From NCBI RefSeq assembly GCF_029229925.1, contig NZ_CP107254.1, positions 62,001-126,000 of the forward strand: a stretch of DNA of 64,000 nucleotides, in the 5' to 3' direction. How positions within the stretch are numbered: position 1 is the first letter of the stretch; each line of letters starts with the position of its first letter. The stretch comes from Halorhabdus sp. BNX81 (GTDB lineage: Archaea; Halobacteriota; Halobacteria; Halobacteriales; Haloarculaceae). This document shows positions 1 to 64,000 of the stretch, in pieces. The notes below the pieces were generated by a model that did no database searches, was not told the DNA's origin, and saw only the letters and a program-made list of their open reading frames with translations. The position numbers were made by a program, and so were the translations under genes.

Positions 1-2
1 AC

Positions 3-632
3 GTCGTCCTGCTGGGGTATCACGTCATCCCCGGGCAGACGGCCCCCGGCCAGGCTCGCATGCAGTTCGAAGATCGCGCTCTGGACCGTCTCGAAGAGTT
101 CGAGCAGGCACTGTCCGACGCTGGCGCAACCGTCGACCACCGACTGGTGTTTACCCACGACGCCCAGCAGACGATCGACCGCCAGATCGCCGAGAACGAC
201 TGTCTGGCCGCGCTCGTGCCCCGCGCCCTTGCGGACCTCGAAGACATCCTCGTGGCCGTCCGGGGCACCGTCGGCATCGACCGACTGGCTCAGGTAGTCG
301 CCGGCCTCTTCGCCGACCGGGACATCGACGTCACGCTCTATCACGTGACGGGCGAGGACGAAACCGACGAAGACGTCGACGTCCTGCTCGACGGACTCAC
401 CGACCGCCTGGCCGACGAGGACGTCGATCCCGCCCGGATCAAGACGCGGGTCGACCGGGACGTGAAACCGGTCGATGCCATCGCCGAACTCGCCGAGGAC
501 TACGACTGCGTGATCATGGGCGAGTCCGACCCGACGCTGTCGACGTTCGTTTTCGGGATGCCCGCCGACCAGGTCGCCGATCGGTTCCTCGGCCCTGTCC
601 TGGTCGTCCAGCGGGAATCGAGCGAGGCGTAA
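3..632 (+). CDS. Tandem universal stress protein (UspA family), 5' end outside window
   Basis: The reading frame is open from the first bases of the window, so the start lies upstream; about 209 residues are visible. Two Usp-like halves can be read: the tail of a first domain, and a second beginning near the DILVAVRG strand and ending in a conserved Usp-type segment (CVIMGESDP, then FGMPADQVADR and GPVLVVQ). UspA proteins are small nucleotide-binding stress proteins, and tandem forms are common in haloarchaea. The glycine-rich ATP loop is only partly conserved here, so nucleotide binding is uncertain. The family call is firm; the role is unknown. Confidence 0.8.
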   Translation, partial: VVLLGYHVIPGQTAPGQARMQFEDRALDRLEEFEQALSDAGATVDHRLVFTHDAQQTIDRQIAENDCLAALVPRALADLEDILVAVRGTVGIDRLAQVVAGLFADRDIDVTLYHVTGEDETDEDVDVLLDGLTDRLADEDVDPARIKTRVDRDVKPVDAIAELAEDYDCVIMGESDPTLSTFVFGMPADQVADRFLGPVLVVQRESSEA

Positions 633-763
633 TTGTCGCGCTCTCTTCGGTGTGACTGAATTCGATTCTTCATTTCCGCTGTTTCCAGAACGGGGACTGA
701 AACTGCCTTCTCTTCGAGCTCGTCTTGGACGCCTCATCCGCGTTCGATATATCGATATGCAAT

Positions 764-1184
764 TTATCCCGCTCGCCCGGACAGCGTGACCATCAGCGGC
801 CCAACCAGCAGCGTCAGCGGGACGACCATCCCACCTGGCCGGCCAGAACGTTGTACTGGGCGATGGTTTCGCTCGGCGGCGTCCCTTCGAGGAACCCGAC
901 GAGAAACTCGAAGCCGACGGTCAGGACAGTCCAGCCCGTGCCGACGGCCAGCAACTCTGCTTGCGTATAGTCGGGGTGGTTCCGAAGTAGGCGGCCGCCA
1001 CGACGATGATCGCGACCACCAGCATCGCGGTCAAAAGGACGTGGCCGGGGTACTCGCCGACCCGGTCGATGAGGGCCGTCTCGTGGAACACGCCGTTGGC
1101 GACGGCGACCGCTGCCATCACGACCCACAGGGCCAGCGGATAGACGAAGAACGAGGCCCGGATCGATTCAGTGCTCAGTGCCAT
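764..1184 (-). pseudogene. Frameshifted small membrane protein
   Basis: Three minus-strand frames must be joined to give one plausible protein of about 140 residues. The first runs from ATG at 1184 (MALSTESIRASFFVYPLALW) through two hydrophobic segments to about position 980. The second carries DYTQAELLAVGTGWTV and GFEFLVGFLEGTPPSET to about 830. The third encodes a last hydrophobic stretch (VVPLTLLVGPLMVTLSG) with its stop at 764-766. Each frame looks like good haloarchaeal membrane-protein coding sequence, but no single frame is open throughout, so at least two indels are present. The intact parent would be a 3-4 TM protein of unknown function. Sequencing error is the alternative to real decay. 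Confidence 0.65.
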
Positions 1185-1436
1185 GTCCGCTATTCGGCTG
1201 GCGAGACGATAGCCGTTCGCGCGCGACTCTGGAAGCCTTCACGTCTCGCGTATCGTGCTATCGAGGTGGATTCTCGGAGTGACACTGCCCGAGATGACAC
1301 GCCCACCACACGCGATAAACCAAATAATGCTATACTGAAGTTGGTCCGTGTATTTGCGAATGCCGGGTATTTGCTGAATGGGATTCCACTTTCTGTGTGT
1401 CTCAGCTGCCTCACTCAACGATATCGTCGATCAAAA

Positions 1437-1697
1437 TCATTGGAGAACTGCCTGACGCGAATTCAATGAGAAATACCGCAGAAACCAGCGGGCATCTCCA
1501 CCTGCGTAGCTTGCTATCATGTGAGTCTATTAATCAGTGCATTCGGTGATAGTCCCCATCGGACGCGATCTTCTAGGATTGTAACTAGCTCTTCAGCGTC
1601 GTATCCACGGAAGTGGATATGGGCGGAATCTGTTAGCCGACCGTTCAAGCGGTTATCTACGCCTGCGAACCGAAAAATAAATATTAGCCGGGTAAGG
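1437..1697 (-). pseudogene. Relic of an Orc1/Cdc6-family replication initiator
   Basis: No intact gene occupies 1185-1832. Within it, a minus-strand stretch ending at a stop at 1517-1519 reads AGVDNRLNGRLTDSAHIHF followed by YDAEELVTILEDRV. This is the pattern of the AAA+ sensor-2 region of archaeal Orc1/Cdc6 proteins (DPR or DSA, then IxFxxYxAxELxxILxxRx). In a shifted frame just beyond the stop it continues IASYAGGDARW, matching the GDAR(x)A motif that normally follows. Walker motifs and the winged helix are absent, so this is a remnant, probably of a plasmid or integrated element. The flanks on either side contain nothing I can assign. Confidence 0.55.
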
Positions 1698-1832
1698 ATG
1701 ATCCGTACGATAACAGTGGAACCCTAACTAGCAGACCTTCGGCATTTTCTTGTTGGCATTCTCTCGCCTAATCTACCTATCCACGAATAGATTTGCTGGA
1801 ACGTGTAAATATCTGAAAGCTTGTTTCTGATT

Positions 1833-4800
1833 TTAGCTATCGAGATCCATTGCAGAGTCGAGATCAGCGAATACTCGGTTGAAGGACTGTAATTGATCTT
1901 CCTCCACGGCACTTCGATTCAGCCTTGAAGCGATTCGCTCTGCAATCTGTCGTTTACGAAGCTCAATCTCTCCACGTGAATTCTCCAAATCCTCGGAGAG
2001 GGCTGAACTCTCAAGGTACTCTACTAGAACTTTATCAAGCCGAGTACCGTCATATTCGATTCCACCGACCTCCCATCTGAGTCCGTCGATGCCTTTGACC
2101 TGAGCAGGTTCAAAATCGTTGTCAAGCTCGGATGTGAACTCTTTGTATTCAGCATTGAATTCGGAGACATACAGCTCAGGGTCGAACATGTCTTCAGTTA
2201 CAACCTCTTCGCTATTCGAACTGTTTTGTAGCATAACAACCCGGTCTGAGTCAATATCCGGATTATGTTTCTCAATTCGTTCTAAGGTATCACGGCCCTC
2301 CTCATCACTATCCAACATTATCGCAAAATCGATTCCCTCGCTAGCAAGCCAGCTTGCTTGCCCAATGACATTGGGCGCTCCACGAACCGGCATAACGGAC
2401 AGTTTCTTCCATCCAAACAAATCTCTGTCTAGCTCCTGGCTGAAATAATTGGCAACGGCTGCCACGATATAATACTCTGTAGGCCCCTCTACCAGTAATT
2501 GACGACGAGAGATGAACGGCGACGAACCGAGGTCCACCCAATGCGTTCCGCAGTGGTTCGAGTGTATGATTGTCGGACTGAAAGATATCTTCCCGTATTT
2601 TTGTACCTCCTCGTGGGGTGTCTTCTACTGCGCGGATGCGTGAAGGATACCGCTTGTCAATCAAGTAAGGTGAATGAGAGGAGAACACCACCTGTTCATC
2701 TTTCCCAATATCGTTGACTGATTCCAACCAGTCCCGTTTCCCTTCGGGATGCAGATAGACTGCCGGGTCATCTAAAAGCAGAACCTTGCTCTCAAGGCTC
2801 GAACTGTTTGATTCGGCAAGCAAGTTAATGTAGAAAGACAGAAACCATTGGAATCCTGCACTCCGTTGCGAGGGATAGGTTAAGGAGCGTTCATCAGTTG
2901 CAGAGTCTGGATTAAGTTGATCTTGAATTAGAAGGTTTATTTTCTCTTCAGAGGAGTCCCAATCTAGTTTAAAATTCAGGCTTTTCTGAGACCACGCTTC
3001 ATTGATTTGGTCTTCAATTCTGTTTTCTGCCTGCTCGATCGCGTTGTACCGGGTCAAAGACGAATCTTCAAAAGTGTCTATAGAAATCCTACCAAGATCT
3101 AATAGGTTATTGAATGTAGGTCGTTCTCCATTTTCGAGTTGTTTGATTGTGGCACTATCGGAAATACGGCTATAACTATCGTAATAAAGTATGTTGGGCG
3201 TAGGTAATTCTACTTGGTTTACATTAATATCGGCGTCAATTTCTGCTTCGTAACTATTGTCATAATATTTAGTTCTTGTAATAGTCAGAGGCATTTCTGT
3301 GCTTTTTGCCTGGTCTGGATAAAATTCGTCCACTAGAGACTCTTCTAATTCAAAACGGAGAGAGATGATCGGCGTCTTCTCTTCAGTATCCGCTATCGTT
3401 ACGGCTGTTGATAAATCTCGCTCTATATAGTCATATTCTGTCGAGAAGGAACGAATAGCTTCCAAAGTGGAGGTCTTCCCACTTTCGTTCTTCCCAATTA
3501 GAGTAGTAACATTTTCTAACTCAATATAGCCAGTATCCCGGATATTTCTGAAGTTCTGTATTCGGATCTCTGAAATACGAACCGCTGGTCCGCGACTTTT
3601 TGACTTCGTATTCTCGTCGTCTAACACTTGATTCTGTTCAGATTTTTTAGAATCTTCGTTTTCGAACGAGTTTGTGTCTGTATCTCCACCTTGTTCTGCG
3701 TCTGTATCTCCATTCTGTTGTGAATCAGATTGGCGATTTTCTTTGGATGGTTGGTCATTGGCAACTAGACTCCGAAGTGATTGGAGTTCCTTTGGTTCGG
3801 CCTCTATTCGGGTTGAATTACTCCCCCTCCCGATGATATATTCGCCATACCCTGCGGCCTCAACGGTTTTGAGTAGGGTGTTTATTGCCTGTCGAACAGT
3901 ATCCTTCGCATTTCCAGTAAAGCCAAATGTTGTGCGTAATTCTTTTTCTATCTTTGGAGATTCGAGCGAATCTGAGCCATTCTCTAGATCTTTCAAAGAT
4001 GCTTGCAGAAGATGTCTATAACTAGGATATTGATTAATAGCTTCCTGAAACCAGTCTTGTCTTTCTACATCGTCGGAACAAAATGATAGTTCATATCCCC
4101 TATCAGTCAGCTGGTATCCATCCTCCTCTTCAATAAACCCAAGAGCCACCCCGTACTGCGTTAGTCCCTGAACCTTCCGTTTAGAGAACTCACTTTCTTC
4201 AACTAACTCCTCGGTGGTATGGGTACCTCCTGTAGAAAGAATCTCCGCTATGTTGAGAAGATCTTCAGGTGAACCACGGGTTGGAGGGAAATCAATATCG
4301 GGCATATCTTCCGGAGAAGAATCGGCGGGTAAGGCTTGTTGAACAGATTCGGAATCATTAGACTCAACCCCTTCCTCCGCCTTTATAGCATCAGATTTTC
4401 TGGTATTGATCGAAGAGTCTCTAACTAAACCCTCATCAGAAATCTCTATGAACCCAAAGAATTTGAATATATCAATTGCTGTGCTAATACTCGAAATATT
4501 TTCTTTATCAATATCCAGCTGACCTGCAATTTTCTTCGAGAGCTCCTCTTTGGTGAACTCTCCCGACCTCACCAAGAACAATAATTCAGAAAATACGTCG
4601 TAGTCAGCCAAGGAGTTCTGTATCTCTTCCTGAGCAGCCGCCTTCGACTCTCCTATCTTCCTAAAAAAGTCAATTACATGGCTAGAGGGTACGTAGACTC
4701 CTGCTTTTTCAGCCTCGATTAGTCCAATGTCGCTAAAGAATTTTAAGCAGCTGGAAGTAGTTGCATCACTTTGATTGATTGCTGCTTTTTTATAATGAAC

Positions 4801-4899
4801 GGGTTCTTCTTCCTTCGTATATCTCGTTGCCAAATCTTCTAGTGCAGTGAAATATGCCTCACCACTAAATCTATCCAGGGGTAGCGGGACTTCACTCAT
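1833..4899 (-). pseudogene. OLD-family ATPase/TOPRIM nuclease with N-terminal winged-helix repeats, frameshifted
   Basis: A roughly 1,020-residue protein is split by a +1 shift near 2537-2545, in a GGG run. Residues 1-430 contain several winged-helix-like segments (around SCLKFFSDIGLIE, STAIDIFKFFGFIE and VQGLTQYGVALGFIE) and an acidic linker. The ATPase starts near residue 450 (IRIQNFRNIRDTG), with Walker A GKNESGKTS at about 469, Walker B LLLDDPAVYLHPEG and a SSHSPYLID switch. The TOPRIM half follows in the other frame with LLVEGPTEYY and AIMLDSDEEG. OLD proteins are DNA nucleases, many acting in phage defence. The start was chosen at ATG 4899; ATG 4908 is possible. The gene is clearly AT-rich compared with its neighbours, indicating transfer. 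If no shift tolerance exists it is inactive. Confidence 0.75.
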
Positions 4900-4940
4900 G
4901 GTACTCATTTGGTAACAACCGGGATACAAAAGTATTGTCA

Positions 4941-5175
4941 GGGGCCCCCAGGTAGTGTTCAGATAGGGATCTAACCAAAGTGAAACTGCCCTGAAAGCCC
5001 TCGCCAGTTTCGGTCCCGCGGCTCGCTGCGCGCTTCGAGCCTTTCAGGCTCTGTAGTGCTTGCTTCGTCGGGGTTCCCGAAACTGGCTTGCCCTTTCATT
5101 CCGCCAGGATCCGGCTGGAAAGCCAGCAGAAACAAACTCTTTGCTCAGTGCTTTTCTGAACACCGCTGGGGCCCC
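4941..5175. mobile_element. MITE-like palindromic element with imperfect terminal inverted repeats
   Basis: The ends match as inverted repeats: 4941-4963 reads inward GGGGCCCCCAGGTAGTGTTC then AGA, and 5155-5175 reads inward GGGGCCCCAGCGGTGTTC then AGA. Inside lies a large stem (4992-5012 pairing with 5079-5098, sharing GCCAGTTTCG) and smaller hairpins at 5037-5051 (GAGCC/GGCTC) and 5114-5127. There is no coding sequence. The architecture is that of a miniature inverted-repeat transposable element. No clear target-site duplication was found, so its insertion history is unproven. It abuts the promoter side of the OLD-like gene. The rest of the gap to 5315 is featureless. Confidence 0.6.
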
Positions 5176-5315
5176 ATGAGAAAGAACATCATTCATCGCT
5201 GGCAGCAGAATTGCACCCTTTGGTTCCTGTAAGTCCGGATTAAACTACAAATGACAATCCAGTTTAGCGATTTTGTCATTCGCAACTATACGGGTCCGGT
5301 GGCGGGTACTACACG

Positions 5316-7967
5316 TCACCGGGACGTATCGAAATCAAATCGTGCACCGCCATCGCTCGACTCACCGACGGAGACGGTCCAGCCGTGTGCCTTCGCGATG
5401 TCCTCGACGATCGAGAGGCCAAAGCCCGTTCCGCCCTCGTTGGTAGTCACGCCGTGGTCGAACACTGTCTCTCGATCCTCGGGCGGAATCCCTTCGCCAT
5501 CGTCCGCGACGTAGAACCCACCGTCCGCTCGCTTGCCGACCGTGATCGTGACGTCCTTGCCGCCGTGTTCGACCGCATTTCGGAAGAGGTTCTCGAACAG
5601 TTGACTCAACCGCCCGGCGTCACCGGCGACGACTGGCACGCCCTCGGCGACCTCCATCGTCGCCTCGCTCGTGTCGACGTAGCCCCACGCTTCCCGTGCA
5701 ACTGCGCCGAGGTCGATCTGTTCTCTGTCCTCGATCGTCGTCTCCCCACGGGCGAGCGTCAGGAGGTCTTCGATGAGACGTTCGATCCGGTCGTGAGCGG
5801 TTTCGACCTTCTCGAAGTGGTCCGGGTCGCCCGTCTCGGCAGCCACTTCGAGAAAGCCCATCGCGACGGTGAGCGGGTTCCGCAGGTCGTGGGCCACGAC
5901 GCTCGCGAACTGATCGAGACGTTCGTTCTGTCGCTTTAGCTCAGCTTCCCGGCTGGCCCGTGCCAGCGCTGCCTCGACAGTCGCGCCGAGGATTCTGAAC
6001 AGGTCGACGTCCGTCTCGGAGAACTCTCGGGTCGTTGGCGAGCCAGTCGAGATGAGGCCATAGTCGCCCAGCGGCACCTGGATCTCGCTTCTGATCCTCG
6101 TGTCCTCGTTATACCGCTCGTCAACCTCTCTGACGTCGTCGAACACCTGGAGTTCGCCGGTGTCGAAGGCCTTCCAGGCGAGACTGTTACCCGGATCGAA
6201 TCGCGGTGACTCGCCGACGAGCTCGCGCGCCTCGGCTGTCTCAGTGATCGGGATGAGGGCGTGTTCCCGCTCGTCGTACTCCCAGATCCCGGTGATCTCG
6301 AACCCGAGGATTTCGACGGCAGCGTCGACGGCGATATTGGCGATCTCTTCGGTGGACTGTGCAGCGCTGAGTTGCTGTGCGGTTCGCTGTAGCGATCGAA
6401 GGCGGTTCTCCAGGTGTTTCTGTTCGGTTATGTCTTCGAGGACGGCGAGAATGCTGGTCACCTCGCCGTTCGAGTCCTCGATCGGGGCGACCGACAGCAG
6501 GAGATCTAGTCGTCGCCCGTCTTTGGTCTCTCGTTGAATCTCCTTGCCACGGATCGGTTTCCCGTTGAGTGCTGCCCGGCGATGGGCATCGAATTGTGTC
6601 TGCTGGTCCTCAGGGATTATCGGGTTAAATTCGCCCAGAACCTCCTCGCGCGACCATCCGAACATCTCCTCTGCACCCTCGTTCCAGCGGATGACCTCAC
6701 CGTCAGCGTCGATTTCCATGATCGTCAGCGGCGTCGCCTCGATGAGTCCCTCCAGTCGCTGGTTCGCCTGTTCGAGTTTGCGCTCGCGCTGGACTTGTTC
6801 GGTGACGTTCCGTGCGATACCGACGATCCGGACGATCTCGTCGTCGACGATGACCGGTGCGAGCGATGTCTCCCAGAAGCGGGCGTCCGGGGCGACCGAC
6901 AACTCCTCGCGATAGGAGATCGGCTCGCGCTGCTCGACGCACTCGGCGTAGTTCGCCGCAAGCTCTGCACCGCGTTCCTCGCCGAAGACGTCCCGCGGTG
7001 TCCTGTCCTTGACTTCGTCCGTCGAAAGCCCAGTCTGGGTCTCGTACCCAGGACTCAGCTGTGCAAACGTGAACTCCGGATCCTGTCCTGACATGTCGAC
7101 GTCGAGGACGAAGATCGCGTCACCGGACGTATCCAGCAGCGCGTCGTACTCCTCGGCGAGTTCCTGATATTCGCGTTGCTGTTGCTTTCGGTCGGTGATC
7201 TCCTGGGAGAAGACGGTCAGGCCGTCCTCGTCCGGAAACACACGAACGTCGACCCAGTACTCGAAGGGCTCGCCGACGTATTGCTCGAAGGAGACCGACT
7301 CGCCGGTTTCCATCGCGGTCCGGTAGCGGTCTTCGAGTTCCGTGTCAACGACCGACGGGAACTCCTCCCAGAGCACGTTGCCGACGACCTCCTCCGGGTC
7401 CCGGTCGACTCGCTTGCCCATCTTCTCGTTCATGTATTCGATCCGCCAGTCGGTGTCGACGGCGTAGATCGCGTCGGTCGCCCGTTCGAGCGTCCGTCGG
7501 AACCGATCAGTCATTCGGTCGGCGGCGGCTCGCTTGCGCGCGGCGTCGACCAGCGTTTCGATCCGCCGGGCCAGCAGCTCGAAGCTCTCCTGGTTCGGTC
7601 GGATCGGAATGTAATCGGAGACGTCGGCCCGGGTTGCGCGACTCGCCACTTCTTCGCTCCCGCGACCGGTGAACAGGACGGTCGGGAGGTCGTCGTGTTC
7701 CGCCTGGATCTGTTCGAGGAGGTCGACCCCCGTTCCGTCGGGCAGCGCGTAGGAGGTCACCACGCAGTCGAATTCGGTCGTCGCAAGGTTCTCTATCGCC
7801 GTCTCCGCAGCAGTCGCCGTCTCTACATCGATCTCGCCACACCGTGACAGCTTCGTCCGGACCAGGTCCGCGAACGAACGGTCGTCGTTCACGTACAGGA
7901 CCGTTATCGGTCCGGTCTTCCCGTCGTCAAAACGAGTCATCTTGTCTTGATTAGACTGTCTCGACAT
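5316..7967 (-). CDS. Sensor histidine kinase: degenerate receiver, three PAS, GAF, HisKA, HATPase
   Basis: A soluble signalling protein of about 883 residues with no membrane segment. In order: a receiver-like domain (about 16-130), three PAS domains (about 150-525), a GAF domain (about 535-660), a HisKA helix pair with H-box VAHDLRNPL, and an HATPase domain with ENLFRNAVEHG, DDGEGIP and GTGFGLSIV. The kinase core is intact. In the receiver, the residue where the phospho-acceptor Asp is expected is Ser (CVVTSYALPDG), and the usual Lys near the end is missing, so this domain probably cannot be phosphorylated. ATG 7967 is preferred over longer forms that would overlap the upstream kinase gene; ATG 7940 is an alternative. 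It is probably co-oriented with the kinase and response-regulator genes upstream. Confidence 0.88.
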   Translation of the reverse strand: MSRQSNQDKMTRFDDGKTGPITVLYVNDDRSFADLVRTKLSRCGEIDVETATAAETAIENLATTEFDCVVTSYALPDGTGVDLLEQIQAEHDDLPTVLFTGRGSEEVASRATRADVSDYIPIRPNQESFELLARRIETLVDAARKRAAADRMTDRFRRTLERATDAIYAVDTDWRIEYMNEKMGKRVDRDPEEVVGNVLWEEFPSVVDTELEDRYRTAMETGESVSFEQYVGEPFEYWVDVRVFPDEDGLTVFSQEITDRKQQQREYQELAEEYDALLDTSGDAIFVLDVDMSGQDPEFTFAQLSPGYETQTGLSTDEVKDRTPRDVFGEERGAELAANYAECVEQREPISYREELSVAPDARFWETSLAPVIVDDEIVRIVGIARNVTEQVQRERKLEQANQRLEGLIEATPLTIMEIDADGEVIRWNEGAEEMFGWSREEVLGEFNPIIPEDQQTQFDAHRRAALNGKPIRGKEIQRETKDGRRLDLLLSVAPIEDSNGEVTSILAVLEDITEQKHLENRLRSLQRTAQQLSAAQSTEEIANIAVDAAVEILGFEITGIWEYDEREHALIPITETAEARELVGESPRFDPGNSLAWKAFDTGELQVFDDVREVDERYNEDTRIRSEIQVPLGDYGLISTGSPTTREFSETDVDLFRILGATVEAALARASREAELKRQNERLDQFASVVAHDLRNPLTVAMGFLEVAAETGDPDHFEKVETAHDRIERLIEDLLTLARGETTIEDREQIDLGAVAREAWGYVDTSEATMEVAEGVPVVAGDAGRLSQLFENLFRNAVEHGGKDVTITVGKRADGGFYVADDGEGIPPEDRETVFDHGVTTNEGGTGFGLSIVEDIAKAHGWTVSVGESSDGGARFDFDTSR

Positions 7968-8082
7968 ATGAACTGTCGGGAGCCGTTCTCGATTTTGAAA
8001 GATCGCGCCATCGACTCCTGGTGAGACGCCACAGCACAATCGCACTGTCACTCGACATCGGCCTTTCGACCGCCCACCACCG

Positions 8083-9234
8083 TCACCGAATCGAGACCGA
8101 TGGTGGTTCGGTGACCATCCCAACGCCAGTGAATTCGAAGCGCGTTCCGCCTTCGCTCGTCTCGACTGTCCCGTCCCAGCCGTGACCGGAGACGACCCGC
8201 TCGACGATCAGCAGTCCCAGGCCATGGCGCTGGCTTCCGAAGGTCCCACCGAACAGCGAGTCGGCGATCGCCGGCGGGAGGCCGGGACCGTCGTCGCTGA
8301 CGGCGAACCCCGTATCGGTCCCCTCGACGGTCACTCGGGTCCCTGGCGGGCAGTGTTCCATCACGTTCCGAAAGAGGTTCTCGAACAACTGCTGGAGTCT
8401 GGAGGCGTCGGCACGGATCGTTCGATCGCTCTCGACGGCGAGCACTGCGGTGTCCGGTTGTACGGTGTTCCAGGCCCGCTCAGCGACCGCGGCCAGCGAA
8501 ACCGGTTCGCGCTCGCCGACATCGGCCCCCTCCCTGGCCAGCGAGAGGGTGTCTGTGATGAGTTGCTCCATGCGGTCTAAGGACTCGAGGACGGTTTGAA
8601 GATGGCTCGCCTCGGGTTCGGAGACGGATTCGGAAACGAGTTCTGTATAGCCCCGGGCTCCGGTCAGGGGATTCCGCAGGTCGTGGGCGAGGACGCCCGC
8701 GAACTCCGTCAGGCGTTCGTTCTGTGCGTCTAAGGCCCGGTAGTGTTGTTCGCGCTCGATCTCGTAGCTGATCCACTGGGTGAGCAACTGGACGAACCGC
8801 TCGTCGTCCTCGGTGAATTCCCGCTCTAGCGGGTCCTCCCCCGAGTAACAGAGCGTGCCATAGACCTCGCCGTCGACGAGGACGGCAGCACCGATATAAC
8901 ACTGTAGTCCGGTCGTCTCACGGGCGAGGTCGTCGCTATAAGGCGAGTTTGCCGCGTCGGCGACGACGAGCATCTCGCGGTCGGACACGACGTGGCGACA
9001 CCACGTTTCCCCGAGTTCGTGGATCGTCCCCGCCTCGTAGGCCCCGCTTTCGATCGTCGAGTCGACGATCTCGTACTCGCCGGCACCCGTATACGACAGG
9101 ACGCCGTAGTCGACGCCCAGTCGATCCCGTCCGAGCGTGATTGCTCGCTCGATTTTCTGCTCGAGCGGGGCGGACCGATCAGTACCGACTTCGAACAGAT
9201 CGCGAAAGTAGTTCCTGGGCTCCGGAGTGTCCAT
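8083..9234 (-). CDS. GAF-domain sensor histidine kinase
   Basis: 383 residues. A GAF domain (about 20-160, with YGVLSYTGAGEYE and YIGAAVLVDGEVYGTLC) is followed by a short linker, a HisKA dimerisation helix with H-box LAHDLRNPL, and an HATPase domain (ENLFRNVMEHC, DDGPGLP, HGLGLLIVE). There are no transmembrane helices, so it senses a cytoplasmic signal. The layout is typical of haloarchaeal soluble kinases that pass phosphate to stand-alone receivers. A CheY-like receiver gene lies about 2.7 kb upstream on the same strand and is a candidate partner by proximity only. ATG at 9234. Confidence 0.9.
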   Translation of the reverse strand: MDTPEPRNYFRDLFEVGTDRSAPLEQKIERAITLGRDRLGVDYGVLSYTGAGEYEIVDSTIESGAYEAGTIHELGETWCRHVVSDREMLVVADAANSPYSDDLARETTGLQCYIGAAVLVDGEVYGTLCYSGEDPLEREFTEDDERFVQLLTQWISYEIEREQHYRALDAQNERLTEFAGVLAHDLRNPLTGARGYTELVSESVSEPEASHLQTVLESLDRMEQLITDTLSLAREGADVGEREPVSLAAVAERAWNTVQPDTAVLAVESDRTIRADASRLQQLFENLFRNVMEHCPPGTRVTVEGTDTGFAVSDDGPGLPPAIADSLFGGTFGSQRHGLGLLIVERVVSGHGWDGTVETSEGGTRFEFTGVGMVTEPPSVSIR

Positions 9235-9329
9235 GTTGATTGGTACCGTCGACCGTGGGAAAAGGTTTGCTCGTCTCGACGCGCTCGCGGTGGGGGATCA
9301 GTCAGTCGGCCGACCGCTGATAGCTCCGA

Positions 9330-10757
9330 TCACTCCTCCTCACCGGCGAAGCCGCTGCGTTCCATCACGCCCCACGAGTCGACGCCTCGGACGTACTCGA
9401 TGAGGCCGCGCCAGGCGACGATCGTCTTCCACTGTCTGTACCCGAAGTTCTCCAGAACGCCGTACCACAGCAGGCGCAACACCTGCCAGGGGCTGTCGTA
9501 GCGGTTGAAACTCCAGACCTCGCTGAAGACGCCGAACCACGACAGGAAGACGCCGTAGCCGGTCGTCAGGAGGAAGAACATGAGCACGAACGTCACGTCC
9601 AGCGCTCCGAAGTACCACGCCACCGGGAGCACGACGTATCCAAGCCCTTCGATGAGCGGGCCGAGTGTTTCCGCCGCGACGAAAAACGGCATCACCAGGG
9701 TTCCGACGCGACCATACGCGCGATTGAACAACATTTTGCGGTTGGTCACGACGGTCTCCATCATCCCCCGGTACCAGCGTCTTCGCTGCCGGCTGAGTAC
9801 CCGGCGGCTGCTCGGAACCTCCGTCCAGGCGACCGGTTCCGGGACGAAATCGACCGTGTACTCCCGGTCCTGCTCGGTCAGGTGTTTGTGGAGGCGCACG
9901 ACGATGTCGAAGTCCTCCGTGATCGTGTCGTGTCTGTAGCCACCGATCTCGCGGACGGCTTCCGTCTGGAAGAGCCCGAAGGCTCCCGAGATGAGGATGA
10001 GTCCGTTGATCCGGTTGAGACCGAGTCGACCCGAGTAGAAGGCACGGAGGTACTCCATCACCTGTAACCCGGGGAAGCCAGTTTTCGGCAGGGAGACGTC
10101 AGTGACGATGCCGTCCTCGACTGTACAGTCGTTGGCGACACGGATGACGCCCCCTGATGCGACGGCGGTCGTTGGCTCCTTGAGGAAGGGCGTCACGATC
10201 TGGAGGAGCGCATCGCGGTCGATGATCGTATCCGCGTCGACGGCACAGAACAGCGGCATGTCGGTCAGCCAGATCCCCGCATTGAGGGCGTCGCTTTTGC
10301 CGCCGTTTTCCTTGTCGACGACGAGCAACTTCTCGTCGGTCGTCGACCGGTAGACGCCGTGGATCTCTTCGGCAGGGATATCGAATGGGATCTCCGCGTC
10401 GATGGCTTCGAGATCGAACTGCTCGCGGAGTCGATCTAGCGTCGCGTCGGTCGAGCCGTCGTTGACGACGACGACCTCGGTCTCCGGGTAGTTCAACGAG
10501 AGCATCGAGCGGACGCTCTCGACGATGGTGGCCTCCTCGTTGTACGCCGGCACGACGATCCCGATGCCGGGATAGAACGGGGAGCTGAACTTCCGGAACG
10601 GCGGGTCCCATCGCGACTCCTTGACGTCTTCGCGGAGTTCGAACAGCGCCAGGACGTGCAAAAACAGGTAGCCGACGCTGATCAATGCGTAATACCCCAC
10701 GACAAAGACGCCGAACCCGGCCAGCCCCATCAGGACGGCGTGTGTGATCGTGTGCAT
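9330..10757 (-). CDS. Processive family-2 glycosyltransferase, membrane-bound
   Basis: About 475 residues. A membrane segment (about 7-35) precedes a GT2 catalytic domain with VVNDGSTD for nucleotide-sugar binding, the metal-binding VDADT, the acceptor-site TEDFD and QRRRWYRG. The last is the Q(Q/R)xRW motif of processive synthases such as cellulose, hyaluronan and poly-N-acetylglucosamine synthases. Several C-terminal membrane helices follow (about 345-430). It should make and extrude a polysaccharide from a UDP-sugar; the sugar cannot be predicted. ATG 10757 lies one base after the stop of the HEAT-repeat gene, so the two are tightly coupled. Longer in-frame starts would overlap that gene and are rejected. 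Confidence 0.9.
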   Translation of the reverse strand: MHTITHAVLMGLAGFGVFVVGYYALISVGYLFLHVLALFELREDVKESRWDPPFRKFSSPFYPGIGIVVPAYNEEATIVESVRSMLSLNYPETEVVVVNDGSTDATLDRLREQFDLEAIDAEIPFDIPAEEIHGVYRSTTDEKLLVVDKENGGKSDALNAGIWLTDMPLFCAVDADTIIDRDALLQIVTPFLKEPTTAVASGGVIRVANDCTVEDGIVTDVSLPKTGFPGLQVMEYLRAFYSGRLGLNRINGLILISGAFGLFQTEAVREIGGYRHDTITEDFDIVVRLHKHLTEQDREYTVDFVPEPVAWTEVPSSRRVLSRQRRRWYRGMMETVVTNRKMLFNRAYGRVGTLVMPFFVAAETLGPLIEGLGYVVLPVAWYFGALDVTFVLMFFLLTTGYGVFLSWFGVFSEVWSFNRYDSPWQVLRLLWYGVLENFGYRQWKTIVAWRGLIEYVRGVDSWGVMERSGFAGEEE

Positions 10758-10758
10758 C

Positions 10759-11883
10759 TCAACTATACACCCGCTTGGAGCCGTGCCGGGCCATATCGTC
10801 GTACTCGGCGTGTTCGACACTCCAGTCCCAGGCCGGGCCCAACACAGCCGGCGTGTCGGGATCGATGCGGTCGCGGCGGTCGACGAGCGCCGCTGTCCCC
10901 CGTTCTACGGCTCGCGGATGGGTTTCGCTCACCAGGGCGTACAGGAGGACACTCAGTGCTGGTTGGTCCCCCCACGCGCCGAGCATCTCGTAGACGGCAC
11001 CCCGAACCCGTGGTGACGGATCGCCGACCGCCCGTTCCAGAAACGCCCGGTCACGGACGGTTTCCCGCCAGCCAAAACTCCCGAGCGCCCGCGCCGCGGC
11101 GGCCCGGATCGCTTCGTTCTCGGTCTCCAGGGCCGCGGTCAGCCACGAGAGGTCCTGGTCGCCGACGCTGGTCTCCAGGTTGGCACAGACCGCAAGCACT
11201 TGCGCGAACAGGGGTTCGTTCCAGCTTCGATACTCCCTGCGTGCGGCCTCCAACAGCGGTGTCGGGTCCGATCGTGAGATGCGATGCAGTGTGTCCTGGC
11301 CGAAGACCGTGAACTGGCCGTCAATGTCGTCGAGCAGTATCGAAACGCCCTGTCGGGCGTCCGCGAGACTGTCGGTCTCGGACAGCAGCGTCACCGTCGC
11401 CGCCCGCTCCCGTGGCGTCTCCGGCTCGAACGCAGACTCCAGATACGGGTCGGGATCGCCGAGCAACGTCAGCCAGGTCAGCGCATCGAGGTGCTCGAAC
11501 TCGCCGCGCCCGTCGAGTTGCTTGCGCGCGCGGTCGGGAATCCCAAGGGCGACGCCGAGCCCCTGCAGCTGTGCCTTGTCCCCGCCATCGAGCTCACGGA
11601 GAAACTCGTCGAGCAGCGACTCGGTAACTCGCCGCTCGGTTCCGGAGAGCGTCTCGACCCACTCCTCCCAGCCGGGGTCGTCGGCAAAGAGGCGCTCGAG
11701 CAGCGCTTCCCGAAGGTCGTCCCTGACACGATCGCGCCGCTCGTCGACGACCGAGCGGTACACTGACCAGCCGATGGTGATGTAAAACGAGACGGTCAGT
11801 AGCAGTCCGATCACGAGCGCGACCACGGCCAGGATCACGATCAGCGGGACTTCGTACCCGAACGCGCCGACGGCCCCCGCCAT
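10759..11883 (-). CDS. Membrane-anchored HEAT-repeat protein
   Basis: About 374 residues. One strong N-terminal transmembrane helix (about 10-38) is followed by a charged cytoplasmic region built of helical repeats; HEAT-like units are clearest at RAAAARALGSFGW and SPRVRGAVYEMLGAWGD. It is a scaffold type rather than an enzyme. It sits between a receiver protein and a glycosyltransferase, 28 bases after the first and one base before the second. The inferred role is to couple signalling to the synthase at the membrane. The start is ATG 11883, preceded directly by an in-frame GTG. Confidence 0.8.
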   Translation of the reverse strand: MAGAVGAFGYEVPLIVILAVVALVIGLLLTVSFYITIGWSVYRSVVDERRDRVRDDLREALLERLFADDPGWEEWVETLSGTERRVTESLLDEFLRELDGGDKAQLQGLGVALGIPDRARKQLDGRGEFEHLDALTWLTLLGDPDPYLESAFEPETPRERAATVTLLSETDSLADARQGVSILLDDIDGQFTVFGQDTLHRISRSDPTPLLEAARREYRSWNEPLFAQVLAVCANLETSVGDQDLSWLTAALETENEAIRAAAARALGSFGWRETVRDRAFLERAVGDPSPRVRGAVYEMLGAWGDQPALSVLLYALVSETHPRAVERGTAALVDRRDRIDPDTPAVLGPAWDWSVEHAEYDDMARHGSKRVYS

Positions 11884-11914
11884 CACACCCTCACCTCGAA
11901 GGGGACGACTCGCG

Positions 11915-12289
11915 TCATGGGAGGTGTCGCCGGACGCGTGCCAGTAGCTCCGCGCTCCGGAACGGCTTCGAGACGTAGTCGTCGACGCCGGCGTCGAAGC
12001 CTTCGAGAACGTGTTCCTCCCGGCCGCGGGAGGTGAGCATCACGACCGGCAGGTCAGTTCGGATCGCCAGCTCCCCGTTTCTGAGCATCCGAACCAGCCG
12101 CGTCCCGTTGAGACGGGGCATCATGACGTCGACGACGAGGGCGTCGGGCTCGAACCCCGTCGACAAGAGGTCGGCAGCTTCCTGGCCGTCCTCACAGACA
12201 CGAACCTCGAACCCGGCCGCTTCGAAGCGGTGGCGAAGCAACTGCCGGATCGTGGTGTCGTCGTCGACGACGAGGATCGATTCCGCCAT
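11915..12289 (-). CDS. Stand-alone response-regulator receiver (CheY-like)
   Basis: 124 residues, a single receiver domain with all key residues: the acidic pair VVDDD, phospho-acceptor Asp in VVDVMMP, Thr/Ser in VVMLTSRG and Lys in VSKPF. There is no output domain, so it must act through a partner protein. It is the first gene of a three-gene minus-strand operon (receiver, HEAT protein, glycosyltransferase) and is divergent from the first glycosidase-like lipoprotein gene across about 100 bases. The likely kinase donors are the two histidine kinases further along the same strand, which is an inference from location. Confidence 0.92.
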   Translation of the reverse strand: MAESILVVDDDTTIRQLLRHRFEAAGFEVRVCEDGQEAADLLSTGFEPDALVVDVMMPRLNGTRLVRMLRNGELAIRTDLPVVMLTSRGREEHVLEGFDAGVDDYVSKPFRSAELLARVRRHLP

Positions 12290-12389
12290 TTGTCAGATAA
12301 TGCGGTGGCAGCCACAAATAATCACCTCATGAGGCGAAGCCAATTGACGTCGTCGACAATCTCATGACGTTGTGGTCCCTGACTCATCT

Positions 12390-14552
12390 GTGAATCGTCG
12401 TCGATTCGTCGCTACCGTCGGTGCCGCCGGCCTCGCCGGTCTCTCGGGATGTCAATCGACGGACCGGTCATCGCCACCGGCGTACCGGACCGGCGCTGAC
12501 GGATTCGAACGCCGATCAGAGGGCACCGTCACGGAATTCACGGTCAGGGGAGTGAACCTCGGGATGGCGAAACCGGGGTACTTCCCGGGCTCGGCCGCCA
12601 TCGAACGTGCTGAGTACGATCGATGGCTGGAGCATATCGGCGAGATCGCCAACGTCGTCCGGACCTACACGATCCACCCGCCTGCCTTCTATCGCGCCCT
12701 CCGGGCGTACAACGACGATGCCGCGGAGCCGCTGTTGTTGCTCCAGGGTACCTGGGTTCCGACTGCCGAGTTGATCGACGCCGGGGACGCCACCGCCCTC
12801 TCATCGACGGTCGATCGGGAACTCCGACGGACCGTCGAGGCCGTCCACGGCGACACGACGCTCCCCGAACGCCCCGGATACGCGAGCGGCCCCTTCGACG
12901 CCGACGTCAGTGACGTCACGCTGGGGTACCTATTCGGCATCGAGTGGCCGCCGGAGGTAGTCGAGGCGACCAACGAAGCCGATGCTGACGGCGACTTCGA
13001 GGGGTCGTTCGTTCGGACGCAAGGCGGCTCCCGGTTCGAACAGTGGCTCGCGGGCCGACTCGACACCCTCGCGACCCACGAGAGCGACCGTTACGACGTC
13101 CAGCGGCCGCTGTCGTTCGTCAACTGGGTGACGACCGACCCGCTCGACCATCCATACGAACCGTATCACGACGAGGATCTGGTCAGCGTCGACCCCGATG
13201 CCATCGTGGCGACCGAGGACTTCGATGCTGGCACATTCGCGTCCTATCACGCCTACCCGTACTATCCCGATCTGCTGAACGAGACGCCGGAGTACGTCGA
13301 TTACGTCGATCATCGCGGGGAACCGAACAGCTACGCGGGCTATCTGCACGATCTGGTTGGGGCGACCGACCAGCCGGTGGTGATCGCCGAGTTCGGCGTC
13401 CCAAGTTCCCGCGGGATTGCCCACCGCGATGTCCACGGGCGCGACCAGGGTGGCCACACCGAGCGTGAACAGGGCGAGATCGTGGCGGCGATGTATCAGG
13501 ATATCCTCGCCGCGGATACGGCGGGGGGCATCGCGTTTTCCTGGCAGGACGAGTGGTTCAAACGGACCTGGAACCTCGACGCGCGCTCGGTCCCCGGGCG
13601 ACGCCCCCACTGGTCGAACATCGAGACGCCGGAACAGCGCTTTGGCCTCCTGGCGTTCCAGTCGCCCGACGCGATCACACTCGATGGGTCGCCCGGGGAC
13701 TGGGACGACGCGACGGTAGTTCGACCCGCGGAACCAACCGACGCTCCCGACGAACGAACGCTGACTGGGATGCAGATCTCCCACGATCTCGAAGGGCTCG
13801 TCGTCCGCCTAGAGTTCGCGTCGCTCCCGAACCCGATGCGATGGGACCGGACCAGGGCGCTCGTGACGGTCGGACTGACGGGTCGTGAGCGGACACTCCC
13901 GATCGCTTCCCAGACGGCGACGGCTGATTTCGTCGCCGACCTGGGTGGCCCGGATGACTCCAGACTGCTGGTCGAGTCATCCTACGATGCGTTCGCGCGT
14001 GAATTTGGCGAAATTGCCGGACTCGACCTCGACACCTATCGCGATGGACGTGCCGGATTCGTCCCCGTCCGGGAACCGATCAATCTCGGGTACACTGTGC
14101 CGCCGACGGGCGAAACGGTCCCCTTCGAGGCGGTCGAGACTGGGCGACTCCGGTACGGGAACGGCAACCCCGAGGCCGAATCTTACGACTCGCTGACTGA
14201 CGTCCACGTCGACCCCGCAAACGACGTCGTCGAACTCCGCCTCCCGTGGCTCCTGCTGAACGTCGCTGATCCATCCACGAAACAGCGCATCGTGACCGAC
14301 TGGGACGGTGGTCTCGACGTGACCGATTTCGAGTCGATCCAGGTCGGTGCCGCGACCTACGACCCCAGTGGAGCCGGGACGGCCGATTCAGCTTCGACGG
14401 GCTTGATCGACCATGCGGTTCCCGGAACCGCCGCCGGCACACTCGAAACGGCGACGTATACGTGGTCGACGTGGGACCGACCCGCCTACGAGGAGCGGTT
14501 GAAGGAGTCCTATCACGTCCTCGACCGGACGAACTGGGATAGGACGGGCTGA
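12390..14552 (+). CDS. Tat-exported glycosidase-like lipoprotein, paralogue 1
   Basis: About 720 residues from GTG 12390, chosen because it aligns with the starts of the two downstream paralogues and places the Arg pair (NRRRF) at the N-terminus. The Tat signal ends in a lipobox (GLSGC), so the protein should be lipid-anchored outside the cell. Residues about 40-410 look like a clan-A (beta/alpha)8 glycosidase. Glu185 (FGIEWPP) and Glu334 (VVIAEFGVPSSRG) sit where acid/base and nucleophile are expected, followed by AFSWQDEWFKRTWN. The C-terminal half (DGSPGDWDD onward) resembles a carbohydrate-binding or DOMON-like beta-sandwich. Proteins of this type occur beside GT2 synthases in bacteria. 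The substrate is unknown. It is divergent from the receiver/HEAT/GT2 operon. Confidence 0.78.
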   Translation: MNRRRFVATVGAAGLAGLSGCQSTDRSSPPAYRTGADGFERRSEGTVTEFTVRGVNLGMAKPGYFPGSAAIERAEYDRWLEHIGEIANVVRTYTIHPPAFYRALRAYNDDAAEPLLLLQGTWVPTAELIDAGDATALSSTVDRELRRTVEAVHGDTTLPERPGYASGPFDADVSDVTLGYLFGIEWPPEVVEATNEADADGDFEGSFVRTQGGSRFEQWLAGRLDTLATHESDRYDVQRPLSFVNWVTTDPLDHPYEPYHDEDLVSVDPDAIVATEDFDAGTFASYHAYPYYPDLLNETPEYVDYVDHRGEPNSYAGYLHDLVGATDQPVVIAEFGVPSSRGIAHRDVHGRDQGGHTEREQGEIVAAMYQDILAADTAGGIAFSWQDEWFKRTWNLDARSVPGRRPHWSNIETPEQRFGLLAFQSPDAITLDGSPGDWDDATVVRPAEPTDAPDERTLTGMQISHDLEGLVVRLEFASLPNPMRWDRTRALVTVGLTGRERTLPIASQTATADFVADLGGPDDSRLLVESSYDAFAREFGEIAGLDLDTYRDGRAGFVPVREPINLGYTVPPTGETVPFEAVETGRLRYGNGNPEAESYDSLTDVHVDPANDVVELRLPWLLLNVADPSTKQRIVTDWDGGLDVTDFESIQVGAATYDPSGAGTADSASTGLIDHAVPGTAAGTLETATYTWSTWDRPAYEERLKESYHVLDRTNWDRTG

Positions 14553-14752
14553 TACGGCCGCTGTCCGGCCGGCCAGCCACGCTGTACCGGGGCGTCGCCG
14601 AGCCAAAGCGGTGTCGGCGTGACTGCTAGGGCGGCCTGCCGGCGGCGGGAAGGGACTCCCTGCGGTAGTACCGGCCACCACACGTCATATTCTCAGCACT
14701 GATATTATGTTTCACCAACACATTCATCACTCTTCCCGGACGAGACGTGGCT

Positions 14753-16918
14753 ATGAATCGCCGACGATTCATTGCCAGTGTCGGTGGGGCGGGGATCGCT
14801 GGCGTGGCCGGGTGCCAGTCGACCGGCGGGCCGGATCAACCGCTGTATCGGGTTACAGAGGACGGATTCGAACGCCGGGGCGGCCAGGGTGTCGAGGAGA
14901 TCACGGTCACGGGTGTGAATCTCGGGATGGCGAAGCCGGGGTATTTCCCCGGCTCGGCCGCCATCGAACGCGCCGAATACGACCGGTGGCTGGAGCACAT
15001 CGGGGCGATCGCCAACGTCGTCCGGACCTACACGATCCACCCGCCCGCATTCTACCGTGCGCTTCGAGACTACAACGACCACGCCACGGAGCCGCTGTTG
15101 TTGCTCCAGGGCACGTGGGTCCCGACCGAGGACTTACACGAAGCGGGGGACGCCACCGACGTCACGTCGACGGTCGATCCCGAAATCCGCCACACTGTCG
15201 ATGTCGTCCACGGGGAGGCGACGCTGTCCGAACAAGATGGGTTCACGGCCGGGACTTTCGACGCTGACGTCAGCGACGTCACGCTGGGGTATCTGTTCGG
15301 TATCGAGTGGCCACCGGAAGTCGTCGTCGGGACGAATCAGGTATCGACCGACGGCGAGTTCGAGGGGCCCTATATCCGGACGAGGGGCGGTTCCCGGTTC
15401 GAGCAGTGGCTCGCCGGCCGACTCGATACGTTCGCGACCCACGAGACCGAGACCTACGGCGTCCAGCGGCCGCTGTCGTTCATCAACTGGGTGACGACCG
15501 ATCCGCTCGACCATCCATACGAACCGTATCACGACGAGGATCTGGTCAGCGTCGACCCCGATGCCATCGTGGCGACCGACGATTTCGACGCCGGGACCTT
15601 CGCGTCCTATCACGCCTACCCGTACTATCCGGGGATGCTGAACGAGACCCCCTCATACGTCGGTTACACCGACCACCGCGGGGAATCGAACAGCTATGCG
15701 GGATACTTGACGCACTTGATCAACTCCACCGACCAGCCGGTGGTGATCGCCGAGTTCGGCGTCCCGAGTTCCCGCGGGGTCACTTATCGGCACGTCCATG
15801 GCCGAGATCTGGGTGGCCATACCGAGCGCGAGCAGGGTGAGATGGTGGCGGCGATGTATCAGGACATCCTCGCATCGGGCGCGGTCGGTGGCGTCGCCTT
15901 TTCGTGGCAAAACGAGTGGTTCAAACGCGCCTGGAACCTCGACGCGCGCTCGGTCCCCGGGCGACGCCCCCACTGGTCGAACATCGAGACGCCGGAACAG
16001 CGCTTTGGCCTTCTGGCGTTCCAATCGCCCGACTCGATCACGCTCGATGGGTCACCCGGGGACTGGGACGACGCGACGGTGGTTCACCCCGACGCACCGA
16101 CCGACTCACCGGACGCCTGCACCCTTACCGCACTCCGGGTGTCCCACGATCTCGAAGGGCTCGTCGTCCGCCTGGAGTTCGCGTCGCTCCCGAACCCGAT
16201 GCGATGGGACCGGTTGAACGCGGTCGTGACGGTCGGGTTGACCGGCCGTGAGCGGACGCTTCCGATCGGCTCCGACCTCACGGCGACGGCGGACTTCGTC
16301 GCAGATCTGGGTGGTCCCGGCAATTCCAGACTGCTAGTCGAATCGTCCTACGACGCGTTCGCTCGTGAGTACGGCGAGGATGCGGGACTCGATCTCGACG
16401 CCTACCGTGACGGGAGTGCCGGGTTCGTACCCGTGCGTGAGCCGGTCAACCTCGGGTATACGGTGCCACTAACCGACGAGGTGGTCCCGTTCGAAGCCGT
16501 CGAAACTGGCCGACTCAGGTACGGGAACGGGAATCCCGACGCCGAGAACTACGACTCGCTGACTGACGTCCACGTCGACCCCGCAAACGACGTGATCGAA
16601 CTTCGCCTCCCGTGGCTCCTGCTGAACGTCGCCGATCCCTCCTCGAAACAGCGGCTCGTGACCGAGTGGGATGGCGGGCTTGCGGCTACCGACTTCGAGT
16701 CCGTCCGCGTCGGCGCAGCGACCTACGATCCCGGTGGCGAGGGGACGGACAGTGACGATCCGGCAGGGCTGATCGACCACGCGATTCCCGGAATGACCGG
16801 GAGCACTCTCGACACGACGACGTATACATGGTCGACGTGGGACCGACCCGCCTACGAGGAGCGGCTGAAGGAATCCTATCACGTCCTCGAGCGGACCAAC
16901 TGGGGCGAGAACGGCTGA
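14753..16918 (+). CDS. Tat-exported glycosidase-like lipoprotein, paralogue 2
   Basis: About 721 residues from ATG 14753; an in-frame GTG lies at 14747. The Tat lipoprotein signal (NRRRF, lipobox GVAGC) is intact. The candidate catalytic glutamates fall at the same numbers as in paralogue 1, Glu185 and Glu334. Long stretches are almost identical at nucleotide level to paralogue 1, for example 15497-15580 against 13137-13220 and 15930-16020 against 13568-13658. This points to recent duplication or gene conversion. The domain order is the same: barrel, then beta-sandwich tail ending in a conserved ERLKESYHVL segment. The 194-base gap before it contains nothing recognised beyond a possible AT-rich promoter near 14701-14715. 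Confidence 0.78.
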   Translation: MNRRRFIASVGGAGIAGVAGCQSTGGPDQPLYRVTEDGFERRGGQGVEEITVTGVNLGMAKPGYFPGSAAIERAEYDRWLEHIGAIANVVRTYTIHPPAFYRALRDYNDHATEPLLLLQGTWVPTEDLHEAGDATDVTSTVDPEIRHTVDVVHGEATLSEQDGFTAGTFDADVSDVTLGYLFGIEWPPEVVVGTNQVSTDGEFEGPYIRTRGGSRFEQWLAGRLDTFATHETETYGVQRPLSFINWVTTDPLDHPYEPYHDEDLVSVDPDAIVATDDFDAGTFASYHAYPYYPGMLNETPSYVGYTDHRGESNSYAGYLTHLINSTDQPVVIAEFGVPSSRGVTYRHVHGRDLGGHTEREQGEMVAAMYQDILASGAVGGVAFSWQNEWFKRAWNLDARSVPGRRPHWSNIETPEQRFGLLAFQSPDSITLDGSPGDWDDATVVHPDAPTDSPDACTLTALRVSHDLEGLVVRLEFASLPNPMRWDRLNAVVTVGLTGRERTLPIGSDLTATADFVADLGGPGNSRLLVESSYDAFAREYGEDAGLDLDAYRDGSAGFVPVREPVNLGYTVPLTDEVVPFEAVETGRLRYGNGNPDAENYDSLTDVHVDPANDVIELRLPWLLLNVADPSSKQRLVTEWDGGLAATDFESVRVGAATYDPGGEGTDSDDPAGLIDHAIPGMTGSTLDTTTYTWSTWDRPAYEERLKESYHVLERTNWGENG

Positions 16919-17003
16919 CGTACCATCGACCTGTCGATACATTCGATGCCAACTGTTACCTGCTGTCCGCTCACTTCCGAGTATCAGTATTGTTAATACG
17001 CCC

Positions 17004-17225
17004 TCCCTGAAGCGCCGCCAATTTCGCACTCACGTCGGTGTCGCTGAGAGTGCTTCTGGAGGGTCCTACCGGTCAGCGGCTCAGACAGGTCACCCACGGT
17101 ATCGGTGCTGAACGTGATTTATTCGGCCGCCTGACCGATCTGGGGCTTCGAGAGGCTCGCTGTCTGGGGCGTCACTCTCGGGGTGGCGCTGCCGGGGTAT
17201 TTCACCGATCTTGTGCCATCTGTTA
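17004..17225 (+). pseudogene. Decayed 5' fragment of a fourth glycosidase-like paralogue
   Basis: The gap between paralogues 2 and 3 contains a degenerate copy of the first roughly 65 codons of paralogue 3. Shared landmarks are CGCCGCCAATTT at 17014-17025, CACGTCGGTG at 17031-17040, the CAGACAG...GGTATCGG region, GCTGACCGATC and the GCCGGGGTATTTCACCG stretch that matches the family's AKPGYFPG motif. The frame is disrupted and the copy stops abruptly near 17225. The preceding bases (16981-17000) also resemble the region upstream of paralogue 3, so the promoter was probably copied too. Confidence 0.65.
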
Positions 17226-17250
17226 CTCGCTCTGTGTGTCCCCGAAAACC

Positions 17251-17266
17251 TCATTATTGATAATGA
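17251..17266. promoter_or_regulatory. Palindrome overlapping the presumed promoter of paralogue 3
   Basis: TCATTAT-TG-ATAATGA is a perfect inverted repeat with 7-base arms, ending 12 bases before the GTG start. It lies where the TATA element of a leaderless haloarchaeal gene would be, so it may be an operator, or simply an AT-rich core promoter with chance symmetry. A weaker related sequence (GTATT-GTT-AATAC) precedes the decayed copy. Confidence 0.4.
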
Positions 17267-17278
17267 TATAATGCTGGT

Positions 17279-19426
17279 GTGAACCGCCGCCAATTTGTCA
17301 CGCACGTCGGTGCCGCTGGGATTGCTGGCGTCGTCGACTATCAGTCGGCGGCCCAGACAGACCAACCGCAGTATCGGGTAGACAGTGACGGGTTCGAGCG
17401 GCTGACCGATCAGGGCGCTGAAGCACTCACGGTCAGGGGAGTCAATCTTGGGATGGCAAAGCCGGGATATTTTCCCGGTCATGCTGCTATCGACCGGGCG
17501 GAGTACGATCGCTGGCTTTCCGCTATCGGGCAGATTGCCAACGTTGTCCGGACGTTTAGCATTCATCCACCTGAATTCTACCGCGCGCTTCGGGCGTACA
17601 ACGACGCTGCCGACGAACCGCTGTTGTTGCTCCAGGGCACGTGGGTTCCGACTGCGGACTTACACGAATCGGGGGACGCCACTGCAGTCACGTCGACGGT
17701 GGATCCGAAACTCCGCCACACTGTTGACGTTATCCATGGGGACACGACGATCCCTGAACGATCTGGGCTTCCGAGTGGCACCTTCGACGCCGACGTAAGC
17801 GACGTCACCCTCGGGTATCTGTTCGGTATCGAGTGGCCGCCGGCGGTCGTTGCCGGAACGAATCAGGCGGCTACTGACGGCGAGTTCAACGGATCGTACG
17901 TCCAGACCACGGGTGGATCGCGGTTCGAACAGTGGCTCGCCGGCCGGCTTGACGTGCTCGCTTCCTACGAGGGCGACACCTATGGCGTCCAGCGCCCGTT
18001 GTCGTTCGTTAACTGGGTTCTCACCGATTCGCTCGAACACCCATACGGGCCGTATCGGACTGCAGATGCGGATGGTGTCGACCCCGACGCGATCGTTTCG
18101 ACCGAGGACTTCGATCCGGGAATCTTCGCCTCCTATCACGTCTATCCGTACTATCCGGATCTGTTGAACGAGACGCCGTCGTACCTCAACCACACCGACC
18201 ACCGGGAAGAGGCAAACAGTTACGCGGGATATCTGGCTGACCTGGTCGCGGAGACCGACCAGCCGGTGGTGATCGGCGAGTTCGGCGTCCCGAGTTCACG
18301 CGGGATCGCCCATCGTCACGTCCATGGGCGGGACATGGGTCGCCATACCGAGCGTGAGCAGGGTGAGATCGTCGCCGCGATGTACCAGGACATCCTCGCG
18401 TCGGGGGCGGTGGGTGGCGTCGCCTTTTCCTGGCAAGACGAGTGGTTCAAGCACACGTGGAATCTCGACGCACGATCGGTCCCCGGGCGACGCCCTCATT
18501 GGTCGAACATCGAAACGCCGGAACAGCGCTTTGGGCTCATGGCATTCGAATCGCCGGAGACGATCACACTCGATGGGTCATCCGAAGACTGGGAGGATGC
18601 AACGGTACATCGACCCGACGATCGGACGCTCACTGGGCTCGCCGTCACCCACGATCTCGAAGGACTCGCGGTTCGGCTGGCGTTCGACTCGCTCCCGGAC
18701 CCGATGCGATGGGACCAGTTGAGCGAGATCGTAACGATCGGGCTCACGGGGCGCGAGCAGCCCCTCCCGATTGGCTCTGGACTCACGTCGACGGCGGATT
18801 TCGTCGTCGAACTGGGCGGGCCTGGCGATTCCAGACTACTGGTCGAGTCCTCTTACGACGCCTTCGCTCGTGAGTACGGCGAGGATGCAGGACTCGATCT
18901 CGGGGCCTATCGTGACGGCAGTGCCGGGTTCGTTCCCGTCCGCGAACCCATCAACCTCGGGTACTCGGTCCCAGTGACTGACGAGGAAGTCCCGTTCGAG
19001 GCTGTCGAAACCGGCCAACTCCGGTACGGGAACGGGAATCCCGACGCTGGGGACTACGACTCCCTGACTGACGTACACGTCGATACCGAACAGGACGTGA
19101 TCGAACTCCGTCTCCCATGGGTTCTGCTAAACGTTGCTGATCCGTCCTCGAAACAACGAATCGTGACCGAGTGGGATGGGGGTCTCGACACCACCGATTT
19201 CGAGGGGATTCACGTCGCCGCAGCGACCTACGACGCCAGCGGTGATGGGTCGACGAACACTGCGAGCGGAGTCGATCCGATCGAACAGGCCATTCCCGGG
19301 GTGACCGAGGCCCACCTCGAAACGACGACGTACACCTGGGAGTCATGGTACCGGCCCGATTACGAGGAGCGGCTGAAGGAGTCCTATCACGTCCTCGATC
19401 GGACCAACTGGGGCGAGAGTGACTGA
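17279..19426 (+). CDS. Tat-exported glycosidase-like protein, paralogue 3, lipobox lost
   Basis: About 715 residues from GTG 17279. It has the same architecture as paralogues 1 and 2, with candidate catalytic Glu185 (FGIEWPP) and Glu334 (VVIGEFGVPSSRG) conserved and the same beta-sandwich tail. The Tat motif NRRQF remains, but the lipobox Gly-Cys of the others (GVAGCQS) is Asp-Tyr (GVVDYQS). No cysteine is available for lipid attachment, so the protein is probably released or held by an uncleaved signal. It is the most diverged of the three, with scattered substitutions throughout. It is convergent with the methyltransferase gene, the two stop codons lying almost side by side. Confidence 0.78.
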   Translation: MNRRQFVTHVGAAGIAGVVDYQSAAQTDQPQYRVDSDGFERLTDQGAEALTVRGVNLGMAKPGYFPGHAAIDRAEYDRWLSAIGQIANVVRTFSIHPPEFYRALRAYNDAADEPLLLLQGTWVPTADLHESGDATAVTSTVDPKLRHTVDVIHGDTTIPERSGLPSGTFDADVSDVTLGYLFGIEWPPAVVAGTNQAATDGEFNGSYVQTTGGSRFEQWLAGRLDVLASYEGDTYGVQRPLSFVNWVLTDSLEHPYGPYRTADADGVDPDAIVSTEDFDPGIFASYHVYPYYPDLLNETPSYLNHTDHREEANSYAGYLADLVAETDQPVVIGEFGVPSSRGIAHRHVHGRDMGRHTEREQGEIVAAMYQDILASGAVGGVAFSWQDEWFKHTWNLDARSVPGRRPHWSNIETPEQRFGLMAFESPETITLDGSSEDWEDATVHRPDDRTLTGLAVTHDLEGLAVRLAFDSLPDPMRWDQLSEIVTIGLTGREQPLPIGSGLTSTADFVVELGGPGDSRLLVESSYDAFAREYGEDAGLDLGAYRDGSAGFVPVREPINLGYSVPVTDEEVPFEAVETGQLRYGNGNPDAGDYDSLTDVHVDTEQDVIELRLPWVLLNVADPSSKQRIVTEWDGGLDTTDFEGIHVAAATYDASGDGSTNTASGVDPIEQAIPGVTEAHLETTTYTWESWYRPDYEERLKESYHVLDRTNWGESD

Positions 19427-19427
19427 C

Positions 19428-20054
19428 TTACTGTCGCTTCCGGAGTCGCCCACGCACGAACGGCCGGACCGGCGTGACGCCGAGTTCGAACCGGTCCATT
19501 TCGACGACGTCGAACGCCGACTCGCTCGCGAACCGTGAGGCTGTGCGTCGCGTGAGGTGACACCCGCCCGCGAGTCGTTTCCAGACGGGCGAGACGGCCG
19601 TCTGGACCGTCTCGCGCCAGCCGTCGTCGGCGACGTGTTCGAGAAAGCGGAACTCCCCGCCCGGTCGCAGCACCCGGCGAACCTCCGCGATCGACGCCGG
19701 AACGTCCTCGACCGTACAGAACACCATCGACGAGACGACCGCGTCGAAGTGATCGTCCGGGAAGGGGAGGTCGGCCGCACCGGCGTCGTGAAGCTCGATC
19801 CCAGCAGTGGCGTCTGCGGTCCGATCGCGCGCTCGCCGACGCATGTGCGGATCGGGTTCGATGGCGTGAACCGTCGCGCCCTCGAAGTAGGGGAACATCG
19901 CGCCGGTGCCCGCACCGAGATCCAGCACGACGCCGTCGAGGCCGTCGGCGAGGTATTCCCGATGCGGGTCGAGGATCGTCCGCTCGGCGTGGGCCATCGC
20001 CGGGTCGTAGATCGCCGCAAACAGCGGGTGGGCGGGGGCGGTGTCCTGGCTCAT
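19428..20054 (-). CDS. Class I SAM-dependent methyltransferase
   Basis: 208 residues. A Rossmann-type methyltransferase of the Methyltransf_11 kind: motif I VLDLGAGTGAMFPYF, acidic loop AIEPDP, then LPFPDDHFDAVVSSMVFC and EVRRVLRPGG. The N-terminus (HPLFAAIYDPAM) is typical of small UbiE-like or phospholipid/thiol methyltransferases. The substrate cannot be assigned from sequence. It is transcribed toward the glycosidase-like cluster but shares no obvious operon with it. Confidence 0.85.
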   Translation of the reverse strand: MSQDTAPAHPLFAAIYDPAMAHAERTILDPHREYLADGLDGVVLDLGAGTGAMFPYFEGATVHAIEPDPHMRRRARDRTADATAGIELHDAGAADLPFPDDHFDAVVSSMVFCTVEDVPASIAEVRRVLRPGGEFRFLEHVADDGWRETVQTAVSPVWKRLAGGCHLTRRTASRFASESAFDVVEMDRFELGVTPVRPFVRGRLRKRQ

Positions 20055-20174
20055 TGCAGGTGGTTGGATCGCTGGATTCCTGACTCTTGGTTTTCCGGCC
20101 GTTCTTGACTCCGCCGGATCCCGGGATGGGGTAACACCGGCGAACTCAGGCCCGGATCCACGACGGTATCAGCC

Positions 20175-22727
20175 TCAGTACGTCTCCCGCAGGTGACGGA
20201 CCGAGAGGTCGTTCCGCAACCGGGCTCCGACGAGTCCGTCACGGAGATCGTCGTACGAATCGAAGGTGATCGTCCGGTGTTCGCCGGGTGCGAGGTGGAT
20301 GTAGTTGTCCGAAAACGACCCACGGAGGTCGCCCACGTCGAGTTCGACGAACAGCGCGGCGCGTTCGCTCGTCAGTGTCACGGCAGTACCGTCGATCTCC
20401 CACGTAACGTCCGTCTCGGGCAGGTCCAGTGCCTTGTAGTCCGCGAAAAAGGCCTCGGCGGGGAAGGTGTCGCCTGGAACGTCGTGTTCGGTGGACAACG
20501 AGTCACCCGAGCCGTCGAACTCGGCGCGGACCATGATCGCCGACGGATCGACGCCAGCCGGGAGGTCGTCGCGGTCGATAGTCTCTATGGCCGTACTTTC
20601 CTGGGACGCAATATCGACGTCGATGGTCCGTTCTTCGATGACGTCGCCGTCGAAGGTGACGACCCTGAGGTCGATCGTTCCCGAAAGCGGGCGGGGCTTG
20701 TCGCTGGTGAGCCACAGCGTCTGGGCGGTGATCTCGCCCCACTCCTCCCGGTCGCTGTCGGCCTGTGCGTTGTCGCCGCCGGTGTCGGCATCGAACTCGG
20801 GGTGAAAGGAGAGCAACACCGGGGCGTACTGGCGTCGGGCCGCGTACTGCTGGGCCTTCCACTTGCCGTCGTACTCGATCGAGGCCCAGGAGGCCACCGG
20901 CCAGAGGTCGTTGAGTTGCCAGTACAGCGTCCCCATCGTCGTGGGTTTGCGCCGCCGCCAGTACTCGATGGCGGTGGTCATGGCCTCGGCCTGGAGGAGT
21001 TGGCTGAGATAGACGAAGTCCGCGAAGTCGAAGGGGACCCGGAAGTACGAGGCAAGCCGCGTGAGGATGGTCGCGTTCCCGCCGGGGTTGCGCTGGTGGT
21101 GCTCCATCATCGGCGCGGTCGGGTTGAAATCTCCTGGGTCGAGGACCGTCTCCAAGGACTCTATCGAGGGAAACGACTGGTAGCCGAACTCCGAGACGAA
21201 CCGTGGCTCGGTCGTATAGTAGTTCTCGAAGGGCTGGCCCTCGTGCCAGACCGCCCAGTAGTGGATATCGCCTTTCTCGAAGGTATAGGGGTCTTCGGCG
21301 TCGGGGCCGCTTGAGGGCGAGCCCGGCCAGTACGTCCGTGACGGGTCCTCCTCGCGAACAGTCGCGCCGATGGTCTCCGTATAGAGGGCTTCGTAGTCCG
21401 TGACGTGTTCGGCGTGGGCGTCGTGATCGGCGAACCAGTTGTGGAGTGCCTCCTCGTTCTCGTTGTTCCCACACCACAGCGCGATCGACGGGTGGGTGGC
21501 GAGCCGACGCACCTGATAGCGGACCTCGTCTTCGACGCTTGCCAAGAACGCCTCGGTGGCGGGGTACAGCGAACACGCGAACATGAAGTCCTGCCAGACG
21601 AGGATGCCCTGCTCGTCACAGCGGTCGTAGAAGTCCTCACTCTCGTAGTAGCCGCCGCCCCAGACCCGGAGCATGTTCATGTTCGCGTCGGCAGCCGAGC
21701 GGAGCAGGTGTTCGTATCGATCGGGGGTTACGTCGCCGTACATCGGCGCGACCGGGATGGTGTTTGCCCCCTTCGCGTAGATCGGCGTGTCGTTGACCTC
21801 GAAATAAAACGCGGTACCGTCCTCGTCGGGGTCGACGACGAGATCCAGGTCCCGGAAACCGACGCGATCCGTGACTGTCTGCTCCGTTTCGCCGTCCCTG
21901 ACCGTTACGGCGAGCTCATACAGCGGCTGGTCGCCGTAGCCGTTGGGCCACCACAACTCGACGTCCTCGACGGAGAGCGTGAGCGGGACTTCCTGCTGGC
22001 CGTCCGTCAGGGCGACTGTCTCGGTCACGCTTCCGTCGGCGACTGACGCTGCGAGTTCGTACTCGCCCGCCGCGGGCGCGTCGATTCCGACCCGGACGGT
22101 GACATCGATTCCCGAACCCGTGTGATCCTGCGCGGTCTTGGTGTAGGTGAGCCGCGGGCTGGAGTAGGCAATCAGCGAGATGTCACGGTAGATCCCCATG
22201 GTCGGCAGGACCGGCCCCCAGTCCCAGCCGTAGTGACACTGGGCCTTCCGCACGAACGGCCGACCGGGTTGCTCGACCGGATAATGGGTGTGTGGGATCT
22301 CGTAAGGGTGGGCCGCCATCTGCTCGATGCCGTACTCGACCGGCGAGCGGAACTGGACGGTGATCTCGTTGGTTCCGGGTTCCAGCGCCTCGGCCACGTC
22401 GAACTCGTGGCCGACGTGCATGTTGCTCGACTCGCCGACGACCTCGCCGTTGACCAGCACAGTCGCGACTGTATCCAGCCCCTCACACTGCAAGCGCACA
22501 CGGTCCTCATCGAGGAATTCCGGGTCGACGTCGACCGTGCGGCGGTACTCCCAGTCGGTTTTACCCACCCACTGGACGTCGAGTTCGTTGTCCGCGTAGA
22601 ACGGATCGTCGATCTCGCCGTTTTCGAGCAGATCCGTGTAGACGCCACCCGGAACCGTCCCGTCGAGCCAGGCGTCATCGTCCTGCGCCCGGAACTGCCA
22701 GCGGCCGTTGAGGGGGATTTTTTGCAT
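20175..22727 (-). CDS. Beta-mannosidase (glycoside hydrolase family 2)
   Basis: 850 residues, a complete GH2 enzyme. It has an N-terminal jelly-roll sugar-binding domain (LNGRWQFRAQDDDAW...GTVPGGVYTDLL), an immunoglobulin-like domain, a (beta/alpha)8 barrel and C-terminal beta domains. The acid/base Glu lies in LWCGNNENEEAL and the nucleophile Glu in FVSEFGYQSFPS. The CHYGWDWGP stretch is characteristic of the beta-mannosidase subgroup. It removes non-reducing-end beta-mannose from manno-oligosaccharides. There is no signal peptide, so it is probably cytoplasmic. Its closeness to the glycosidase-like lipoproteins hints at a shared mannose-containing polymer, but this is only positional. Confidence 0.92.
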   Translation of the reverse strand: MQKIPLNGRWQFRAQDDDAWLDGTVPGGVYTDLLENGEIDDPFYADNELDVQWVGKTDWEYRRTVDVDPEFLDEDRVRLQCEGLDTVATVLVNGEVVGESSNMHVGHEFDVAEALEPGTNEITVQFRSPVEYGIEQMAAHPYEIPHTHYPVEQPGRPFVRKAQCHYGWDWGPVLPTMGIYRDISLIAYSSPRLTYTKTAQDHTGSGIDVTVRVGIDAPAAGEYELAASVADGSVTETVALTDGQQEVPLTLSVEDVELWWPNGYGDQPLYELAVTVRDGETEQTVTDRVGFRDLDLVVDPDEDGTAFYFEVNDTPIYAKGANTIPVAPMYGDVTPDRYEHLLRSAADANMNMLRVWGGGYYESEDFYDRCDEQGILVWQDFMFACSLYPATEAFLASVEDEVRYQVRRLATHPSIALWCGNNENEEALHNWFADHDAHAEHVTDYEALYTETIGATVREEDPSRTYWPGSPSSGPDAEDPYTFEKGDIHYWAVWHEGQPFENYYTTEPRFVSEFGYQSFPSIESLETVLDPGDFNPTAPMMEHHQRNPGGNATILTRLASYFRVPFDFADFVYLSQLLQAEAMTTAIEYWRRRKPTTMGTLYWQLNDLWPVASWASIEYDGKWKAQQYAARRQYAPVLLSFHPEFDADTGGDNAQADSDREEWGEITAQTLWLTSDKPRPLSGTIDLRVVTFDGDVIEERTIDVDIASQESTAIETIDRDDLPAGVDPSAIMVRAEFDGSGDSLSTEHDVPGDTFPAEAFFADYKALDLPETDVTWEIDGTAVTLTSERAALFVELDVGDLRGSFSDNYIHLAPGEHRTITFDSYDDLRDGLVGARLRNDLSVRHLRETY

Positions 22728-22865
22728 GTCCTCCCTTGCGCCGGGTGTCCATTAGGCGTTGCCGTCGGCTGGCGGGTGATACAGGACTGTTCCGACAGTC
22801 CCAGTCTTCGGTGGGCGGATAGCGTGAACCGGGTGCTTTACCATCTGGGAGATACAGACACGGGT

Positions 22866-23075
22866 ATGAACGGATTCACGGATCGATTCAGCGACCGACT
22901 CGAACCCCTTGGCACCGCGACGGGCGTCTTTCTCATCGTGATGAGTCTCGCGACGGTCGTCGGGATGCCCTGGAACACGAACGGGAGCGCACTGGTCTCG
23001 ATCATGCAACTGCTCGGGATCGTGGGCACGGCTGCCATCGGCGCAGGACTTATCTGGCTCGCCCGGACGGAATAA
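22866..23075 (+). CDS. Small two-helix membrane protein
   Basis: 69 residues from ATG 22866. Two hydrophobic helices (TGVFLIVMSLATVVG and SIMQLLGIVGTAAIGAGLIWLA) flank a short polar loop with PWNTNGS. This type of small membrane protein is common in haloarchaea and has no known function. The frame is open far upstream, but only the ATG at 22866 begins protein-like sequence. Confidence 0.7.
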   Translation: MNGFTDRFSDRLEPLGTATGVFLIVMSLATVVGMPWNTNGSALVSIMQLLGIVGTAAIGAGLIWLARTE

Positions 23076-23104
23076 CGGCCCGCTCCCCTCCGGTTTCGCG
23101 ACGA

Positions 23105-24169
23105 CTAGCCTTTTCTCGGCAGGTACGCCATCCCGAGCAGCATCGCGGCGGCGAGTCCGCTGAAAATCGTCACGCCCCAGAGGCCGTTTTTCCGCTCGGT
23201 GAAATACGCCTGGTCGTCGAGTTGCTGTTGATACGTGTCGTAGGCGTCCCCTCGGGGCAGGATCTGGACCTGTGAGGAGCCACTGAAGTGCGTGAAGTAG
23301 GGCTGGTCGGCGAGCGTGATGTTCGCCCCTTCGGAGAAGCGAACTGTCTCCGTGCGGACACCGTCCCACGCGAGCGTGACGCCGTCGGCTGTGACGCGTT
23401 CGATTGTCGTTTCGTTGCCCGCATAGTGGATCGCTTCTCCCTCTTCAAAGCTCGCGGTGTCGGCCGCGGGCAGGTACGTCTCGAGTGGCGTCGTCGCGTT
23501 GTCGGGTCGACTGACCACCGACTCGACATCCTCGACCGTCACGGTCTCGTTGTACACAGTGCTATCGCGGGCAAGTCGCCCCTCGACGTCGAACTGTTGG
23601 ACGAACGTGACTGCGGAGGGATCCGTGGCGTTCTCGACGGCTACCAGGTACGGCTCAGCCCAGGTGAGTTCGATCCCGTCGGCGTTGATGGCCGTGATCG
23701 TCGTCTCGTTGTTCCGGTAGGCGAGCGTGTCGCCGACGGCCACGCTCTCGTTCATCGAGGCGTTCTCGACGTGGGTAAGCGTCGCCGTTGGCGGGTCGGC
23801 CGAGGTGTTGACCCCGACTCGGTAGGTCCCGTTCTCGTAGGCGAACGTCGAGCCGTCGGCGAGCGTGCTCGACCATCGTGCCCGCTGGCCATCCCACTGG
23901 ACTTCCAGCGGCGAGACGGTGGTATCGTTCTCGAAAGTCACAGTGAACGTCGCGGATTCGTTCGTCCAGGAGAGCGCTCCGGAATCGCCGTCAGCGTCGA
24001 CGTTCTCGACCGTGTAGGTCCGATCGCCGACGTCGAGGTTTGCCCCGGCCGCGTACTCGTCGCCAGCCAGTGACACTGTCGGCTGCTCCGCGATGCCGAT
24101 GAAAGCGTACGCTGAGACCCCGACGAGAATGAAAAACGCGGCATAGATCGCGCCAGCGCGTCGTTGCAT
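23105..24169 (-). CDS. Exported membrane-anchored protein of unknown function
   Basis: About 354 residues from ATG 24169; an upstream in-frame extension has no signal-like character. An N-terminal helix (YAAFFILVGVSAYAFIG) acts as signal or anchor. A long extracellular region rich in Thr, Asn and Asp follows, with repeated units: a VGDRTYTV-, VGDTLAYRNNETTI- or EGEAIHYAGNETTI-like strand, then ...ADGIELTW or ...ADGVTLAW. A second helix (GVTIFSGLAAAMLLGMAYL) lies at the C-terminus with basic residues inside. The three repeats suggest tandem small beta domains on the cell surface. Many N-glycosylation-type NxT/S sequons are present. Not recognised. Confidence 0.75.
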   Translation of the reverse strand: MQRRAGAIYAAFFILVGVSAYAFIGIAEQPTVSLAGDEYAAGANLDVGDRTYTVENVDADGDSGALSWTNESATFTVTFENDTTVSPLEVQWDGQRARWSSTLADGSTFAYENGTYRVGVNTSADPPTATLTHVENASMNESVAVGDTLAYRNNETTITAINADGIELTWAEPYLVAVENATDPSAVTFVQQFDVEGRLARDSTVYNETVTVEDVESVVSRPDNATTPLETYLPAADTASFEEGEAIHYAGNETTIERVTADGVTLAWDGVRTETVRFSEGANITLADQPYFTHFSGSSQVQILPRGDAYDTYQQQLDDQAYFTERKNGLWGVTIFSGLAAAMLLGMAYLPRKG

Positions 24170-24265
24170 ACCTTCTCGGTCGGCGTGTCCGCCCAATAAT
24201 CGTTTTGGCACCGGCCAATTGGGTCGATTCCTTCGGGCGGACGCTTCCGGGATAGAACGGCTGTC

Positions 24266-25546
24266 CTACGCAGGCCGGGGCCGAGGAAGCACTCGATGCC
24301 GGCGCGGCGGCACCAGGAAGTTCCCGCGATGCGTGGTGAAGATGTACTCCAGGATGCCGTTGTTGACCCGCTGGCGGATCGCCGGCTCGTCGGTCAGGTC
24401 GGCCCCGTTCATCGCCTCCCGGACGTCCTCGAAGGCCGTGATCCCACGTTGCAGCGACGGGAAATGAAGTGCGGCGACGTCGCCATCCGTCGACTCGACG
24501 TGGCGTCGCAGGAGTCGGACGTTACCGTCCTCGTCGCGGTTCGCCCGGGCGGCCTTCTGGGCGTGGCCGACTCGCCCGTGTTCGCGTGCGTGTTCGCGGA
24601 CGTTCTCGATCATCCTCGGTGTGAGCCCGCTCGAACTGCCCAGGTTCTCGCCGACGCCCTCGACGAGTCCGTCTTCGGCGTGGACGGGGCTGAACAGTTC
24701 CGCGACGCGCTGCTCGAAATTCTGTTCGCCGTACCAGTCTTCGAGGCGCTGGCGGAGCCGCGAGACGTGTTTGGTCGTCCCGCCGGCGAAGGGCCCCGAC
24801 TCGATCGTGACGTGGTCCTCCGTGGCCTGATTGCCACGGAACCCGGCCTCGAAACCCATGAACAGCGGCGACGCCTCCGGGACGGGCTTCGAATCCGGAA
24901 TCCCCGCGACGTCCTGGCGGTCGGCCGGTAGCCCGGGCCCGACGAATCCCGACCGGCGGTCGGCGACGGTCATGGCGTCCGTGATCGGGGCGTCGACGGT
25001 GACGCCGTTGACTTCGTCGCGCTCGCCCGTCAACGCCGCTTCGGCTTCGAGAATCACGTCCGCACGGTCGCTGGCGAGGTGAAGTAGGGCGTCCTGGGTG
25101 TCGAATTCGGGCTCCTCGAACGGCGAGAGGCGTCGCGGCGACGGTAGGTCGATGCCGTCGGGAAGCGACGCGTCGAAGCGCTCGAAGTACGCCGGCGAGT
25201 ACGCGATCGAGTAGATCAGCCCGTCGTTCGAGCGTTCGTAGGCTCGATCGAGCGTCCGAAGGGCGTCCCGAACCACCGTGCGGTCGGTGTCGGTCGGCGG
25301 TTCGTCCCCGTCGAGATTCACATACAGCAGCGACTGGTGGCGCGGAAGCGCCACGTTGCCGTGGTCGTCGGTTCGAACGCGGTCGTTCCAGGCGTGCTGG
25401 CGCTCGGGCAGCGTCGCGGGATCGTCGACGCCCGTCGGCACGGGCTCGTCAGTGATGTCGAGACACGCACTCAGTGCGGCCACGCCCCCGGTGGCGACGG
25501 CAGCCTTCAGGAACTGACGCCGGTCGAAATCCGATCGCGCTTCCAT
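24266..25546 (-). CDS. Tat-exported DyP-like heme peroxidase family protein
   Basis: About 426 residues from ATG 25546, just before the Tat motif (FDRRQFLKAAVATGG) and a possible lipobox (LSAC). The body resembles Dyp-type peroxidases of the EfeB kind: SLLYVNLDGD, AYSPAYFERF, LFMGFEAGFRGNQATED and FAGGTTKHVSRLRQRLEDWY with a C-terminal ...RGNFLVPPRRHR. DyP proteins bind heme, and in the EfeUOB system act on iron or heme outside the cell. The match is by pattern only and the proximal heme ligand cannot be named with certainty. It lies just downstream of an iron-binding-like lipoprotein on the same strand, which supports the iron link. Confidence 0.65.
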   Translation of the reverse strand: MEARSDFDRRQFLKAAVATGGVAALSACLDITDEPVPTGVDDPATLPERQHAWNDRVRTDDHGNVALPRHQSLLYVNLDGDEPPTDTDRTVVRDALRTLDRAYERSNDGLIYSIAYSPAYFERFDASLPDGIDLPSPRRLSPFEEPEFDTQDALLHLASDRADVILEAEAALTGERDEVNGVTVDAPITDAMTVADRRSGFVGPGLPADRQDVAGIPDSKPVPEASPLFMGFEAGFRGNQATEDHVTIESGPFAGGTTKHVSRLRQRLEDWYGEQNFEQRVAELFSPVHAEDGLVEGVGENLGSSSGLTPRMIENVREHAREHGRVGHAQKAARANRDEDGNVRLLRRHVESTDGDVAALHFPSLQRGITAFEDVREAMNGADLTDEPAIRQRVNNGILEYIFTTHRGNFLVPPRRHRVLPRPRPA

Positions 25547-25642
25547 CGAGGTCCCTTGACGGCCCGGGGGCAAAACCGCGTCGGCCGCGGCGAGCGCTGC
25601 GGTGGCCGCGGCCCACCGCCAGCGGTGCAGTCCTGGCTCACT

Positions 25643-26716
25643 TCACAGCGATAGCGTCACCGTCGGGACGTCGAAAAATGCCGTCTCGTAGCCCTCGTGT
25701 CGGGCGACCTGTGGCGGTGTCTCGACCGAGATCGACACCTCGCCGCCGTCGTGGCTCGTGGTTTCCCGCTGGTTGCCCTCGCGTGGCAGCGTCGTCCCGT
25801 AGTGATATCCCAGGTCGGGGTCGATCGTCCGGGTCAACTCCGCTTTAGCTCCCTTTTGCCCGTCGCGTTCCGGGGCCACGGCCAGTCCCATCCGCGAGAG
25901 TGCATAGCCGTTGTATCGCGTCCGGGGTGAGACCGCGAGGTACGCCCCCTCGCCGTCGACGCCCGCGGGCGGCTCGACGATCGTCGCCACGTAGCGCACG
26001 TCCGCAGCCATAGCTGTCACCGTCTCTCCCGGCAACTCCTCAGCAGTGGGGGCAATGCCGGTCGGGACGCGTTCCATCGCCATCGGATCGAGCGCGTCGC
26101 GCTCCCCGCCCCGATCGAGTCGGTCGAAGCGAATTTCCCGCATGGCACTCTCCTCGAACGTGAACTCGAACGTCGCCGTCGCTGGCTCGTCGAACCGTCC
26201 CGCGAACGCGCCCGTCGGGCGACTCGCCGTCGCGCCGACGCGGACTGCCACTTCGTAGTTCTCCCCGTCCTCGAGCCCCGCGAAGTTCGCGCCGTGGTGG
26301 ACTCCCATCGGTTGGGAGAGCATCGCATAGACCGTCTCCTCGGAGACGAGCGAGCCATCCCGGGTGATTTCGACGGCGACGCCGACGTCCGGGAGGACCA
26401 TCCCCGTCTCGGGATCCCAGACGGTCGCCATCAGGTGGACCGAGTCCGTCTCGTCGATCGACGTGCGCTCGGCGTCGGTGCCGGTGATCGTCCAGAACCG
26501 GTGTGGGTAGCTATACGAGAGCGCCACGGCGTAGTCGCCGCTCGTCTGTATGCCGACCACGTCCATCCCTTCGACGTGGCCCGGCACGTAGATCGCCTCG
26601 GGGCGGTCGTCGAGGACCGACGGGACCTCGATGGCCCGTGACTCCAGGGAGCCACACCCGGCGAGGGCGGTGGCGCCGACCGCCGATCCAGTCGCGAGAA
26701 ACTCCCGTCTGAACAC
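25643..26716 (-). CDS. Tat lipoprotein resembling P19/Tp34 periplasmic iron-binding proteins
   Basis: About 357 residues from GTG 26716 (a TTG at 26743 is less likely). The Tat signal FRREFLATG is followed by a lipobox (ALAGC). The first half has an immunoglobulin-like pattern with HLMATVWDPETGMVLPD, LSQPMGVHHGANFAGLEDGENYEVAVRVG, which matches the metal-site region of the Fe2+-transport P19/Tp34 family (Met and His ligands before a GxxY strand). The second half appears to be a second beta domain. It should sit on the outer face of the membrane and may capture divalent metal. It is grouped with the DyP-like gene downstream and a small membrane protein upstream. Confidence 0.65.
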   Translation of the reverse strand: MFRREFLATGSAVGATALAGCGSLESRAIEVPSVLDDRPEAIYVPGHVEGMDVVGIQTSGDYAVALSYSYPHRFWTITGTDAERTSIDETDSVHLMATVWDPETGMVLPDVGVAVEITRDGSLVSEETVYAMLSQPMGVHHGANFAGLEDGENYEVAVRVGATASRPTGAFAGRFDEPATATFEFTFEESAMREIRFDRLDRGGERDALDPMAMERVPTGIAPTAEELPGETVTAMAADVRYVATIVEPPAGVDGEGAYLAVSPRTRYNGYALSRMGLAVAPERDGQKGAKAELTRTIDPDLGYHYGTTLPREGNQRETTSHDGGEVSISVETPPQVARHEGYETAFFDVPTVTLSL

Positions 26717-26767
26717 GGTTGTAGTATAGCGCTCGGTCGCCAAAACGGGTTGGGTTCCCGGCGGTCG

Positions 26768-27139
26768 CTACCGCGAGGCGGGCGAGCCGGCTGCCCCGAG
26801 TTCGCGCCGCCGCGTCCGGGCGACGTACAGTGTCGCGACCGTCAGCCCGATCATCGCGGCGTCGAGGGCGTGTTCGAGTCCGTGGAACGGACCGGTCTGG
26901 AGGCCGGCGACCGCCAGCCCGATCCGACCGGCCATCGTCAGGAGCACCGCTCCGAGAAACAGCCGGATCCAGTCCTGTTTGGGACGCCGGGCGACCGCCA
27001 CCCGGGCGAGCGCCAGGCCCGCGAGCGCACCGCCGACGACGACAGCGACGGCGAGCACGCTGTCGATTGTCCCGGCCGCACGGGCGTGGAGGTACCAGGA
27101 CGTGACCAGCAACATACTGGCTCCGACGTCGGCCGCCAT
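26768..27139 (-). CDS. Four-helix membrane protein
   Basis: 123 residues with about four transmembrane helices, the clearest being VLAVAVVVGGALAGLALARV, LFLGAVLLTMAGRIGLAVAGL and AAMIGLTVATLYVAR. It lies immediately upstream of the P19-like lipoprotein gene on the same strand, so it may be the membrane part of the same system. No transport motif is visible (there is no ExxE of the FTR1/EfeU iron permeases), so its role is open. Confidence 0.65.
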   Translation of the reverse strand: MAADVGASMLLVTSWYLHARAAGTIDSVLAVAVVVGGALAGLALARVAVARRPKQDWIRLFLGAVLLTMAGRIGLAVAGLQTGPFHGLEHALDAAMIGLTVATLYVARTRRRELGAAGSPASR

Positions 27140-27202
27140 ACAAACAATTTCGGTTTGCTTGGATTCGTGATAGGTATCCTACCGTTTCGGCGTGGGGGGC
27201 TG

Positions 27203-27361
27203 TCAGTCCGATCGGTCGGGTCGAACGACGTCTCGGCAGTCCGGGCAGGTCGCGTACATCGCCTCGCCGCCGGCGCGTTCATACCGGATGAGGACGCGAC
27301 CGGGTGTGATTGCTCCTCCACACTGGGGGCATATACCGACTGGACGGGTGTCTGCGTGCAT
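27203..27361 (-). CDS. Small CPxCG zinc-ribbon protein
   Basis: A 52-residue gene too short for most gene finders. ATG 27361 to TGA 27203-27205 encodes a protein with CPQCGG near residue 11 and CPDC near residue 43, the two knuckles of a zinc ribbon, separated by a basic-aromatic strand (VLIRYERAGGEAMY). Such micro-proteins are abundant in haloarchaea and often have regulatory effects. It may be the first gene of the minus-strand group below it. Confidence 0.65.
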   Translation of the reverse strand: MHADTRPVGICPQCGGAITPGRVLIRYERAGGEAMYATCPDCRDVVRPDRSD

Positions 27362-27544
27362 TGTACTGAAAGGGGAAGGTTGGAGCGTGTGCGGCGTGTG
27401 ACCGGCGGCGCTCCACTCTCACCTGGTTCCCGAGAGGGTAAATATGCGATCCCCCCGGAGTGAAAGTGAAACTGCTGGACTGTGACCGTCTGCGTCGAGA
27501 AACGTCGCGAAACTGGTTTTACCCTCGCCGGCGAAACGCCGACA

Positions 27545-28156
27545 GTGACTGACGAACGCTACCGGACGGTCGCCGGCCCCGGCGAGGCGCGGTTTACGAT
27601 CTCAGGTTCGGAGTTCATCGGCCACGCCCGACCGGCCGAGACTGTCGACGCCGCCGAGACGTTCGTCGATTCGATCCGGACGGAATACGACGATGCAACC
27701 CACAATGTCCCGGCTTACCGGGTGCGGGCTGACCCCCTTCGGGAGTGGGCCAGCGACGACGGCGAGCCCTCGGGGTCGGCGGGCAAACCAGCCCTGAACG
27801 TCCTCAACGGCCAGGAGCTACAGAACGTGGTCGTCGTCGTGACGCGGTACTTCGGTGGGACGGAACTGGGTGTCGGCGGCCTGGTGAGCGCCTACTCGCG
27901 GGCAGTGAAGGAGGCGATCGAGGACGCCGGCGTCCGGGAAGAGCGGCCACACGAACGCTTCGCGATCGAGGTCGCATACGACGATTCCGGGACGGTGCGA
28001 TCGATTCTGGAGAGCGAAGGGGCCGACTTCGAGGCCAGTTACGAGGAGCGTGTCCGGTTCGTCGTGCGGGTGCCGACCGCCGACTCGGCGGCGCTCCGGG
28101 ATCGGATCGCGAGTGCGACGAGTGGCCGGGCGACGGTCGAAACAGCTGAGGAATGA
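27545..28156 (+). CDS. IMPACT/YigZ family protein, copy 1
   Basis: 203 residues from GTG 27545. The N-terminal UPF0029 domain is complete: FTISGSEFIGHARP, THNVPAYRV, DDGEPSGSAGKPALNVL, VVVVTRYFGGTELGVGGL and SAYSRAVKEA. A C-terminal ferredoxin-like domain (VAYDDSGTVRSILESEG, FVVRVP) follows. Bacterial YigZ and eukaryotic IMPACT belong here; IMPACT acts on translation control through GCN2, while the archaeal role is unknown. A closely related second copy lies about 2.7 kb downstream. Confidence 0.9.
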   Translation: MTDERYRTVAGPGEARFTISGSEFIGHARPAETVDAAETFVDSIRTEYDDATHNVPAYRVRADPLREWASDDGEPSGSAGKPALNVLNGQELQNVVVVVTRYFGGTELGVGGLVSAYSRAVKEAIEDAGVREERPHERFAIEVAYDDSGTVRSILESEGADFEASYEERVRFVVRVPTADSAALRDRIASATSGRATVETAEE

Positions 28157-28289
28157 ACGCAACCCAGCGGCAAGGCACGTCGTCGATGGTCGTTGGGCAC
28201 ACAGGTTCGGACCCTTTATCGATGAACATTACGATATTTGATGTAATATGGAGTCAAATAAATATATAGAAATACGAGACGGAAGTTAC

Positions 28290-28308
28290 ATTTAACTGGC
28301 GCCCAGTT
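28290..28308. promoter_or_regulatory. TATA-like box with overlapping inverted repeat before a small gene
   Basis: A TTTAA core at 28291-28295 lies 23-27 bases before the ATG at 28318, the right distance for a leaderless haloarchaeal transcript. The core runs into a perfect inverted repeat AACTGG-CGC-CCAGTT (28294-28308), placed where a repressor would block transcription start. The upstream 28230-28275 stretch is strongly AT-rich. Confidence 0.4.
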
Positions 28309-28317
28309 ACCCACCCG

Positions 28318-28548
28318 ATGGGTATCGTCCAACTTATCATCGACTTCGTGCTTGGTCCCATTACTCTCTTTGACGTACTGATGAACTTGGGTTACCTCGG
28401 TCAGGAACTCGAGTACACCGTCGAATTGGTCTTGCACGGCCAACTCGTCCCCGTGCTTGAGGCGTTTGCGCTGGGTAATATGCTGTTAAGTAAAGCCGTT
28501 GCCGGCTTTTTCGGGACGCTGATGTGGCTCGGCATCCTTAGCTCGTGA
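28318..28548 (+). CDS. Small hydrophobic membrane protein
   Basis: 76 residues, mostly hydrophobic, with two or three membrane segments (IVQLIIDFVLGPITLFDVLM and LLSKAVAGFFGTLMWLGILSS). The TATA-like box about 25 bases upstream and the good start context support a real leaderless gene. The family is not recognised. It is the only candidate in 28157-28674; the remainder of that stretch is non-coding. Confidence 0.5.
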   Translation: MGIVQLIIDFVLGPITLFDVLMNLGYLGQELEYTVELVLHGQLVPVLEAFALGNMLLSKAVAGFFGTLMWLGILSS

Positions 28549-28674
28549 GGGTACCGTCGCTGCCGTCTTGGAGGGCAGTTCAATCAATCCCGGAGACGGG
28601 GACAGGACCGTACGGCCGGGTTGGTCGCTTCTGTGTCGGTGGCGTTGCAGTTCACTGACGAGCCAGTGGCCTGT

Positions 28675-29304
28675 TTAGTCGTCCCGAACGGACTTCAGTG
28701 CCGACTGGCGTTTTCGGATGACGTTGGCGACGCGAACCGGGTTGCTGATTCCTGCGAAGGTCAGCCCGCGGCCGGTATTGAAGATCGGCAGCGCCGAGAG
28801 AAACGGTAGCGCGCCCAACGCATTCAGCGAATTTCGAGTGAGTGTCGAGTCTGAGAGGATGATCGTCCCGTGGCCCAGCAGGCGTTCGAAAAACGTCGAC
28901 CCGGTCTGCATCGAACGGGCGTCTCTGAGCCATATCTCGGTCGTCTTTTTCGAGGAGATGCCGGTGACGATCATCGCCCGCCGGTCGGTGATGACGTAGC
29001 GAATCCGTTTTCGCCGGTACCAGATCCAGCCGAAAATAAACAGCGAGAGCAGGATCGGAATCACGACTACCACACCACTTCCTGCCTGCCCGCCGACGAG
29101 AAGTCCGGCCAACAGAATCAGTACAGCACCGACGAGCTGGCCGAACCAGACTGTCCACGACGGCCGCGTCTCGACGATGATCGTTTCATCGTCCAGTACG
29201 TGTGGCCGCTCAGTCCCGCCGCCTTGTTGGTCATTGCGCTTTTGCTGTCCCCCTCGCTGCCCGCGTCCTTGCTGTGGTTGTGATTGCTGTGGCGAATCGG
29301 ACAT
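28675..29304 (-). CDS. bPH2-domain membrane protein (YdbT-like)
   Basis: 209 residues. A Gln/Gly-rich cytoplasmic tail (1-33) is followed by two membrane helices (WFGQLVGAVLILLAGLLVGG and VVVIPILLSLFIFGWIWY) and a bacterial PH-like domain: RKRIRYVITDRRAMIVTG, EIWLRDARSMQTG, GTIILSD, LTFAGISNP. This matches the bPH2 family of membrane-associated proteins with unknown ligands. It is divergent from the zinc-ribbon membrane protein across a 190-base, very AT-rich spacer. Confidence 0.8.
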   Translation of the reverse strand: MSDSPQQSQPQQGRGQRGGQQKRNDQQGGGTERPHVLDDETIIVETRPSWTVWFGQLVGAVLILLAGLLVGGQAGSGVVVVIPILLSLFIFGWIWYRRKRIRYVITDRRAMIVTGISSKKTTEIWLRDARSMQTGSTFFERLLGHGTIILSDSTLTRNSLNALGALPFLSALPIFNTGRGLTFAGISNPVRVANVIRKRQSALKSVRDD

Positions 29305-29461
29305 ACGACAGATTATTTATATAGAAGATCCCATGTAAAAGATTTGTATTCACAGATAACATATTATACAAAATGATTGTAAATACTGTGGAACCAGCGG
29401 AAAAAGACGACGAAACAAAAATCTAAATATGTTAAAGTATAACTAAAATATACTGACAGAA

Positions 29462-29472
29462 TTATTTAATAA
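29462..29472 (+). promoter_or_regulatory. TATA box of the zinc-ribbon membrane protein gene
   Basis: TTATTTAATAA is centred about 27 bases before ATG 29494, which would make the transcript leaderless. The whole 29305-29493 spacer is AT-rich and contains other TATA-like runs (29313-29325, near the divergent gene). Confidence 0.5.
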
Positions 29473-29493
29473 CTGCTATTTCGATTACGGAAC

Positions 29494-30237
29494 ATGGCGG
29501 TCTGTTCGAACTGTGGCGCAGAACTTCAGGACGGCGTCAATTACTGCAGCGGCTGTGGTGAACCAGTGGCCGACCGGGGCGTACCGGGGGAGCGCTCCCG
29601 ATCCAGCGGGCAACAGCGACCGAGTTGGGACGGGAACGATCCGCCCGCTGAAGGGCAATCTCAGCAGGCACACGCTGGGTCCGGGCAAGACCGCCGGGCC
29701 GCAGGTCAGCCACGACAGGGGGAATCGGATGGCTATGGGGATCGACGCCAGCCAGGCAACCGCCAGCCGACGGCGACGGGGGCCGGACACGCATCACCGG
29801 GGGCCGGCCAGGGGTACCGGGACGCCAGAATCGGGAGGGCACCGACGGGGATCAGGGTGCTCTGTGCAGTGTTCGGTCTCCTCGGTGTGTTCTCGCTGTT
29901 CACCGGGGCTATTGCGGGGGACGCGAGCCAGGCCGCGACGGCCCTCGGCGCGAGGGGGACTGGATCGACACTCGGCGGACTGGGAGTTCTCCTCGTGTTG
30001 ATTGGTATCGGTGACTTCGCGGCCGTCTACGGGCTGTGGAACCTGGACTGGTGGGGCTGGCTGCTTGCGGTTGCACTCGTCGCTTTCAGTCTGCTCGTGA
30101 ACGTCGCCCAACTCGCTGGTACAGGTGGGGGCATCGTTCTCATCAGTATCGTGGTGCATCTCGCTATCGCGGGGTACCTCTACAGGGAGCGTGCTCTCTT
30201 CGACGTCGAAGCGTTTCTGCCGGTAGCGATGCAGTGA
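29494..30237 (+). CDS. Zinc-ribbon membrane protein
   Basis: 247 residues. An N-terminal zinc ribbon (CSNCGAELQDGVNYCSGCG) is followed by a long Gln/Gly/Pro-rich disordered linker (about 30-115) and four C-terminal membrane helices (from VLCAVFGLLGVFSLF to IVLISIVVHLAIAGYLY). This zinc_ribbon_2 plus TM layout is common in haloarchaea; the function is unknown. Its stop codon overlaps the start of the second IMPACT gene (GTGA), so the two are translationally coupled. Confidence 0.8.
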   Translation: MAVCSNCGAELQDGVNYCSGCGEPVADRGVPGERSRSSGQQRPSWDGNDPPAEGQSQQAHAGSGQDRRAAGQPRQGESDGYGDRRQPGNRQPTATGAGHASPGAGQGYRDARIGRAPTGIRVLCAVFGLLGVFSLFTGAIAGDASQAATALGARGTGSTLGGLGVLLVLIGIGDFAAVYGLWNLDWWGWLLAVALVAFSLLVNVAQLAGTGGGIVLISIVVHLAIAGYLYRERALFDVEAFLPVAMQ

Positions 30238-30869
30238 GCGATCTCCCCGAGGGTTTCCGTCGCTCAAGCCGTTCGGAACACACGAGTGCCGGCGTCGCTG
30301 AGGGGCGGTTCACCATCTCGGGTTCGGAGTTCATCGGCCACGCGCGCCCGGCCGGGACCGTTGACGCGGCCGAGGCGTTCGTCGGTTCGATCCGTGCGGA
30401 GTACGACGATGCGACCCACAACGTCCCGGCCTACCGGGTGCGTGCCGATCCGCTCCGGGCGTGGGCGAGTGACGATGACGAACCATCGGGATCGGCAGGC
30501 AAACCCGCGTTGAACGTCCTCGACGGCCAGGAAATTGAGAATGTCGCGGTCGTCGTAACGCGGTACTTCGGCGGGACGGAGCTGGGCGTCGGCGGGCTGG
30601 TGAGTGCCTACTCTCGGGCTGTCAAGGAAGCGGTCGACGACGCCGACGTTCGTGAGGTGCGCCCACACGAACGCGTTGCGATCGAGGTCGAGTACGACGA
30701 TTCCGGGACGGTCAGATCGATTTTAGAGAGCGAAGGCGTGGAGTTCGAGGCCAGTTACGAGGAGCGCGTTGCGTTCGTCGTGCGGGTCCCGACCGCCGAG
30801 TTGGCGGCGCTCCGGGATCGGGTCGGGAGCGCGACAAGTGGGCGGGCGACGGTCGAGACATCCGAGTGA
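30234..30869 (+). CDS. IMPACT/YigZ family protein, copy 2
   Basis: 211 residues from GTG 30234, which overlaps the preceding stop. It keeps every landmark of copy 1 (FTISGSEFIGHARP, PSGSAGKPALNVL, VTRYFGGTELGVGGL, YDDSGTVRSILESEG) with scattered conservative changes, so it is a recent paralogue. The N-terminal 20 residues differ. Two copies so close together in one genome are unusual. Function as for copy 1. Confidence 0.88.
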   Translation: MSDLPEGFRRSSRSEHTSAGVAEGRFTISGSEFIGHARPAGTVDAAEAFVGSIRAEYDDATHNVPAYRVRADPLRAWASDDDEPSGSAGKPALNVLDGQEIENVAVVVTRYFGGTELGVGGLVSAYSRAVKEAVDDADVREVRPHERVAIEVEYDDSGTVRSILESEGVEFEASYEERVAFVVRVPTAELAALRDRVGSATSGRATVETSE

Positions 30870-30972
30870 TCCGGGACTGCGGCAACAATGCCATGCACTA
30901 TATCGTGTTCATCCCCCACAACCGGCACATCTATTAGTGTTCAGAAATGACACCCCGTAATAGAGAACAGCC

Positions 30973-31326
30973 ATGTCCGGAAATACGGACCGCGATGATC
31001 GCGGGCAATTCGAGACCGATTTCGACGACCGGGACATCATCCGGTACTTCGCTGTGGGACGGCCGTTCCACACTGCTGGGGAGGTCGCCGATCGCTTCGA
31101 CATCGACCGATCGACCGCTTACCGGCGGCTCCGTACGTTGGCGGAGGCGGGTCGACTGGAGAAGGTCTCGCTCGGCAGTCGAACCGTCGTATGGTGGTAC
31201 ACGGACGACAGCGAGGACACCGAGGGCAACGCCGATCCCCTGTTCGACGCGCCGGCGTTTTCCGTCGACGATCCGGTCGCTGACGACGAGATCGACGATG
31301 TCCTTTACGGGTCAGTCGAGCGATGA
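30973..31326 (+). CDS. Winged-helix protein, probable antitoxin/regulator of the PIN toxin
   Basis: 117 residues. A winged helix occupies the N-terminal two thirds (DIIRYFAVGRPFHTAGEVADRF, DRSTAYRRLRTLAEAGRLEKV, a WWYTD wing), followed by an acidic tail that could bind the toxin (VDDPVADDEIDDVL). The last codons overlap the PIN gene by four bases (ATGA), the usual arrangement of a toxin-antitoxin pair. The DNA-binding domain is not of the usual AbrB, Phd or RHH antitoxin types. Confidence 0.75.
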   Translation: MSGNTDRDDRGQFETDFDDRDIIRYFAVGRPFHTAGEVADRFDIDRSTAYRRLRTLAEAGRLEKVSLGSRTVVWWYTDDSEDTEGNADPLFDAPAFSVDDPVADDEIDDVLYGSVER

Positions 31327-31778
31327 GCGGGGCCGGCGCGACGCCGCTGTTCATCGATACGGGCGCGTTTTTCGCGTCCTTCGTTTCGAACGCGCCACGT
31401 CACGATCAGGCACGAGCAGTCATGGATGCGATCGGGGACGATAGACTGCACTTTCGACCGCTGTACACGACGAATTACGCCCTGAGCGAACTGGCGACAC
31501 TGATGTTGCGAAAGGCGGGCCACGAGCGGGCGAGTGCGACGCTATCGTGGATCCGGGACTCGGACGCGGTGACGATCCTGCATCCGGACGCGACGACGTT
31601 CGGTGCTATCTGTGCGGAGTTCGACCGGTACGACGACCAGCAGATCTCCTTTGTCGATCACGCGACGGCGACGCTCGCACGCGAGCATGATGTCGAACAC
31701 GTCTTCGCGTTCGATGACGATTTCCGGACGCTGGGGCTGTCACTCGTTCCTGCCGACATCGATATGCCGGACGTGTAG
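31323..31778 (+). CDS. PIN-domain ribonuclease, VapC-like toxin
   Basis: 151 residues, one PIN domain. The acidic active-site residues are in place: Asp12 (FIDTGAFF), Glu56 (YALSELATL), Asp112 (SFVDHATA) and Asp131 in AFDDDFRTLG. PIN toxins cut RNA, often tRNA or rRNA, with Mg2+. The gene overlaps the winged-helix gene and is presumably held inactive by it. A housekeeping role cannot be excluded, as haloarchaea carry many PIN/winged-helix pairs. Confidence 0.85.
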   Translation: MSGAGATPLFIDTGAFFASFVSNAPRHDQARAVMDAIGDDRLHFRPLYTTNYALSELATLMLRKAGHERASATLSWIRDSDAVTILHPDATTFGAICAEFDRYDDQQISFVDHATATLAREHDVEHVFAFDDDFRTLGLSLVPADIDMPDV

Positions 31779-31906
31779 TCCCATTCACACTCTTCACACC
31801 ACGGGCGGGAAAACAGCCGGCAAGCGCGAGGAAAACGTGTCGCTTCGGAGCCGTTCGATCGAAATGGCGAACGACCGAACAACGGAATTCCGTCGATAAA
31901 CAACGC

Positions 31907-32581
31907 TCACGTCGTCCGGAACGCCCGGTCGCCGGCATCGCCCAATCCGGGGACGATGTAGCCGTCGTCGTCGAGATGATCGTCGACAGCTACCGTCAGC
32001 AGTTCGACGTCGGGGAACTCCGCCCGGAGCCGATCCAAGCCTTCGGGGGCGCTGACCGCTGAGAGGACGATCACGCGTTCGGGGTCCGCGCCGTCGAGCA
32101 CTTCCTCGATGACGGCACACATCGTCGAGCCGGTCGCCAGCATCGGGTCGGCAAGGATGAGGGTGTCCTCGTCGTGGATCTCCGGCATTTTGACGTACTC
32201 GATGGAAATGTCGAAGCGCCCCTCGGTGTCCATGCCGCCTTCTTCGTCTCGGCCGGCGGAGATGACTCCTTGCTTTGCCCGGGGAAATGCCTTGAGCAGC
32301 CCCTCGACGAACGGTGTCGCCGCCCGGAGGACGTTGACGATCACGACGTCGTCCATTTCCCCGACACGTTCGCCCTCGGTCGTCGTGAGGGGTGTCTCGA
32401 CGGTGACAGTCTCGCTTTCCAGCAGGCCATCGACGATCTCGTAGCCACAGATCCGGCCGAGTTTCACGAGCCCCTTCCGGAAGGCGACCTGCTCGGTCTC
32501 GACGTCACGGAGTCGTGTGAGCGTGTCCCTGGCCAATGCGTGAGAGACGACCTTCGCGCGTTCGTGGTCTTCAATAGTCAT
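31907..32581 (-). CDS. upp: Uracil phosphoribosyltransferase
   Basis: 224 residues. It converts uracil and PRPP to UMP (pyrimidine salvage). The PRPP-binding loop reads [20 protein letters not shown]; the uracil-binding C-terminal region reads [14 protein letters not shown]. The length and the archaeal N-terminus ([17 protein letters not shown]) are typical. ATG 32581. Confidence 0.95.
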
Positions 32582-32756
32582 CGTTGATACTGTCGCCAGC
32601 CCGCCTCAAAGGCGTTGATATTTGCCGGCGGGATGACCGCTGTGCGCCGGCATTTGGCAGGGGAGAGACTCACACGCTCCGATAAGGCTTATACACATTG
32701 CCCCCCACGGATGTTATCACTGGGAGCGACGTCTCATCTCTCGCTCCCGAGATATC

Positions 32757-33446
32757 ATGGACGAAAGCGTCTCCGGATTCAAAGTTCACGGCGGTTGGGT
32801 CGACGTGGTCGAGCACGGTGAGCGTATCACGCGCGCCCTTCGGGAACTCGCCGACGAATACGACATTGATGCGGACGCACTCGAAGAGTTCGACGAGTGG
32901 CGGCCCAAAAGTCACGAGCGCCTCGACGAGGATGTGAACGAAAAGACCGCCCAGCAGGCACGTCTCAACGAGGGCGCGGGCGAGAAAAAAGGCAAGGGCC
33001 CCGACGAGGACCTCCGGACGGCCGGCGAGAAACTCGCCGACTCCTACGAGAACTTAGACGAACCCGACGAGGCCGTCGATTCGTGGGGTGAGTCGATCGA
33101 TTATGTCGCCCGCGCCGCGGACTCGGCCGGCCGGAAGGCCATCCGTACCGTCGAGGACAAGGTCTATCGGAACGTCATGACACGGGTCGCCCCGTATTAC
33201 TTCGACAACGACCTGGTCAGTGCGAATCTCCGGCGGATCGACGGCGAGGACCCCGAATACGTCTTCGAGGTCAACGTCAACGACGACGACCTCAAGATCC
33301 GCGTCTCGAACAAACTCGCCGATCTCGACCAGGAGGTCGATCGCTGGCACATCGACGCGCCGAAGGAGACCGACGCGACCGCGGCCGCCGAGGGCGTTGA
33401 GGTCCCGGACGAGGACCGCGACTGGACCGACTCGACGACGACGTGA
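32757..33446 (+). CDS. Conserved haloarchaeal acidic protein
   Basis: 229 residues, very acidic and without membrane segments. The first 80 residues are helical (GWVDVVEHGERITRALRELADEY); the centre has AARAADSAGRKAIRTVEDKVYRNVMTRV, and the C-terminal part looks like a mixed domain (PEYVFEVNVNDDDLKIRVS). I recall an uncharacterised family of this kind (DUF5828-like) in haloarchaea but cannot give a function. It precedes the phosphate permease by about 80 bases on the same strand. Confidence 0.75.
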   Translation: MDESVSGFKVHGGWVDVVEHGERITRALRELADEYDIDADALEEFDEWRPKSHERLDEDVNEKTAQQARLNEGAGEKKGKGPDEDLRTAGEKLADSYENLDEPDEAVDSWGESIDYVARAADSAGRKAIRTVEDKVYRNVMTRVAPYYFDNDLVSANLRRIDGEDPEYVFEVNVNDDDLKIRVSNKLADLDQEVDRWHIDAPKETDATAAAEGVEVPDEDRDWTDSTTT

Positions 33447-33524
33447 CGCCCCCGTCCGGACTGACTCACTGAGTGACGGCGTGGTTCCATAGATTATTAC
33501 CTCGCCGAGACTGAACGCTCTCCA

Positions 33525-34709
33525 ATGGGAGTACTCGTGACGGTCGCCACGCTTGTCGTCGCCGCGCTGGCGAGTCTGTTCATGGCGTGGGCGATCGGTG
33601 CGGGATCGTCAGGTTCGACCCCCTTTGCGCCCGCCGTCGGAGCTAACGCCATCTCGGTGATGCGGGCGGCGTTCGTGGTCGGGTTGCTCGGCCTGGCAGG
33701 GGCCGTCCTCCAGGGCGCGAACGTCTCCGAAACGGTCGGGTCCGGGCTCGTTCTGTTTCCCGACGGCGGCGGGTTGACTCCAGCCGCGTCGATCCTCCTC
33801 CTTCTCATCGCGGGGGGGCTGGTCGCCGTCGGCGTCTTCACGGGGTACCCGATCGCGACGGCCTTTACCGTGACCGGCGCGGTCGTCGGCGTGGGGCTGG
33901 CGCTTGGCGGCCAGCCGGCTTGGGCTACCTACCAGGAGATCGTCGCGCTGTGGGTCGCGACGCCGTTTCTGGGCGGCGGGATCGCCTACGGGACTGCCCG
34001 GTGGCTCCAGAGCGGGATCGGCGGCGAGGATCGGATCGTCGCCGCCCTCGCTGCATTGATCGGCGTCATCCTCGCGAACGTCGAGTTCAGCGTCCTCGGC
34101 GGGGCCGGCGAGGGGGCCTCGATCGCGGTCGCGGTCTCGCGTGCGCTCGGTGAGCCCCCGTTTGGCCCCGTGCTGGTGACGGTGGCCCTGGCTGTGCTTT
34201 CCGCCGGGACACTCTATCGGTTTCTCCGGATCGACCGGGCGGCCGCCCAGCGGCAGTTCCTGCTCGTGCTCGGCGGGCTTGTGGCCTTTTCGGCGGGCGG
34301 GAGTCAGGTCGGCCTCGCCGTGGGCCCGGTGTTGCCGGTCGTCGACCCCTACGACATCCCGCTGCTCGCGGTGCTGTTCGGCGGTGGCGTCGGTCTCCTG
34401 GTGGGCTCTTGGACCGGTGCGCCCCGGATGATCAAGGCGCTGAGCCAGGACTACTCTTCGCTGTCCCCGCGACGGTCGATCGCGGCGCTGATTCCCGCGT
34501 TCGCGATCGCCCAGACGGCTGTCTTCTTCGGGATTCCGGTCTCGTTCAACGAGATCATGGTGAGTGCCATCGTCGGCAGTGGCTTTGCCGCCGGTGAGGC
34601 CGGTATCAGTCGAGCCAAAATGGGCTACACCGTCCTGGCGTGGATCGGCTCGCTCGCGCTCGCGCTGGCTGCCGGCTACGTGGGCTATACCCTGCTGGCG
34701 ATGGTGTGA
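33525..34709 (+). CDS. PiT-family inorganic phosphate transporter
   Basis: 394 residues with about ten membrane helices. The family signature appears twice, as GANAISVMRAAF in the first half and GSGFAAGEAGISRAKMG in the second, with GANVSETVGSG between. PiT permeases take up phosphate with a cation across the cytoplasmic membrane. The ATG at 33525 follows a short spacer with a TATA-like stretch (ATTATTA). Confidence 0.88.
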   Translation: MGVLVTVATLVVAALASLFMAWAIGAGSSGSTPFAPAVGANAISVMRAAFVVGLLGLAGAVLQGANVSETVGSGLVLFPDGGGLTPAASILLLLIAGGLVAVGVFTGYPIATAFTVTGAVVGVGLALGGQPAWATYQEIVALWVATPFLGGGIAYGTARWLQSGIGGEDRIVAALAALIGVILANVEFSVLGGAGEGASIAVAVSRALGEPPFGPVLVTVALAVLSAGTLYRFLRIDRAAAQRQFLLVLGGLVAFSAGGSQVGLAVGPVLPVVDPYDIPLLAVLFGGGVGLLVGSWTGAPRMIKALSQDYSSLSPRRSIAALIPAFAIAQTAVFFGIPVSFNEIMVSAIVGSGFAAGEAGISRAKMGYTVLAWIGSLALALAAGYVGYTLLAMV

Positions 34710-34729
34710 ACGATTTCCTAGCGGCCGAC

Positions 34730-36139
34730 TCAGTCTTCGCCCTCGTCGTCGGTCGGTTCGGTATCGTCCTCGCCGTCTGTCCCTTCCAGCGGGTTCGCCT
34801 CTTCCGGGCGCGTGATGCGGGCCCTCATGATCCGGGTGTTCTCGACTTGCTCGACACGGATCTGAACCCCCTCGTACTCGATGGATTCGCCTTCCTCGAC
34901 GAGCCGACCCGCTCGGTTGAAGATGAACCCGGCGATGGTCTCGAACTCCTCGCCCTCCGGGAGGTCGATCGACAGCGCTTCGTTGACTTCCTCGATGTTG
35001 ACTTCCCCTTTGACCGTCACGGTGTCGTCGTTGACGAATTCGATCGGGTGTTCCTCTTCGCCTTCGAGGATCTCGCCGACGATCTCCTCGGTGAGGTCCT
35101 CCATGGTGACGAGTCCCTCTGTGGTGCCGAACTCGTCGATGACGATCACCATGTGGAGGCGTTCGCTTCGCATTTCCGTCAGGAGATCGTCGACGTTCTT
35201 GCTTTCGGGGACGTGCAGCGTCGGCTCGATGAGGTCTTGCAGCTCGACATCGTCTTTCCCGCCGTACTGGGCGTCACGGACGAGATCACGGATGTTGACG
35301 ACCCCGATGACGTTGTCGAGACCGCCCTCGTAGACCGGCAGCCGGGTGTGGCCGCTGTGGACACACTCCGCGATCGCCTCTTCGACCGACGAGTCGGCCG
35401 AGATGGCGTCCATGTCCAGGCGCGGCGTCATGACCTCCTTGGCGATCGTCCGGTTGAACCGGAGGGTCCGATGGAGCATCTCGCGTTCCTCCTCGTCTAA
35501 GACCCCCTCGCGTTCGCCGGTCTGGATCATCTCCCGGATCTCCGAGCGGGACAGATACGACGACTCGATGGCGGGGCCGCCACCGGTGAGCTGATTGACG
35601 AACTGGGTCACGTAGTGGAACAGGGTGATCAGCGGCCACAGCAACTTCCCGACGATCTGTAGCAGCGGCGCGACGCGGCGAGCGTGCAATTCGGTGTTCT
35701 CGACGGCGTAGGATTTGGGTGCGGTCTCGCCGAATATCAGCACTAGCGACGTGATCCCGAACGACGAGACCAGCACTGCCGTCCCCGGATCGAAGTAGAA
35801 CCCCACGAGCGTCGTCGAGATCGAGGACATCGTGATGTTGACCATGTTGTTCCCGACGAGGATCGTCACGAGCAACCGGTGGGGGTCGTCTTTGAGAGAC
35901 TTGATCGCCTTCGCCCCACGGAGCCCCTTCTCGACCATCGGGTCGATCCGGTGGGCCGGCAGCGAGAACATCGCGATCTCGGAGGACGAAAAGAACCCCG
36001 ACCCCATGATCAAAAAGAGAATCATGAGGACGCCAATTGCCGTGACACCGGTCTTGGACAGTTCAATGCCAACGATCGGCACGGTGTACAGTTGTATACC
36101 GGCCTCTGCCACTGCTGTAAGCACAGATATCCCCATCAC
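34730..36139 (-). CDS. CNNM/CorC-type membrane protein: DUF21, CBS pair, CorC_HlyC
   Basis: 469 residues. Four N-terminal membrane helices form the DUF21/CNNM domain (SGFFSSSEIAMFSLP, LVTILVGNNMVNI, LVLIFGETAPKSYA). Two CBS motifs follow (VMTPRLDMDAISADSS; IEPTLHVPESKNVDDLLTEM with HMVIVIDEFGTTEGLVTMEDL), then a CorC_HlyC domain (FETIAGFIFNRAGRL). Members are implicated in Mg2+ or Co2+ efflux. The acidic C-terminal tail fits a halophile. The ATGs at 36139 and 36136 are both possible starts. Confidence 0.9.
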   Translation of the reverse strand: MMGISVLTAVAEAGIQLYTVPIVGIELSKTGVTAIGVLMILFLIMGSGFFSSSEIAMFSLPAHRIDPMVEKGLRGAKAIKSLKDDPHRLLVTILVGNNMVNITMSSISTTLVGFYFDPGTAVLVSSFGITSLVLIFGETAPKSYAVENTELHARRVAPLLQIVGKLLWPLITLFHYVTQFVNQLTGGGPAIESSYLSRSEIREMIQTGEREGVLDEEEREMLHRTLRFNRTIAKEVMTPRLDMDAISADSSVEEAIAECVHSGHTRLPVYEGGLDNVIGVVNIRDLVRDAQYGGKDDVELQDLIEPTLHVPESKNVDDLLTEMRSERLHMVIVIDEFGTTEGLVTMEDLTEEIVGEILEGEEEHPIEFVNDDTVTVKGEVNIEEVNEALSIDLPEGEEFETIAGFIFNRAGRLVEEGESIEYEGVQIRVEQVENTRIMRARITRPEEANPLEGTDGEDDTEPTDDEGED

Positions 36140-36319
36140 TCCACCTTGGTGTCTGCCGGGAAATTAACTCTTTGGTGGCGCTCCACAATGGCGTGGATCC
36201 CCGGCCGCTCCCGACAGACTTAGTCGGATCCGCTCCCAACGACGGGTCATGTCGCCCATCGATCACTCGAGGACACGTTCTCCCGGGCGCGCTCGGAAAC
36301 CCGATCAGGTCGGACCGCC

Positions 36320-36916
36320 ATGACGCCGGACGTGAATCTTACCGCGGCGGCCGAGGTCGTCGAGTCCGGCGGGCTGGTCGTCTATCCGACCGAAACGGTC
36401 TACGGGCTCGGCGCGGACGCGCTCGACCCGGCTGCGATCGAATCCGTCTTCGCAGCCAAGCGTCGGGATCGCGACAACCCGCTTTCGCTGGGCGTCGCGT
36501 CCGTCGAGGCCGCTCTCGACTACGTCAGCCCGTCGCCGACCGAGCAGCGGTTCATGGAGAACTTCCTGCCCGGCCCGGTGACGGTCGTCGTCGAGGGGCG
36601 CGACCCCGTCCCGGACGCACTCACCGGCGGCCGCGAGCGGGTCGGCGTTCGCATTCCGGACCACGACCTCGCACGCGAACTCCTCGAACGCACCGGCCCA
36701 CTGACGGCGACCAGTGCGAACGTCAGTGGTCGGCCGAGCGTCACCGATCCCGCTGATCTGGATGCCGAGATCCGGACCGCTGCCGGCGCGATCCTCGACG
36801 GCGGGGAGACGCCCGGGATGGCGAGCACCGTCGTCGATGTCGGTCGCGGGGTCGTTCATCGTCGCGGTGCGAACGCCGACGCGGTCGAGGACTGGCTCGA
36901 AAATCGTTCGGCGTGA
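36320..36916 (+). CDS. L-threonylcarbamoyladenylate synthase (Sua5/YrdC)
   Basis: 198 residues. It makes threonylcarbamoyl-AMP for the t6A modification of tRNA. The YrdC motifs are complete: VVYPTETVYGLGADA, FAAKRRDRDNPLSL, FLPGPVTVVV, VGVRIPDH and LTATSANVSGRPSV. It is the short form without the Sua5 C-terminal domain. ATG 36320. Confidence 0.93.
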   Translation: MTPDVNLTAAAEVVESGGLVVYPTETVYGLGADALDPAAIESVFAAKRRDRDNPLSLGVASVEAALDYVSPSPTEQRFMENFLPGPVTVVVEGRDPVPDALTGGRERVGVRIPDHDLARELLERTGPLTATSANVSGRPSVTDPADLDAEIRTAAGAILDGGETPGMASTVVDVGRGVVHRRGANADAVEDWLENRSA

Positions 36917-36932
36917 CTGGCTTGCGACCCAT

Positions 36933-37628
36933 TCACAGGAGCGACCGCAGCGACCGCGTCTTGACACCACACTCGTCGCGATACTCGCAGGGTTCGCACT
37001 TGCTGGGATTGGCCGTTCGCGGAGGTGGCCCGTCGAGGGTTTCGACGGTCCGGAGCGTCGAGCGATAGGTCGCCCGGCGGTGGGCCGATAACGGGACGCG
37101 TCGCACGATTCCATGGGCGGGATACTCGGCGAAGGCGACGGGTACTTGCTGTTGTCGCTCGTAGGCCAGCGCGAGCGCGGCGGCGACCAGTCGCACGGAT
37201 TGGGGCTCCCAGACGCCGTTTTCGGGTGGCGCGCCGGTGAACACCAGCGACGGGGCCACCGGCTCGGCCAGGATTTTGTGGGCGATCCCACGGCAGTCTC
37301 GCCCCTCCAGGAACGCGTTCCGGTCGGCCGGCTCGACCAGGCTGTCCCAGGCGTCGAGGCCGGCTTTCACCCGACCCAACCGTGAGCGGAACTGTGTCGG
37401 CGTGACGGCGATGGGTTCTTCGGTGAGGTCGGCTTCCAGGAGTCGGGGATACGCGAACGCAAGCTCCCGCCTGGCCTCGACTGCCGACGGAACCTCGAAC
37501 TCGCCCGCATCCCGCCGCCGGTAATAACACTTGCGCGGGCAGTACGCCGCAGTCGACAGTTCGCGGAAGGTGGGCACGCCCACCGCTGGCTGCGGATTCC
37601 TATATAAACGCGCGCCGAGGGTGTCCAC
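36933..37628 (-). CDS. Cas4-like Fe-S protein lacking obvious nuclease residues
   Basis: 231 residues. Paired cysteines at the N-terminus (C30 and C34 in AAYCPRKCYYRRR) and a C-terminal group (C211, C214, C220 in CEPCEYRDEC) form the pattern of the Fe-S cluster of Cas4/Dna2/AddB-type nucleases, with the usual ELSTAAYCPRK opening. Between them the PD-(D/E)xK residues expected in active Cas4 (GxxD, then ExK) are not visible: the corresponding stretches read CRGIAHKI and SLVFTGAPPENG. The protein may bind DNA without cutting. No CRISPR array or cas gene is nearby, so this is a stand-alone member. Confidence 0.7.
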   Translation of the reverse strand: MDTLGARLYRNPQPAVGVPTFRELSTAAYCPRKCYYRRRDAGEFEVPSAVEARRELAFAYPRLLEADLTEEPIAVTPTQFRSRLGRVKAGLDAWDSLVEPADRNAFLEGRDCRGIAHKILAEPVAPSLVFTGAPPENGVWEPQSVRLVAAALALAYERQQQVPVAFAEYPAHGIVRRVPLSAHRRATYRSTLRTVETLDGPPPRTANPSKCEPCEYRDECGVKTRSLRSLL

Positions 37629-37637
37629 CGCGTGTTC

Positions 37638-38240
37638 TCAAAAGGAAACGTCCGTCTCGATGTCCGCGGCGGCCTCGTCGAGACCGTCTTCGGTGACGTC
37701 GTCGAGCAGCGGTTCGGCCAGGTCGGCGTCGGGGATCGCATCCCGGTAGGCGCTCCGGAAGCGATGGCTTACGTTTCTGGCCTCGTCCCGGGCATCGGCG
37801 ACTGCCCGATACCGGTCGACAGCTTCGGGGTCGAGATCGAGCGTCGCCGCGACTTCCTCGTCGTCCTCACTCTCCCGCAGGTAGCGACGACATTCGTCCC
37901 ACGGGATGGGCGTGTCGGTGTCGGACTCCCGAAAGAGATGCAGTTCCAGTCTCGCGACGATGACTGTCTCCGTGTCGACATCGAGGGCAGCGGCGAGGTC
38001 GTCGTCGCTTTCCCCGCGATAGAATCCGCGGATCAGCCTCACGCGCGCATCGTCGGCGAGGGTCGTCTCGAAGGGAAAGGCCCCGCGTAGCTGTTCGACG
38101 ATCTCCCGGAGCCGCCGATCGACGCGCTCCTCGTCGATCTCCGAAAGCGTGCCCCGCCCGTCCTCCTGGCTTTCCGTGACGGTGTCCGTCCCGGCCACCT
38201 CCTCGAAGAGTTCGCGGAGTTCGTCGGTCTTCTCGTCCAT
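37638..38240 (-). CDS. Conserved haloarchaeal protein (conditioned-medium-induced protein 4-like)
   Basis: 200 residues, acidic and soluble. Two similar helix-turn-helix-like units can be seen, IRGFYRGESDDDLAAALDVDTETVIVARLELHL and RRYLRESEDDEEVAATLDLDPEAVDRYRAV (each read across its length), suggesting duplicated sigma-like DNA-binding repeats. The N-terminus DEKTDELRELFEEV matches my memory of a haloarchaeal family annotated as conditioned-medium-induced protein 4. Role unknown, possibly regulatory. It lies just upstream of the Cas4-like gene on the same strand, with about 10 bases between them. Confidence 0.65.
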   Translation of the reverse strand: MDEKTDELRELFEEVAGTDTVTESQEDGRGTLSEIDEERVDRRLREIVEQLRGAFPFETTLADDARVRLIRGFYRGESDDDLAAALDVDTETVIVARLELHLFRESDTDTPIPWDECRRYLRESEDDEEVAATLDLDPEAVDRYRAVADARDEARNVSHRFRSAYRDAIPDADLAEPLLDDVTEDGLDEAAADIETDVSF

Positions 38241-38314
38241 TCGCGAGCGATTTGAACGTCACAACCAATGTAGGTGTCGATCAGCCCACCGCCTTCGCTG
38301 GGGGTCGGCCCCAC

Positions 38315-39154
38315 TCACAGCGCGTCGGCGATCGCCGGCGCGACGCTCACGTCGCTGATGACGCGTTCGAGCGTGTCGGTGCCGTAAATCAATTCGGCAC
38401 CGACCCGGGCGATCTTGCTCAAGGCACCGGTCGCAAACACCGGATGGACACAGGTAGCGAAGATCCGATCGGCCTCGGCGTCCGCGACCACGGCGACCGA
38501 CCCTGACATCGTCGAGCCGGTGCCGACGATATCGTCGACGACGACGACGTCACGTCCCGCGAGTGACTCCTCCGTGGGTGCCGGCCGTTCGCCGTCCGTC
38601 GCGTCGATCAGGTGGTCACAATCCCCGGCCCCGTAGGCGTCCCGGACGCTTTCGGCGAGCGGGGCGGCTGCGGCGTCGGTCGAGAGAAAGAGTGGATCGG
38701 TGAGAGCAGCGGGCAGCGGGTCGGCCAGTCGGGGCGCGCCGTCGATGACCGTCGTCGGCACGTCGAAAAACGACGCGACGTTCTTCTCGTGGGGCGTGAC
38801 CGTCAGGACCCGATCGGTACCGGTCGAGATCGCACGGGCAGCGGCGCGCGTCGAGATGATCTCGCCGGGCTCGAACGTCTGGTCCTGGCGGGCATACCCC
38901 ATGTACGGCAGGACCGTGACGACCTCGTCGGCCCCCGCCTGGCGGGCGGCGTCCTGGAGCTGGAGGAGTTCGATGTGGGCGTCACTCGAAACTGTCGAGG
39001 CGACGATAATCGCCCGCTCGTCGATGGGTTCGGTGACGGTGACGTGTAACTCGTCGTCGGGAAACCGCTTGGTCGTGGTCGCGCCGAGTGATTCGTCGAG
39101 TTCGTCCGCGAGTCTCGCAGCGAGGGTCTGTGAGGCCGACCCGCTGAGGATCAT
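38315..39154 (-). CDS. prs: Ribose-phosphate pyrophosphokinase (PRPP synthetase)
   Basis: 279 residues from ATG 39154 (MILSGSASQTLAARLADEL); the longer frame overlaps the neighbouring gene and is unlikely. It makes PRPP from ribose-5-phosphate and ATP. Key segments are KRFPDDELHV, LPYMGYARQDQTFEPGE, and the PRPP-binding loop VVVDDIVGTGSTM. The short archaeal class lacks some allosteric elements of bacterial enzymes. Confidence 0.93.
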   Translation of the reverse strand: MILSGSASQTLAARLADELDESLGATTTKRFPDDELHVTVTEPIDERAIIVASTVSSDAHIELLQLQDAARQAGADEVVTVLPYMGYARQDQTFEPGEIISTRAAARAISTGTDRVLTVTPHEKNVASFFDVPTTVIDGAPRLADPLPAALTDPLFLSTDAAAAPLAESVRDAYGAGDCDHLIDATDGERPAPTEESLAGRDVVVVDDIVGTGSTMSGSVAVVADAEADRIFATCVHPVFATGALSKIARVGAELIYGTDTLERVISDVSVAPAIADAL

Positions 39155-39207
39155 ATCTATCCCCAGGCGACGGGTCCTAAACCCGTTTTCGATCTTTCCG
39201 GGCCCCC

Positions 39208-40011
39208 TCACTCATCGGCCACGGCGAGTCCCGAGACGTCTTCGAGCCCAAGCGATCGGCTGCGCCACCCTTCCGCGCCGTCTTTCGATGCCGCCGGATC
39301 GACCAGGATGGTCCCGGCGTCGGTGACCGCGACGATCCCGCCCGCGTAGCCCACGTCGACGATGGGTTCGTCAATCGGCGACTCGCGACGGCCCCAGGTG
39401 CCGTCGTACTCGTAGAGTCCGTCCGGTCCGACGGCGTGGGCACGCTCGCCGTCGCTTGCGACCGCGTGGACATCCACGGGTCGCTCGCAGGCCCACTCGC
39501 CGTCTGCGTACCGGTGGATCCCGTCGGCGTTTGCGGCCAGGACTGTCCCGCCCGCCGCGACGTCACGGGCCGTCTGGAGTCCGGCGTGCTCGAGACGACT
39601 GTCCCCGATTCGGTGGACGCCGTCGTTGGCAGCCAGCCAGCCGCGGTCGATGGCGCGTGCATCGTCGACGCTCCCGAAGTGGCTCCATTCGTCCGCAGCG
39701 ACGGAAAATCGGGCAACCGAACCGTCCGGATCGGCGGCGATCGGGTCCCCGTCGAAACCCACTGCGACAGCCGGCCCGAACCCGGTTGCGTCAAAGGATT
39801 CACCGCCGTCCGTGCTTCGATAGACGTCCTCGTCGGTCGCGATCAGGACGACGCCGTCGCCGGTCGCGACGTCCCGAATCGCCCCGCGCCGGAGGAGCCT
39901 GAACCGGCCGACGCGGTCGTCGGAGACGGCCACGAGCGTCAGCCCCAGCGGCGAGCCCACGTAGACGTCGGTCTTCTCCCGGCGGTCGGCGTAGATTCGG
40001 TCCTCTGCCAT
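39208..40011 (-). CDS. Beta-propeller protein, HVO_0234-like
   Basis: About 267 residues from ATG 40011 (ATG 40020 is also possible). The sequence is a series of short repeated beta blades (VYVGSPLGLTLVAVS, DVYRSTDGGESFD, DGVHRIGDSRLEHAG, GLYEYDGTWGRRES), similar to BNR/sialidase-type propellers. There is no signal peptide or membrane helix, so it should be cytoplasmic. I recognise it as a haloarchaeal family close to HVO_0234; the function is unknown. It lies upstream of prs on the same strand, which fits the usual haloarchaeal order. Confidence 0.7.
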   Translation of the reverse strand: MAEDRIYADRREKTDVYVGSPLGLTLVAVSDDRVGRFRLLRRGAIRDVATGDGVVLIATDEDVYRSTDGGESFDATGFGPAVAVGFDGDPIAADPDGSVARFSVAADEWSHFGSVDDARAIDRGWLAANDGVHRIGDSRLEHAGLQTARDVAAGGTVLAANADGIHRYADGEWACERPVDVHAVASDGERAHAVGPDGLYEYDGTWGRRESPIDEPIVDVGYAGGIVAVTDAGTILVDPAASKDGAEGWRSRSLGLEDVSGLAVADE

Positions 40012-40095
40012 CTCGCCCATACCAGGGGGACCGACCGGCGGCGTCAAACGTGTGTCGACTCGACGGTGGCGCGCCTAGCAATGCTGTCTGGGCCC

Positions 40096-40653
40096 CTACC
40101 AGTAGATGAGGTTCTCGGCGTCAGCCGGCTTGGCGACCACGTCGAGGACGCGTGCGTCGAAGAGATCCCTCGTGTTGGCCGCCTCGACCAACAAGGCGGT
40201 GTCGGCACCGCTGCCGGTCCCGCCGATCGAGAGGACGCGTGAGCCACTGTCGACCAGCCCCGCATCGCACGCCATCAACGGACACTCCACGGCGACTTTC
40301 GTCCCCTGGCCGAACAGCCGGAGCACGTCGGCGATCACCTCGTGGGTCGCGTAGCCGTCGCGTTCGGCGATTGCCGAGCCGACGTTACTGAACGCCATCG
40401 GCCCCACGAAGACATCGCCGCCGGCCGCCTCGATCGCCTCTACGTGGTCGGCGTCGAGTTCCTGTTCGTTTGTCTCGTCGAACCCGTAGGAGTGGCCGAC
40501 GACGACGAGCTCGTCGCCGAAGTACTCGACGGCTGCCGCCCCCGTTTCGCCGGACGTCGAAGCGACACAGACGGCGTCAACGTCGTGATCGTCGGCGTAG
40601 GCTGCCGCTCGGTCGAGTAGCGCTCCCGTGTCCATGTCGTCCGTACGGATCAT
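40096..40653 (-). CDS. Pyruvate kinase C-terminal-like domain protein
   Basis: 185 residues. It resembles the alpha/beta domain of pyruvate kinase (PK_C) found alone in many archaea: VDAVCVASTSGETGAAAVEYF, LVVVGHSYGFDE, and a C-terminal SIGGTGSGADTALLVEAAN loop that could bind a phosphorylated ligand. There is no catalytic pyruvate-kinase barrel. Archaeal stand-alone members have no assigned role. Confidence 0.75.
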   Translation of the reverse strand: MIRTDDMDTGALLDRAAAYADDHDVDAVCVASTSGETGAAAVEYFGDELVVVGHSYGFDETNEQELDADHVEAIEAAGGDVFVGPMAFSNVGSAIAERDGYATHEVIADVLRLFGQGTKVAVECPLMACDAGLVDSGSRVLSIGGTGSGADTALLVEAANTRDLFDARVLDVVAKPADAENLIYW

Positions 40654-41156
40654 GGTCTACCCGTCTCGCGCCTCCACGGAGTGCGTTTCGGCTTGCCCTA
40701 GCGGATCCGATGGTCCGCTTCGAGTGGATCCACTGGAACAGCCACTTCGAGTGCACCCGCGCTGGACGGGCGCGCCTGATTCAGCCGGCGGATTCCCGGA
40801 AGCGCGTCGGTACTGGGCGTGTCTGTCCCTGCCGACAACGGTGACGTTAGTATGTGACACGATATCTATAGCCGTTCGACTCGAAGCCGGGGGGTTCCGA
40901 CCGATCGCGTCGCTGACGGGTGTCAGACGCGTGGCTGACGAGTGCGCACGGCTACGGGCCTCTCGGAGTCGAACGGTTGAGACACATAGTGGCCGATGGT
41001 CGGTTCACAATGGGGCGTGGTGATCAACTCCGTCGAGCGAGCCGGGCGTTTCCTGCGGGACTTGCCCGGCTAGGGCTGGTCGAGCGTCGGCAGGCAACGG
41101 GCACCCTGGACGGGCCGCACCAATCGTATTTATGGGATCCTGCCATAGCAGTTCCC
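40654..41156. other. Intergenic stretch without a recognisable gene
   Basis: About 500 bases. Open frames on both strands here have poor protein character, and no RNA gene was recognised. The only signal is a TATA-like TATTTATGG at 41127-41135 that belongs to the small gene starting at 41157. Confidence 0.5.
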
Positions 41157-41249
41157 ATGAGCACTGCAACGAAGATCGTTCTCGGCACGGTCGCCCTGTC
41201 CGCCCTGGCCGCACTCACCCTCGTCGTGAACACCGCGCTGGCGGGCTAG
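41157..41249 (+). CDS. 30-residue single-helix membrane peptide
   Basis: ATG 41157 opens a 30-codon frame with a polar N-terminus (MSTATK) and one hydrophobic helix (IVLGTVALSALAALTLVV). A TATA-like box about 25 bases upstream fits a leaderless transcript. It is too short for homology by eye, so the call rests on promoter spacing and helix quality. A longer frame reaching back to 40920 exists but its upstream part does not look like protein. Confidence 0.45.
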   Translation: MSTATKIVLGTVALSALAALTLVVNTALAG

Positions 41250-41398
41250 GGTGTCGACCGACTCCCGGGCCGGTGTCCAACGTGCGTGCAGTTTTCGCTG
41301 TAGAAACTGGGTTTGTGTGGGTAAACCGCTGAGTTCGTATATATTATTGAATACATATTAGGGGTACGCTTAGGGAGGTGAACACCTGGCTTTGGGGC

Positions 41399-41542
41399 AT
41401 GGTCCGTTCAGATCCGTACACGCCATCGACGTATCGGCTCGAATGTCGGTCGTGTCTTACCGTCCTGAGTGCTGAAGACCGTCTCAGTCGGTGTCCAGAC
41501 TGCGGCGGGCGACTCCGAAACCTGGCAATCCCGCGCGAGTGA
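41399..41542 (+). CDS. Small rubrerythrin-like zinc-ribbon protein
   Basis: 47 residues from ATG 41399. The two knuckles YRLECRSCLTV and SRCPDCGGRLRN form a zinc ribbon of the type annotated in haloarchaea as a rubrerythrin-like domain protein. A strong TATA (TATATATTATT at 41338-41348) and a Shine-Dalgarno-like GGGAGGTGA (41373-41381) precede it. An inverted repeat GATTCGA/TCGAATC (41548-41574) just after the stop may act in termination. Confidence 0.7.
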   Translation: MVRSDPYTPSTYRLECRSCLTVLSAEDRLSRCPDCGGRLRNLAIPRE

Positions 41543-42034
41543 CTACCGATTCGATCCCCCAAAACGGTCGAATCATCCACTCTTCCCCGCAAATACACAA
41601 TAAATAGCTGGTAAATGGACATAAATAACAGCACACGTGCTGTTATGTCCCGTCGAATTTCGCACCAGCGGAAAGATTTATATTGTGCCGGGTGTGAACG
41701 GTTAACACACAGAGGTGAGCCACCTACACACGATCCATCCCACGCCATTGGATAGTGCAGGAAACTTCTGCGCTCACTCCAGTTCCCGAGCCTCCTGTGC
41801 CCGTGCCCGCTCGCCAATCACCAACAATACTGCCACCTGAACACGAACATCCGAGACCTGTCCCGGTACGCTGGAGCGGGCTGGCGCCGGCCTCGAGTCG
41901 GTGTCCCCTATCTCCGGCGTCTTCATCTTTGACCGTCCGTTGAAACACGTCCGACAGCCATCCACTCGTGATAGCGATGTGTGTGGCTTGCAGCGAGGGG
42001 AGCGTTTTTAGGTGTGGTGGCACATCACACAGTT
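41543..42034. other. Intergenic stretch with a 20-base palindrome and an orphan promoter
   Basis: About 490 bases with no convincing gene. It contains the inverted repeat TAACAGCAC-AC-GTGCTGTTA at 41626-41645, followed about 30 bases later by a TATA-like GATTTATATTG (41677-41687) with no clear protein downstream. Near the end, GTTTTTAGG at 42004-42012 is placed correctly to be the promoter of the TrkA gene. A weak minus-strand frame around 41774-41965 was not accepted. Confidence 0.45.
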
Positions 42035-42703
42035 ATGGACTTCGTCATCGTGGGGTTCGGTCGCGTGGGAATGCGGACAGCCCACGTGTTGATAGAGGAG
42101 GGCCATGACGTGACGATCGTCGAGATCGACTCCCAGAAGGCCGAACGAGCGCGCGAGGAAGGCTTCGAGACTGTACTGGGCGATTGCAACGACGAGGACG
42201 TCCTGGCGGCGGCCGGGATCGCCACTGCCGACGCCATCGCGGGGTTGACCGGCGATCTCAACGCCAACTTCTCGGCGTGTATGATCGGCAAGCACCACGG
42301 CGCGCGGACGGTGTTGCGCATCGACGAGGACTACCGCCAGGAACTCTACGAAAAGTACGCAAGCGACGTCGACGAGGTGATCTACCCCGAACGGCTGGGT
42401 GCGGCCGGCGCAAAGACGGCGATGCTCGGCGGGGACTTCAACGTTCTCGCCGATCTGACCGAACACCTCACGGTCGCGTCGATCCGTATTCCCGAGGAAT
42501 CGCCCGTGATCGGGACGCGCGTGGTCAGGCTTGATCTGCCCGGCGACGCACAGGTGTACGCCCATGGTCGCGACGACGAACCGATGTCGATCCCGCTGCC
42601 ACGGACGACGATTCAGGCCGGCGACCGGATCGCGATCACGTCCCCGCCCGAGGCCATCGACGATGTCCGTGCCAGCCTTGATGCCGAACAGTCGGCCGCG
42701 TGA
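42035..42703 (+). CDS. TrkA-type potassium-uptake regulatory protein (RCK_N + RCK_C)
   Basis: 222 residues from ATG 42035. A Rossmann NAD-binding domain (DFVIVGFGRVGMRTAHVL, VTIVEID, GDCNDEDVLAAAGI) is followed by a TrkA-C domain (FNVLADLTEHLTVASIRIPEESPVIGTRV). TrkA/KtrA proteins gate K+ channels or transporters in response to NAD(H) or ATP. No channel gene lies next to it. Haloarchaea depend on K+ for osmotic balance and carry many such proteins. Confidence 0.92.
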   Translation: MDFVIVGFGRVGMRTAHVLIEEGHDVTIVEIDSQKAERAREEGFETVLGDCNDEDVLAAAGIATADAIAGLTGDLNANFSACMIGKHHGARTVLRIDEDYRQELYEKYASDVDEVIYPERLGAAGAKTAMLGGDFNVLADLTEHLTVASIRIPEESPVIGTRVVRLDLPGDAQVYAHGRDDEPMSIPLPRTTIQAGDRIAITSPPEAIDDVRASLDAEQSAA

Positions 42704-42899
42704 CGATTCACTCGTCGGGTTCGTTCACCGTCCGTCGAAAGATGGGTGCCCGGGCGCGCTGTGGGAGGATGGGAAAGACCAACGTGGCCGTCGATGCGCG
42801 CCCAGATAGCCGATTATCGTCTCCGAACTTAAAACCGCGTCAGACGAATGCACGACGGCACGGCTGTTGGAGGGCGAAATCGCTCGTCCCCGCTCGGCG

Positions 42900-43358
42900 T
42901 CACTCCTCGACGTCGAGTCCGAACTGTTCGTGTTCGACAGCGGCGTTGAGCACGACGCTGGTGTTTGATTCGAGGATCTCCGGGTCGGTGAGCAGGCTCT
43001 TGATCTGGGCGTTCATGTCGTCGGTGTCGGCGAACTTCCCGACGGCGATGATGTCGTAATCGCCGGTCACTTCGTAGACACTCACCATCTGTTCGTGTTC
43101 CTCGAGACTGTCGGTGACCTCCGGCAGCGCACTCCCCTCGACTTTGAGCTGGAGGATCGCCGTGACGTCGTAGCCGATCTTGTCGTAGTCGACTTTGGGC
43201 GTATAGCCCTCGATGATCCCCTCCTCTTCGAGCGTCGAGAGGTGATTCGAGACTGTCGTCACCGAGACGTCGAGGTCGTCGGCGAGACTTCGGAGACTTG
43301 CACGGCCGTCGTCGAGGAGTTCGTTGATGAGCTTGCGGTCGAGATTTTCGTACGTCAT
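42900..43358 (-). CDS. lrp: Lrp/AsnC-family transcription regulator
   Basis: 152 residues. The N-terminal helix-turn-helix ([37 protein letters not shown]) is followed by the RAM ligand-binding domain ([26 protein letters not shown]). It is divergent from glnA across a 126-base shared control region. In Halobacterium the lrp gene next to glnA is known to regulate glutamine synthetase, so the same role is likely here. Confidence 0.92.
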
Positions 43359-43446
43359 TGGACTGAATCATGTGTCCCACCCATTAGAATTTTACGAACA
43401 TCCAATTCCTGACCGGGAGCGGAAGATTTGCGCAGATCGGTAGGGC

Positions 43447-43454
43447 TTTTATAC
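43447..43454 (+). promoter_or_regulatory. Core promoter of glnA in the lrp-glnA divergent region
   Basis: TTTTATAC is a good haloarchaeal TATA element, centred about 34 bases before ATG 43485, giving a leader of only a few bases. The remaining 90 bases toward lrp are the likely place for Lrp binding; no precise operator could be named. Confidence 0.5.
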
Positions 43455-43484
43455 CGGGCGCGTTCCTCCTATGTGACGAGAAAG

Positions 43485-44855
43485 ATGACAAACGAACAGG
43501 TCACCGACGGCGGGCTCTCCGCCGAGGCACAGGCGGTACTCGAGGAGATCGACGAACAGAACGTTGACTTCCTGCGGTTGCAGTTTACGGACATTCTCGG
43601 GACGGTCAAGAACGTCTCGATCACGGCCGATCAGGCCGAGAAGGCATTCACCGAGGGTATCTATTTCGACGGCTCTTCGATCGACGGGTTCGTCCGGATC
43701 CAGGAGTCGGACATGCGTCTCGACCCCGACCCCTCGACGTTCTCGCTGCTCCCATGGCGAACCAGCGAGGACAGTGCTGCGGCGCGGCTCATCTGTGACG
43801 TTATCAACACTTCGACCGGCGAACCGTTCGAGGGCGATCCGCGTGGCATTTTGAAGAACGCCATCGATCGCGCCAACGAGATGGGCTACGAGGTCAACAT
43901 GGCCCCCGAGCCCGAGTTCTTCCTGTTCGAGGAGGACGAGGACGGCTACGCCACCACGAAGACCGGCGACCACGGTGGCTACTTCGACCTCGCGCCGAAG
44001 GACCTCGCCAGCGACGTTCGTCGAGACATCATCTTCGGCCTGGAGGACATGGGCTTCGAGATCGAGGCCTCCCACCACGAGGTTGCCCGCGGGCAACACG
44101 AGATCAACTTCACCTACGACGACGCCCTGTCGACGGCGGACAACGTCGCCACCTTCCGGTCGGTCGTCCGCGCGATCGCGGCCGAACACGACCTGCACGC
44201 CACCTTCATGCCCAAGCCGATCCCGAAGATCAACGGCTCGGGCATGCACACCCACATGTCGCTGTTCACCGAGGACGGCGAGAACGCCTTCCACGACGGC
44301 GACGACGAGTTCAACCTCAGCGAGACGGCAAAGCAGTATCTCGCGGGCATCCTGGAGCACGCCCCCGCGATCACCGCCGTCACCAACCCGACCGTCAACA
44401 GCTACAAACGGCTGGTGCCCGGCTACGAGGCACCGGTCTACGTCGCCTGGTCGGATCGCAACCGCTCGGCGCTGATCCGCAAGCCCGCGGCCCGCGTGCC
44501 CGCCGCCAGCCGGATCGAAGCCCGGTTCCCCGATCCGTCGTGTAACCCGTATCTCGGCTTCGCGGCGCTCATCCACGCCGGGTTGGACGGCATCGAGAAG
44601 GGACTCGACTGCCCCGATCCCGTCCGGGAGAACATCTACGAGTTCGACGAGGCAAAACGCGAGGAGTACGGCATCGACACGCTGCCGGAGAACCTCGGCG
44701 AGGCGGTCGACGCCCTCGAAGACGACGAGGTCATTCTTGACGCGCTTGGCCCCCACACGGGCGAGAAATTCATCCAGGCGAAACAGCAGGAACACATGGA
44801 GTACCTCGTCGACGTCTCGGAGTGGGAACTCGATCGCTACCTCGAAACGTTCTGA
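43485..44855 (+). CDS. glnA: Glutamine synthetase type I
   Basis: 456 residues from ATG 43485; an in-frame extension upstream crosses the promoter. It joins ammonia to glutamate with ATP. Recognisable elements: [21 protein letters not shown] (the Asp-50-type loop), [46 protein letters not shown] (read in pieces), [17 protein letters not shown], and [13 protein letters not shown]. The length matches the GSI-alpha class, which lacks the adenylylation loop Tyr. Divergent from lrp. Confidence 0.97.
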
Positions 44856-44877
44856 AGCCACGCGGACCCGATCGCTT

Positions 44878-45726
44878 TCACTCGTTTTTGCTCCTTCGAA
44901 TCACACGCTGGCCAGCCACGATTGTCGCCCCGCCACCGACGCCAGCGAGTGCCAGCCCCGTCTCGTACGCGCCCGAGCGGACGAACGTGACTCCAGCTAC
45001 CAACACCACCCCGAGTAGCGTCGTCAGGAACGGGACGGCCATCGTCATCCGATCCCCCTGGGCCCACTCCCGGCCGATTACCGTCCCGAGTGCGACGCCG
45101 GCGATCAGCAGGCTGTCCCCGGTCAACCCGACGACGACGGGACCGGCTACGCCGATCATACCGGCGAGCGCGAACGCGCGCCGGGGTCGTCCGAGTACGT
45201 CGAACGTGCTGGCCAGGAGGACAACCCCGACACCGATTCCGGCGAGCACTTCGTGCGGTCGGTGGACGCCCAACGCGACGCGCGAGGCTGCGATCGCGGC
45301 GACCAGGCCGCCGGCGAGGACGAGCGCCCGGGTGCGATGCTTCCCCCGATACGCCCACGCCACTCCGAGCCAGCCGACCGTCGCCGCGGTGGCGTGACCG
45401 CTCGGGAAGGCGTGGCCGCCCGGGCCGACGATCCAGGTGTAGATCGGGACGACGACGTCGGGTATGCCGGCGACGCCGGGCAGGTCGGCCGCACCCGGCG
45501 GGCGCTCCATAGCGAATCCCGTCTTGAGTGCGGACGAGAGTGCGAGGCCGCCGACGATCGCCGTGAACAGCAGCGCTCGACGCTCCGGATCGAGACGGTC
45601 GCCGATCCCCGGTGGCCAACCGCTGAACCAGTAGAGTGTGACGCCCAGCCCGGTGATCACCAGCGGGTCACCGAGGAACGTCACCAGCGAGACGCCGAAC
45701 CAGACCGCCCCGTCGGGTGTTGGCAC
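44878..45726 (-). CDS. PAP2-family membrane phosphatase
   Basis: 282 residues with about eight membrane helices. The three PAP2 motifs are present: KTGFAMERP, PSGHATAATVG and SRVALGVHRPHEVLAG, giving the catalytic His and Arg residues. It should remove phosphate from a lipid phosphate such as phosphatidate or a polyprenyl pyrophosphate, at the outer membrane face. The start is GTG 45726, directly after the stop of the YihY-like gene. Confidence 0.88.
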   Translation of the reverse strand: MPTPDGAVWFGVSLVTFLGDPLVITGLGVTLYWFSGWPPGIGDRLDPERRALLFTAIVGGLALSSALKTGFAMERPPGAADLPGVAGIPDVVVPIYTWIVGPGGHAFPSGHATAATVGWLGVAWAYRGKHRTRALVLAGGLVAAIAASRVALGVHRPHEVLAGIGVGVVLLASTFDVLGRPRRAFALAGMIGVAGPVVVGLTGDSLLIAGVALGTVIGREWAQGDRMTMAVPFLTTLLGVVLVAGVTFVRSGAYETGLALAGVGGGATIVAGQRVIRRSKNE

Positions 45727-45728
45727 AG

Positions 45729-47066
45729 TCAGGAGCGCCAGTCACGGACACGGTCGATCAGCCGGCCCGGTGCGCCCACGATCTTGAATGTCACGCCGAC
45801 TAGTAGCATTAGCGCGTACAGTCCGAGCGTCGACAGCCAGATCACGAGCATGGCAAGGATGGCCCAGCCACCGCCGAGGAAGTGAAACGCCCCCAGCGTC
45901 ATCACTGTGCCATAGAGCAATACCAGATAGGGCCCCCAGCCGCGAGCGTGTCCGCGACGGACGCGACGGCGGACGTATCGCCGGAGATCACTTTCGACGT
46001 GATCGCGGTGAACTGTCCGGTCGTCGATCTCGTCTTCCAGCCGGTCGATCTCTTCACGGAGTTCCTCGATTTCTGCCGCCGTCTCGGCGGTCCGGGCGCT
46101 GCCATGCTGGTGGCCCGTTACACCGTCCACGTCAGTCTTTCGGCCGTCCGAGCCCGTCGTGGCGTCCGGGGCGTCCGGTCGTTCGGTGTCGTCTCCGTCG
46201 TCCGGCCCGTTCCCGGCCGTGCCGTCCGTCCCGGTCATTGTCAGTGGTTGACTTTCCCTGGGATCCCCCTCAAGTTGTAGTTGCCGGTCTCGACTCCCCC
46301 CGAGGACCGCGTTGACGACCGCCCCGAGCAGGAGGATCTGTGCGCCGAAGTACAGCCAGGTTACAAATAGCAGGGCGCCCGCGACGACGCCGTAGACTGA
46401 GACGGCGGCGTGGGCGGCATAGAGTCCGAACAGCACACTTAGTGCCGTCCATCCGACTGCAGCGGTGAACGCTCCAGGGAGGGCTGTTCGAACAGCAACA
46501 GGCGTGTCGGGGAAGACGGCGTACAGCGGCAACAGCGACAGGGTGAGCGCGATGACGAGGACGAGCGTGTCGGGGACGCCCGCAAGCGGGAGTCCGATCC
46601 GCGCGAGCAGGACGTGGCTGGCGACGACGGCGAGGACGCCCACCCCGAGCGCGACGAGCGCGACCACCGCATCTCGGAGTTGTCCCGGCAGTCCGTGGTC
46701 CTCGACGGTGTCATAGACCGTCGCGAAGGCCTGATCCAGCCCGCGGAAGACCCGAAGCCCACTCCAGAGGAGTCCAATCGTCCCGATCGTGGTCGCTTCG
46801 CCACGGCTGCCGGCGCCGGTAATCGCCGCTTCGAGCAGTGCCTGGCCGCTCGGCGAGAGCACGCCGCTGACACTGGCGACAACCTGATCGGCGAGCGCCT
46901 CGCCCCCGGCGAGCGAGCCGATGGCCACGACGAGCAACGTGAGCGGAAAGATCGAGACGAACGCATAGTAGGCCGTGCTTGCCGCGACGAAGGACAGTCG
47001 CGTCTCCCGGGCCACGCTGACGATGGCGCGTCCCGTCCCGACAGCAGTCCGGTCTGCGGTTGTCAT
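45729..47066 (-). CDS. YihY/BrkB-type membrane protein with a coiled-coil tail
   Basis: About 445 residues from ATG 47066. The N-terminal half is the six-helix YihY domain (FVAASTAYYAFVSIFPLTLLVV, RGLDQAFATVYD, LVTWLYFGAQILLLGAVVNAV in pieces). An acidic disordered region (about 285-345), a predicted coiled coil (EIEELREEIDRLEDEIDDR) and two more C-terminal helices follow. The family was once called ribonuclease BN; its real role, perhaps transport, is unsettled. It directly precedes the PAP2 gene, as in an operon. Confidence 0.85.
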   Translation of the reverse strand: MTTADRTAVGTGRAIVSVARETRLSFVAASTAYYAFVSIFPLTLLVVAIGSLAGGEALADQVVASVSGVLSPSGQALLEAAITGAGSRGEATTIGTIGLLWSGLRVFRGLDQAFATVYDTVEDHGLPGQLRDAVVALVALGVGVLAVVASHVLLARIGLPLAGVPDTLVLVIALTLSLLPLYAVFPDTPVAVRTALPGAFTAAVGWTALSVLFGLYAAHAAVSVYGVVAGALLFVTWLYFGAQILLLGAVVNAVLGGSRDRQLQLEGDPRESQPLTMTGTDGTAGNGPDDGDDTERPDAPDATTGSDGRKTDVDGVTGHQHGSARTAETAAEIEELREEIDRLEDEIDDRTVHRDHVESDLRRYVRRRVRRGHARGWGPYLVLLYGTVMTLGAFHFLGGGWAILAMLVIWLSTLGLYALMLLVGVTFKIVGAPGRLIDRVRDWRS

Positions 47067-47195
47067 ATCCGTCTCTGGGAGTGGCACGGACAAAACCGCT
47101 CCCCCGTCAGCGTGGCTGTCGTCGTCAGTGGCCCCTGTCGTGTCGAAGCGTCCGGAACGGAAACTGTTACTTGCGGGCCCCCCGTCGCCCTGGAT

Positions 47196-47573
47196 ATGAA
47201 CCAGCGACTGGCCCGACGCGTCCGACAACTTACCGGTGTGGCCTTTCTCGCCGGCGTCCTGTTGATCGGGCTCGGAGTCGCGGGGCAGTCGGGTTCGATG
47301 GCGGTCGGTTTCGGACTCCTGGCGGTCGGCGCGCTCGCGCTGTCCTTTCACCATCACTTTACCGGGCTGTTTGCTCACCCCGCCGCAGATGCGTATCTCG
47401 CGTCGGTACCCGCCGCACCCGTCGTCGCGGGCGCGGTCGTCCTCTGGTTTGCGGGCGCGTCGCCGGGTGAACTCCAGACGCTCGGCGGCCTGCTCGGCCT
47501 CCTCTCGCTCGTGAATCACCTCCTCCGGCCGGTGTACGGCCTCGGGTATCGACTAATCGCGCGCGTGGTCTGA
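47196..47573 (+). CDS. Four-helix membrane protein
   Basis: 125 residues from ATG 47196. Helices include GVAFLAGVLLIGLGVAG, MAVGFGLLAVGALALSF, APVVAGAVVLWFAGA and LGGLLGLLSLVNHLL. No family was recognised. It is divergent from the YihY-like gene. Confidence 0.65.
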   Translation: MNQRLARRVRQLTGVAFLAGVLLIGLGVAGQSGSMAVGFGLLAVGALALSFHHHFTGLFAHPAADAYLASVPAAPVVAGAVVLWFAGASPGELQTLGGLLGLLSLVNHLLRPVYGLGYRLIARVV

Positions 47574-47757
47574 TTTCTCGTTGTCGCTTACGCAGACGTG
47601 GGAGTCATCAACGCGTATCTTCCCACCCTCAACCAGCTCAGGGCGTACCCAGCACGGAAATTTGCATAGAGTTTGCACAGTCCTTGCGGAGATGTGAACG
47701 AAATTCGTATCAATTTTGAAAAATGTATTTTCCGTTCCCTTGCCTGCGACGGTATGT

Positions 47758-48183
47758 ATGCTCGAAACCGACACGACGCGACGACGATTCGTGGGTGCCA
47801 TCGGCGGCACGATAGCCATCTCCCTTGCTGGTTGCTCGACAGATTCAGATGCAACGGATGACGAAGGGGGCGACGACTCGACGGATGAAGAAACAACATC
47901 CGACGAGACGATGGATGACGGGTCGATGGAGAACGAGACGATGGACGATGGGTCGATGGGGAATGAAACGATGGATGACGGGTCGATGGGGAATGAAACG
48001 ATGGATGACGGGTCGATGGGGAATGAAACGATGGATGACGGGTCGATGGGGAATGAAACGATGGATGACGGGTCGATGGGGAACGAGACGATGGATGATG
48101 GGTCGATGGGGAACGAGACGATGAATGACGGGACGATGGGGAATGAAACGATGACGAACGAAACCATGGCGGACGATGGATAA
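47758..48183 (+). CDS. Tat lipoprotein with a methionine-rich 10-residue tandem repeat
   Basis: 141 residues from ATG 47758. A Tat signal (TTRRRFVGAIGG) ends in a lipobox (SLAGC), so the mature protein is tethered outside. After an acidic linker come eight copies of a decapeptide, consensus MDDGSMGNET, with Met at every fifth position; the last 90 residues hold 18 Met. There is no other domain. Regular Met plus acidic residues could bind Cu+ or serve as an oxidant trap (Met to Met-sulfoxide). The last bases overlap the start of a sulfite-oxidase-family gene by eight bases, so the two proteins are made together. Copy number may vary between strains. Confidence 0.8.
   Translation: MLETDTTRRRFVGAIGGTIAISLAGCSTDSDATDDEGGDDSTDEETTSDETMDDGSMENETMDDGSMGNETMDDGSMGNETMDDGSMGNETMDDGSMGNETMDDGSMGNETMDDGSMGNETMNDGTMGNETMTNETMADDG
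47911..48150 (+). repeat. Tandem 30-bp repeat, eight units, in frame within the lipoprotein gene
   Basis: Eight units of exactly 30 bases begin at 47911, 47941, 47971, 48001, 48031, 48061, 48091 and 48121. Units 3 to 5 are identical; the others differ at a few, mostly synonymous, positions. The unit length keeps the frame and encodes a decapeptide. It also leaves other frames open, producing false antisense genes. Such perfect repeats are prone to slippage. Confidence 0.95.
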
Positions 48184-49645
48184 ACGCGTTCAGGTTTTCG
48201 CGCTCGCCGGTATCAGTGGCGTCGCTGGCTCGTACGCACTCGCGGGATACACACGGCAGTTCATCGTCGCGCCGATCGACGCCGTCGTCGTCCGATCGAC
48301 ACCGGGGCCGATCGTGGCCTGGATGATAACGAACGTCGGCGACGCAGGCCATCTGCTCCATATCGCGCTCTCGATGGGCATCGCTGGCGTGTTGCTCGGG
48401 ACGACCGCCGTTTTGGGGCAGTTCGTCGGCGCGAAACTGGATCGGTGGTTCCTCGCTCCGGGAGTGGCCGGCGTCCTCGCGTGGGCGCTCACGGTTGCGA
48501 TCACGACCGAACCAGTGCTTAGCCTCGGTGCCGCGCTGCCGGTGGCCCTGTTTACCGTTATCGGGGCCGGGTCGCTGTCTACGGCTGACCACGACCCATC
48601 TCGGCGGCGCGCGCTCGGTTCGATCCAGAGTGCGATCGGCTTTGTCGTCGTCGCTGGCGGCGCTGGCTGGGTCAAAACCAACAGCGATACCGAGACCGCC
48701 GACGAGGAGCCAGCCAGTGACCCACCGTCGCCGGTCACTCGCCGGCTCGAACAAGCAGATACGCAGTCTCTGGATCTGGCAGCCGACAACGTTCCGGGAC
48801 TCGTCAGCTCAATCGGGGAGTTTTACAACGTCGACATCGCGGAATTCGATCCCGAAATCGCCGATGACGACTGGTCGATGGGACTCACTGGCGAGGTCGA
48901 AACCGAGTTCTCGGTCACGTTCGAGGAACTGACCGACAGGCCGACCGAACACCGGTACGTTACCCTCCGCTGTGTCGGTGAGAATCTCAACGGTCGGAAG
49001 CTCGATACTGCCGTCTGGACGGGCACCCCGATCAAGCCCCTGCTTGAGGAAGCCGATCCCGAAGGCGACTGTGACTGTGCGATGCTCCGGGCGGAAGACG
49101 GCTATTTCGTGCAGTTCCCGGTCGAAGCCCTCGAGGACGCGTTTCTGGCCTGGGAGATGAACGGCCGGCCGCTCCCGAAGTCCCACGGCCATCCGGTGCG
49201 CGTGCTCGTGCCGGGCCACTGGGGAGAGACCAACGTCAAGTGGCTCACCGAGATCGAACTCCTCGACGAAGCGATGGACGGCTACTGGGAGCAGCGCGGC
49301 TGGCACGGTACTGGCCCCGTCAATACCGTCGCAAAGCTCTGGGACGACACCCGACTGGACGACGGCCGCATCGAGGTGGCCGGGCACGCATACGCAGGAA
49401 CGCGCGGGATCGAGCGCGTCGAAGTCTCGACCGACGGTGGCGCCTCTTGGACCGATGCCACCCTCTCTGCGCCGCTCCCCGGCGAGGATGTCTGGCGGCA
49501 GTGGCGTCACGTGTATGAGCCGACGGGCGACCACGAGGTGGTCGTCAGAGCGATCGACGGCGGGGGAGATCGACAGCCCCGTGATCAGTCCGATTCGTTC
49601 CCCAGCGGAGCGACCGGCTGGGTGTCGAAAGAGATCAGCGCATGA
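48176..49645 (+). CDS. Membrane-anchored sulfite-oxidase/MsrP-family molybdopterin enzyme
   Basis: 489 residues from ATG 48176, overlapping the Met-rich lipoprotein gene. Residues 1-170 contain four or five membrane helices. The rest is a sulfite-oxidase-type molybdopterin domain (VTLRCVGENLNGRKLDTAVWTGTPIKPLL) with the Mo-ligand Cys at about 266, plus GHWGETNVKWL, followed by the Ig-like Mo-co_dimer domain (IEVAGHAYAGTRGIERVEVSTDGG). The catalytic part should face outside, or the enzyme hang from its helices. Family members oxidise sulfite or, as MsrP/YedY, reduce methionine sulfoxide. The reaction here is unproven; its coupling to a Met-rich protein favours the second. Confidence 0.85.
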   Translation: MDKRVQVFALAGISGVAGSYALAGYTRQFIVAPIDAVVVRSTPGPIVAWMITNVGDAGHLLHIALSMGIAGVLLGTTAVLGQFVGAKLDRWFLAPGVAGVLAWALTVAITTEPVLSLGAALPVALFTVIGAGSLSTADHDPSRRRALGSIQSAIGFVVVAGGAGWVKTNSDTETADEEPASDPPSPVTRRLEQADTQSLDLAADNVPGLVSSIGEFYNVDIAEFDPEIADDDWSMGLTGEVETEFSVTFEELTDRPTEHRYVTLRCVGENLNGRKLDTAVWTGTPIKPLLEEADPEGDCDCAMLRAEDGYFVQFPVEALEDAFLAWEMNGRPLPKSHGHPVRVLVPGHWGETNVKWLTEIELLDEAMDGYWEQRGWHGTGPVNTVAKLWDDTRLDDGRIEVAGHAYAGTRGIERVEVSTDGGASWTDATLSAPLPGEDVWRQWRHVYEPTGDHEVVVRAIDGGGDRQPRDQSDSFPSGATGWVSKEISA

Positions 49646-49717
49646 GACCCTGTCTCACTATTGCTACCGCCATCGGGAATACTATATCCGATCCACTAAA
49701 CGCATACACACGTCGCG

Positions 49718-50062
49718 ATGGAAAAGGCACTGTGGTACCTCCTGTCGGGAACGCGTGGCGGCGCCAACCGGGCCCGCATCATCAGCCTGCTCGACGAGCG
49801 ACCACGGAACGCCAATCAACTCGCGGAGGCACTCGACGTCGACTACAACACCGTCCGCCACCACCTCGATATGCTGGTTGATCACGATGTCGTCGAGGCC
49901 GGTGGGGAGGATTACGGCGAACTGTACTTCCTCTCCGACCGGTTCGAAGCCAACCGTGACGCCTTCGAACGCATCATCAACCAGGCCGACCTCGCGGTGG
50001 CCGGCGCGAAGTCAAGCCGAGACGAGGACCCGACGGACACCGAAACGGAGACACCAAACTAA
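49718..50062 (+). CDS. Winged-helix transcription regulator
   Basis: 114 residues. An ArsR-like winged helix (ALWYLLSGTRGGANRARIISLL, NANQLAEALDVDYNTVRHHLDML, a wing with GELYFLSD) is followed by a short helix and an acidic tail. TATA-like ACTATATCC is at 49680-49688. Two bases separate it from the next gene. It could control the molybdoenzyme/lipoprotein pair just upstream, on position alone. Confidence 0.82.
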   Translation: MEKALWYLLSGTRGGANRARIISLLDERPRNANQLAEALDVDYNTVRHHLDMLVDHDVVEAGGEDYGELYFLSDRFEANRDAFERIINQADLAVAGAKSSRDEDPTDTETETPN

Positions 50063-50064
50063 CG

Positions 50065-50364
50065 ATGGCTAGCATGAACACACTGCTGACCGCGGCGAGC
50101 GTTCTCTCGGGGCTGAACATCCTGTTGCTGCTGGTCCTGGGGGGCATCTGGGCACAGAACTACCGGGAATTTCGGACGCCGCTCACGCTCGGATTGCTCG
50201 GGTTCGCGGCGGTGCTCATCATCGAGAACCTGGTGGCGCTGTCGTTTTTCTTCAGCATGGGCATGCTCTACGCCGGCTCGGAATCGGCCCAGCTGGCCGT
50301 TCTCGCGATGCGGGGACTGCAGTTCCTCGCCGTGTCATTCCTGACGGTCATCTCTCTCCGGTGA
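50065..50364 (+). CDS. Three-helix membrane protein, partner of the upstream regulator
   Basis: 99 residues, with helices near TAASVLSGLNILLLLVLGGIW, LTLGLLGFAAVLIIENLVALSFF and LAVLAMRGLQFLAVSFLTVI. It follows the winged-helix gene by two bases, and this regulator + small membrane protein pairing recurs in haloarchaea. The function is unknown; it may sense membrane state. Confidence 0.72.
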   Translation: MASMNTLLTAASVLSGLNILLLLVLGGIWAQNYREFRTPLTLGLLGFAAVLIIENLVALSFFFSMGMLYAGSESAQLAVLAMRGLQFLAVSFLTVISLR

Positions 50365-50409
50365 CTCGTCGGTCTCGGTTTCGGCAATCGCCATCTTGCC
50401 CGGCGTCCG

Positions 50410-51534
50410 CTACTCGTCCCCGGCGGTCGCCGCCCGGATCTCGCTCACGTCGGCGGTCGTCTTGAACGTCGTCCCGCCGTAGTGGGTCCGGGACGCCTCG
50501 TGACCTGCCTCCCGGAGCGTTTCGAGGAACGCGTCCATCGCCACGGCACTTTCACCCCACCGCTTCGTGAGTCGATGTTGGTCGTAGTGGGTGGCCACGT
50601 CGAGTTCGTCGGCGAGCGTCTCCAGCAACTCCCGACCTTCCTCGGCGGTTCCCATCTCGTCGTCGATCTGTCCACTGACGCGCTCGAGGAAGTCTGTTTC
50701 GTGAGTCGCGCCGAGCCACAGCGGGCCGGCGGTCTGGAGGTGCTGGCCACATTTCGGACACGCTTCGGGGGGATGGGCGATCAGGCCCTGCTCGCTCTCG
50801 CGATACAGACACTGCTGGCAGTGATGGACGTACCCGAGCTCCCCGATGGCGTCGTCGGCCGCGCGCGCGCCGCGCTCGAGATCGAGGTACGTCCGGACGT
50901 AGTGGTCGGTGGCGTGGGTGAGCGCGGGGCGGGCGGCGATATCGTAGCGGGCGGCGGTCCGAACGAGGGACCCCAACAGGATACGGGCACCCATCTCCGA
51001 GTGGTACTCGGTGTTTCGCGGGACGGCGCTGTAGGAGCGGACGCCGCTCTCGAAGTGGGCACCACACAGCGGCGCGAGGTCGGTCGCCGTTACCGCGAGC
51101 ATCCGCCCGGCGCTCTGGAGAGCCGCGTCGACGAACGGGATTGGCGTGCCGAAGGGGTCCAGATCCACGATGTCGAATCCCCGTTCGTGCATGACGGCGT
51201 TGGCGTCCCGGTGGAGCACTTCGCCGTCGAGGCCGTTTCCCGCGAGGTTCTCACGGCAGCGTTCGACCGCAGCCTCATCGACGTCACACAGCGTCGCGTC
51301 GAAGCCGTTTGCCGCCGCTCGGACGCCGCGGATTCCAGTCGCCGCGGTCGCGTCGAGGTACGTCTCGACCGGGTGGCCGTCTCGCTCGGCCACGCGCTCG
51401 CGGACGGCCCGGATCGCCGCCACCGTCAGATCGCGGTTGAGTTCCTGGACGGGGTTGAAAAACACTGACTCGCCGACCCCCTCCTCTGCCTGCTCGGGGA
51501 CCGTGACGGTGACCCGTCCTTCGCGTTCGCGCAT
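50410..51534 (-). CDS. trm1: tRNA (guanine26-N2)-dimethyltransferase
   Basis: 374 residues. It uses SAM to form N2,N2-dimethylguanosine at position 26 of tRNA. It opens with [18 protein letters not shown], then SAM motif [13 protein letters not shown], the catalytic [26 protein letters not shown], and the C-terminal zinc site (CQQCLYR ... CPKCGQHL). All family features are present. ATG 51534. Confidence 0.96.
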
Positions 51535-51644
51535 ACCGTCGCTGGGCCGGCCGTGAGGAAAAGCGCCTCGTTCTCAGCCAGAACGCGTCGGCCACGGCCG
51601 AGCCAGTCCATCGACGTGGCGCGACCTGACGTATCGCCAGTCGG

Positions 51645-51652
51645 GAAAATAC
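51645..51652. repeat. Left target-site duplication of the IS6-like element
   Basis: GAAAATAC, immediately before the GGCC end of the element. An identical octamer follows the other end at 52222-52229. Eight bases is the duplication length made by IS6-family transposition. Confidence 0.85.
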
Positions 51653-52221
51653 GGCCTTGTTGATACCCTTAATTGATGATGGGTTCCAGCAGTCGTGCTG
51701 AATAAAGGGCGCGTATTCATCAAGGAATGTCTCAGGAGATCCTCGGCCCTGGTGAATGACCCAGACGAAGACATATACGTCATGGTGCAGTTGATTGTCG
51801 ATGATGAGTACAGACCCATCGACCTTTGCGAAGGACGGATTCGGAGTCTCTGTTGGTCTCGTTGTGATGGTGTGGGCTTTCGAGTCGTTTCACTGGCATG
51901 GTTACATGCAAGCAAATCCGCGGGTAGGAGCCATTTCTGGGGGTGAAATGTGGGTCTACTATCTGTTGTTCATGCTCGGTGCTGTGATCGCGTTCACCGC
52001 ATTTCTGCGTGGCCTCCAGCGGGCGGTACAGGGCGAAGCCGACGGATAAAACTTCCAACTGTCTGAGTGCCAATTCTCCGGGAAATACCAGTTTCAGAGG
52101 GCTGATCCTCTTATCAAATATCCGCCGCTGGTTGCATGAAACGAACCCGTACCGTTTGCTGATTCTATCCTCTATATTCAGCACGGTGCTTGTATCAGAT
52201 GTTGAGGGTTTCAACAGAGCC
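51653..52221. mobile_element. Non-autonomous IS6-like element, 569 bp, with passenger gene
   Basis: The ends are facing inverted repeats. The left end reads inward GGCCTTGTTGATACCCTTAA and the right end (minus strand) GGCTCTGTTGAAACCCTCAA, with similarity resuming at GTGCTGAATA about 45 bases in. The GGCTCTGTTGAAA pattern is that of IS6/IS26-family ends. Perfect 8-bp duplications (GAAAATAC) flank the unit, so it moved as a whole. No transposase fits inside; instead there is a small membrane-protein gene. It inserted 12 bases beyond the stop of the unknown membrane-protein gene at 52241-54166. Mobilisation must depend on an enzyme encoded elsewhere. Confidence 0.82.
51801..52049 (+). CDS. Small membrane protein carried by the IS6-like element
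   Basis: 82 residues from ATG 51801 (ATG 51804 is equally possible). Two hydrophobic helices (FGVSVGLVVMVWAFESF and WVYYLLFMLGAVIAFTAFL) flank a loop with WHGYMQANPRVGAISGGEM. The coding character is better than in any other frame of the element. No family was recognised; a role in holding or spreading the element, or a benefit to the host, is unknown. Confidence 0.6.
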   Translation: MMSTDPSTFAKDGFGVSVGLVVMVWAFESFHWHGYMQANPRVGAISGGEMWVYYLLFMLGAVIAFTAFLRGLQRAVQGEADG

Positions 52222-52229
52222 GAAAATAC
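52222..52229. repeat. Right target-site duplication of the IS6-like element
   Basis: GAAAATAC, identical to 51645-51652, directly after the GAGCC end. Confidence 0.85.
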
Positions 52230-52240
52230 ACAACGGCCGA

Positions 52241-54166
52241 TCAGTACCGGAGATAATCCAGCAGGTACAGCGCCTGCATTCTCGGCCGCGGGTGCCCGAG
52301 CGGTCCCGGAACGCCGGCCGGTCGATCGACAGTGGCCGTTTCATAGTCGGTATAGGTATTGCTTTCTCGAAGGTGTGTCCGGGTGACGATGACGTTGGTT
52401 TGGGTACCCTCTGGGGATCCCGAATCGAGGGACCGATCGTGTGTCCGAGTGGCTCTGGTGCTGTTGCCACTGTAGACGATTTCTTCAAGGCGACCAGTTG
52501 CCGTATCGAAGACGACGCGGACGCTCGCATCGTGAACGACGACACTCTCGTGGAGTGATCCGTTCGATCGCAATGCCTCGACCGCTCGCATGCCATCCTG
52601 GCCCACGAACCCACGGTCGGCATTCTGAAACGGACCGTCTTCGCCCAGATAATAATCCCGGGCCAGTCTCGGATCCTCGATACCGAGGACGAGAGAACTC
52701 TCGTTACGAGAAAGAACGGACAGGTTCTGGCGTTCCTCGACCGGTTGCTCCAAGACGAGCGGGAGTTCCGTTCCGTTGTATGGATTCGGCTTCCAGGTGT
52801 CGTCGATGCTTCCATTCCAACTCTCGGCTTGCCCCCAGAGCTCCCCGAAATGCTCACGGCTGGGCGGTGGTGACGGCTCGTAAATTGGGCCCGAGGATCG
52901 GTCCGGATGCTTGGATGTGTACCTCCCAACGTCTGTCCAGTACCATCCTCTGGCCCTGTATCTATCCGGCCAGTTGCTCTCTGTATACTCCGCGTATTCC
53001 CGTCGTTGCTGTTCGGCGATAGAGACTCCAAGCGCGCTCGCACTCTCGTTCGATCGATCGAGAACTGTCGATCTGTTTAACGGTTGGAGTCGGCTCACTG
53101 TCTCGGTGTGTATCCGCTGTCGCCACTCGTAACTCGTCCATTCCAGGTTCATGCTGGCGATCGATAGCAGTTCGTCCGTCTCGGAAACCCCCTCGATCGA
53201 CTGCGTCACGTCCGGCGTCGGATGCACGTCAGTGACTCGAACGACCGCTCCGGCCCCGCTTACGACGAGCACCAGCAGGGCGACGACGGCCACCCGTCGA
53301 CCCGTCACCACTTGAGCGAAGCGGCCGGTCGGTTCCCCCTCGGCTTGCAGTGCTGGTTCGGCCACCGCCGTATGAAAGCGCCGCGTCGCGTCAACTCGAA
53401 GCGTCTGAGCGACGGCCCCCAGACTGACCGCCAGAACCGCGAAGACGACTGTGCCCGGTTGGCCGAGTGCTGACAGCGCGCGTTCTCCGGCAGGCAGCAC
53501 CGAGACGGCACCACCCCAGACCGCGATCGGGAGGAGTGCCACGACCGTCGCGAGCAACAACCACTGTGTCGCCCAGTGACGGATGGTTGCCCGCGGTCGG
53601 CGTCGAAATACTCCCAGAGACGCCACAAGCGCCCCGATCGGTCCTCGACCAGAATATATCGACAGCGACGGTACAGCCTGCAGCGGCGCGCTGGCGACGA
53701 CCAGCGAAAGGAGCGCGACGCCACCGATCTGCCGGAGGAACTCCGCTGTAATCGGTGGTTGACTCACCGGCCCGCTCGCGTACGTCATCCAGCGGACGAG
53801 TGCGTGTCCCGTTCCGATAGTCCCGCCCACGGTGAGGAGCAGGCCAACCGCGATGGCGATCGTGGCGAGGGTAGCCAGTCCCGCAGTGAGATACGCCCGC
53901 ACCAGCATCCGTCCACGCCACAGAGGCCAGTCACCCGCAGGCTCCCTTCTTTTCCCCTGATCTCGAGAGACACTCACTGCGATGTAATCCGTCAGCGGCA
54001 GCAGGCTCATCACGATCCCACCAACTACCGACAATAGAACGACATCACTGGTGAGAACGACCGACAGCATCAGCGTCCCAAGAACCACACCGGTCGGAAG
54101 GCCGGCGACGAGTTCCCGGGTGGACACTTCGGCAGCCGACGCATTGGTTTGGCCGTCCTTGGTCAT
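52241..54166 (-). CDS. Large membrane protein with an external domain, unknown family
   Basis: About 641 residues from ATG 54166. The first 300 residues hold some six membrane helices, including TGVVLGTLMLSVVLTSDVV, AYLTAGLATLATIAIAVGLLL and VVALLVLVVSGAGAVV. The next 330 residues are polar, rich in Asn-Xaa-Ser/Thr sequons, and contain PSPPPSREHFGELWGQAESWNGS and a tail DTATGRLEEIVYSGNST. The second half should be outside the cell and glycosylated. It is not recognisable as a transporter. An IS6-like unit lies just past the stop codon. Confidence 0.72.
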   Translation of the reverse strand: MTKDGQTNASAAEVSTRELVAGLPTGVVLGTLMLSVVLTSDVVLLSVVGGIVMSLLPLTDYIAVSVSRDQGKRREPAGDWPLWRGRMLVRAYLTAGLATLATIAIAVGLLLTVGGTIGTGHALVRWMTYASGPVSQPPITAEFLRQIGGVALLSLVVASAPLQAVPSLSIYSGRGPIGALVASLGVFRRRPRATIRHWATQWLLLATVVALLPIAVWGGAVSVLPAGERALSALGQPGTVVFAVLAVSLGAVAQTLRVDATRRFHTAVAEPALQAEGEPTGRFAQVVTGRRVAVVALLVLVVSGAGAVVRVTDVHPTPDVTQSIEGVSETDELLSIASMNLEWTSYEWRQRIHTETVSRLQPLNRSTVLDRSNESASALGVSIAEQQRREYAEYTESNWPDRYRARGWYWTDVGRYTSKHPDRSSGPIYEPSPPPSREHFGELWGQAESWNGSIDDTWKPNPYNGTELPLVLEQPVEERQNLSVLSRNESSLVLGIEDPRLARDYYLGEDGPFQNADRGFVGQDGMRAVEALRSNGSLHESVVVHDASVRVVFDTATGRLEEIVYSGNSTRATRTHDRSLDSGSPEGTQTNVIVTRTHLRESNTYTDYETATVDRPAGVPGPLGHPRPRMQALYLLDYLRY

Positions 54167-54266
54167 CGATAGTGTGTGCCAACTGGAAACGGGTATGTCA
54201 TAAATCCATGCTTGGAGGGGTATCGCACCGAACCTGTTTTGCCTCACCGCGACCTACCCTCGCGCA

Positions 54267-54614
54267 GTGACGGCAGTCGACGAGTGGCGAGCCGCGCTGA
54301 GTGAGGCGGGAGAACTCTCGCCCGACATCGTCGACCGCATCACCACCGTCCACGGTTCCCGTGGCGTTCGCGCCATCGAGGCCGTCGCCGAGGACCGCGT
54401 CAAGGAGTACGAGGACTTCACGGTGGTGGTCGGCCACAGCGACGAGTACGTCATCGAGGGTGAGGCCTGTACCTGCGAGGACGCCTCGTACAACCTCGAT
54501 CCCGACGATCCAACTGCCCTGTGCTGGCACGTCCTCGCCGTCCTGATCGCCCGCGAGATCGACGCGGTCGACCACCACGACATGTTCTACAGCGAGGTCC
54601 GGGACTTCCTGTGA
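54267..54614 (+). CDS. SWIM zinc-finger protein
   Basis: 115 residues from GTG 54267. The SWIM motif CxC...CxH is complete: EACTCEDAS, then ALCWHVLAVLIA. SWIM proteins bind DNA or partners; in archaea a SWIM protein can pair with RadA paralogues. No partner is nearby. The N-terminal half is acidic and helical. Confidence 0.8.
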   Translation: MTAVDEWRAALSEAGELSPDIVDRITTVHGSRGVRAIEAVAEDRVKEYEDFTVVVGHSDEYVIEGEACTCEDASYNLDPDDPTALCWHVLAVLIAREIDAVDHHDMFYSEVRDFL

Positions 54615-54699
54615 TCGCCGGTCCAGGACGCGGTCCGGATCGTTGGTCGATCAAACCCGCGTTTGACGCTCGGGAAGACACTTTTCCGTCGCATTCGTT

Positions 54700-55383
54700 A
54701 TGTCTGACATGGATCGACGTACCTTCCTCGCAACGACCGGCTCGCTCGCGACGCTCGCCGTGGCTGGCTGTCTCGACGGCGATGAGACCGATGGCGGATC
54801 GCCGACTGACCCGGGTACCGGATCGCCGACGGATACACCGACCGACACGCCGACGGACACCCCGACGGAGAGTCCGACCGACACACCGACTGACACCCCC
54901 CAAACTTTGCAAAACACCAGCTTCGAGTCCGGCCTGGAGGGGTGGACGGTCGGGAAAGACCTGCCGGAGGACCCAAACAACTCCGGGGGGCCAGTCGACT
55001 CGGACGCTCGGACGACGACGGAGGTGGCGGCCGACGGCGAACGGGCCCTCGCCATCGAGATCGACGGCAGTGCCGACGACGGGACGGTCTGGGTCCAACA
55101 GGAAGTAGACCTCACCGACGTCGAGACCCTCTCGGTCGCCGGCTACAGCGATCAGGAGTCGTTCAACGAGATTCTCCAGGTCGCCACCTATGCGGGGCCG
55201 ATCCCCGAAGACGGACTCGGCGAGGCGGACTTTGACCGGTCCAACCAGCTGGCCGATCACGAGGGCTGGAAGACCTACGAGTATCCCGTCGAGCACGACG
55301 GCGAGGGATTGATCGCGGTCGGCCTCAATATCGTCTGGGAGACGACGGCTGTCGGCGTCCTCGACGACGTCCGCCTCGAGTGA
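54700..55383 (+). CDS. Tat lipoprotein with Thr/Pro stalk and a beta-sandwich domain
   Basis: 227 residues. The Tat signal (MDRRTFLATTGSLAT) ends in a lipobox (AVAGC). A low-complexity stalk follows (repeats of TDTP), about residues 30-68, of the kind that carries O-glycans. The remaining 155 residues look like a carbohydrate-binding jelly roll: NTSFESGLEGWTVGKDLP, ERALAIEIDGSADDGTVWVQQEV, TTAVGVLDDVRLE. Ligand unknown. Probably a surface binding protein. Confidence 0.75.
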   Translation: MSDMDRRTFLATTGSLATLAVAGCLDGDETDGGSPTDPGTGSPTDTPTDTPTDTPTESPTDTPTDTPQTLQNTSFESGLEGWTVGKDLPEDPNNSGGPVDSDARTTTEVAADGERALAIEIDGSADDGTVWVQQEVDLTDVETLSVAGYSDQESFNEILQVATYAGPIPEDGLGEADFDRSNQLADHEGWKTYEYPVEHDGEGLIAVGLNIVWETTAVGVLDDVRLE

Positions 55384-55411
55384 TTCGGGCACGTCGCGGT
55401 GGTCGCCACGA

Positions 55412-56623
55412 TCAGACGAGCACCTCGACCTCGTAGCCACTGTCTTCGAGCGCATCGAGCAACGATTCGACGTGGTCCGGCCCCCGGGTCTCGATATCCA
55501 GGTCCACGACGGTGTCGTCCATCGCGATGTCCCGCGAGGCGCGATCGTGCTCGATTGCGTAGATATTACCCCGTTGTTGAGAGATCACTTCGACGAGCTC
55601 TTCAAGTGCACCCGGGCGATCCTCGAGGACGGTCCTGATCCGGAGATACCGGCCGGTCTCGATCAGCCCGCGCATGATGACGGTCGTCAGGACGTTGAGG
55701 TCGATGTTTCCACCCGAAAGCACCGGGACGATCGTCTCATCCTTATCGTACTCGAAGGCCCCTTCGAGCAACGCAGCGACCGGCACCGCGCCGCCCCCCT
55801 CGACGAGTGTCTTGGTCCGCTCGAGCAGCGTCGTCACCGCGACGGCGATCGCCGAATCCGGAACGGTGACGACCTCGTCGACCCGCTCGCGAATGACCTC
55901 GAACGGTAACTCGCCGACCTTCCGCGTGGCGATGCCGTCGGCGATCGTCTCGACGCCATCGCGCTCGACGATCTCGCCCGCTTGGAGTGATTGGGGCAGG
56001 CTCGCCGCGCCCTCGGCCTGGACGCCGATCACGCGGACGTCGTCGTTCCAGCCCTTGAGAGCCGTGGCGACGCCGGCGACGAGGCCACCGCCACCGACCG
56101 CGACGACCACCGTGTCCACGTCCGGACAGTCTGCGGCGATCTCCAGGCCGAGGGTGCCCTGGCCGGCCATCACCATCTCGTCGTCGAAGGCAGGGACGTA
56201 GGTCCGTCCCTCCGCCTCGGCGATCTCGTGGGCGCGTTCGGCCGCCGCGTCGTAGTCTCTCCCGTGGAGGACGACGCGACCGCCGTAGCTCCGGGTGGCC
56301 TTGACTTTCGCGACGGGGGCGCGTTCAGGCATGACGATGGTGGCGTCGACGCCCATGCGGTCGGCCGCGAGCGCGACCCCCTGGGCGTGGTTGCCCGCAC
56401 TCGCCGCCACGACGCCGGCGTCCTGCTCGTCCGCCGACAGTGTCGCGATCCGGTTGGTCGCCCCGCGGATCTTGAACGACCCCGTCCGCTGGACAGTCTC
56501 GTACTTCGGCCGGACGTCCGCGCCCGTCATCGCCGAGAGGGAGTACGACCGCTCCAGGGGCGTGTGCCTGGCCGTCTCGGCGACGCGATCGCGAGCGGCC
56601 AGGACGTCCTCGCGCGTGAGCAT
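55412..56623 (-). CDS. ilvA: Threonine ammonia-lyase with C-terminal ACT domain
   Basis: 403 residues from ATG 56623; longer frames run into the palindromic element upstream. It deaminates threonine to 2-oxobutyrate, the first step toward isoleucine. The PLP Lys51 lies in TGSFKIRGATNR, the phosphate-binding loop in VAVGGGGLVAGVATALKG, and ASAGNHAQGVA is conserved. The last 75 residues are an ACT regulatory domain (RIRTVLEDRPGALEELVEVI). This is the catabolic/short class arrangement seen in many archaea. Confidence 0.94.
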   Translation of the reverse strand: MLTREDVLAARDRVAETARHTPLERSYSLSAMTGADVRPKYETVQRTGSFKIRGATNRIATLSADEQDAGVVAASAGNHAQGVALAADRMGVDATIVMPERAPVAKVKATRSYGGRVVLHGRDYDAAAERAHEIAEAEGRTYVPAFDDEMVMAGQGTLGLEIAADCPDVDTVVVAVGGGGLVAGVATALKGWNDDVRVIGVQAEGAASLPQSLQAGEIVERDGVETIADGIATRKVGELPFEVIRERVDEVVTVPDSAIAVAVTTLLERTKTLVEGGGAVPVAALLEGAFEYDKDETIVPVLSGGNIDLNVLTTVIMRGLIETGRYLRIRTVLEDRPGALEELVEVISQQRGNIYAIEHDRASRDIAMDDTVVDLDIETRGPDHVESLLDALEDSGYEVEVLV

Positions 56624-56687
56624 GTCGGCACTTCCGGCCGGATAGTGGTAACTCTGGGGATGGCGCTCCGGTGGACGGCGGTGCTTA

Positions 56688-57450
56688 GTGTAGCAGGAAT
56701 CGCTTGCAACAGCCAGAAAGCCCCGAGTGGCTCCGGTCGAGGGTAGCGAGGGACCGTAGTGAAACAGAGAACGATTGAATTGAATTGGGAAATTGAAAGC
56801 CCCGGCTGGCTCCAGTCGAGGGGCTCTCACGGCTCCCGTGGGTCGCCGCTCGAGTATACGTGCCCTCGCTCTGCTCGGCCACGCGCTCGCTGCGGTCCTC
56901 GGCTTCCCGCCTGCGGTCTCTGCTCACGGCGGCGAAGCCGCCGTATGCTCGCGGGCCGCAGGCCCGCTCGCACTGTCCGTGGGAGCTTGCTCCCACGCTA
57001 TTCGCATGGTCCGAGGGACCCGCGATCCCTCGCTACTTGCGTCGCCCGTCTTCCCGGAGCCAGCCGCTCCTTTCAGTCCCACCCGAACCGCCTGACTAAG
57101 CGGCCGAAACGGGCGGGAATGGAAGGGGACGCCCGCTCGGGGACGGCGGACGAAGAAAGCACCGCAGCGAACGCAGTGAGTGAGGAGCACAGCGAGTCCC
57201 CCGAGCCGAGCGGGCGTGGGCTTCCCACTTTCAAGTATTCAGCTCTTGTAGGAAGTACTAAGCTCTCTCGTGATCTGCTCGCGGGCCGCAGGCCCGCTCG
57301 CAGGTTCGTTGGACGTAGTCCAACGCTCATCTCGGAAATCGGAGATTCCGGTGACAGCGAGGGAGCTCGCGACCGAGCGAAGCGCGCAGCCGGCGCACCG
57401 AGCCGACCGCCTCGGGGCTTTCTGGCTGTTGCAAGCGATCCCGGTTACAC
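56688..57450. mobile_element. 763-bp non-coding palindromic element with 40-base inverted ends
   Basis: The 40 bases at 56688-56727 and those at 57411-57450 are inverted copies with 37 matches, sharing ATCGCTTGCAACAGCCAG and AAAGCCCCGAG. Inside are many short perfect hairpins: GCGGGCCGCAGGCCCGC twice (56950-56966 region and 57284-57300 region), GTGGGAGCTTGCTCCCAC, GAGGGACCCGCGATCCCTC and CGTTGGACGTAGTCCAACG. A 28-base direct repeat (GAAAGCCCCG...GTCGAGGG) occurs near 56718 and 56798. No protein can be read. It fills the gap between ilvA and the reductase gene. It could be a large MITE or a REP-like array; no target duplication was seen. Confidence 0.65.
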
Positions 57451-57511
57451 AAAACACCACGCGGCGGCCGGCGATCACCCTTTTGGGCGTGGCGCTCCAC
57501 GTACGGGTGTG

Positions 57512-58372
57512 ATGACTGACGAACTCCAAAACGAGAGCGACACGTTCGATATCGGCGACGAGACAGTCCATCGACTCGGGTTCGGCGCGATGCGACTCAC
57601 CGGCGAGGACATCATCGGTTCGCCCGAGGACGAGGAGACGGCGAAGGACGTGATCCGCCGTGCAATCGATCTCGGCGTCGACTTCATCGACACCGCCGAC
57701 TCCTACGGCCCGGGCGTCAGCGAGCGCCTGCTCGGTGAGGCCCTGACCGCCGAGGACGACGTCGTGGTTGCCTCGAAGGCCGGCCTGCTCCGGCATCGCG
57801 ACGGCGAGTGGACGCCCCACGGCGACCCGGAGTACCTCCACAACCAGGTGCTCGCCAGCCGCGATCGGCTGCGAACCGACAGCATCGACCTCTATCAGTT
57901 CCACCGTCCGGACCCCGACGGCGACTTCGCCGAGTCGGTGCAGGCGTTCGCCGAAATGAAAGACGCCGGCCAGATCGACCACGTCGGCCTCTCGAACGTC
58001 TCCGTTGAGCAACTCGAAACGGCGATGGACATCGTCGACATCGCGACGGTGCAGAACCGCTACAACGTCGGCAACCGCGAAGACGAGGCCGTCCTCGAGG
58101 CGTGTGAATCCCACGATGTCGGTTTCATCCCCTGGGGACCGATGTACACAGTCGACGACGAGGGGGTCGCCGAGGTACTCGACGAGGTCGGAGCGCGACA
58201 CGACGCGACCCGGCGACAGATCGCGCTCGCGTGGCTGCTGGATCATTCGGACGTGATGCTGCCGATTCCCGGGACCTCGAGTGTCGAGCACCTCGAAGCG
58301 AACGTCGCCGCGACCCACATCGACCTGACCGACGAGGACCGGGCCGCCCTGGACGGGATCGATCCGCAGTAA
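57512..58372 (+). CDS. Aldo/keto reductase
   Basis: 286 residues from ATG 57512; in-frame sequence upstream belongs to the palindromic element. An (alpha/beta)8 NADPH-dependent oxidoreductase with the catalytic tetrad Asp and Tyr in FIDTADSYGPG, Lys in VVASKAG and His in LYQFHRPDP. Cofactor-side motifs QIDHVGLSNVSVEQLE and LPIPGTSSVEHLEAN are clear. The substrate is unknown. Confidence 0.92.
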   Translation: MTDELQNESDTFDIGDETVHRLGFGAMRLTGEDIIGSPEDEETAKDVIRRAIDLGVDFIDTADSYGPGVSERLLGEALTAEDDVVVASKAGLLRHRDGEWTPHGDPEYLHNQVLASRDRLRTDSIDLYQFHRPDPDGDFAESVQAFAEMKDAGQIDHVGLSNVSVEQLETAMDIVDIATVQNRYNVGNREDEAVLEACESHDVGFIPWGPMYTVDDEGVAEVLDEVGARHDATRRQIALAWLLDHSDVMLPIPGTSSVEHLEANVAATHIDLTDEDRAALDGIDPQ

Positions 58373-58378
58373 GCGAAC

Positions 58379-59518
58379 TTACCGCTTGTCGATTCGAACG
58401 AACTCCCGATCGTCGGGACCGACGTAGCGGGCCCGTGGACGGATGAGACGGTTGTCCTCCTGGTATTCCAGCACGTGGGCGACCCACCCGCCGACGCGGG
58501 ACATCGCGAAGATAGGCGTATAGAGGTCGATCGGGATGCCCATCTGGTAGTACATCGAGGCGGAGTAGAAGTCGACGTTGGGCGCGATACCGGTCTCCTT
58601 GGCCATGAACTCCTCGATGGCCCGGGAGTACGAATACCACTTGAACTCGTCGGCGGCCTTGCCCAGGGCCTTGGACTTCGCGCCGAGGATCTTCGCCCGG
58701 GGGTCCTTGACGTCGTAGACGCGGTGGCCGAACCCGGGGATGCGCTCGCCGTTCTCGATCGCTTCCCGGGCCCACTCGACGGCCGTGAGGTCGTGCTCGT
58801 CGATCTCCAGCAGCGTCCGCATCACGTTCTGGTTTGCGCCGCCGTGGAGATCCCCCTTCAGCGCGCCGATGGCGCTGGTGACCGAACTGTGCAGATCCGA
58901 CAGCGTCGAGGCCGTCACCATCGCGGCGAACGTCGAGGCGTTGATGCCGTGGTCGGCGTGGACGACGAGTGCCATGTCGAAAACATCCGCGAGGGTGTCC
59001 TCGGGTTCCTCGCCGTTGAGCATGTACAGGAAGTTCGCGGCGTGGCTCAGGTCCGTCCGCGGCTCGATCGGTTCCTCGCCGTCCCGGACGCGCTTGTAGG
59101 CGGCGACGATCGTCGGCATCTTCGCGGTGATCCGCCGTCCTTTCCGCTGTGCGATCTCGCTCTCCCCGGCTTCGCCCGTCGAATCGTCCGGATCGTAGGC
59201 CGACAGCATCGAGACGGCGGTCCGGAGGGCGGCCATCGGGTCCTCCTCGGCGGCGGCGAGTTCCCGCACGGTCGTGAGCACTTCCTCTCGGACCGCACGC
59301 TCCTCGGCCATTTGCTCGCTGAAGGGGTCCAGTTCGGCCTTTGTCGGCAGGTGACCCTCCCAGAGCAGGTACAGTACCTCTTCGAAGGAGGTGTTCCGGG
59401 CGAGGTCCTCGATCGTGTACCCCCGGTAGACGAGTCGGCCTGCCGCCCCGTCGATGTCGCTCAGCGACGATTCGGCGACCAGCACTCCCTCCAGTCCCTT
59501 TCTGAGCTCCTCGGGCAT
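58379..59518 (-). CDS. Citrate synthase
   Basis: 379 residues. It condenses acetyl-CoA and oxaloacetate at the entry of the TCA cycle. The active-site residues are in LVVHADHGINASTF, RIPGFGHRVYDVKDPRA and the Asp in IAPNVDFYSASMYY; GALKGDLHGGANQNVM is also conserved. It is the archaeal/Gram-positive type of about 380 residues. Convergent with the aldo/keto reductase gene. Confidence 0.96.
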   Translation of the reverse strand: MPEELRKGLEGVLVAESSLSDIDGAAGRLVYRGYTIEDLARNTSFEEVLYLLWEGHLPTKAELDPFSEQMAEERAVREEVLTTVRELAAAEEDPMAALRTAVSMLSAYDPDDSTGEAGESEIAQRKGRRITAKMPTIVAAYKRVRDGEEPIEPRTDLSHAANFLYMLNGEEPEDTLADVFDMALVVHADHGINASTFAAMVTASTLSDLHSSVTSAIGALKGDLHGGANQNVMRTLLEIDEHDLTAVEWAREAIENGERIPGFGHRVYDVKDPRAKILGAKSKALGKAADEFKWYSYSRAIEEFMAKETGIAPNVDFYSASMYYQMGIPIDLYTPIFAMSRVGGWVAHVLEYQEDNRLIRPRARYVGPDDREFVRIDKR

Positions 59519-59761
59519 ACAATACAGTGCCCACCTTCAAGGAAAAGCATTACCGTTTTCAGGTTACGTTTTCCCGTACCTTCCGGACTGACACGAGCGA
59601 CGTCGATATGTTTGGATTTCGCGGTGGCTTTTCGACGATTGCTCAGATTTGGCGGCCGACTGGCTGGTCGGAGCCGGATTGGCTCGCCGGGTAGCAGATA
59701 TCCCTTCCGTTATGACAGATCAAACATCATTTAACCTTCGGCGTCAATACAGGCCTATTCC

Positions 59762-60250
59762 ATGGACGAATCACCGCTCTCTCGGCGGCAGTGGCTCGCT
59801 GCTCTCGGTGCCGGCGGGGTATCGCTTCTTGGGTGGTTTGTATTTTCCGGAGATTCATCATCGACTACAGGCGCGCCTAGCCTTCGGTCGGTCTGGTTCA
59901 ATAACGAGGATCGGGAGCCCCATCAGGTTGCTGTCATGGTGCGGGTGGGTGAGGAAATCATTCACTGGGAGACCCATACCATCGAAGATACGGCAACGAC
60001 GTCAATTCCGAACCCACGCGTCGGGACGCCGGAACCGTTCGCGGTCGGTGTCCGTCTCGAAAACGGCGCGACAGACTGGGCAGACAGCAGTGACGTCGAA
60101 TGGGTCGCCGTGGACGGGGTTACTCCTGACCACGAGTGCATCCAGGTCTTCGCTCGGATCAGCCGGGATGGCGAAGACATCGAATTGGTACGAATGGAAG
60201 AACCCCCTGAGCGGTGCTTCGATCGAACGGACGAGGACACCGACGGATAA
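59762..60250 (+). CDS. Tat-exported small beta-sandwich protein
   Basis: 162 residues. The Tat motif is LSRRQWLAALGAGG followed by a hydrophobic core without a lipobox Cys. The mature part has short beta strands (RSVWFNNEDREPHQVAVMVRVG, EIIHWETHTIED, VGVRLENGA) and two cysteines, which may form a disulfide. Similar exported proteins are common in haloarchaea with no function. A TTTAA box at 59731-59735 sits 27-31 bases before the ATG, so the transcript may be leaderless. The rest of 59519-59761 is empty. Confidence 0.7.
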   Translation: MDESPLSRRQWLAALGAGGVSLLGWFVFSGDSSSTTGAPSLRSVWFNNEDREPHQVAVMVRVGEEIIHWETHTIEDTATTSIPNPRVGTPEPFAVGVRLENGATDWADSSDVEWVAVDGVTPDHECIQVFARISRDGEDIELVRMEEPPERCFDRTDEDTDG

Positions 60251-60367
60251 CGTCCAACCGAGTACACAAACTCGATTTACGGAGGGACTCACTGCCGGTC
60301 TTCCACAGTCATCGTTGCGGTCCCCGGGCGGCAATACTTTTGGCCTGCGGTGTCGAACCGACAACAC

Positions 60368-61585
60368 ATGGCATCGGGTGAGGACGTCACGTACGAACCG
60401 GTCAGCGTCAAGGATGTGCTGGCCGAGATGAAAGACACCGCCGAGTTGCTGATCGACCTCTCCTATTCGGCGGTGTTGCTCGGCAGCGACGAGATCGCCG
60501 AGGAAGTCCTCGCCCTCGAAGAGCGCATGGACGTCCTCCACCTCCAGGCGCGGATGAGCCTCCTCATGGCGGCCCGCAACCCCGAGGACGCCGAGGCGCT
60601 GGCCCCGGTGCTGGGCGTCGTCGGGGCGGCGGAGAAGATCAGCGACGCGGCTGGCGACATCGCGAAGGTCGTCCTGGAAGACATCGGCCTGCCGGCGGCG
60701 ATGCGGGCGACCCTCCCCGAGGCCGTCGAGACCCTCGTCCGGGCGACGGTGGCGGCCGACTCGACGTACGCCGACCGGACGCTCGGGGATCTCAACCTCG
60801 AAACCGCGACGGGCGTCCGCATCATCGCGATCCGTCGGTCTGGGGAGTGGCTGATGAACCCGACCGCCGAGACGACGCTTCAATCGGGTGACGTGCTGCT
60901 GGCAAGGGGGCCCGAGGAGGGCATCGCCGAAGTCTACGCGGCGACCACCGGCGGGACCTACGAGCCCCCCGCGCCGCCCGAGAGCGACATCGAGGATCTG
61001 GAGCGGGCGGTCGACTCGATCGTGCTGATGAAGAACATGAGCGAACTCGCCGTCGACCTGGCCTACGGCGCGGTGCTGTTCGACAGCGAGGCCGTCGCCG
61101 AGGAGGTCCTCGAACTGGAGGCCGAGGTCGACGCCCTCCAGTCCCGTTTCGAGGCCTGGACGCTCCAGGCTGCCGGCCGGGTCGACGATCCCATCGCCCT
61201 CCGTGGGCTGGTCCACCTTGCGCGCTCGACGGAGGTCATCTCCGACGCCGCCTTAGAGATCAGCGAGGGGGTGCTCCGAGGACTCGGCACCCATCCCGTC
61301 GTCGAGGCGGCCATCGAGGCGAGCGACGAGGTGATCGTCCGGGAGACTGTCGCCGCCGGGAGCGACCTCGACGGCGCGACGCTGGGCGATCTTGAGGTCA
61401 AGACCCGGACGGGGATGCGCGTGATCGCCGTCCGCCGGCCGGCGACCCATCCGACCGGCAAGCACTCCACGGACTGGGAACTCTCGCCGGGACCGGCAAC
61501 GACGATCGAAGCCGGCGACGTGCTGATCGCCAAGGGAACACGGAGCGGCGCGGAGCGGTTGGGCGAACTGGCTGGCGGCGAGTGA
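60368..61585 (+). CDS. K+-channel-type regulatory protein: tandem PhoU-TrkA_C units
   Basis: 405 residues from ATG 60368. The protein is an internal duplication. Each half has a PhoU-like helical bundle (MKDTAELLIDLSYSAVLLGSDEIAEEVLALEERM; MKNMSELAVDLAYGAVLFDSEAVAEEVLELEAEV, read in part) followed by a TrkA_C beta domain (YADRTLGDLNLETATGVRIIAI; LDGATLGDLEVKTRTGMRVIAV). There is no membrane segment or Rossmann domain. TrkA_C domains bind small ligands such as c-di-AMP. It probably adjusts potassium channels encoded elsewhere. Confidence 0.85.
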   Translation: MASGEDVTYEPVSVKDVLAEMKDTAELLIDLSYSAVLLGSDEIAEEVLALEERMDVLHLQARMSLLMAARNPEDAEALAPVLGVVGAAEKISDAAGDIAKVVLEDIGLPAAMRATLPEAVETLVRATVAADSTYADRTLGDLNLETATGVRIIAIRRSGEWLMNPTAETTLQSGDVLLARGPEEGIAEVYAATTGGTYEPPAPPESDIEDLERAVDSIVLMKNMSELAVDLAYGAVLFDSEAVAEEVLELEAEVDALQSRFEAWTLQAAGRVDDPIALRGLVHLARSTEVISDAALEISEGVLRGLGTHPVVEAAIEASDEVIVRETVAAGSDLDGATLGDLEVKTRTGMRVIAVRRPATHPTGKHSTDWELSPGPATTIEAGDVLIAKGTRSGAERLGELAGGE

Positions 61586-61587
61586 GG

Positions 61588-61869
61588 CTACTGTTCTGTC
61601 TCGCCCGGGGCCGGGTTATCGCTCTCGCGGGCAAGTCTGTAGGCTTCGATGCCGACCAGAACCGTCGTCACGACGGCCCCGGTCGTGAGCGCGAGCACGG
61701 CCAGCAGTGAGAGGTACAGCACCTGCCCGAGCGCCGATGCGCGACCGAAGACGAACACGGCGTAGGCGGCGATGGCGAAGACAACGCCCGTCGCGATCCC
61801 GCGTTTTGCGTGCGTACGGACGCGAAGGGCTGCCACGAGGCGTGCTTTCCCGTTCGATGCGTCTGACAC
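61588..61869 (-). CDS. Two-helix membrane protein
   Basis: 93 residues from GTG 61869; the longer frame upstream is not protein-like. The basic N-terminus (KARLVAALRVRTHAKRG) precedes helices IATGVVFAIAAYAVFVFG and LGQVLYLSLLAVLALTTGAVVTTVLV, with an acidic tail. A haloarchaeal family of unknown function. Nearly abuts the convergent PhoU-TrkA_C gene. Confidence 0.68.
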   Translation of the reverse strand: MSDASNGKARLVAALRVRTHAKRGIATGVVFAIAAYAVFVFGRASALGQVLYLSLLAVLALTTGAVVTTVLVGIEAYRLARESDNPAPGETEQ

Positions 61870-62070
61870 GGCCGTCGGTAGTCGGCCCGGGGCCAAAGAC
61901 TTCGGGTTTCCGGCGGCGTTCGATCCGGCCCCGAATCCTCTCCGGTCGGCTTGGACTGACCCCGGTATGGAACAGATCGTGGACGTTCGGACGCAACTCG
62001 ATTCCGCAGAAGACATGTCTGCATTTCGTCCACTTTTATCTATGGCTGGGTTCCATGTGCGGACGATACA

Positions 62071-62439
62071 ATGCCCGCATACCGATCTCGGATCGACGAC
62101 TGGCAATTCTTTGGGCTCTATGGTGGGCTCATCGCTGTGACCGCTGGCGTTGCATACGTCGTTTTCGGCGCAGTTGATCGATCGGTGATGGAACTGCCGC
62201 CCGCCTCCCTCGTGCTGGGAGTGGCGACTGGTGGTGCGATCTTGGGGGTGGGGTACGTCGAGACACTCGAAAACTGGTACGAGTCATACGGGGTCGGTGT
62301 GGTGATCTTCCTGGCGTTTCTGACCGTCTGGGTCACCTCTCAGGCGTTCTTCGTCGGGTTTGCGATCGGGGTCGTTGTCGGACTGGTCGTCACGCTCGTG
62401 GTCGGTGAAGTGTCGAGGGCTGTTCGATCGGCCCGCTAA
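62071..62439 (+). CDS. Four-helix membrane protein
   Basis: 122 residues. Helices include FGLYGGLIAVTAGVAYVVFG, ASLVLGVATGGAILGVGY, GVGVVIFLAFLTVWVTSQAFF and VGFAIGVVVGLVVTLVVG. A TTTTATCT box lies about 33 bases before the ATG. No recognised family. Confidence 0.68.
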   Translation: MPAYRSRIDDWQFFGLYGGLIAVTAGVAYVVFGAVDRSVMELPPASLVLGVATGGAILGVGYVETLENWYESYGVGVVIFLAFLTVWVTSQAFFVGFAIGVVVGLVVTLVVGEVSRAVRSAR

Positions 62440-62465
62440 ATCAATCTCCGGTCGCCCCGGAGTGC

Positions 62466-63314
62466 TCACTTCACCAGTCGCTCGATCTCGGTCACCAGGA
62501 CGTCGCTCGCGCCGATCTCCTTCAGGCGGTTGATCGTCTCGAAGACCTCGCGTTCGTCGACGACTGCATGGACCGCAACATCCTCCGTCCCGGCGATGTC
62601 CATCACCGTCGGCCCGCCCATTCCCGGGAGGACATCCTTGACCTCCTCCAGTTCGGACTCGGGGGCGTTCATCATGAGGTAGCGTTTGTCTTCGGCCGAC
62701 AGCACCGAGGACAGCGCCATCTCGATCTGCTGGACCTTGGGATCGTCGGCGACGTCCTCGCGGGCGAACAGCCGGACTGAACTTTCGAGCACGTCGTCGA
62801 TGACCTCGAGGCGGTTCATTCGCAGGGTGGTGCCCGTCGAGGTGATGTCGACGATACCGTCGGCGATGTCGACGTGGGGCGTGAGTTCGGTCGCCCCGGA
62901 AACCTCCGTAATCTCGGCGTCGATGCCCGCCTCGGCCAGGTAGTTCCGGGTCACGTTCGGGAACTCCGTGGCGATGGTGCCGCCCTCGAGGTCGGTGGGT
63001 TCGTCGATGTCGCCGTCTTCGGGCGCGGCGAGGACGAGTTTGCACTGGCCATAGTCCAGATCGAGCAGGTCGACGAGGTTCTCGCGGTCGGCCTCCTGGG
63101 CCTGGTCGTAGCCGGTGATGCCGAGGTCGGCCGCGCCGTCGGAGACGTATTCGGGGATGTCCGCGGCGCGTGCGTACAGCACGGTCACGTCCTCGTCGAC
63201 TGTCCGGGCGTAGAGCTGTCGGTCCGCGCCGTCGACGAGGTGGAGCCCGGCGCGTTCGAGCAGTTCGACGCTCGGGTCGTGGAGCCGGCCCTTGTTAGGC
63301 AAGGCAATGCGCAT
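62466..63314 (-). CDS. hisG: ATP phosphoribosyltransferase, long form
   Basis: 282 residues from ATG 63314 ([15 protein letters not shown]). It catalyses the first step of histidine synthesis, ATP + [25 protein letters not shown], and the PRPP loop [16 protein letters not shown] are typical. The last 80 residues are the HisG_C regulatory domain that binds histidine ([18 protein letters not shown]), so no HisZ partner is needed. Confidence 0.95.
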
Positions 63315-63447
63315 ACTGGACGTGAGGGCGAGGGGCGCAACTGTCTTTCGGCACGGACCGTCGGCGGCACCTCCCGCCGGAAGATACATTCATTACGTTG
63401 GATGTGGACTATTTTCCCATGCGCAAGACAGGTGAGCCGGGCCACCG

Positions 63448-64000
63448 ATGATTGACGGGCTGTCGATCGGCGGCCGGTTCTGGTATCTGGCTGTCTTTGG
63501 CCTCTCGGGCGTCGCGACGTTCGTCAGCGCCGTTCGGGTCAACCGGATCGCCGAGGGCGACACCCGGCGTGGGCTGGTTGCGCTCCTGCTCACCAGCGGC
63601 GGCTGGGCGCTCGCCCACGTCGCATACCTGGCGACAGCCGACCAGCAACTGGGCGTGTTTCTCTACCAGATCGGACTCGTCGTCGGGTTGAGCACGATCG
63701 GCGGGTGGCTGTACTTCTGTTCGGCCTATACCGGTCGATCGCTCCACCGTGATCCGCGGATCAGGTGGACGGCAGTCGTGGCCTTCCTCGCTATCGTCGC
63801 CGTGAAACTCACGAACAACCTTCACGGGCTGTACTTTTCGAGCGAGGTCGTTTCGACCCCGTTCCCCCACGTTGCAATCACGAGTACCACCCTCCACTGG
63901 ACGGTCATGGCCGGCAGTTACGCGTTGGCGACGGTCGGGTATTTCATGCTCTACGAGCGATTCCGCCACGTCAGCCACGATTCACGCCCGCTGTTGCTCT
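63448..64000 (+). CDS. Sensor protein with 7TM input domain, truncated by window end
   Basis: 184 residues are visible and the frame is open at the end. Five helices can be seen so far (FWYLAVFGLSGVATFVSAVRV, LVALLLTSGGWALAHVAYLA, VGLSTIGGWLYFCSAYTG, TAVVAFLAIVAVKLTNNLHGLYF, WTVMAGSYALATVGYFMLY). The pattern fits the histidine kinase N-terminal 7TM region common in haloarchaeal kinases; PAS and kinase domains would be expected beyond the window. Confidence 0.7.
   Translation, partial: MIDGLSIGGRFWYLAVFGLSGVATFVSAVRVNRIAEGDTRRGLVALLLTSGGWALAHVAYLATADQQLGVFLYQIGLVVGLSTIGGWLYFCSAYTGRSLHRDPRIRWTAVVAFLAIVAVKLTNNLHGLYFSSEVVSTPFPHVAITSTTLHWTVMAGSYALATVGYFMLYERFRHVSHDSRPLLL

Follow-up and report, generated by a model that had tools for sequence, protein, structure and literature searches.

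In the haloarchaeon Halorhabdus sp. BNX81, a lipoprotein consisting almost entirely of methionine-first repeats, here called the Met tape, is encoded by a gene that overlaps the gene for a membrane-anchored SUOX-fold molybdopterin enzyme, and this linkage is conserved and recurrent among haloarchaea. A functional link between the two proteins is very probable. By analogy with the bacterial MrpX/BcrX proteins and MsrPQ, we rather favour the view that tape and enzyme form an oxidant-buffering operon at the cell surface, in which methionine sulfoxide would be recycled. The window analysed is a stretch of 64,000 nucleotides, and positions given without a locus or genome handle refer to it. The tape gene has the following features:

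47758–48183, forward strand: gene for the Met-tape Tat lipoprotein (ATG start; ORF, twin-arginine signal and lipobox read from the sequence).
47779–47787, forward strand: twin-arginine motif R8–R10 of the lipoprotein signal, read from the sequence.
47824–47835, forward strand: lipobox LAGC, with Cys26 as the predicted lipid-anchored N-terminus (site placed from the consensus).
47911–48180, forward strand: 18 Met-first pentapeptide units, that is, eight MDDGSMGNET-type decapeptides plus two units.

The precursor is 141 aa long, with an N-terminus reading MLETDTTRRRF...SLAGC, and the mature protein is 116 aa. Each of the 17 neighbouring pairs among its 18 Met has a spacing of five residues. The remaining composition is dominated by 25 Asp and 14 Glu (39 acidic residues), while Lys, Arg, His, Tyr, Trp and Phe are absent from the mature tape and the lipid Cys is its sole cysteine. 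At the DNA level the array is a clean 30-bp repeat. The stop codon of the tape occupies 48181–48183 and the enzyme starts at 48176, giving an ORF overlap of exactly 8 bases. The enzyme gene and its domains are as follows:

48176–49645, forward strand: gene for the membrane-anchored SUOX-fold molybdopterin enzyme, 489 aa.
48182–48685, forward strand: five-helix membrane domain, residues 3–170 (helices of the AF2 model and hydropathy).
48350–48361, forward strand: H59-x-x-H62 at the start of TM2 (predicted outer end), conserved in the subclade with most Met tapes.
48602–48607, forward strand: R143-R144, Tat motif ahead of TM5, 98–100% conserved in 93 homologues.
48851–49288, forward strand: Oxidored_molyb catalytic domain, residues 226–371 (Pfam match PF00174).
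48971–48973, forward strand: codon of Cys266, the predicted Mo ligand, in an LRCV motif; this Cys aligns with those of MsrP and SUOX.
49361–49588, forward strand: Mo-co_dimer domain, residues 396–471 (Pfam match PF03404).

The AF2 model of the enzyme (mean pLDDT 89.7, from a 41-sequence alignment) has five long membrane helices, at residues 3–23, 56–87, 93–110, 117–135 and 142–170, and the SUOX two-domain fold. Cys266 is invariant in the alignment of 41 homologues. As the twin arginines stand before TM5, we infer that the catalytic domain is exported and lies on the outer face of the membrane. The earlier note had read a Tat lipoprotein of eight decapeptides with Met every five residues, an eight-base overlap, and a membrane-anchored molybdopterin enzyme with its Mo-ligand Cys near residue 266; all of these readings stand, and nearly the whole mature chain of the lipoprotein is repeat.

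Enzyme homologues were gathered from 146 genomes of the same family and from named genomes. For 99 of these, anchored by tblastn, the surroundings were examined over some 10 kb. An acidic Met-rich ORF is present at 16 of the 99 loci, in every case immediately upstream and on the same strand, and one locus (L039) has one further, weak match. The reciprocal test was a whole-genome pattern search for Met codons repeated four times in phase, with acidic residues beside them. Within the family, 7 of the 20 distinct places with such repeats are directly upstream of the enzyme, and across the 342 genomes of the order a further eight adjoin it in five other families (G214, G235, G177, G159, G289, G274, G163 and G251), which brings the total to 15 places in six families immediately upstream of the enzyme gene. 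The chance of such a position is about 2e-4 per place by a simple estimate (within 1.5 kb upstream, on the right strand, in a 3.5 Mb genome) in which lineages are not fully independent. The conservation of the pair in haloarchaea, which the earlier note had proposed to look for, is thereby borne out.

The linkage probably does not follow a single line of descent. The Met-rich label requires at least seven changes on the enzyme tree (starred branches), which points to a link that probably arose (or disappeared) on many occasions instead of being passed down from one origin. When the labels were shuffled 500 times, the changes counted for the unlabelled group were never so few. The upstream protein also takes several forms. 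The tape of the window has an ortholog in the same genus (L052, genome G073) and an analogue in Halonotius aquaticus (L033); these three, together with L055 and L081, are bare lipoprotein tapes, and a Tat lipobox anchor is found in the window, L033, L055 and L081. At L066, L074, L195–L198, L201 and L202 a signal peptide and Met tract are followed by a C-terminal membrane anchor. Pure tapes beside the enzyme, with no folded domain, are encoded in the window and at L033, L055, L066, L081, L119, L195–L198, L201 and L202. In a further group a Met-rich linker leads to a folded domain, which at L054, L057 and L063 is of one type, with a DUF7482 match at L054, and at L049, L059–L062, L077 and L082 is Spondin_N-like (a weak Pfam match at L082, the others by resemblance). 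These differing anchors and extra domains suggest that the link was made several times.

The enzyme is present in 203 of the 342 genomes of the order and adjacent tapes in a minority; 73 of 93 enzyme rows in the tree have no adjacent tape. As most enzyme loci of the family have none, the enzyme must have uses beyond the tape, or else a different task. It could be a general reductase of the haloarchaeal envelope for methionine sulfoxide, or for other S- or N-oxides, for which the tape would be an optional addition or one substrate among several, such as the spondin-like and DUF7482 lipoproteins, with no dedicated scavenger cycle. The many Met-rich neighbours in which a DUF7482 or Spond_N domain stands behind the linker fit this account, but the domain-free tapes that lie beside the enzyme in several lineages are not explained by a simple linker, and we regard it as unlikely, although deserving of some weight.

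Met richness is not a general property of haloarchaeal lipoprotein linkers, since Tat-lipoprotein N-termini elsewhere in the same loci contain 1.4% Met on average and 5% at most (a small sample, n=15), whereas the median for those that precede the enzyme is 12% (n=13). A pattern search of the 2.83 Mb Halorhabdus genome for fourfold in-phase Met repeats returned the window array as the sole instance, and this, with the low Met content of other Tat-lipoprotein N-termini, indicates that the array is not due to chance. Restriction of the array to one genus is refuted by the tapes in other families. Within the tracts the Met codon stays constant while the other codons vary, mostly non-synonymously, a comparison that is partly circular because the tracts were seeded on Met, and that we take as supporting evidence only. 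Met-rich linkers are found in lipoproteins away from the enzyme as well; among these, DUF7482-like lipoproteins at L172, L174, L175 and L177 share a conserved setting beside a predicted carbonic-anhydrase-like gene (named by eye).

Met-rich proteins bind Cu(I), and the tape could accordingly be a surface protein for Cu(I) or Ag(I), to which the Mo enzyme would be linked through copper handling or the repair of copper-oxidised sites. The usual spacing of Met in Cu(I) motifs is two to three residues, and the five-residue spacing of the tape speaks against such a role, as do its lack of His and of any Cys beyond the lipid Cys; no copper transporter or chaperone recurs among the conserved neighbours. 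On the other side, one Met-rich relative elsewhere (L182) is a halocyanin-like copper protein, and in E. coli the repair of oxidised Met is reported to be tied to copper stress (PMC9302797). Taken together, a copper-binding tape seems to us quite improbable.

The enzyme belongs to neither of the families with which it might be grouped. With the NCBIfam model for MsrP it scores 47.5 bits, where the cut-off is 207 and E. coli MsrP reaches 504. Its best HMM scores are with the sulfite dehydrogenases SorA and SorT, and every cut-off of the sulfite oxidisers is missed (SorA 107 bits against 600, SorT 106 against 570, SoxC 98 against 420), so we reject membership of these families. In a tree the enzyme falls in a haloarchaeal clade (support 99/99), apart from the MsrP clade (100/98) and the sulfite oxidisers (98/94), while the joins deeper than the haloarchaeal clade are weak, including its relation to the actinobacterial Sco3746-type members. 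A Foldseek search with the enzyme model gives SorA as best match (E 1e-22), with sulfite dehydrogenases and oxidases at the top and MsrP weaker, at 22% identity in the Foldseek alignment. FY and RCV motifs are common to the enzyme and MsrP. In sulfite oxidase, the RN and CxGNxR motifs serve in sulfite and anion binding, and a Tyr lies in the active site. In the alignment, FYNVDI and CVGENL take the place of the two motifs and Trp376 that of the Tyr, which argues against sulfite oxidation. The earlier note had filed the enzyme with MsrP, and this assignment falls on the score, the tree position, the presence of a dimerisation domain, the five-helix membrane part and the lack of an MsrQ in the genome; its proposed check, a tree with MsrP and the sulfite oxidases, equally separates the enzyme from the latter, whose anion-binding motifs it does not have. 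From these sequence comparisons we assign the enzyme to a haloarchaeal clade of its own, neither MsrP nor sulfite oxidase.

Several relatives and paralogs were seen alongside. A second membrane protein with a SUOX domain, a 531 aa ORF, is encoded in the same genome (G000:C1:2019895-2020737, L184) and groups with actinobacterial Sco3746-like enzymes at low support. Deep-branching relatives of the enzyme (L124, L126, L127 and L128) have a gene for a CcmE-like haem chaperone upstream (Pfam match at L124, the others by resemblance), and a homologue on a Rhodococcus plasmid (L133:3444-5969) has as neighbours an anti-sigma factor and a protein with a fasciclin domain.

That the enzyme is a divergent oxidase of sulfite or other sulfur compounds, preceded by an acidic spacer whose Met arose by DNA-repeat expansion, is very improbable, since its SorA/SorT/SUOX-like scores and structural matches, its dimerisation domain and the clean 30-bp repeat of the window are set against the missing sulfite-binding Arg motifs, the Trp at the place of the conserved Tyr, a position outside the sulfite-oxidising clade, a tape-enzyme association that arose repeatedly, and tapes in other species that hold to the five-residue Met period although their remaining codons vary and their DNA is not repetitive.

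The genome gave no match to a Ferric_reduct (MsrQ-type) protein; it encodes one MsrA and one MsrB. The earlier note had suggested that the N-terminal helices of the enzyme replace MsrQ, an idea that fits this absence but not the positions of the histidines, because the membrane helices carry no His on separate helices as haem b needs, the sole pair being H59 and H62 on one helix. A haem-b, MsrQ-like membrane domain was discarded for want of a suitable His pattern. H59 and H62 are nearly fixed in the subclade (at least 55% identity) that bears most tapes of the family, and elsewhere the positions are mostly QxxN (Gln/Asn). They are a possible cofactor site, for quinone or a metal.

Two further genes follow the enzyme:

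49718–50062, forward strand: winged-helix regulator (ArsR/HTH_20-type), a conserved operon member.
50065–50364, forward strand: gene for a small membrane protein (about three helices), which is conserved and comes immediately after the enzyme or regulator at 26 loci.

The first is the winged-helix regulator that had been reported after the enzyme, and such a gene lies downstream of the enzyme at 16 loci. In genome G278 the enzyme is encoded elsewhere, and a pure tape stands directly before the same winged-helix and three-helix pair (L205). This orphan tape is a Tat lipoprotein of 116 aa with MDDES repeats, encoded together with the pair at L205:1645-2869 (reverse strand), and its position there joins tape, pair and enzyme in a functional group on grounds other than the adjacency of tape and enzyme. 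A TATA-like element, tactatatcc, is found at 49680–49689, about 30 bases upstream of the winged-helix gene, which may therefore have its own promoter. The three-helix membrane protein has a single paralog elsewhere in the genome (G000:C1:1767495-1767680, L192).

Under the reading that we prefer, an oxidant-buffering operon, the lipid-anchored, presumably disordered acidic tape would present its 18 evenly spaced Met outside the membrane, where hypochlorite or other reactive halogen or oxygen species would convert them to methionine sulfoxide. The neighbouring five-helix, Tat-exported Mo enzyme would reduce the tape sulfoxides back to Met on the same outer face, with electrons that would be drawn from the membrane. 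Against this reading stand the many enzyme loci that have no tape beside them, the distance of the enzyme from MsrP together with its closest folds and HMM scores among sulfite dehydrogenases, the Met-rich linkers of lipoproteins away from the enzyme, and the failure to find an MsrQ or a haem-ligand pattern that would point to an electron donor. For the enzyme we lean towards methionine sulfoxide reduction on the tape as its reaction, from bacterial precedent and the comparison of active sites. The winged-helix and three-helix proteins probably sense the stress and control expression, a role that we infer.

More tentatively, and with somewhat less than even confidence, we suggest that haloarchaea have a rechargeable Met surface coat independent of MrpX-MsrPQ, served by a third, haem-free membrane lineage of the SUOX fold with its own winged-helix/three-helix stress module, the tape having been recruited several times with different anchors. 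If true, this would be the first archaeal surface defence by sacrificial Met found in these literature searches, and an enzyme lineage and anchors unlike those of the bacterial counterpart would make it a convergent design. It would also assign a probable role to a haloarchaeal molybdoenzyme clade that is widespread but unassigned, and point to the handling of extracellular reactive halogens in chloride-saturated, sunlit brines, beyond the reach of cytoplasmic MsrA and MsrB.

A 2018 review of archaeal Msr proteins describes MsrP as uncommon in archaea, and archaeal enzymes of the sulfite oxidase family as not known to act in the reduction of methionine sulfoxide (PMC6211008). In line with the earlier note, which knew of no archaeal system of this kind, we found no description of an archaeal Met-rich/SUOX pair in the searchable literature. 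Among polytopic relatives, Sco3746 and its homologues are dual Sec/Tat Moco proteins with one haloarchaeal example, from Haloprofundus (PMC5449189). They resemble the window enzyme in their five TM helices, the twin Arg directly before TM5 and the Moco domain behind it (export being predicted here), whereas the window enzyme lacks the set of histidines, conserved across TM2, TM3 and TM4, that two b haems need, and falls in a separate haloarchaeal clade whose deeper joins are weak. E. coli MsrP (YedY) shares the SUOX-superfamily catalytic domain, the FY motif, RCV at the Mo ligand and an extracytoplasmic location, but is soluble, has no dimerisation domain and is paired with the haem protein MsrQ. 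SorA, SorT, SoxC and SUOX share the two-domain catalytic and dimerisation fold and are the best Foldseek matches, and differ from the window enzyme in RN, CxGNxR and the active-site Tyr, in clade, and in the cytochrome c partner gene that it does not have.

The closest functional parallels are bacterial. In Brucella, a Met-rich MXKDX peptide together with MsrPQ confers HOCl resistance (bcrXQP, PMC8315932), and yedYZ-mrpX of Azospira, as described in citing papers, likewise combines a Met-rich peptide with MsrPQ in HOCl resistance (PMC4623255). MrpX and BcrX are exported Met-rich repeat proteins with a five-residue Met period, co-encoded with an extracytoplasmic Moco enzyme of the SUOX superfamily, and the proposal is that they take up HOCl sacrificially and are then repaired (PMC8315932, PMC4623255). 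The MXKDX consensus is absent from the window tape, whose mature protein contains no Lys, and no such model is among its NCBIfam matches. The window tape thus differs from MrpX/BcrX in being acidic, free of Lys and anchored, haloarchaeal tapes being held by a lipid or a C-terminal helix, and its enzyme differs from MsrPQ in standing outside the MsrP clade in a genome with no MsrQ. The candidate regulator is different too, the winged-helix/three-helix pair occupying here the place that an ECF sigma factor holds in the MrpX/BcrX systems.
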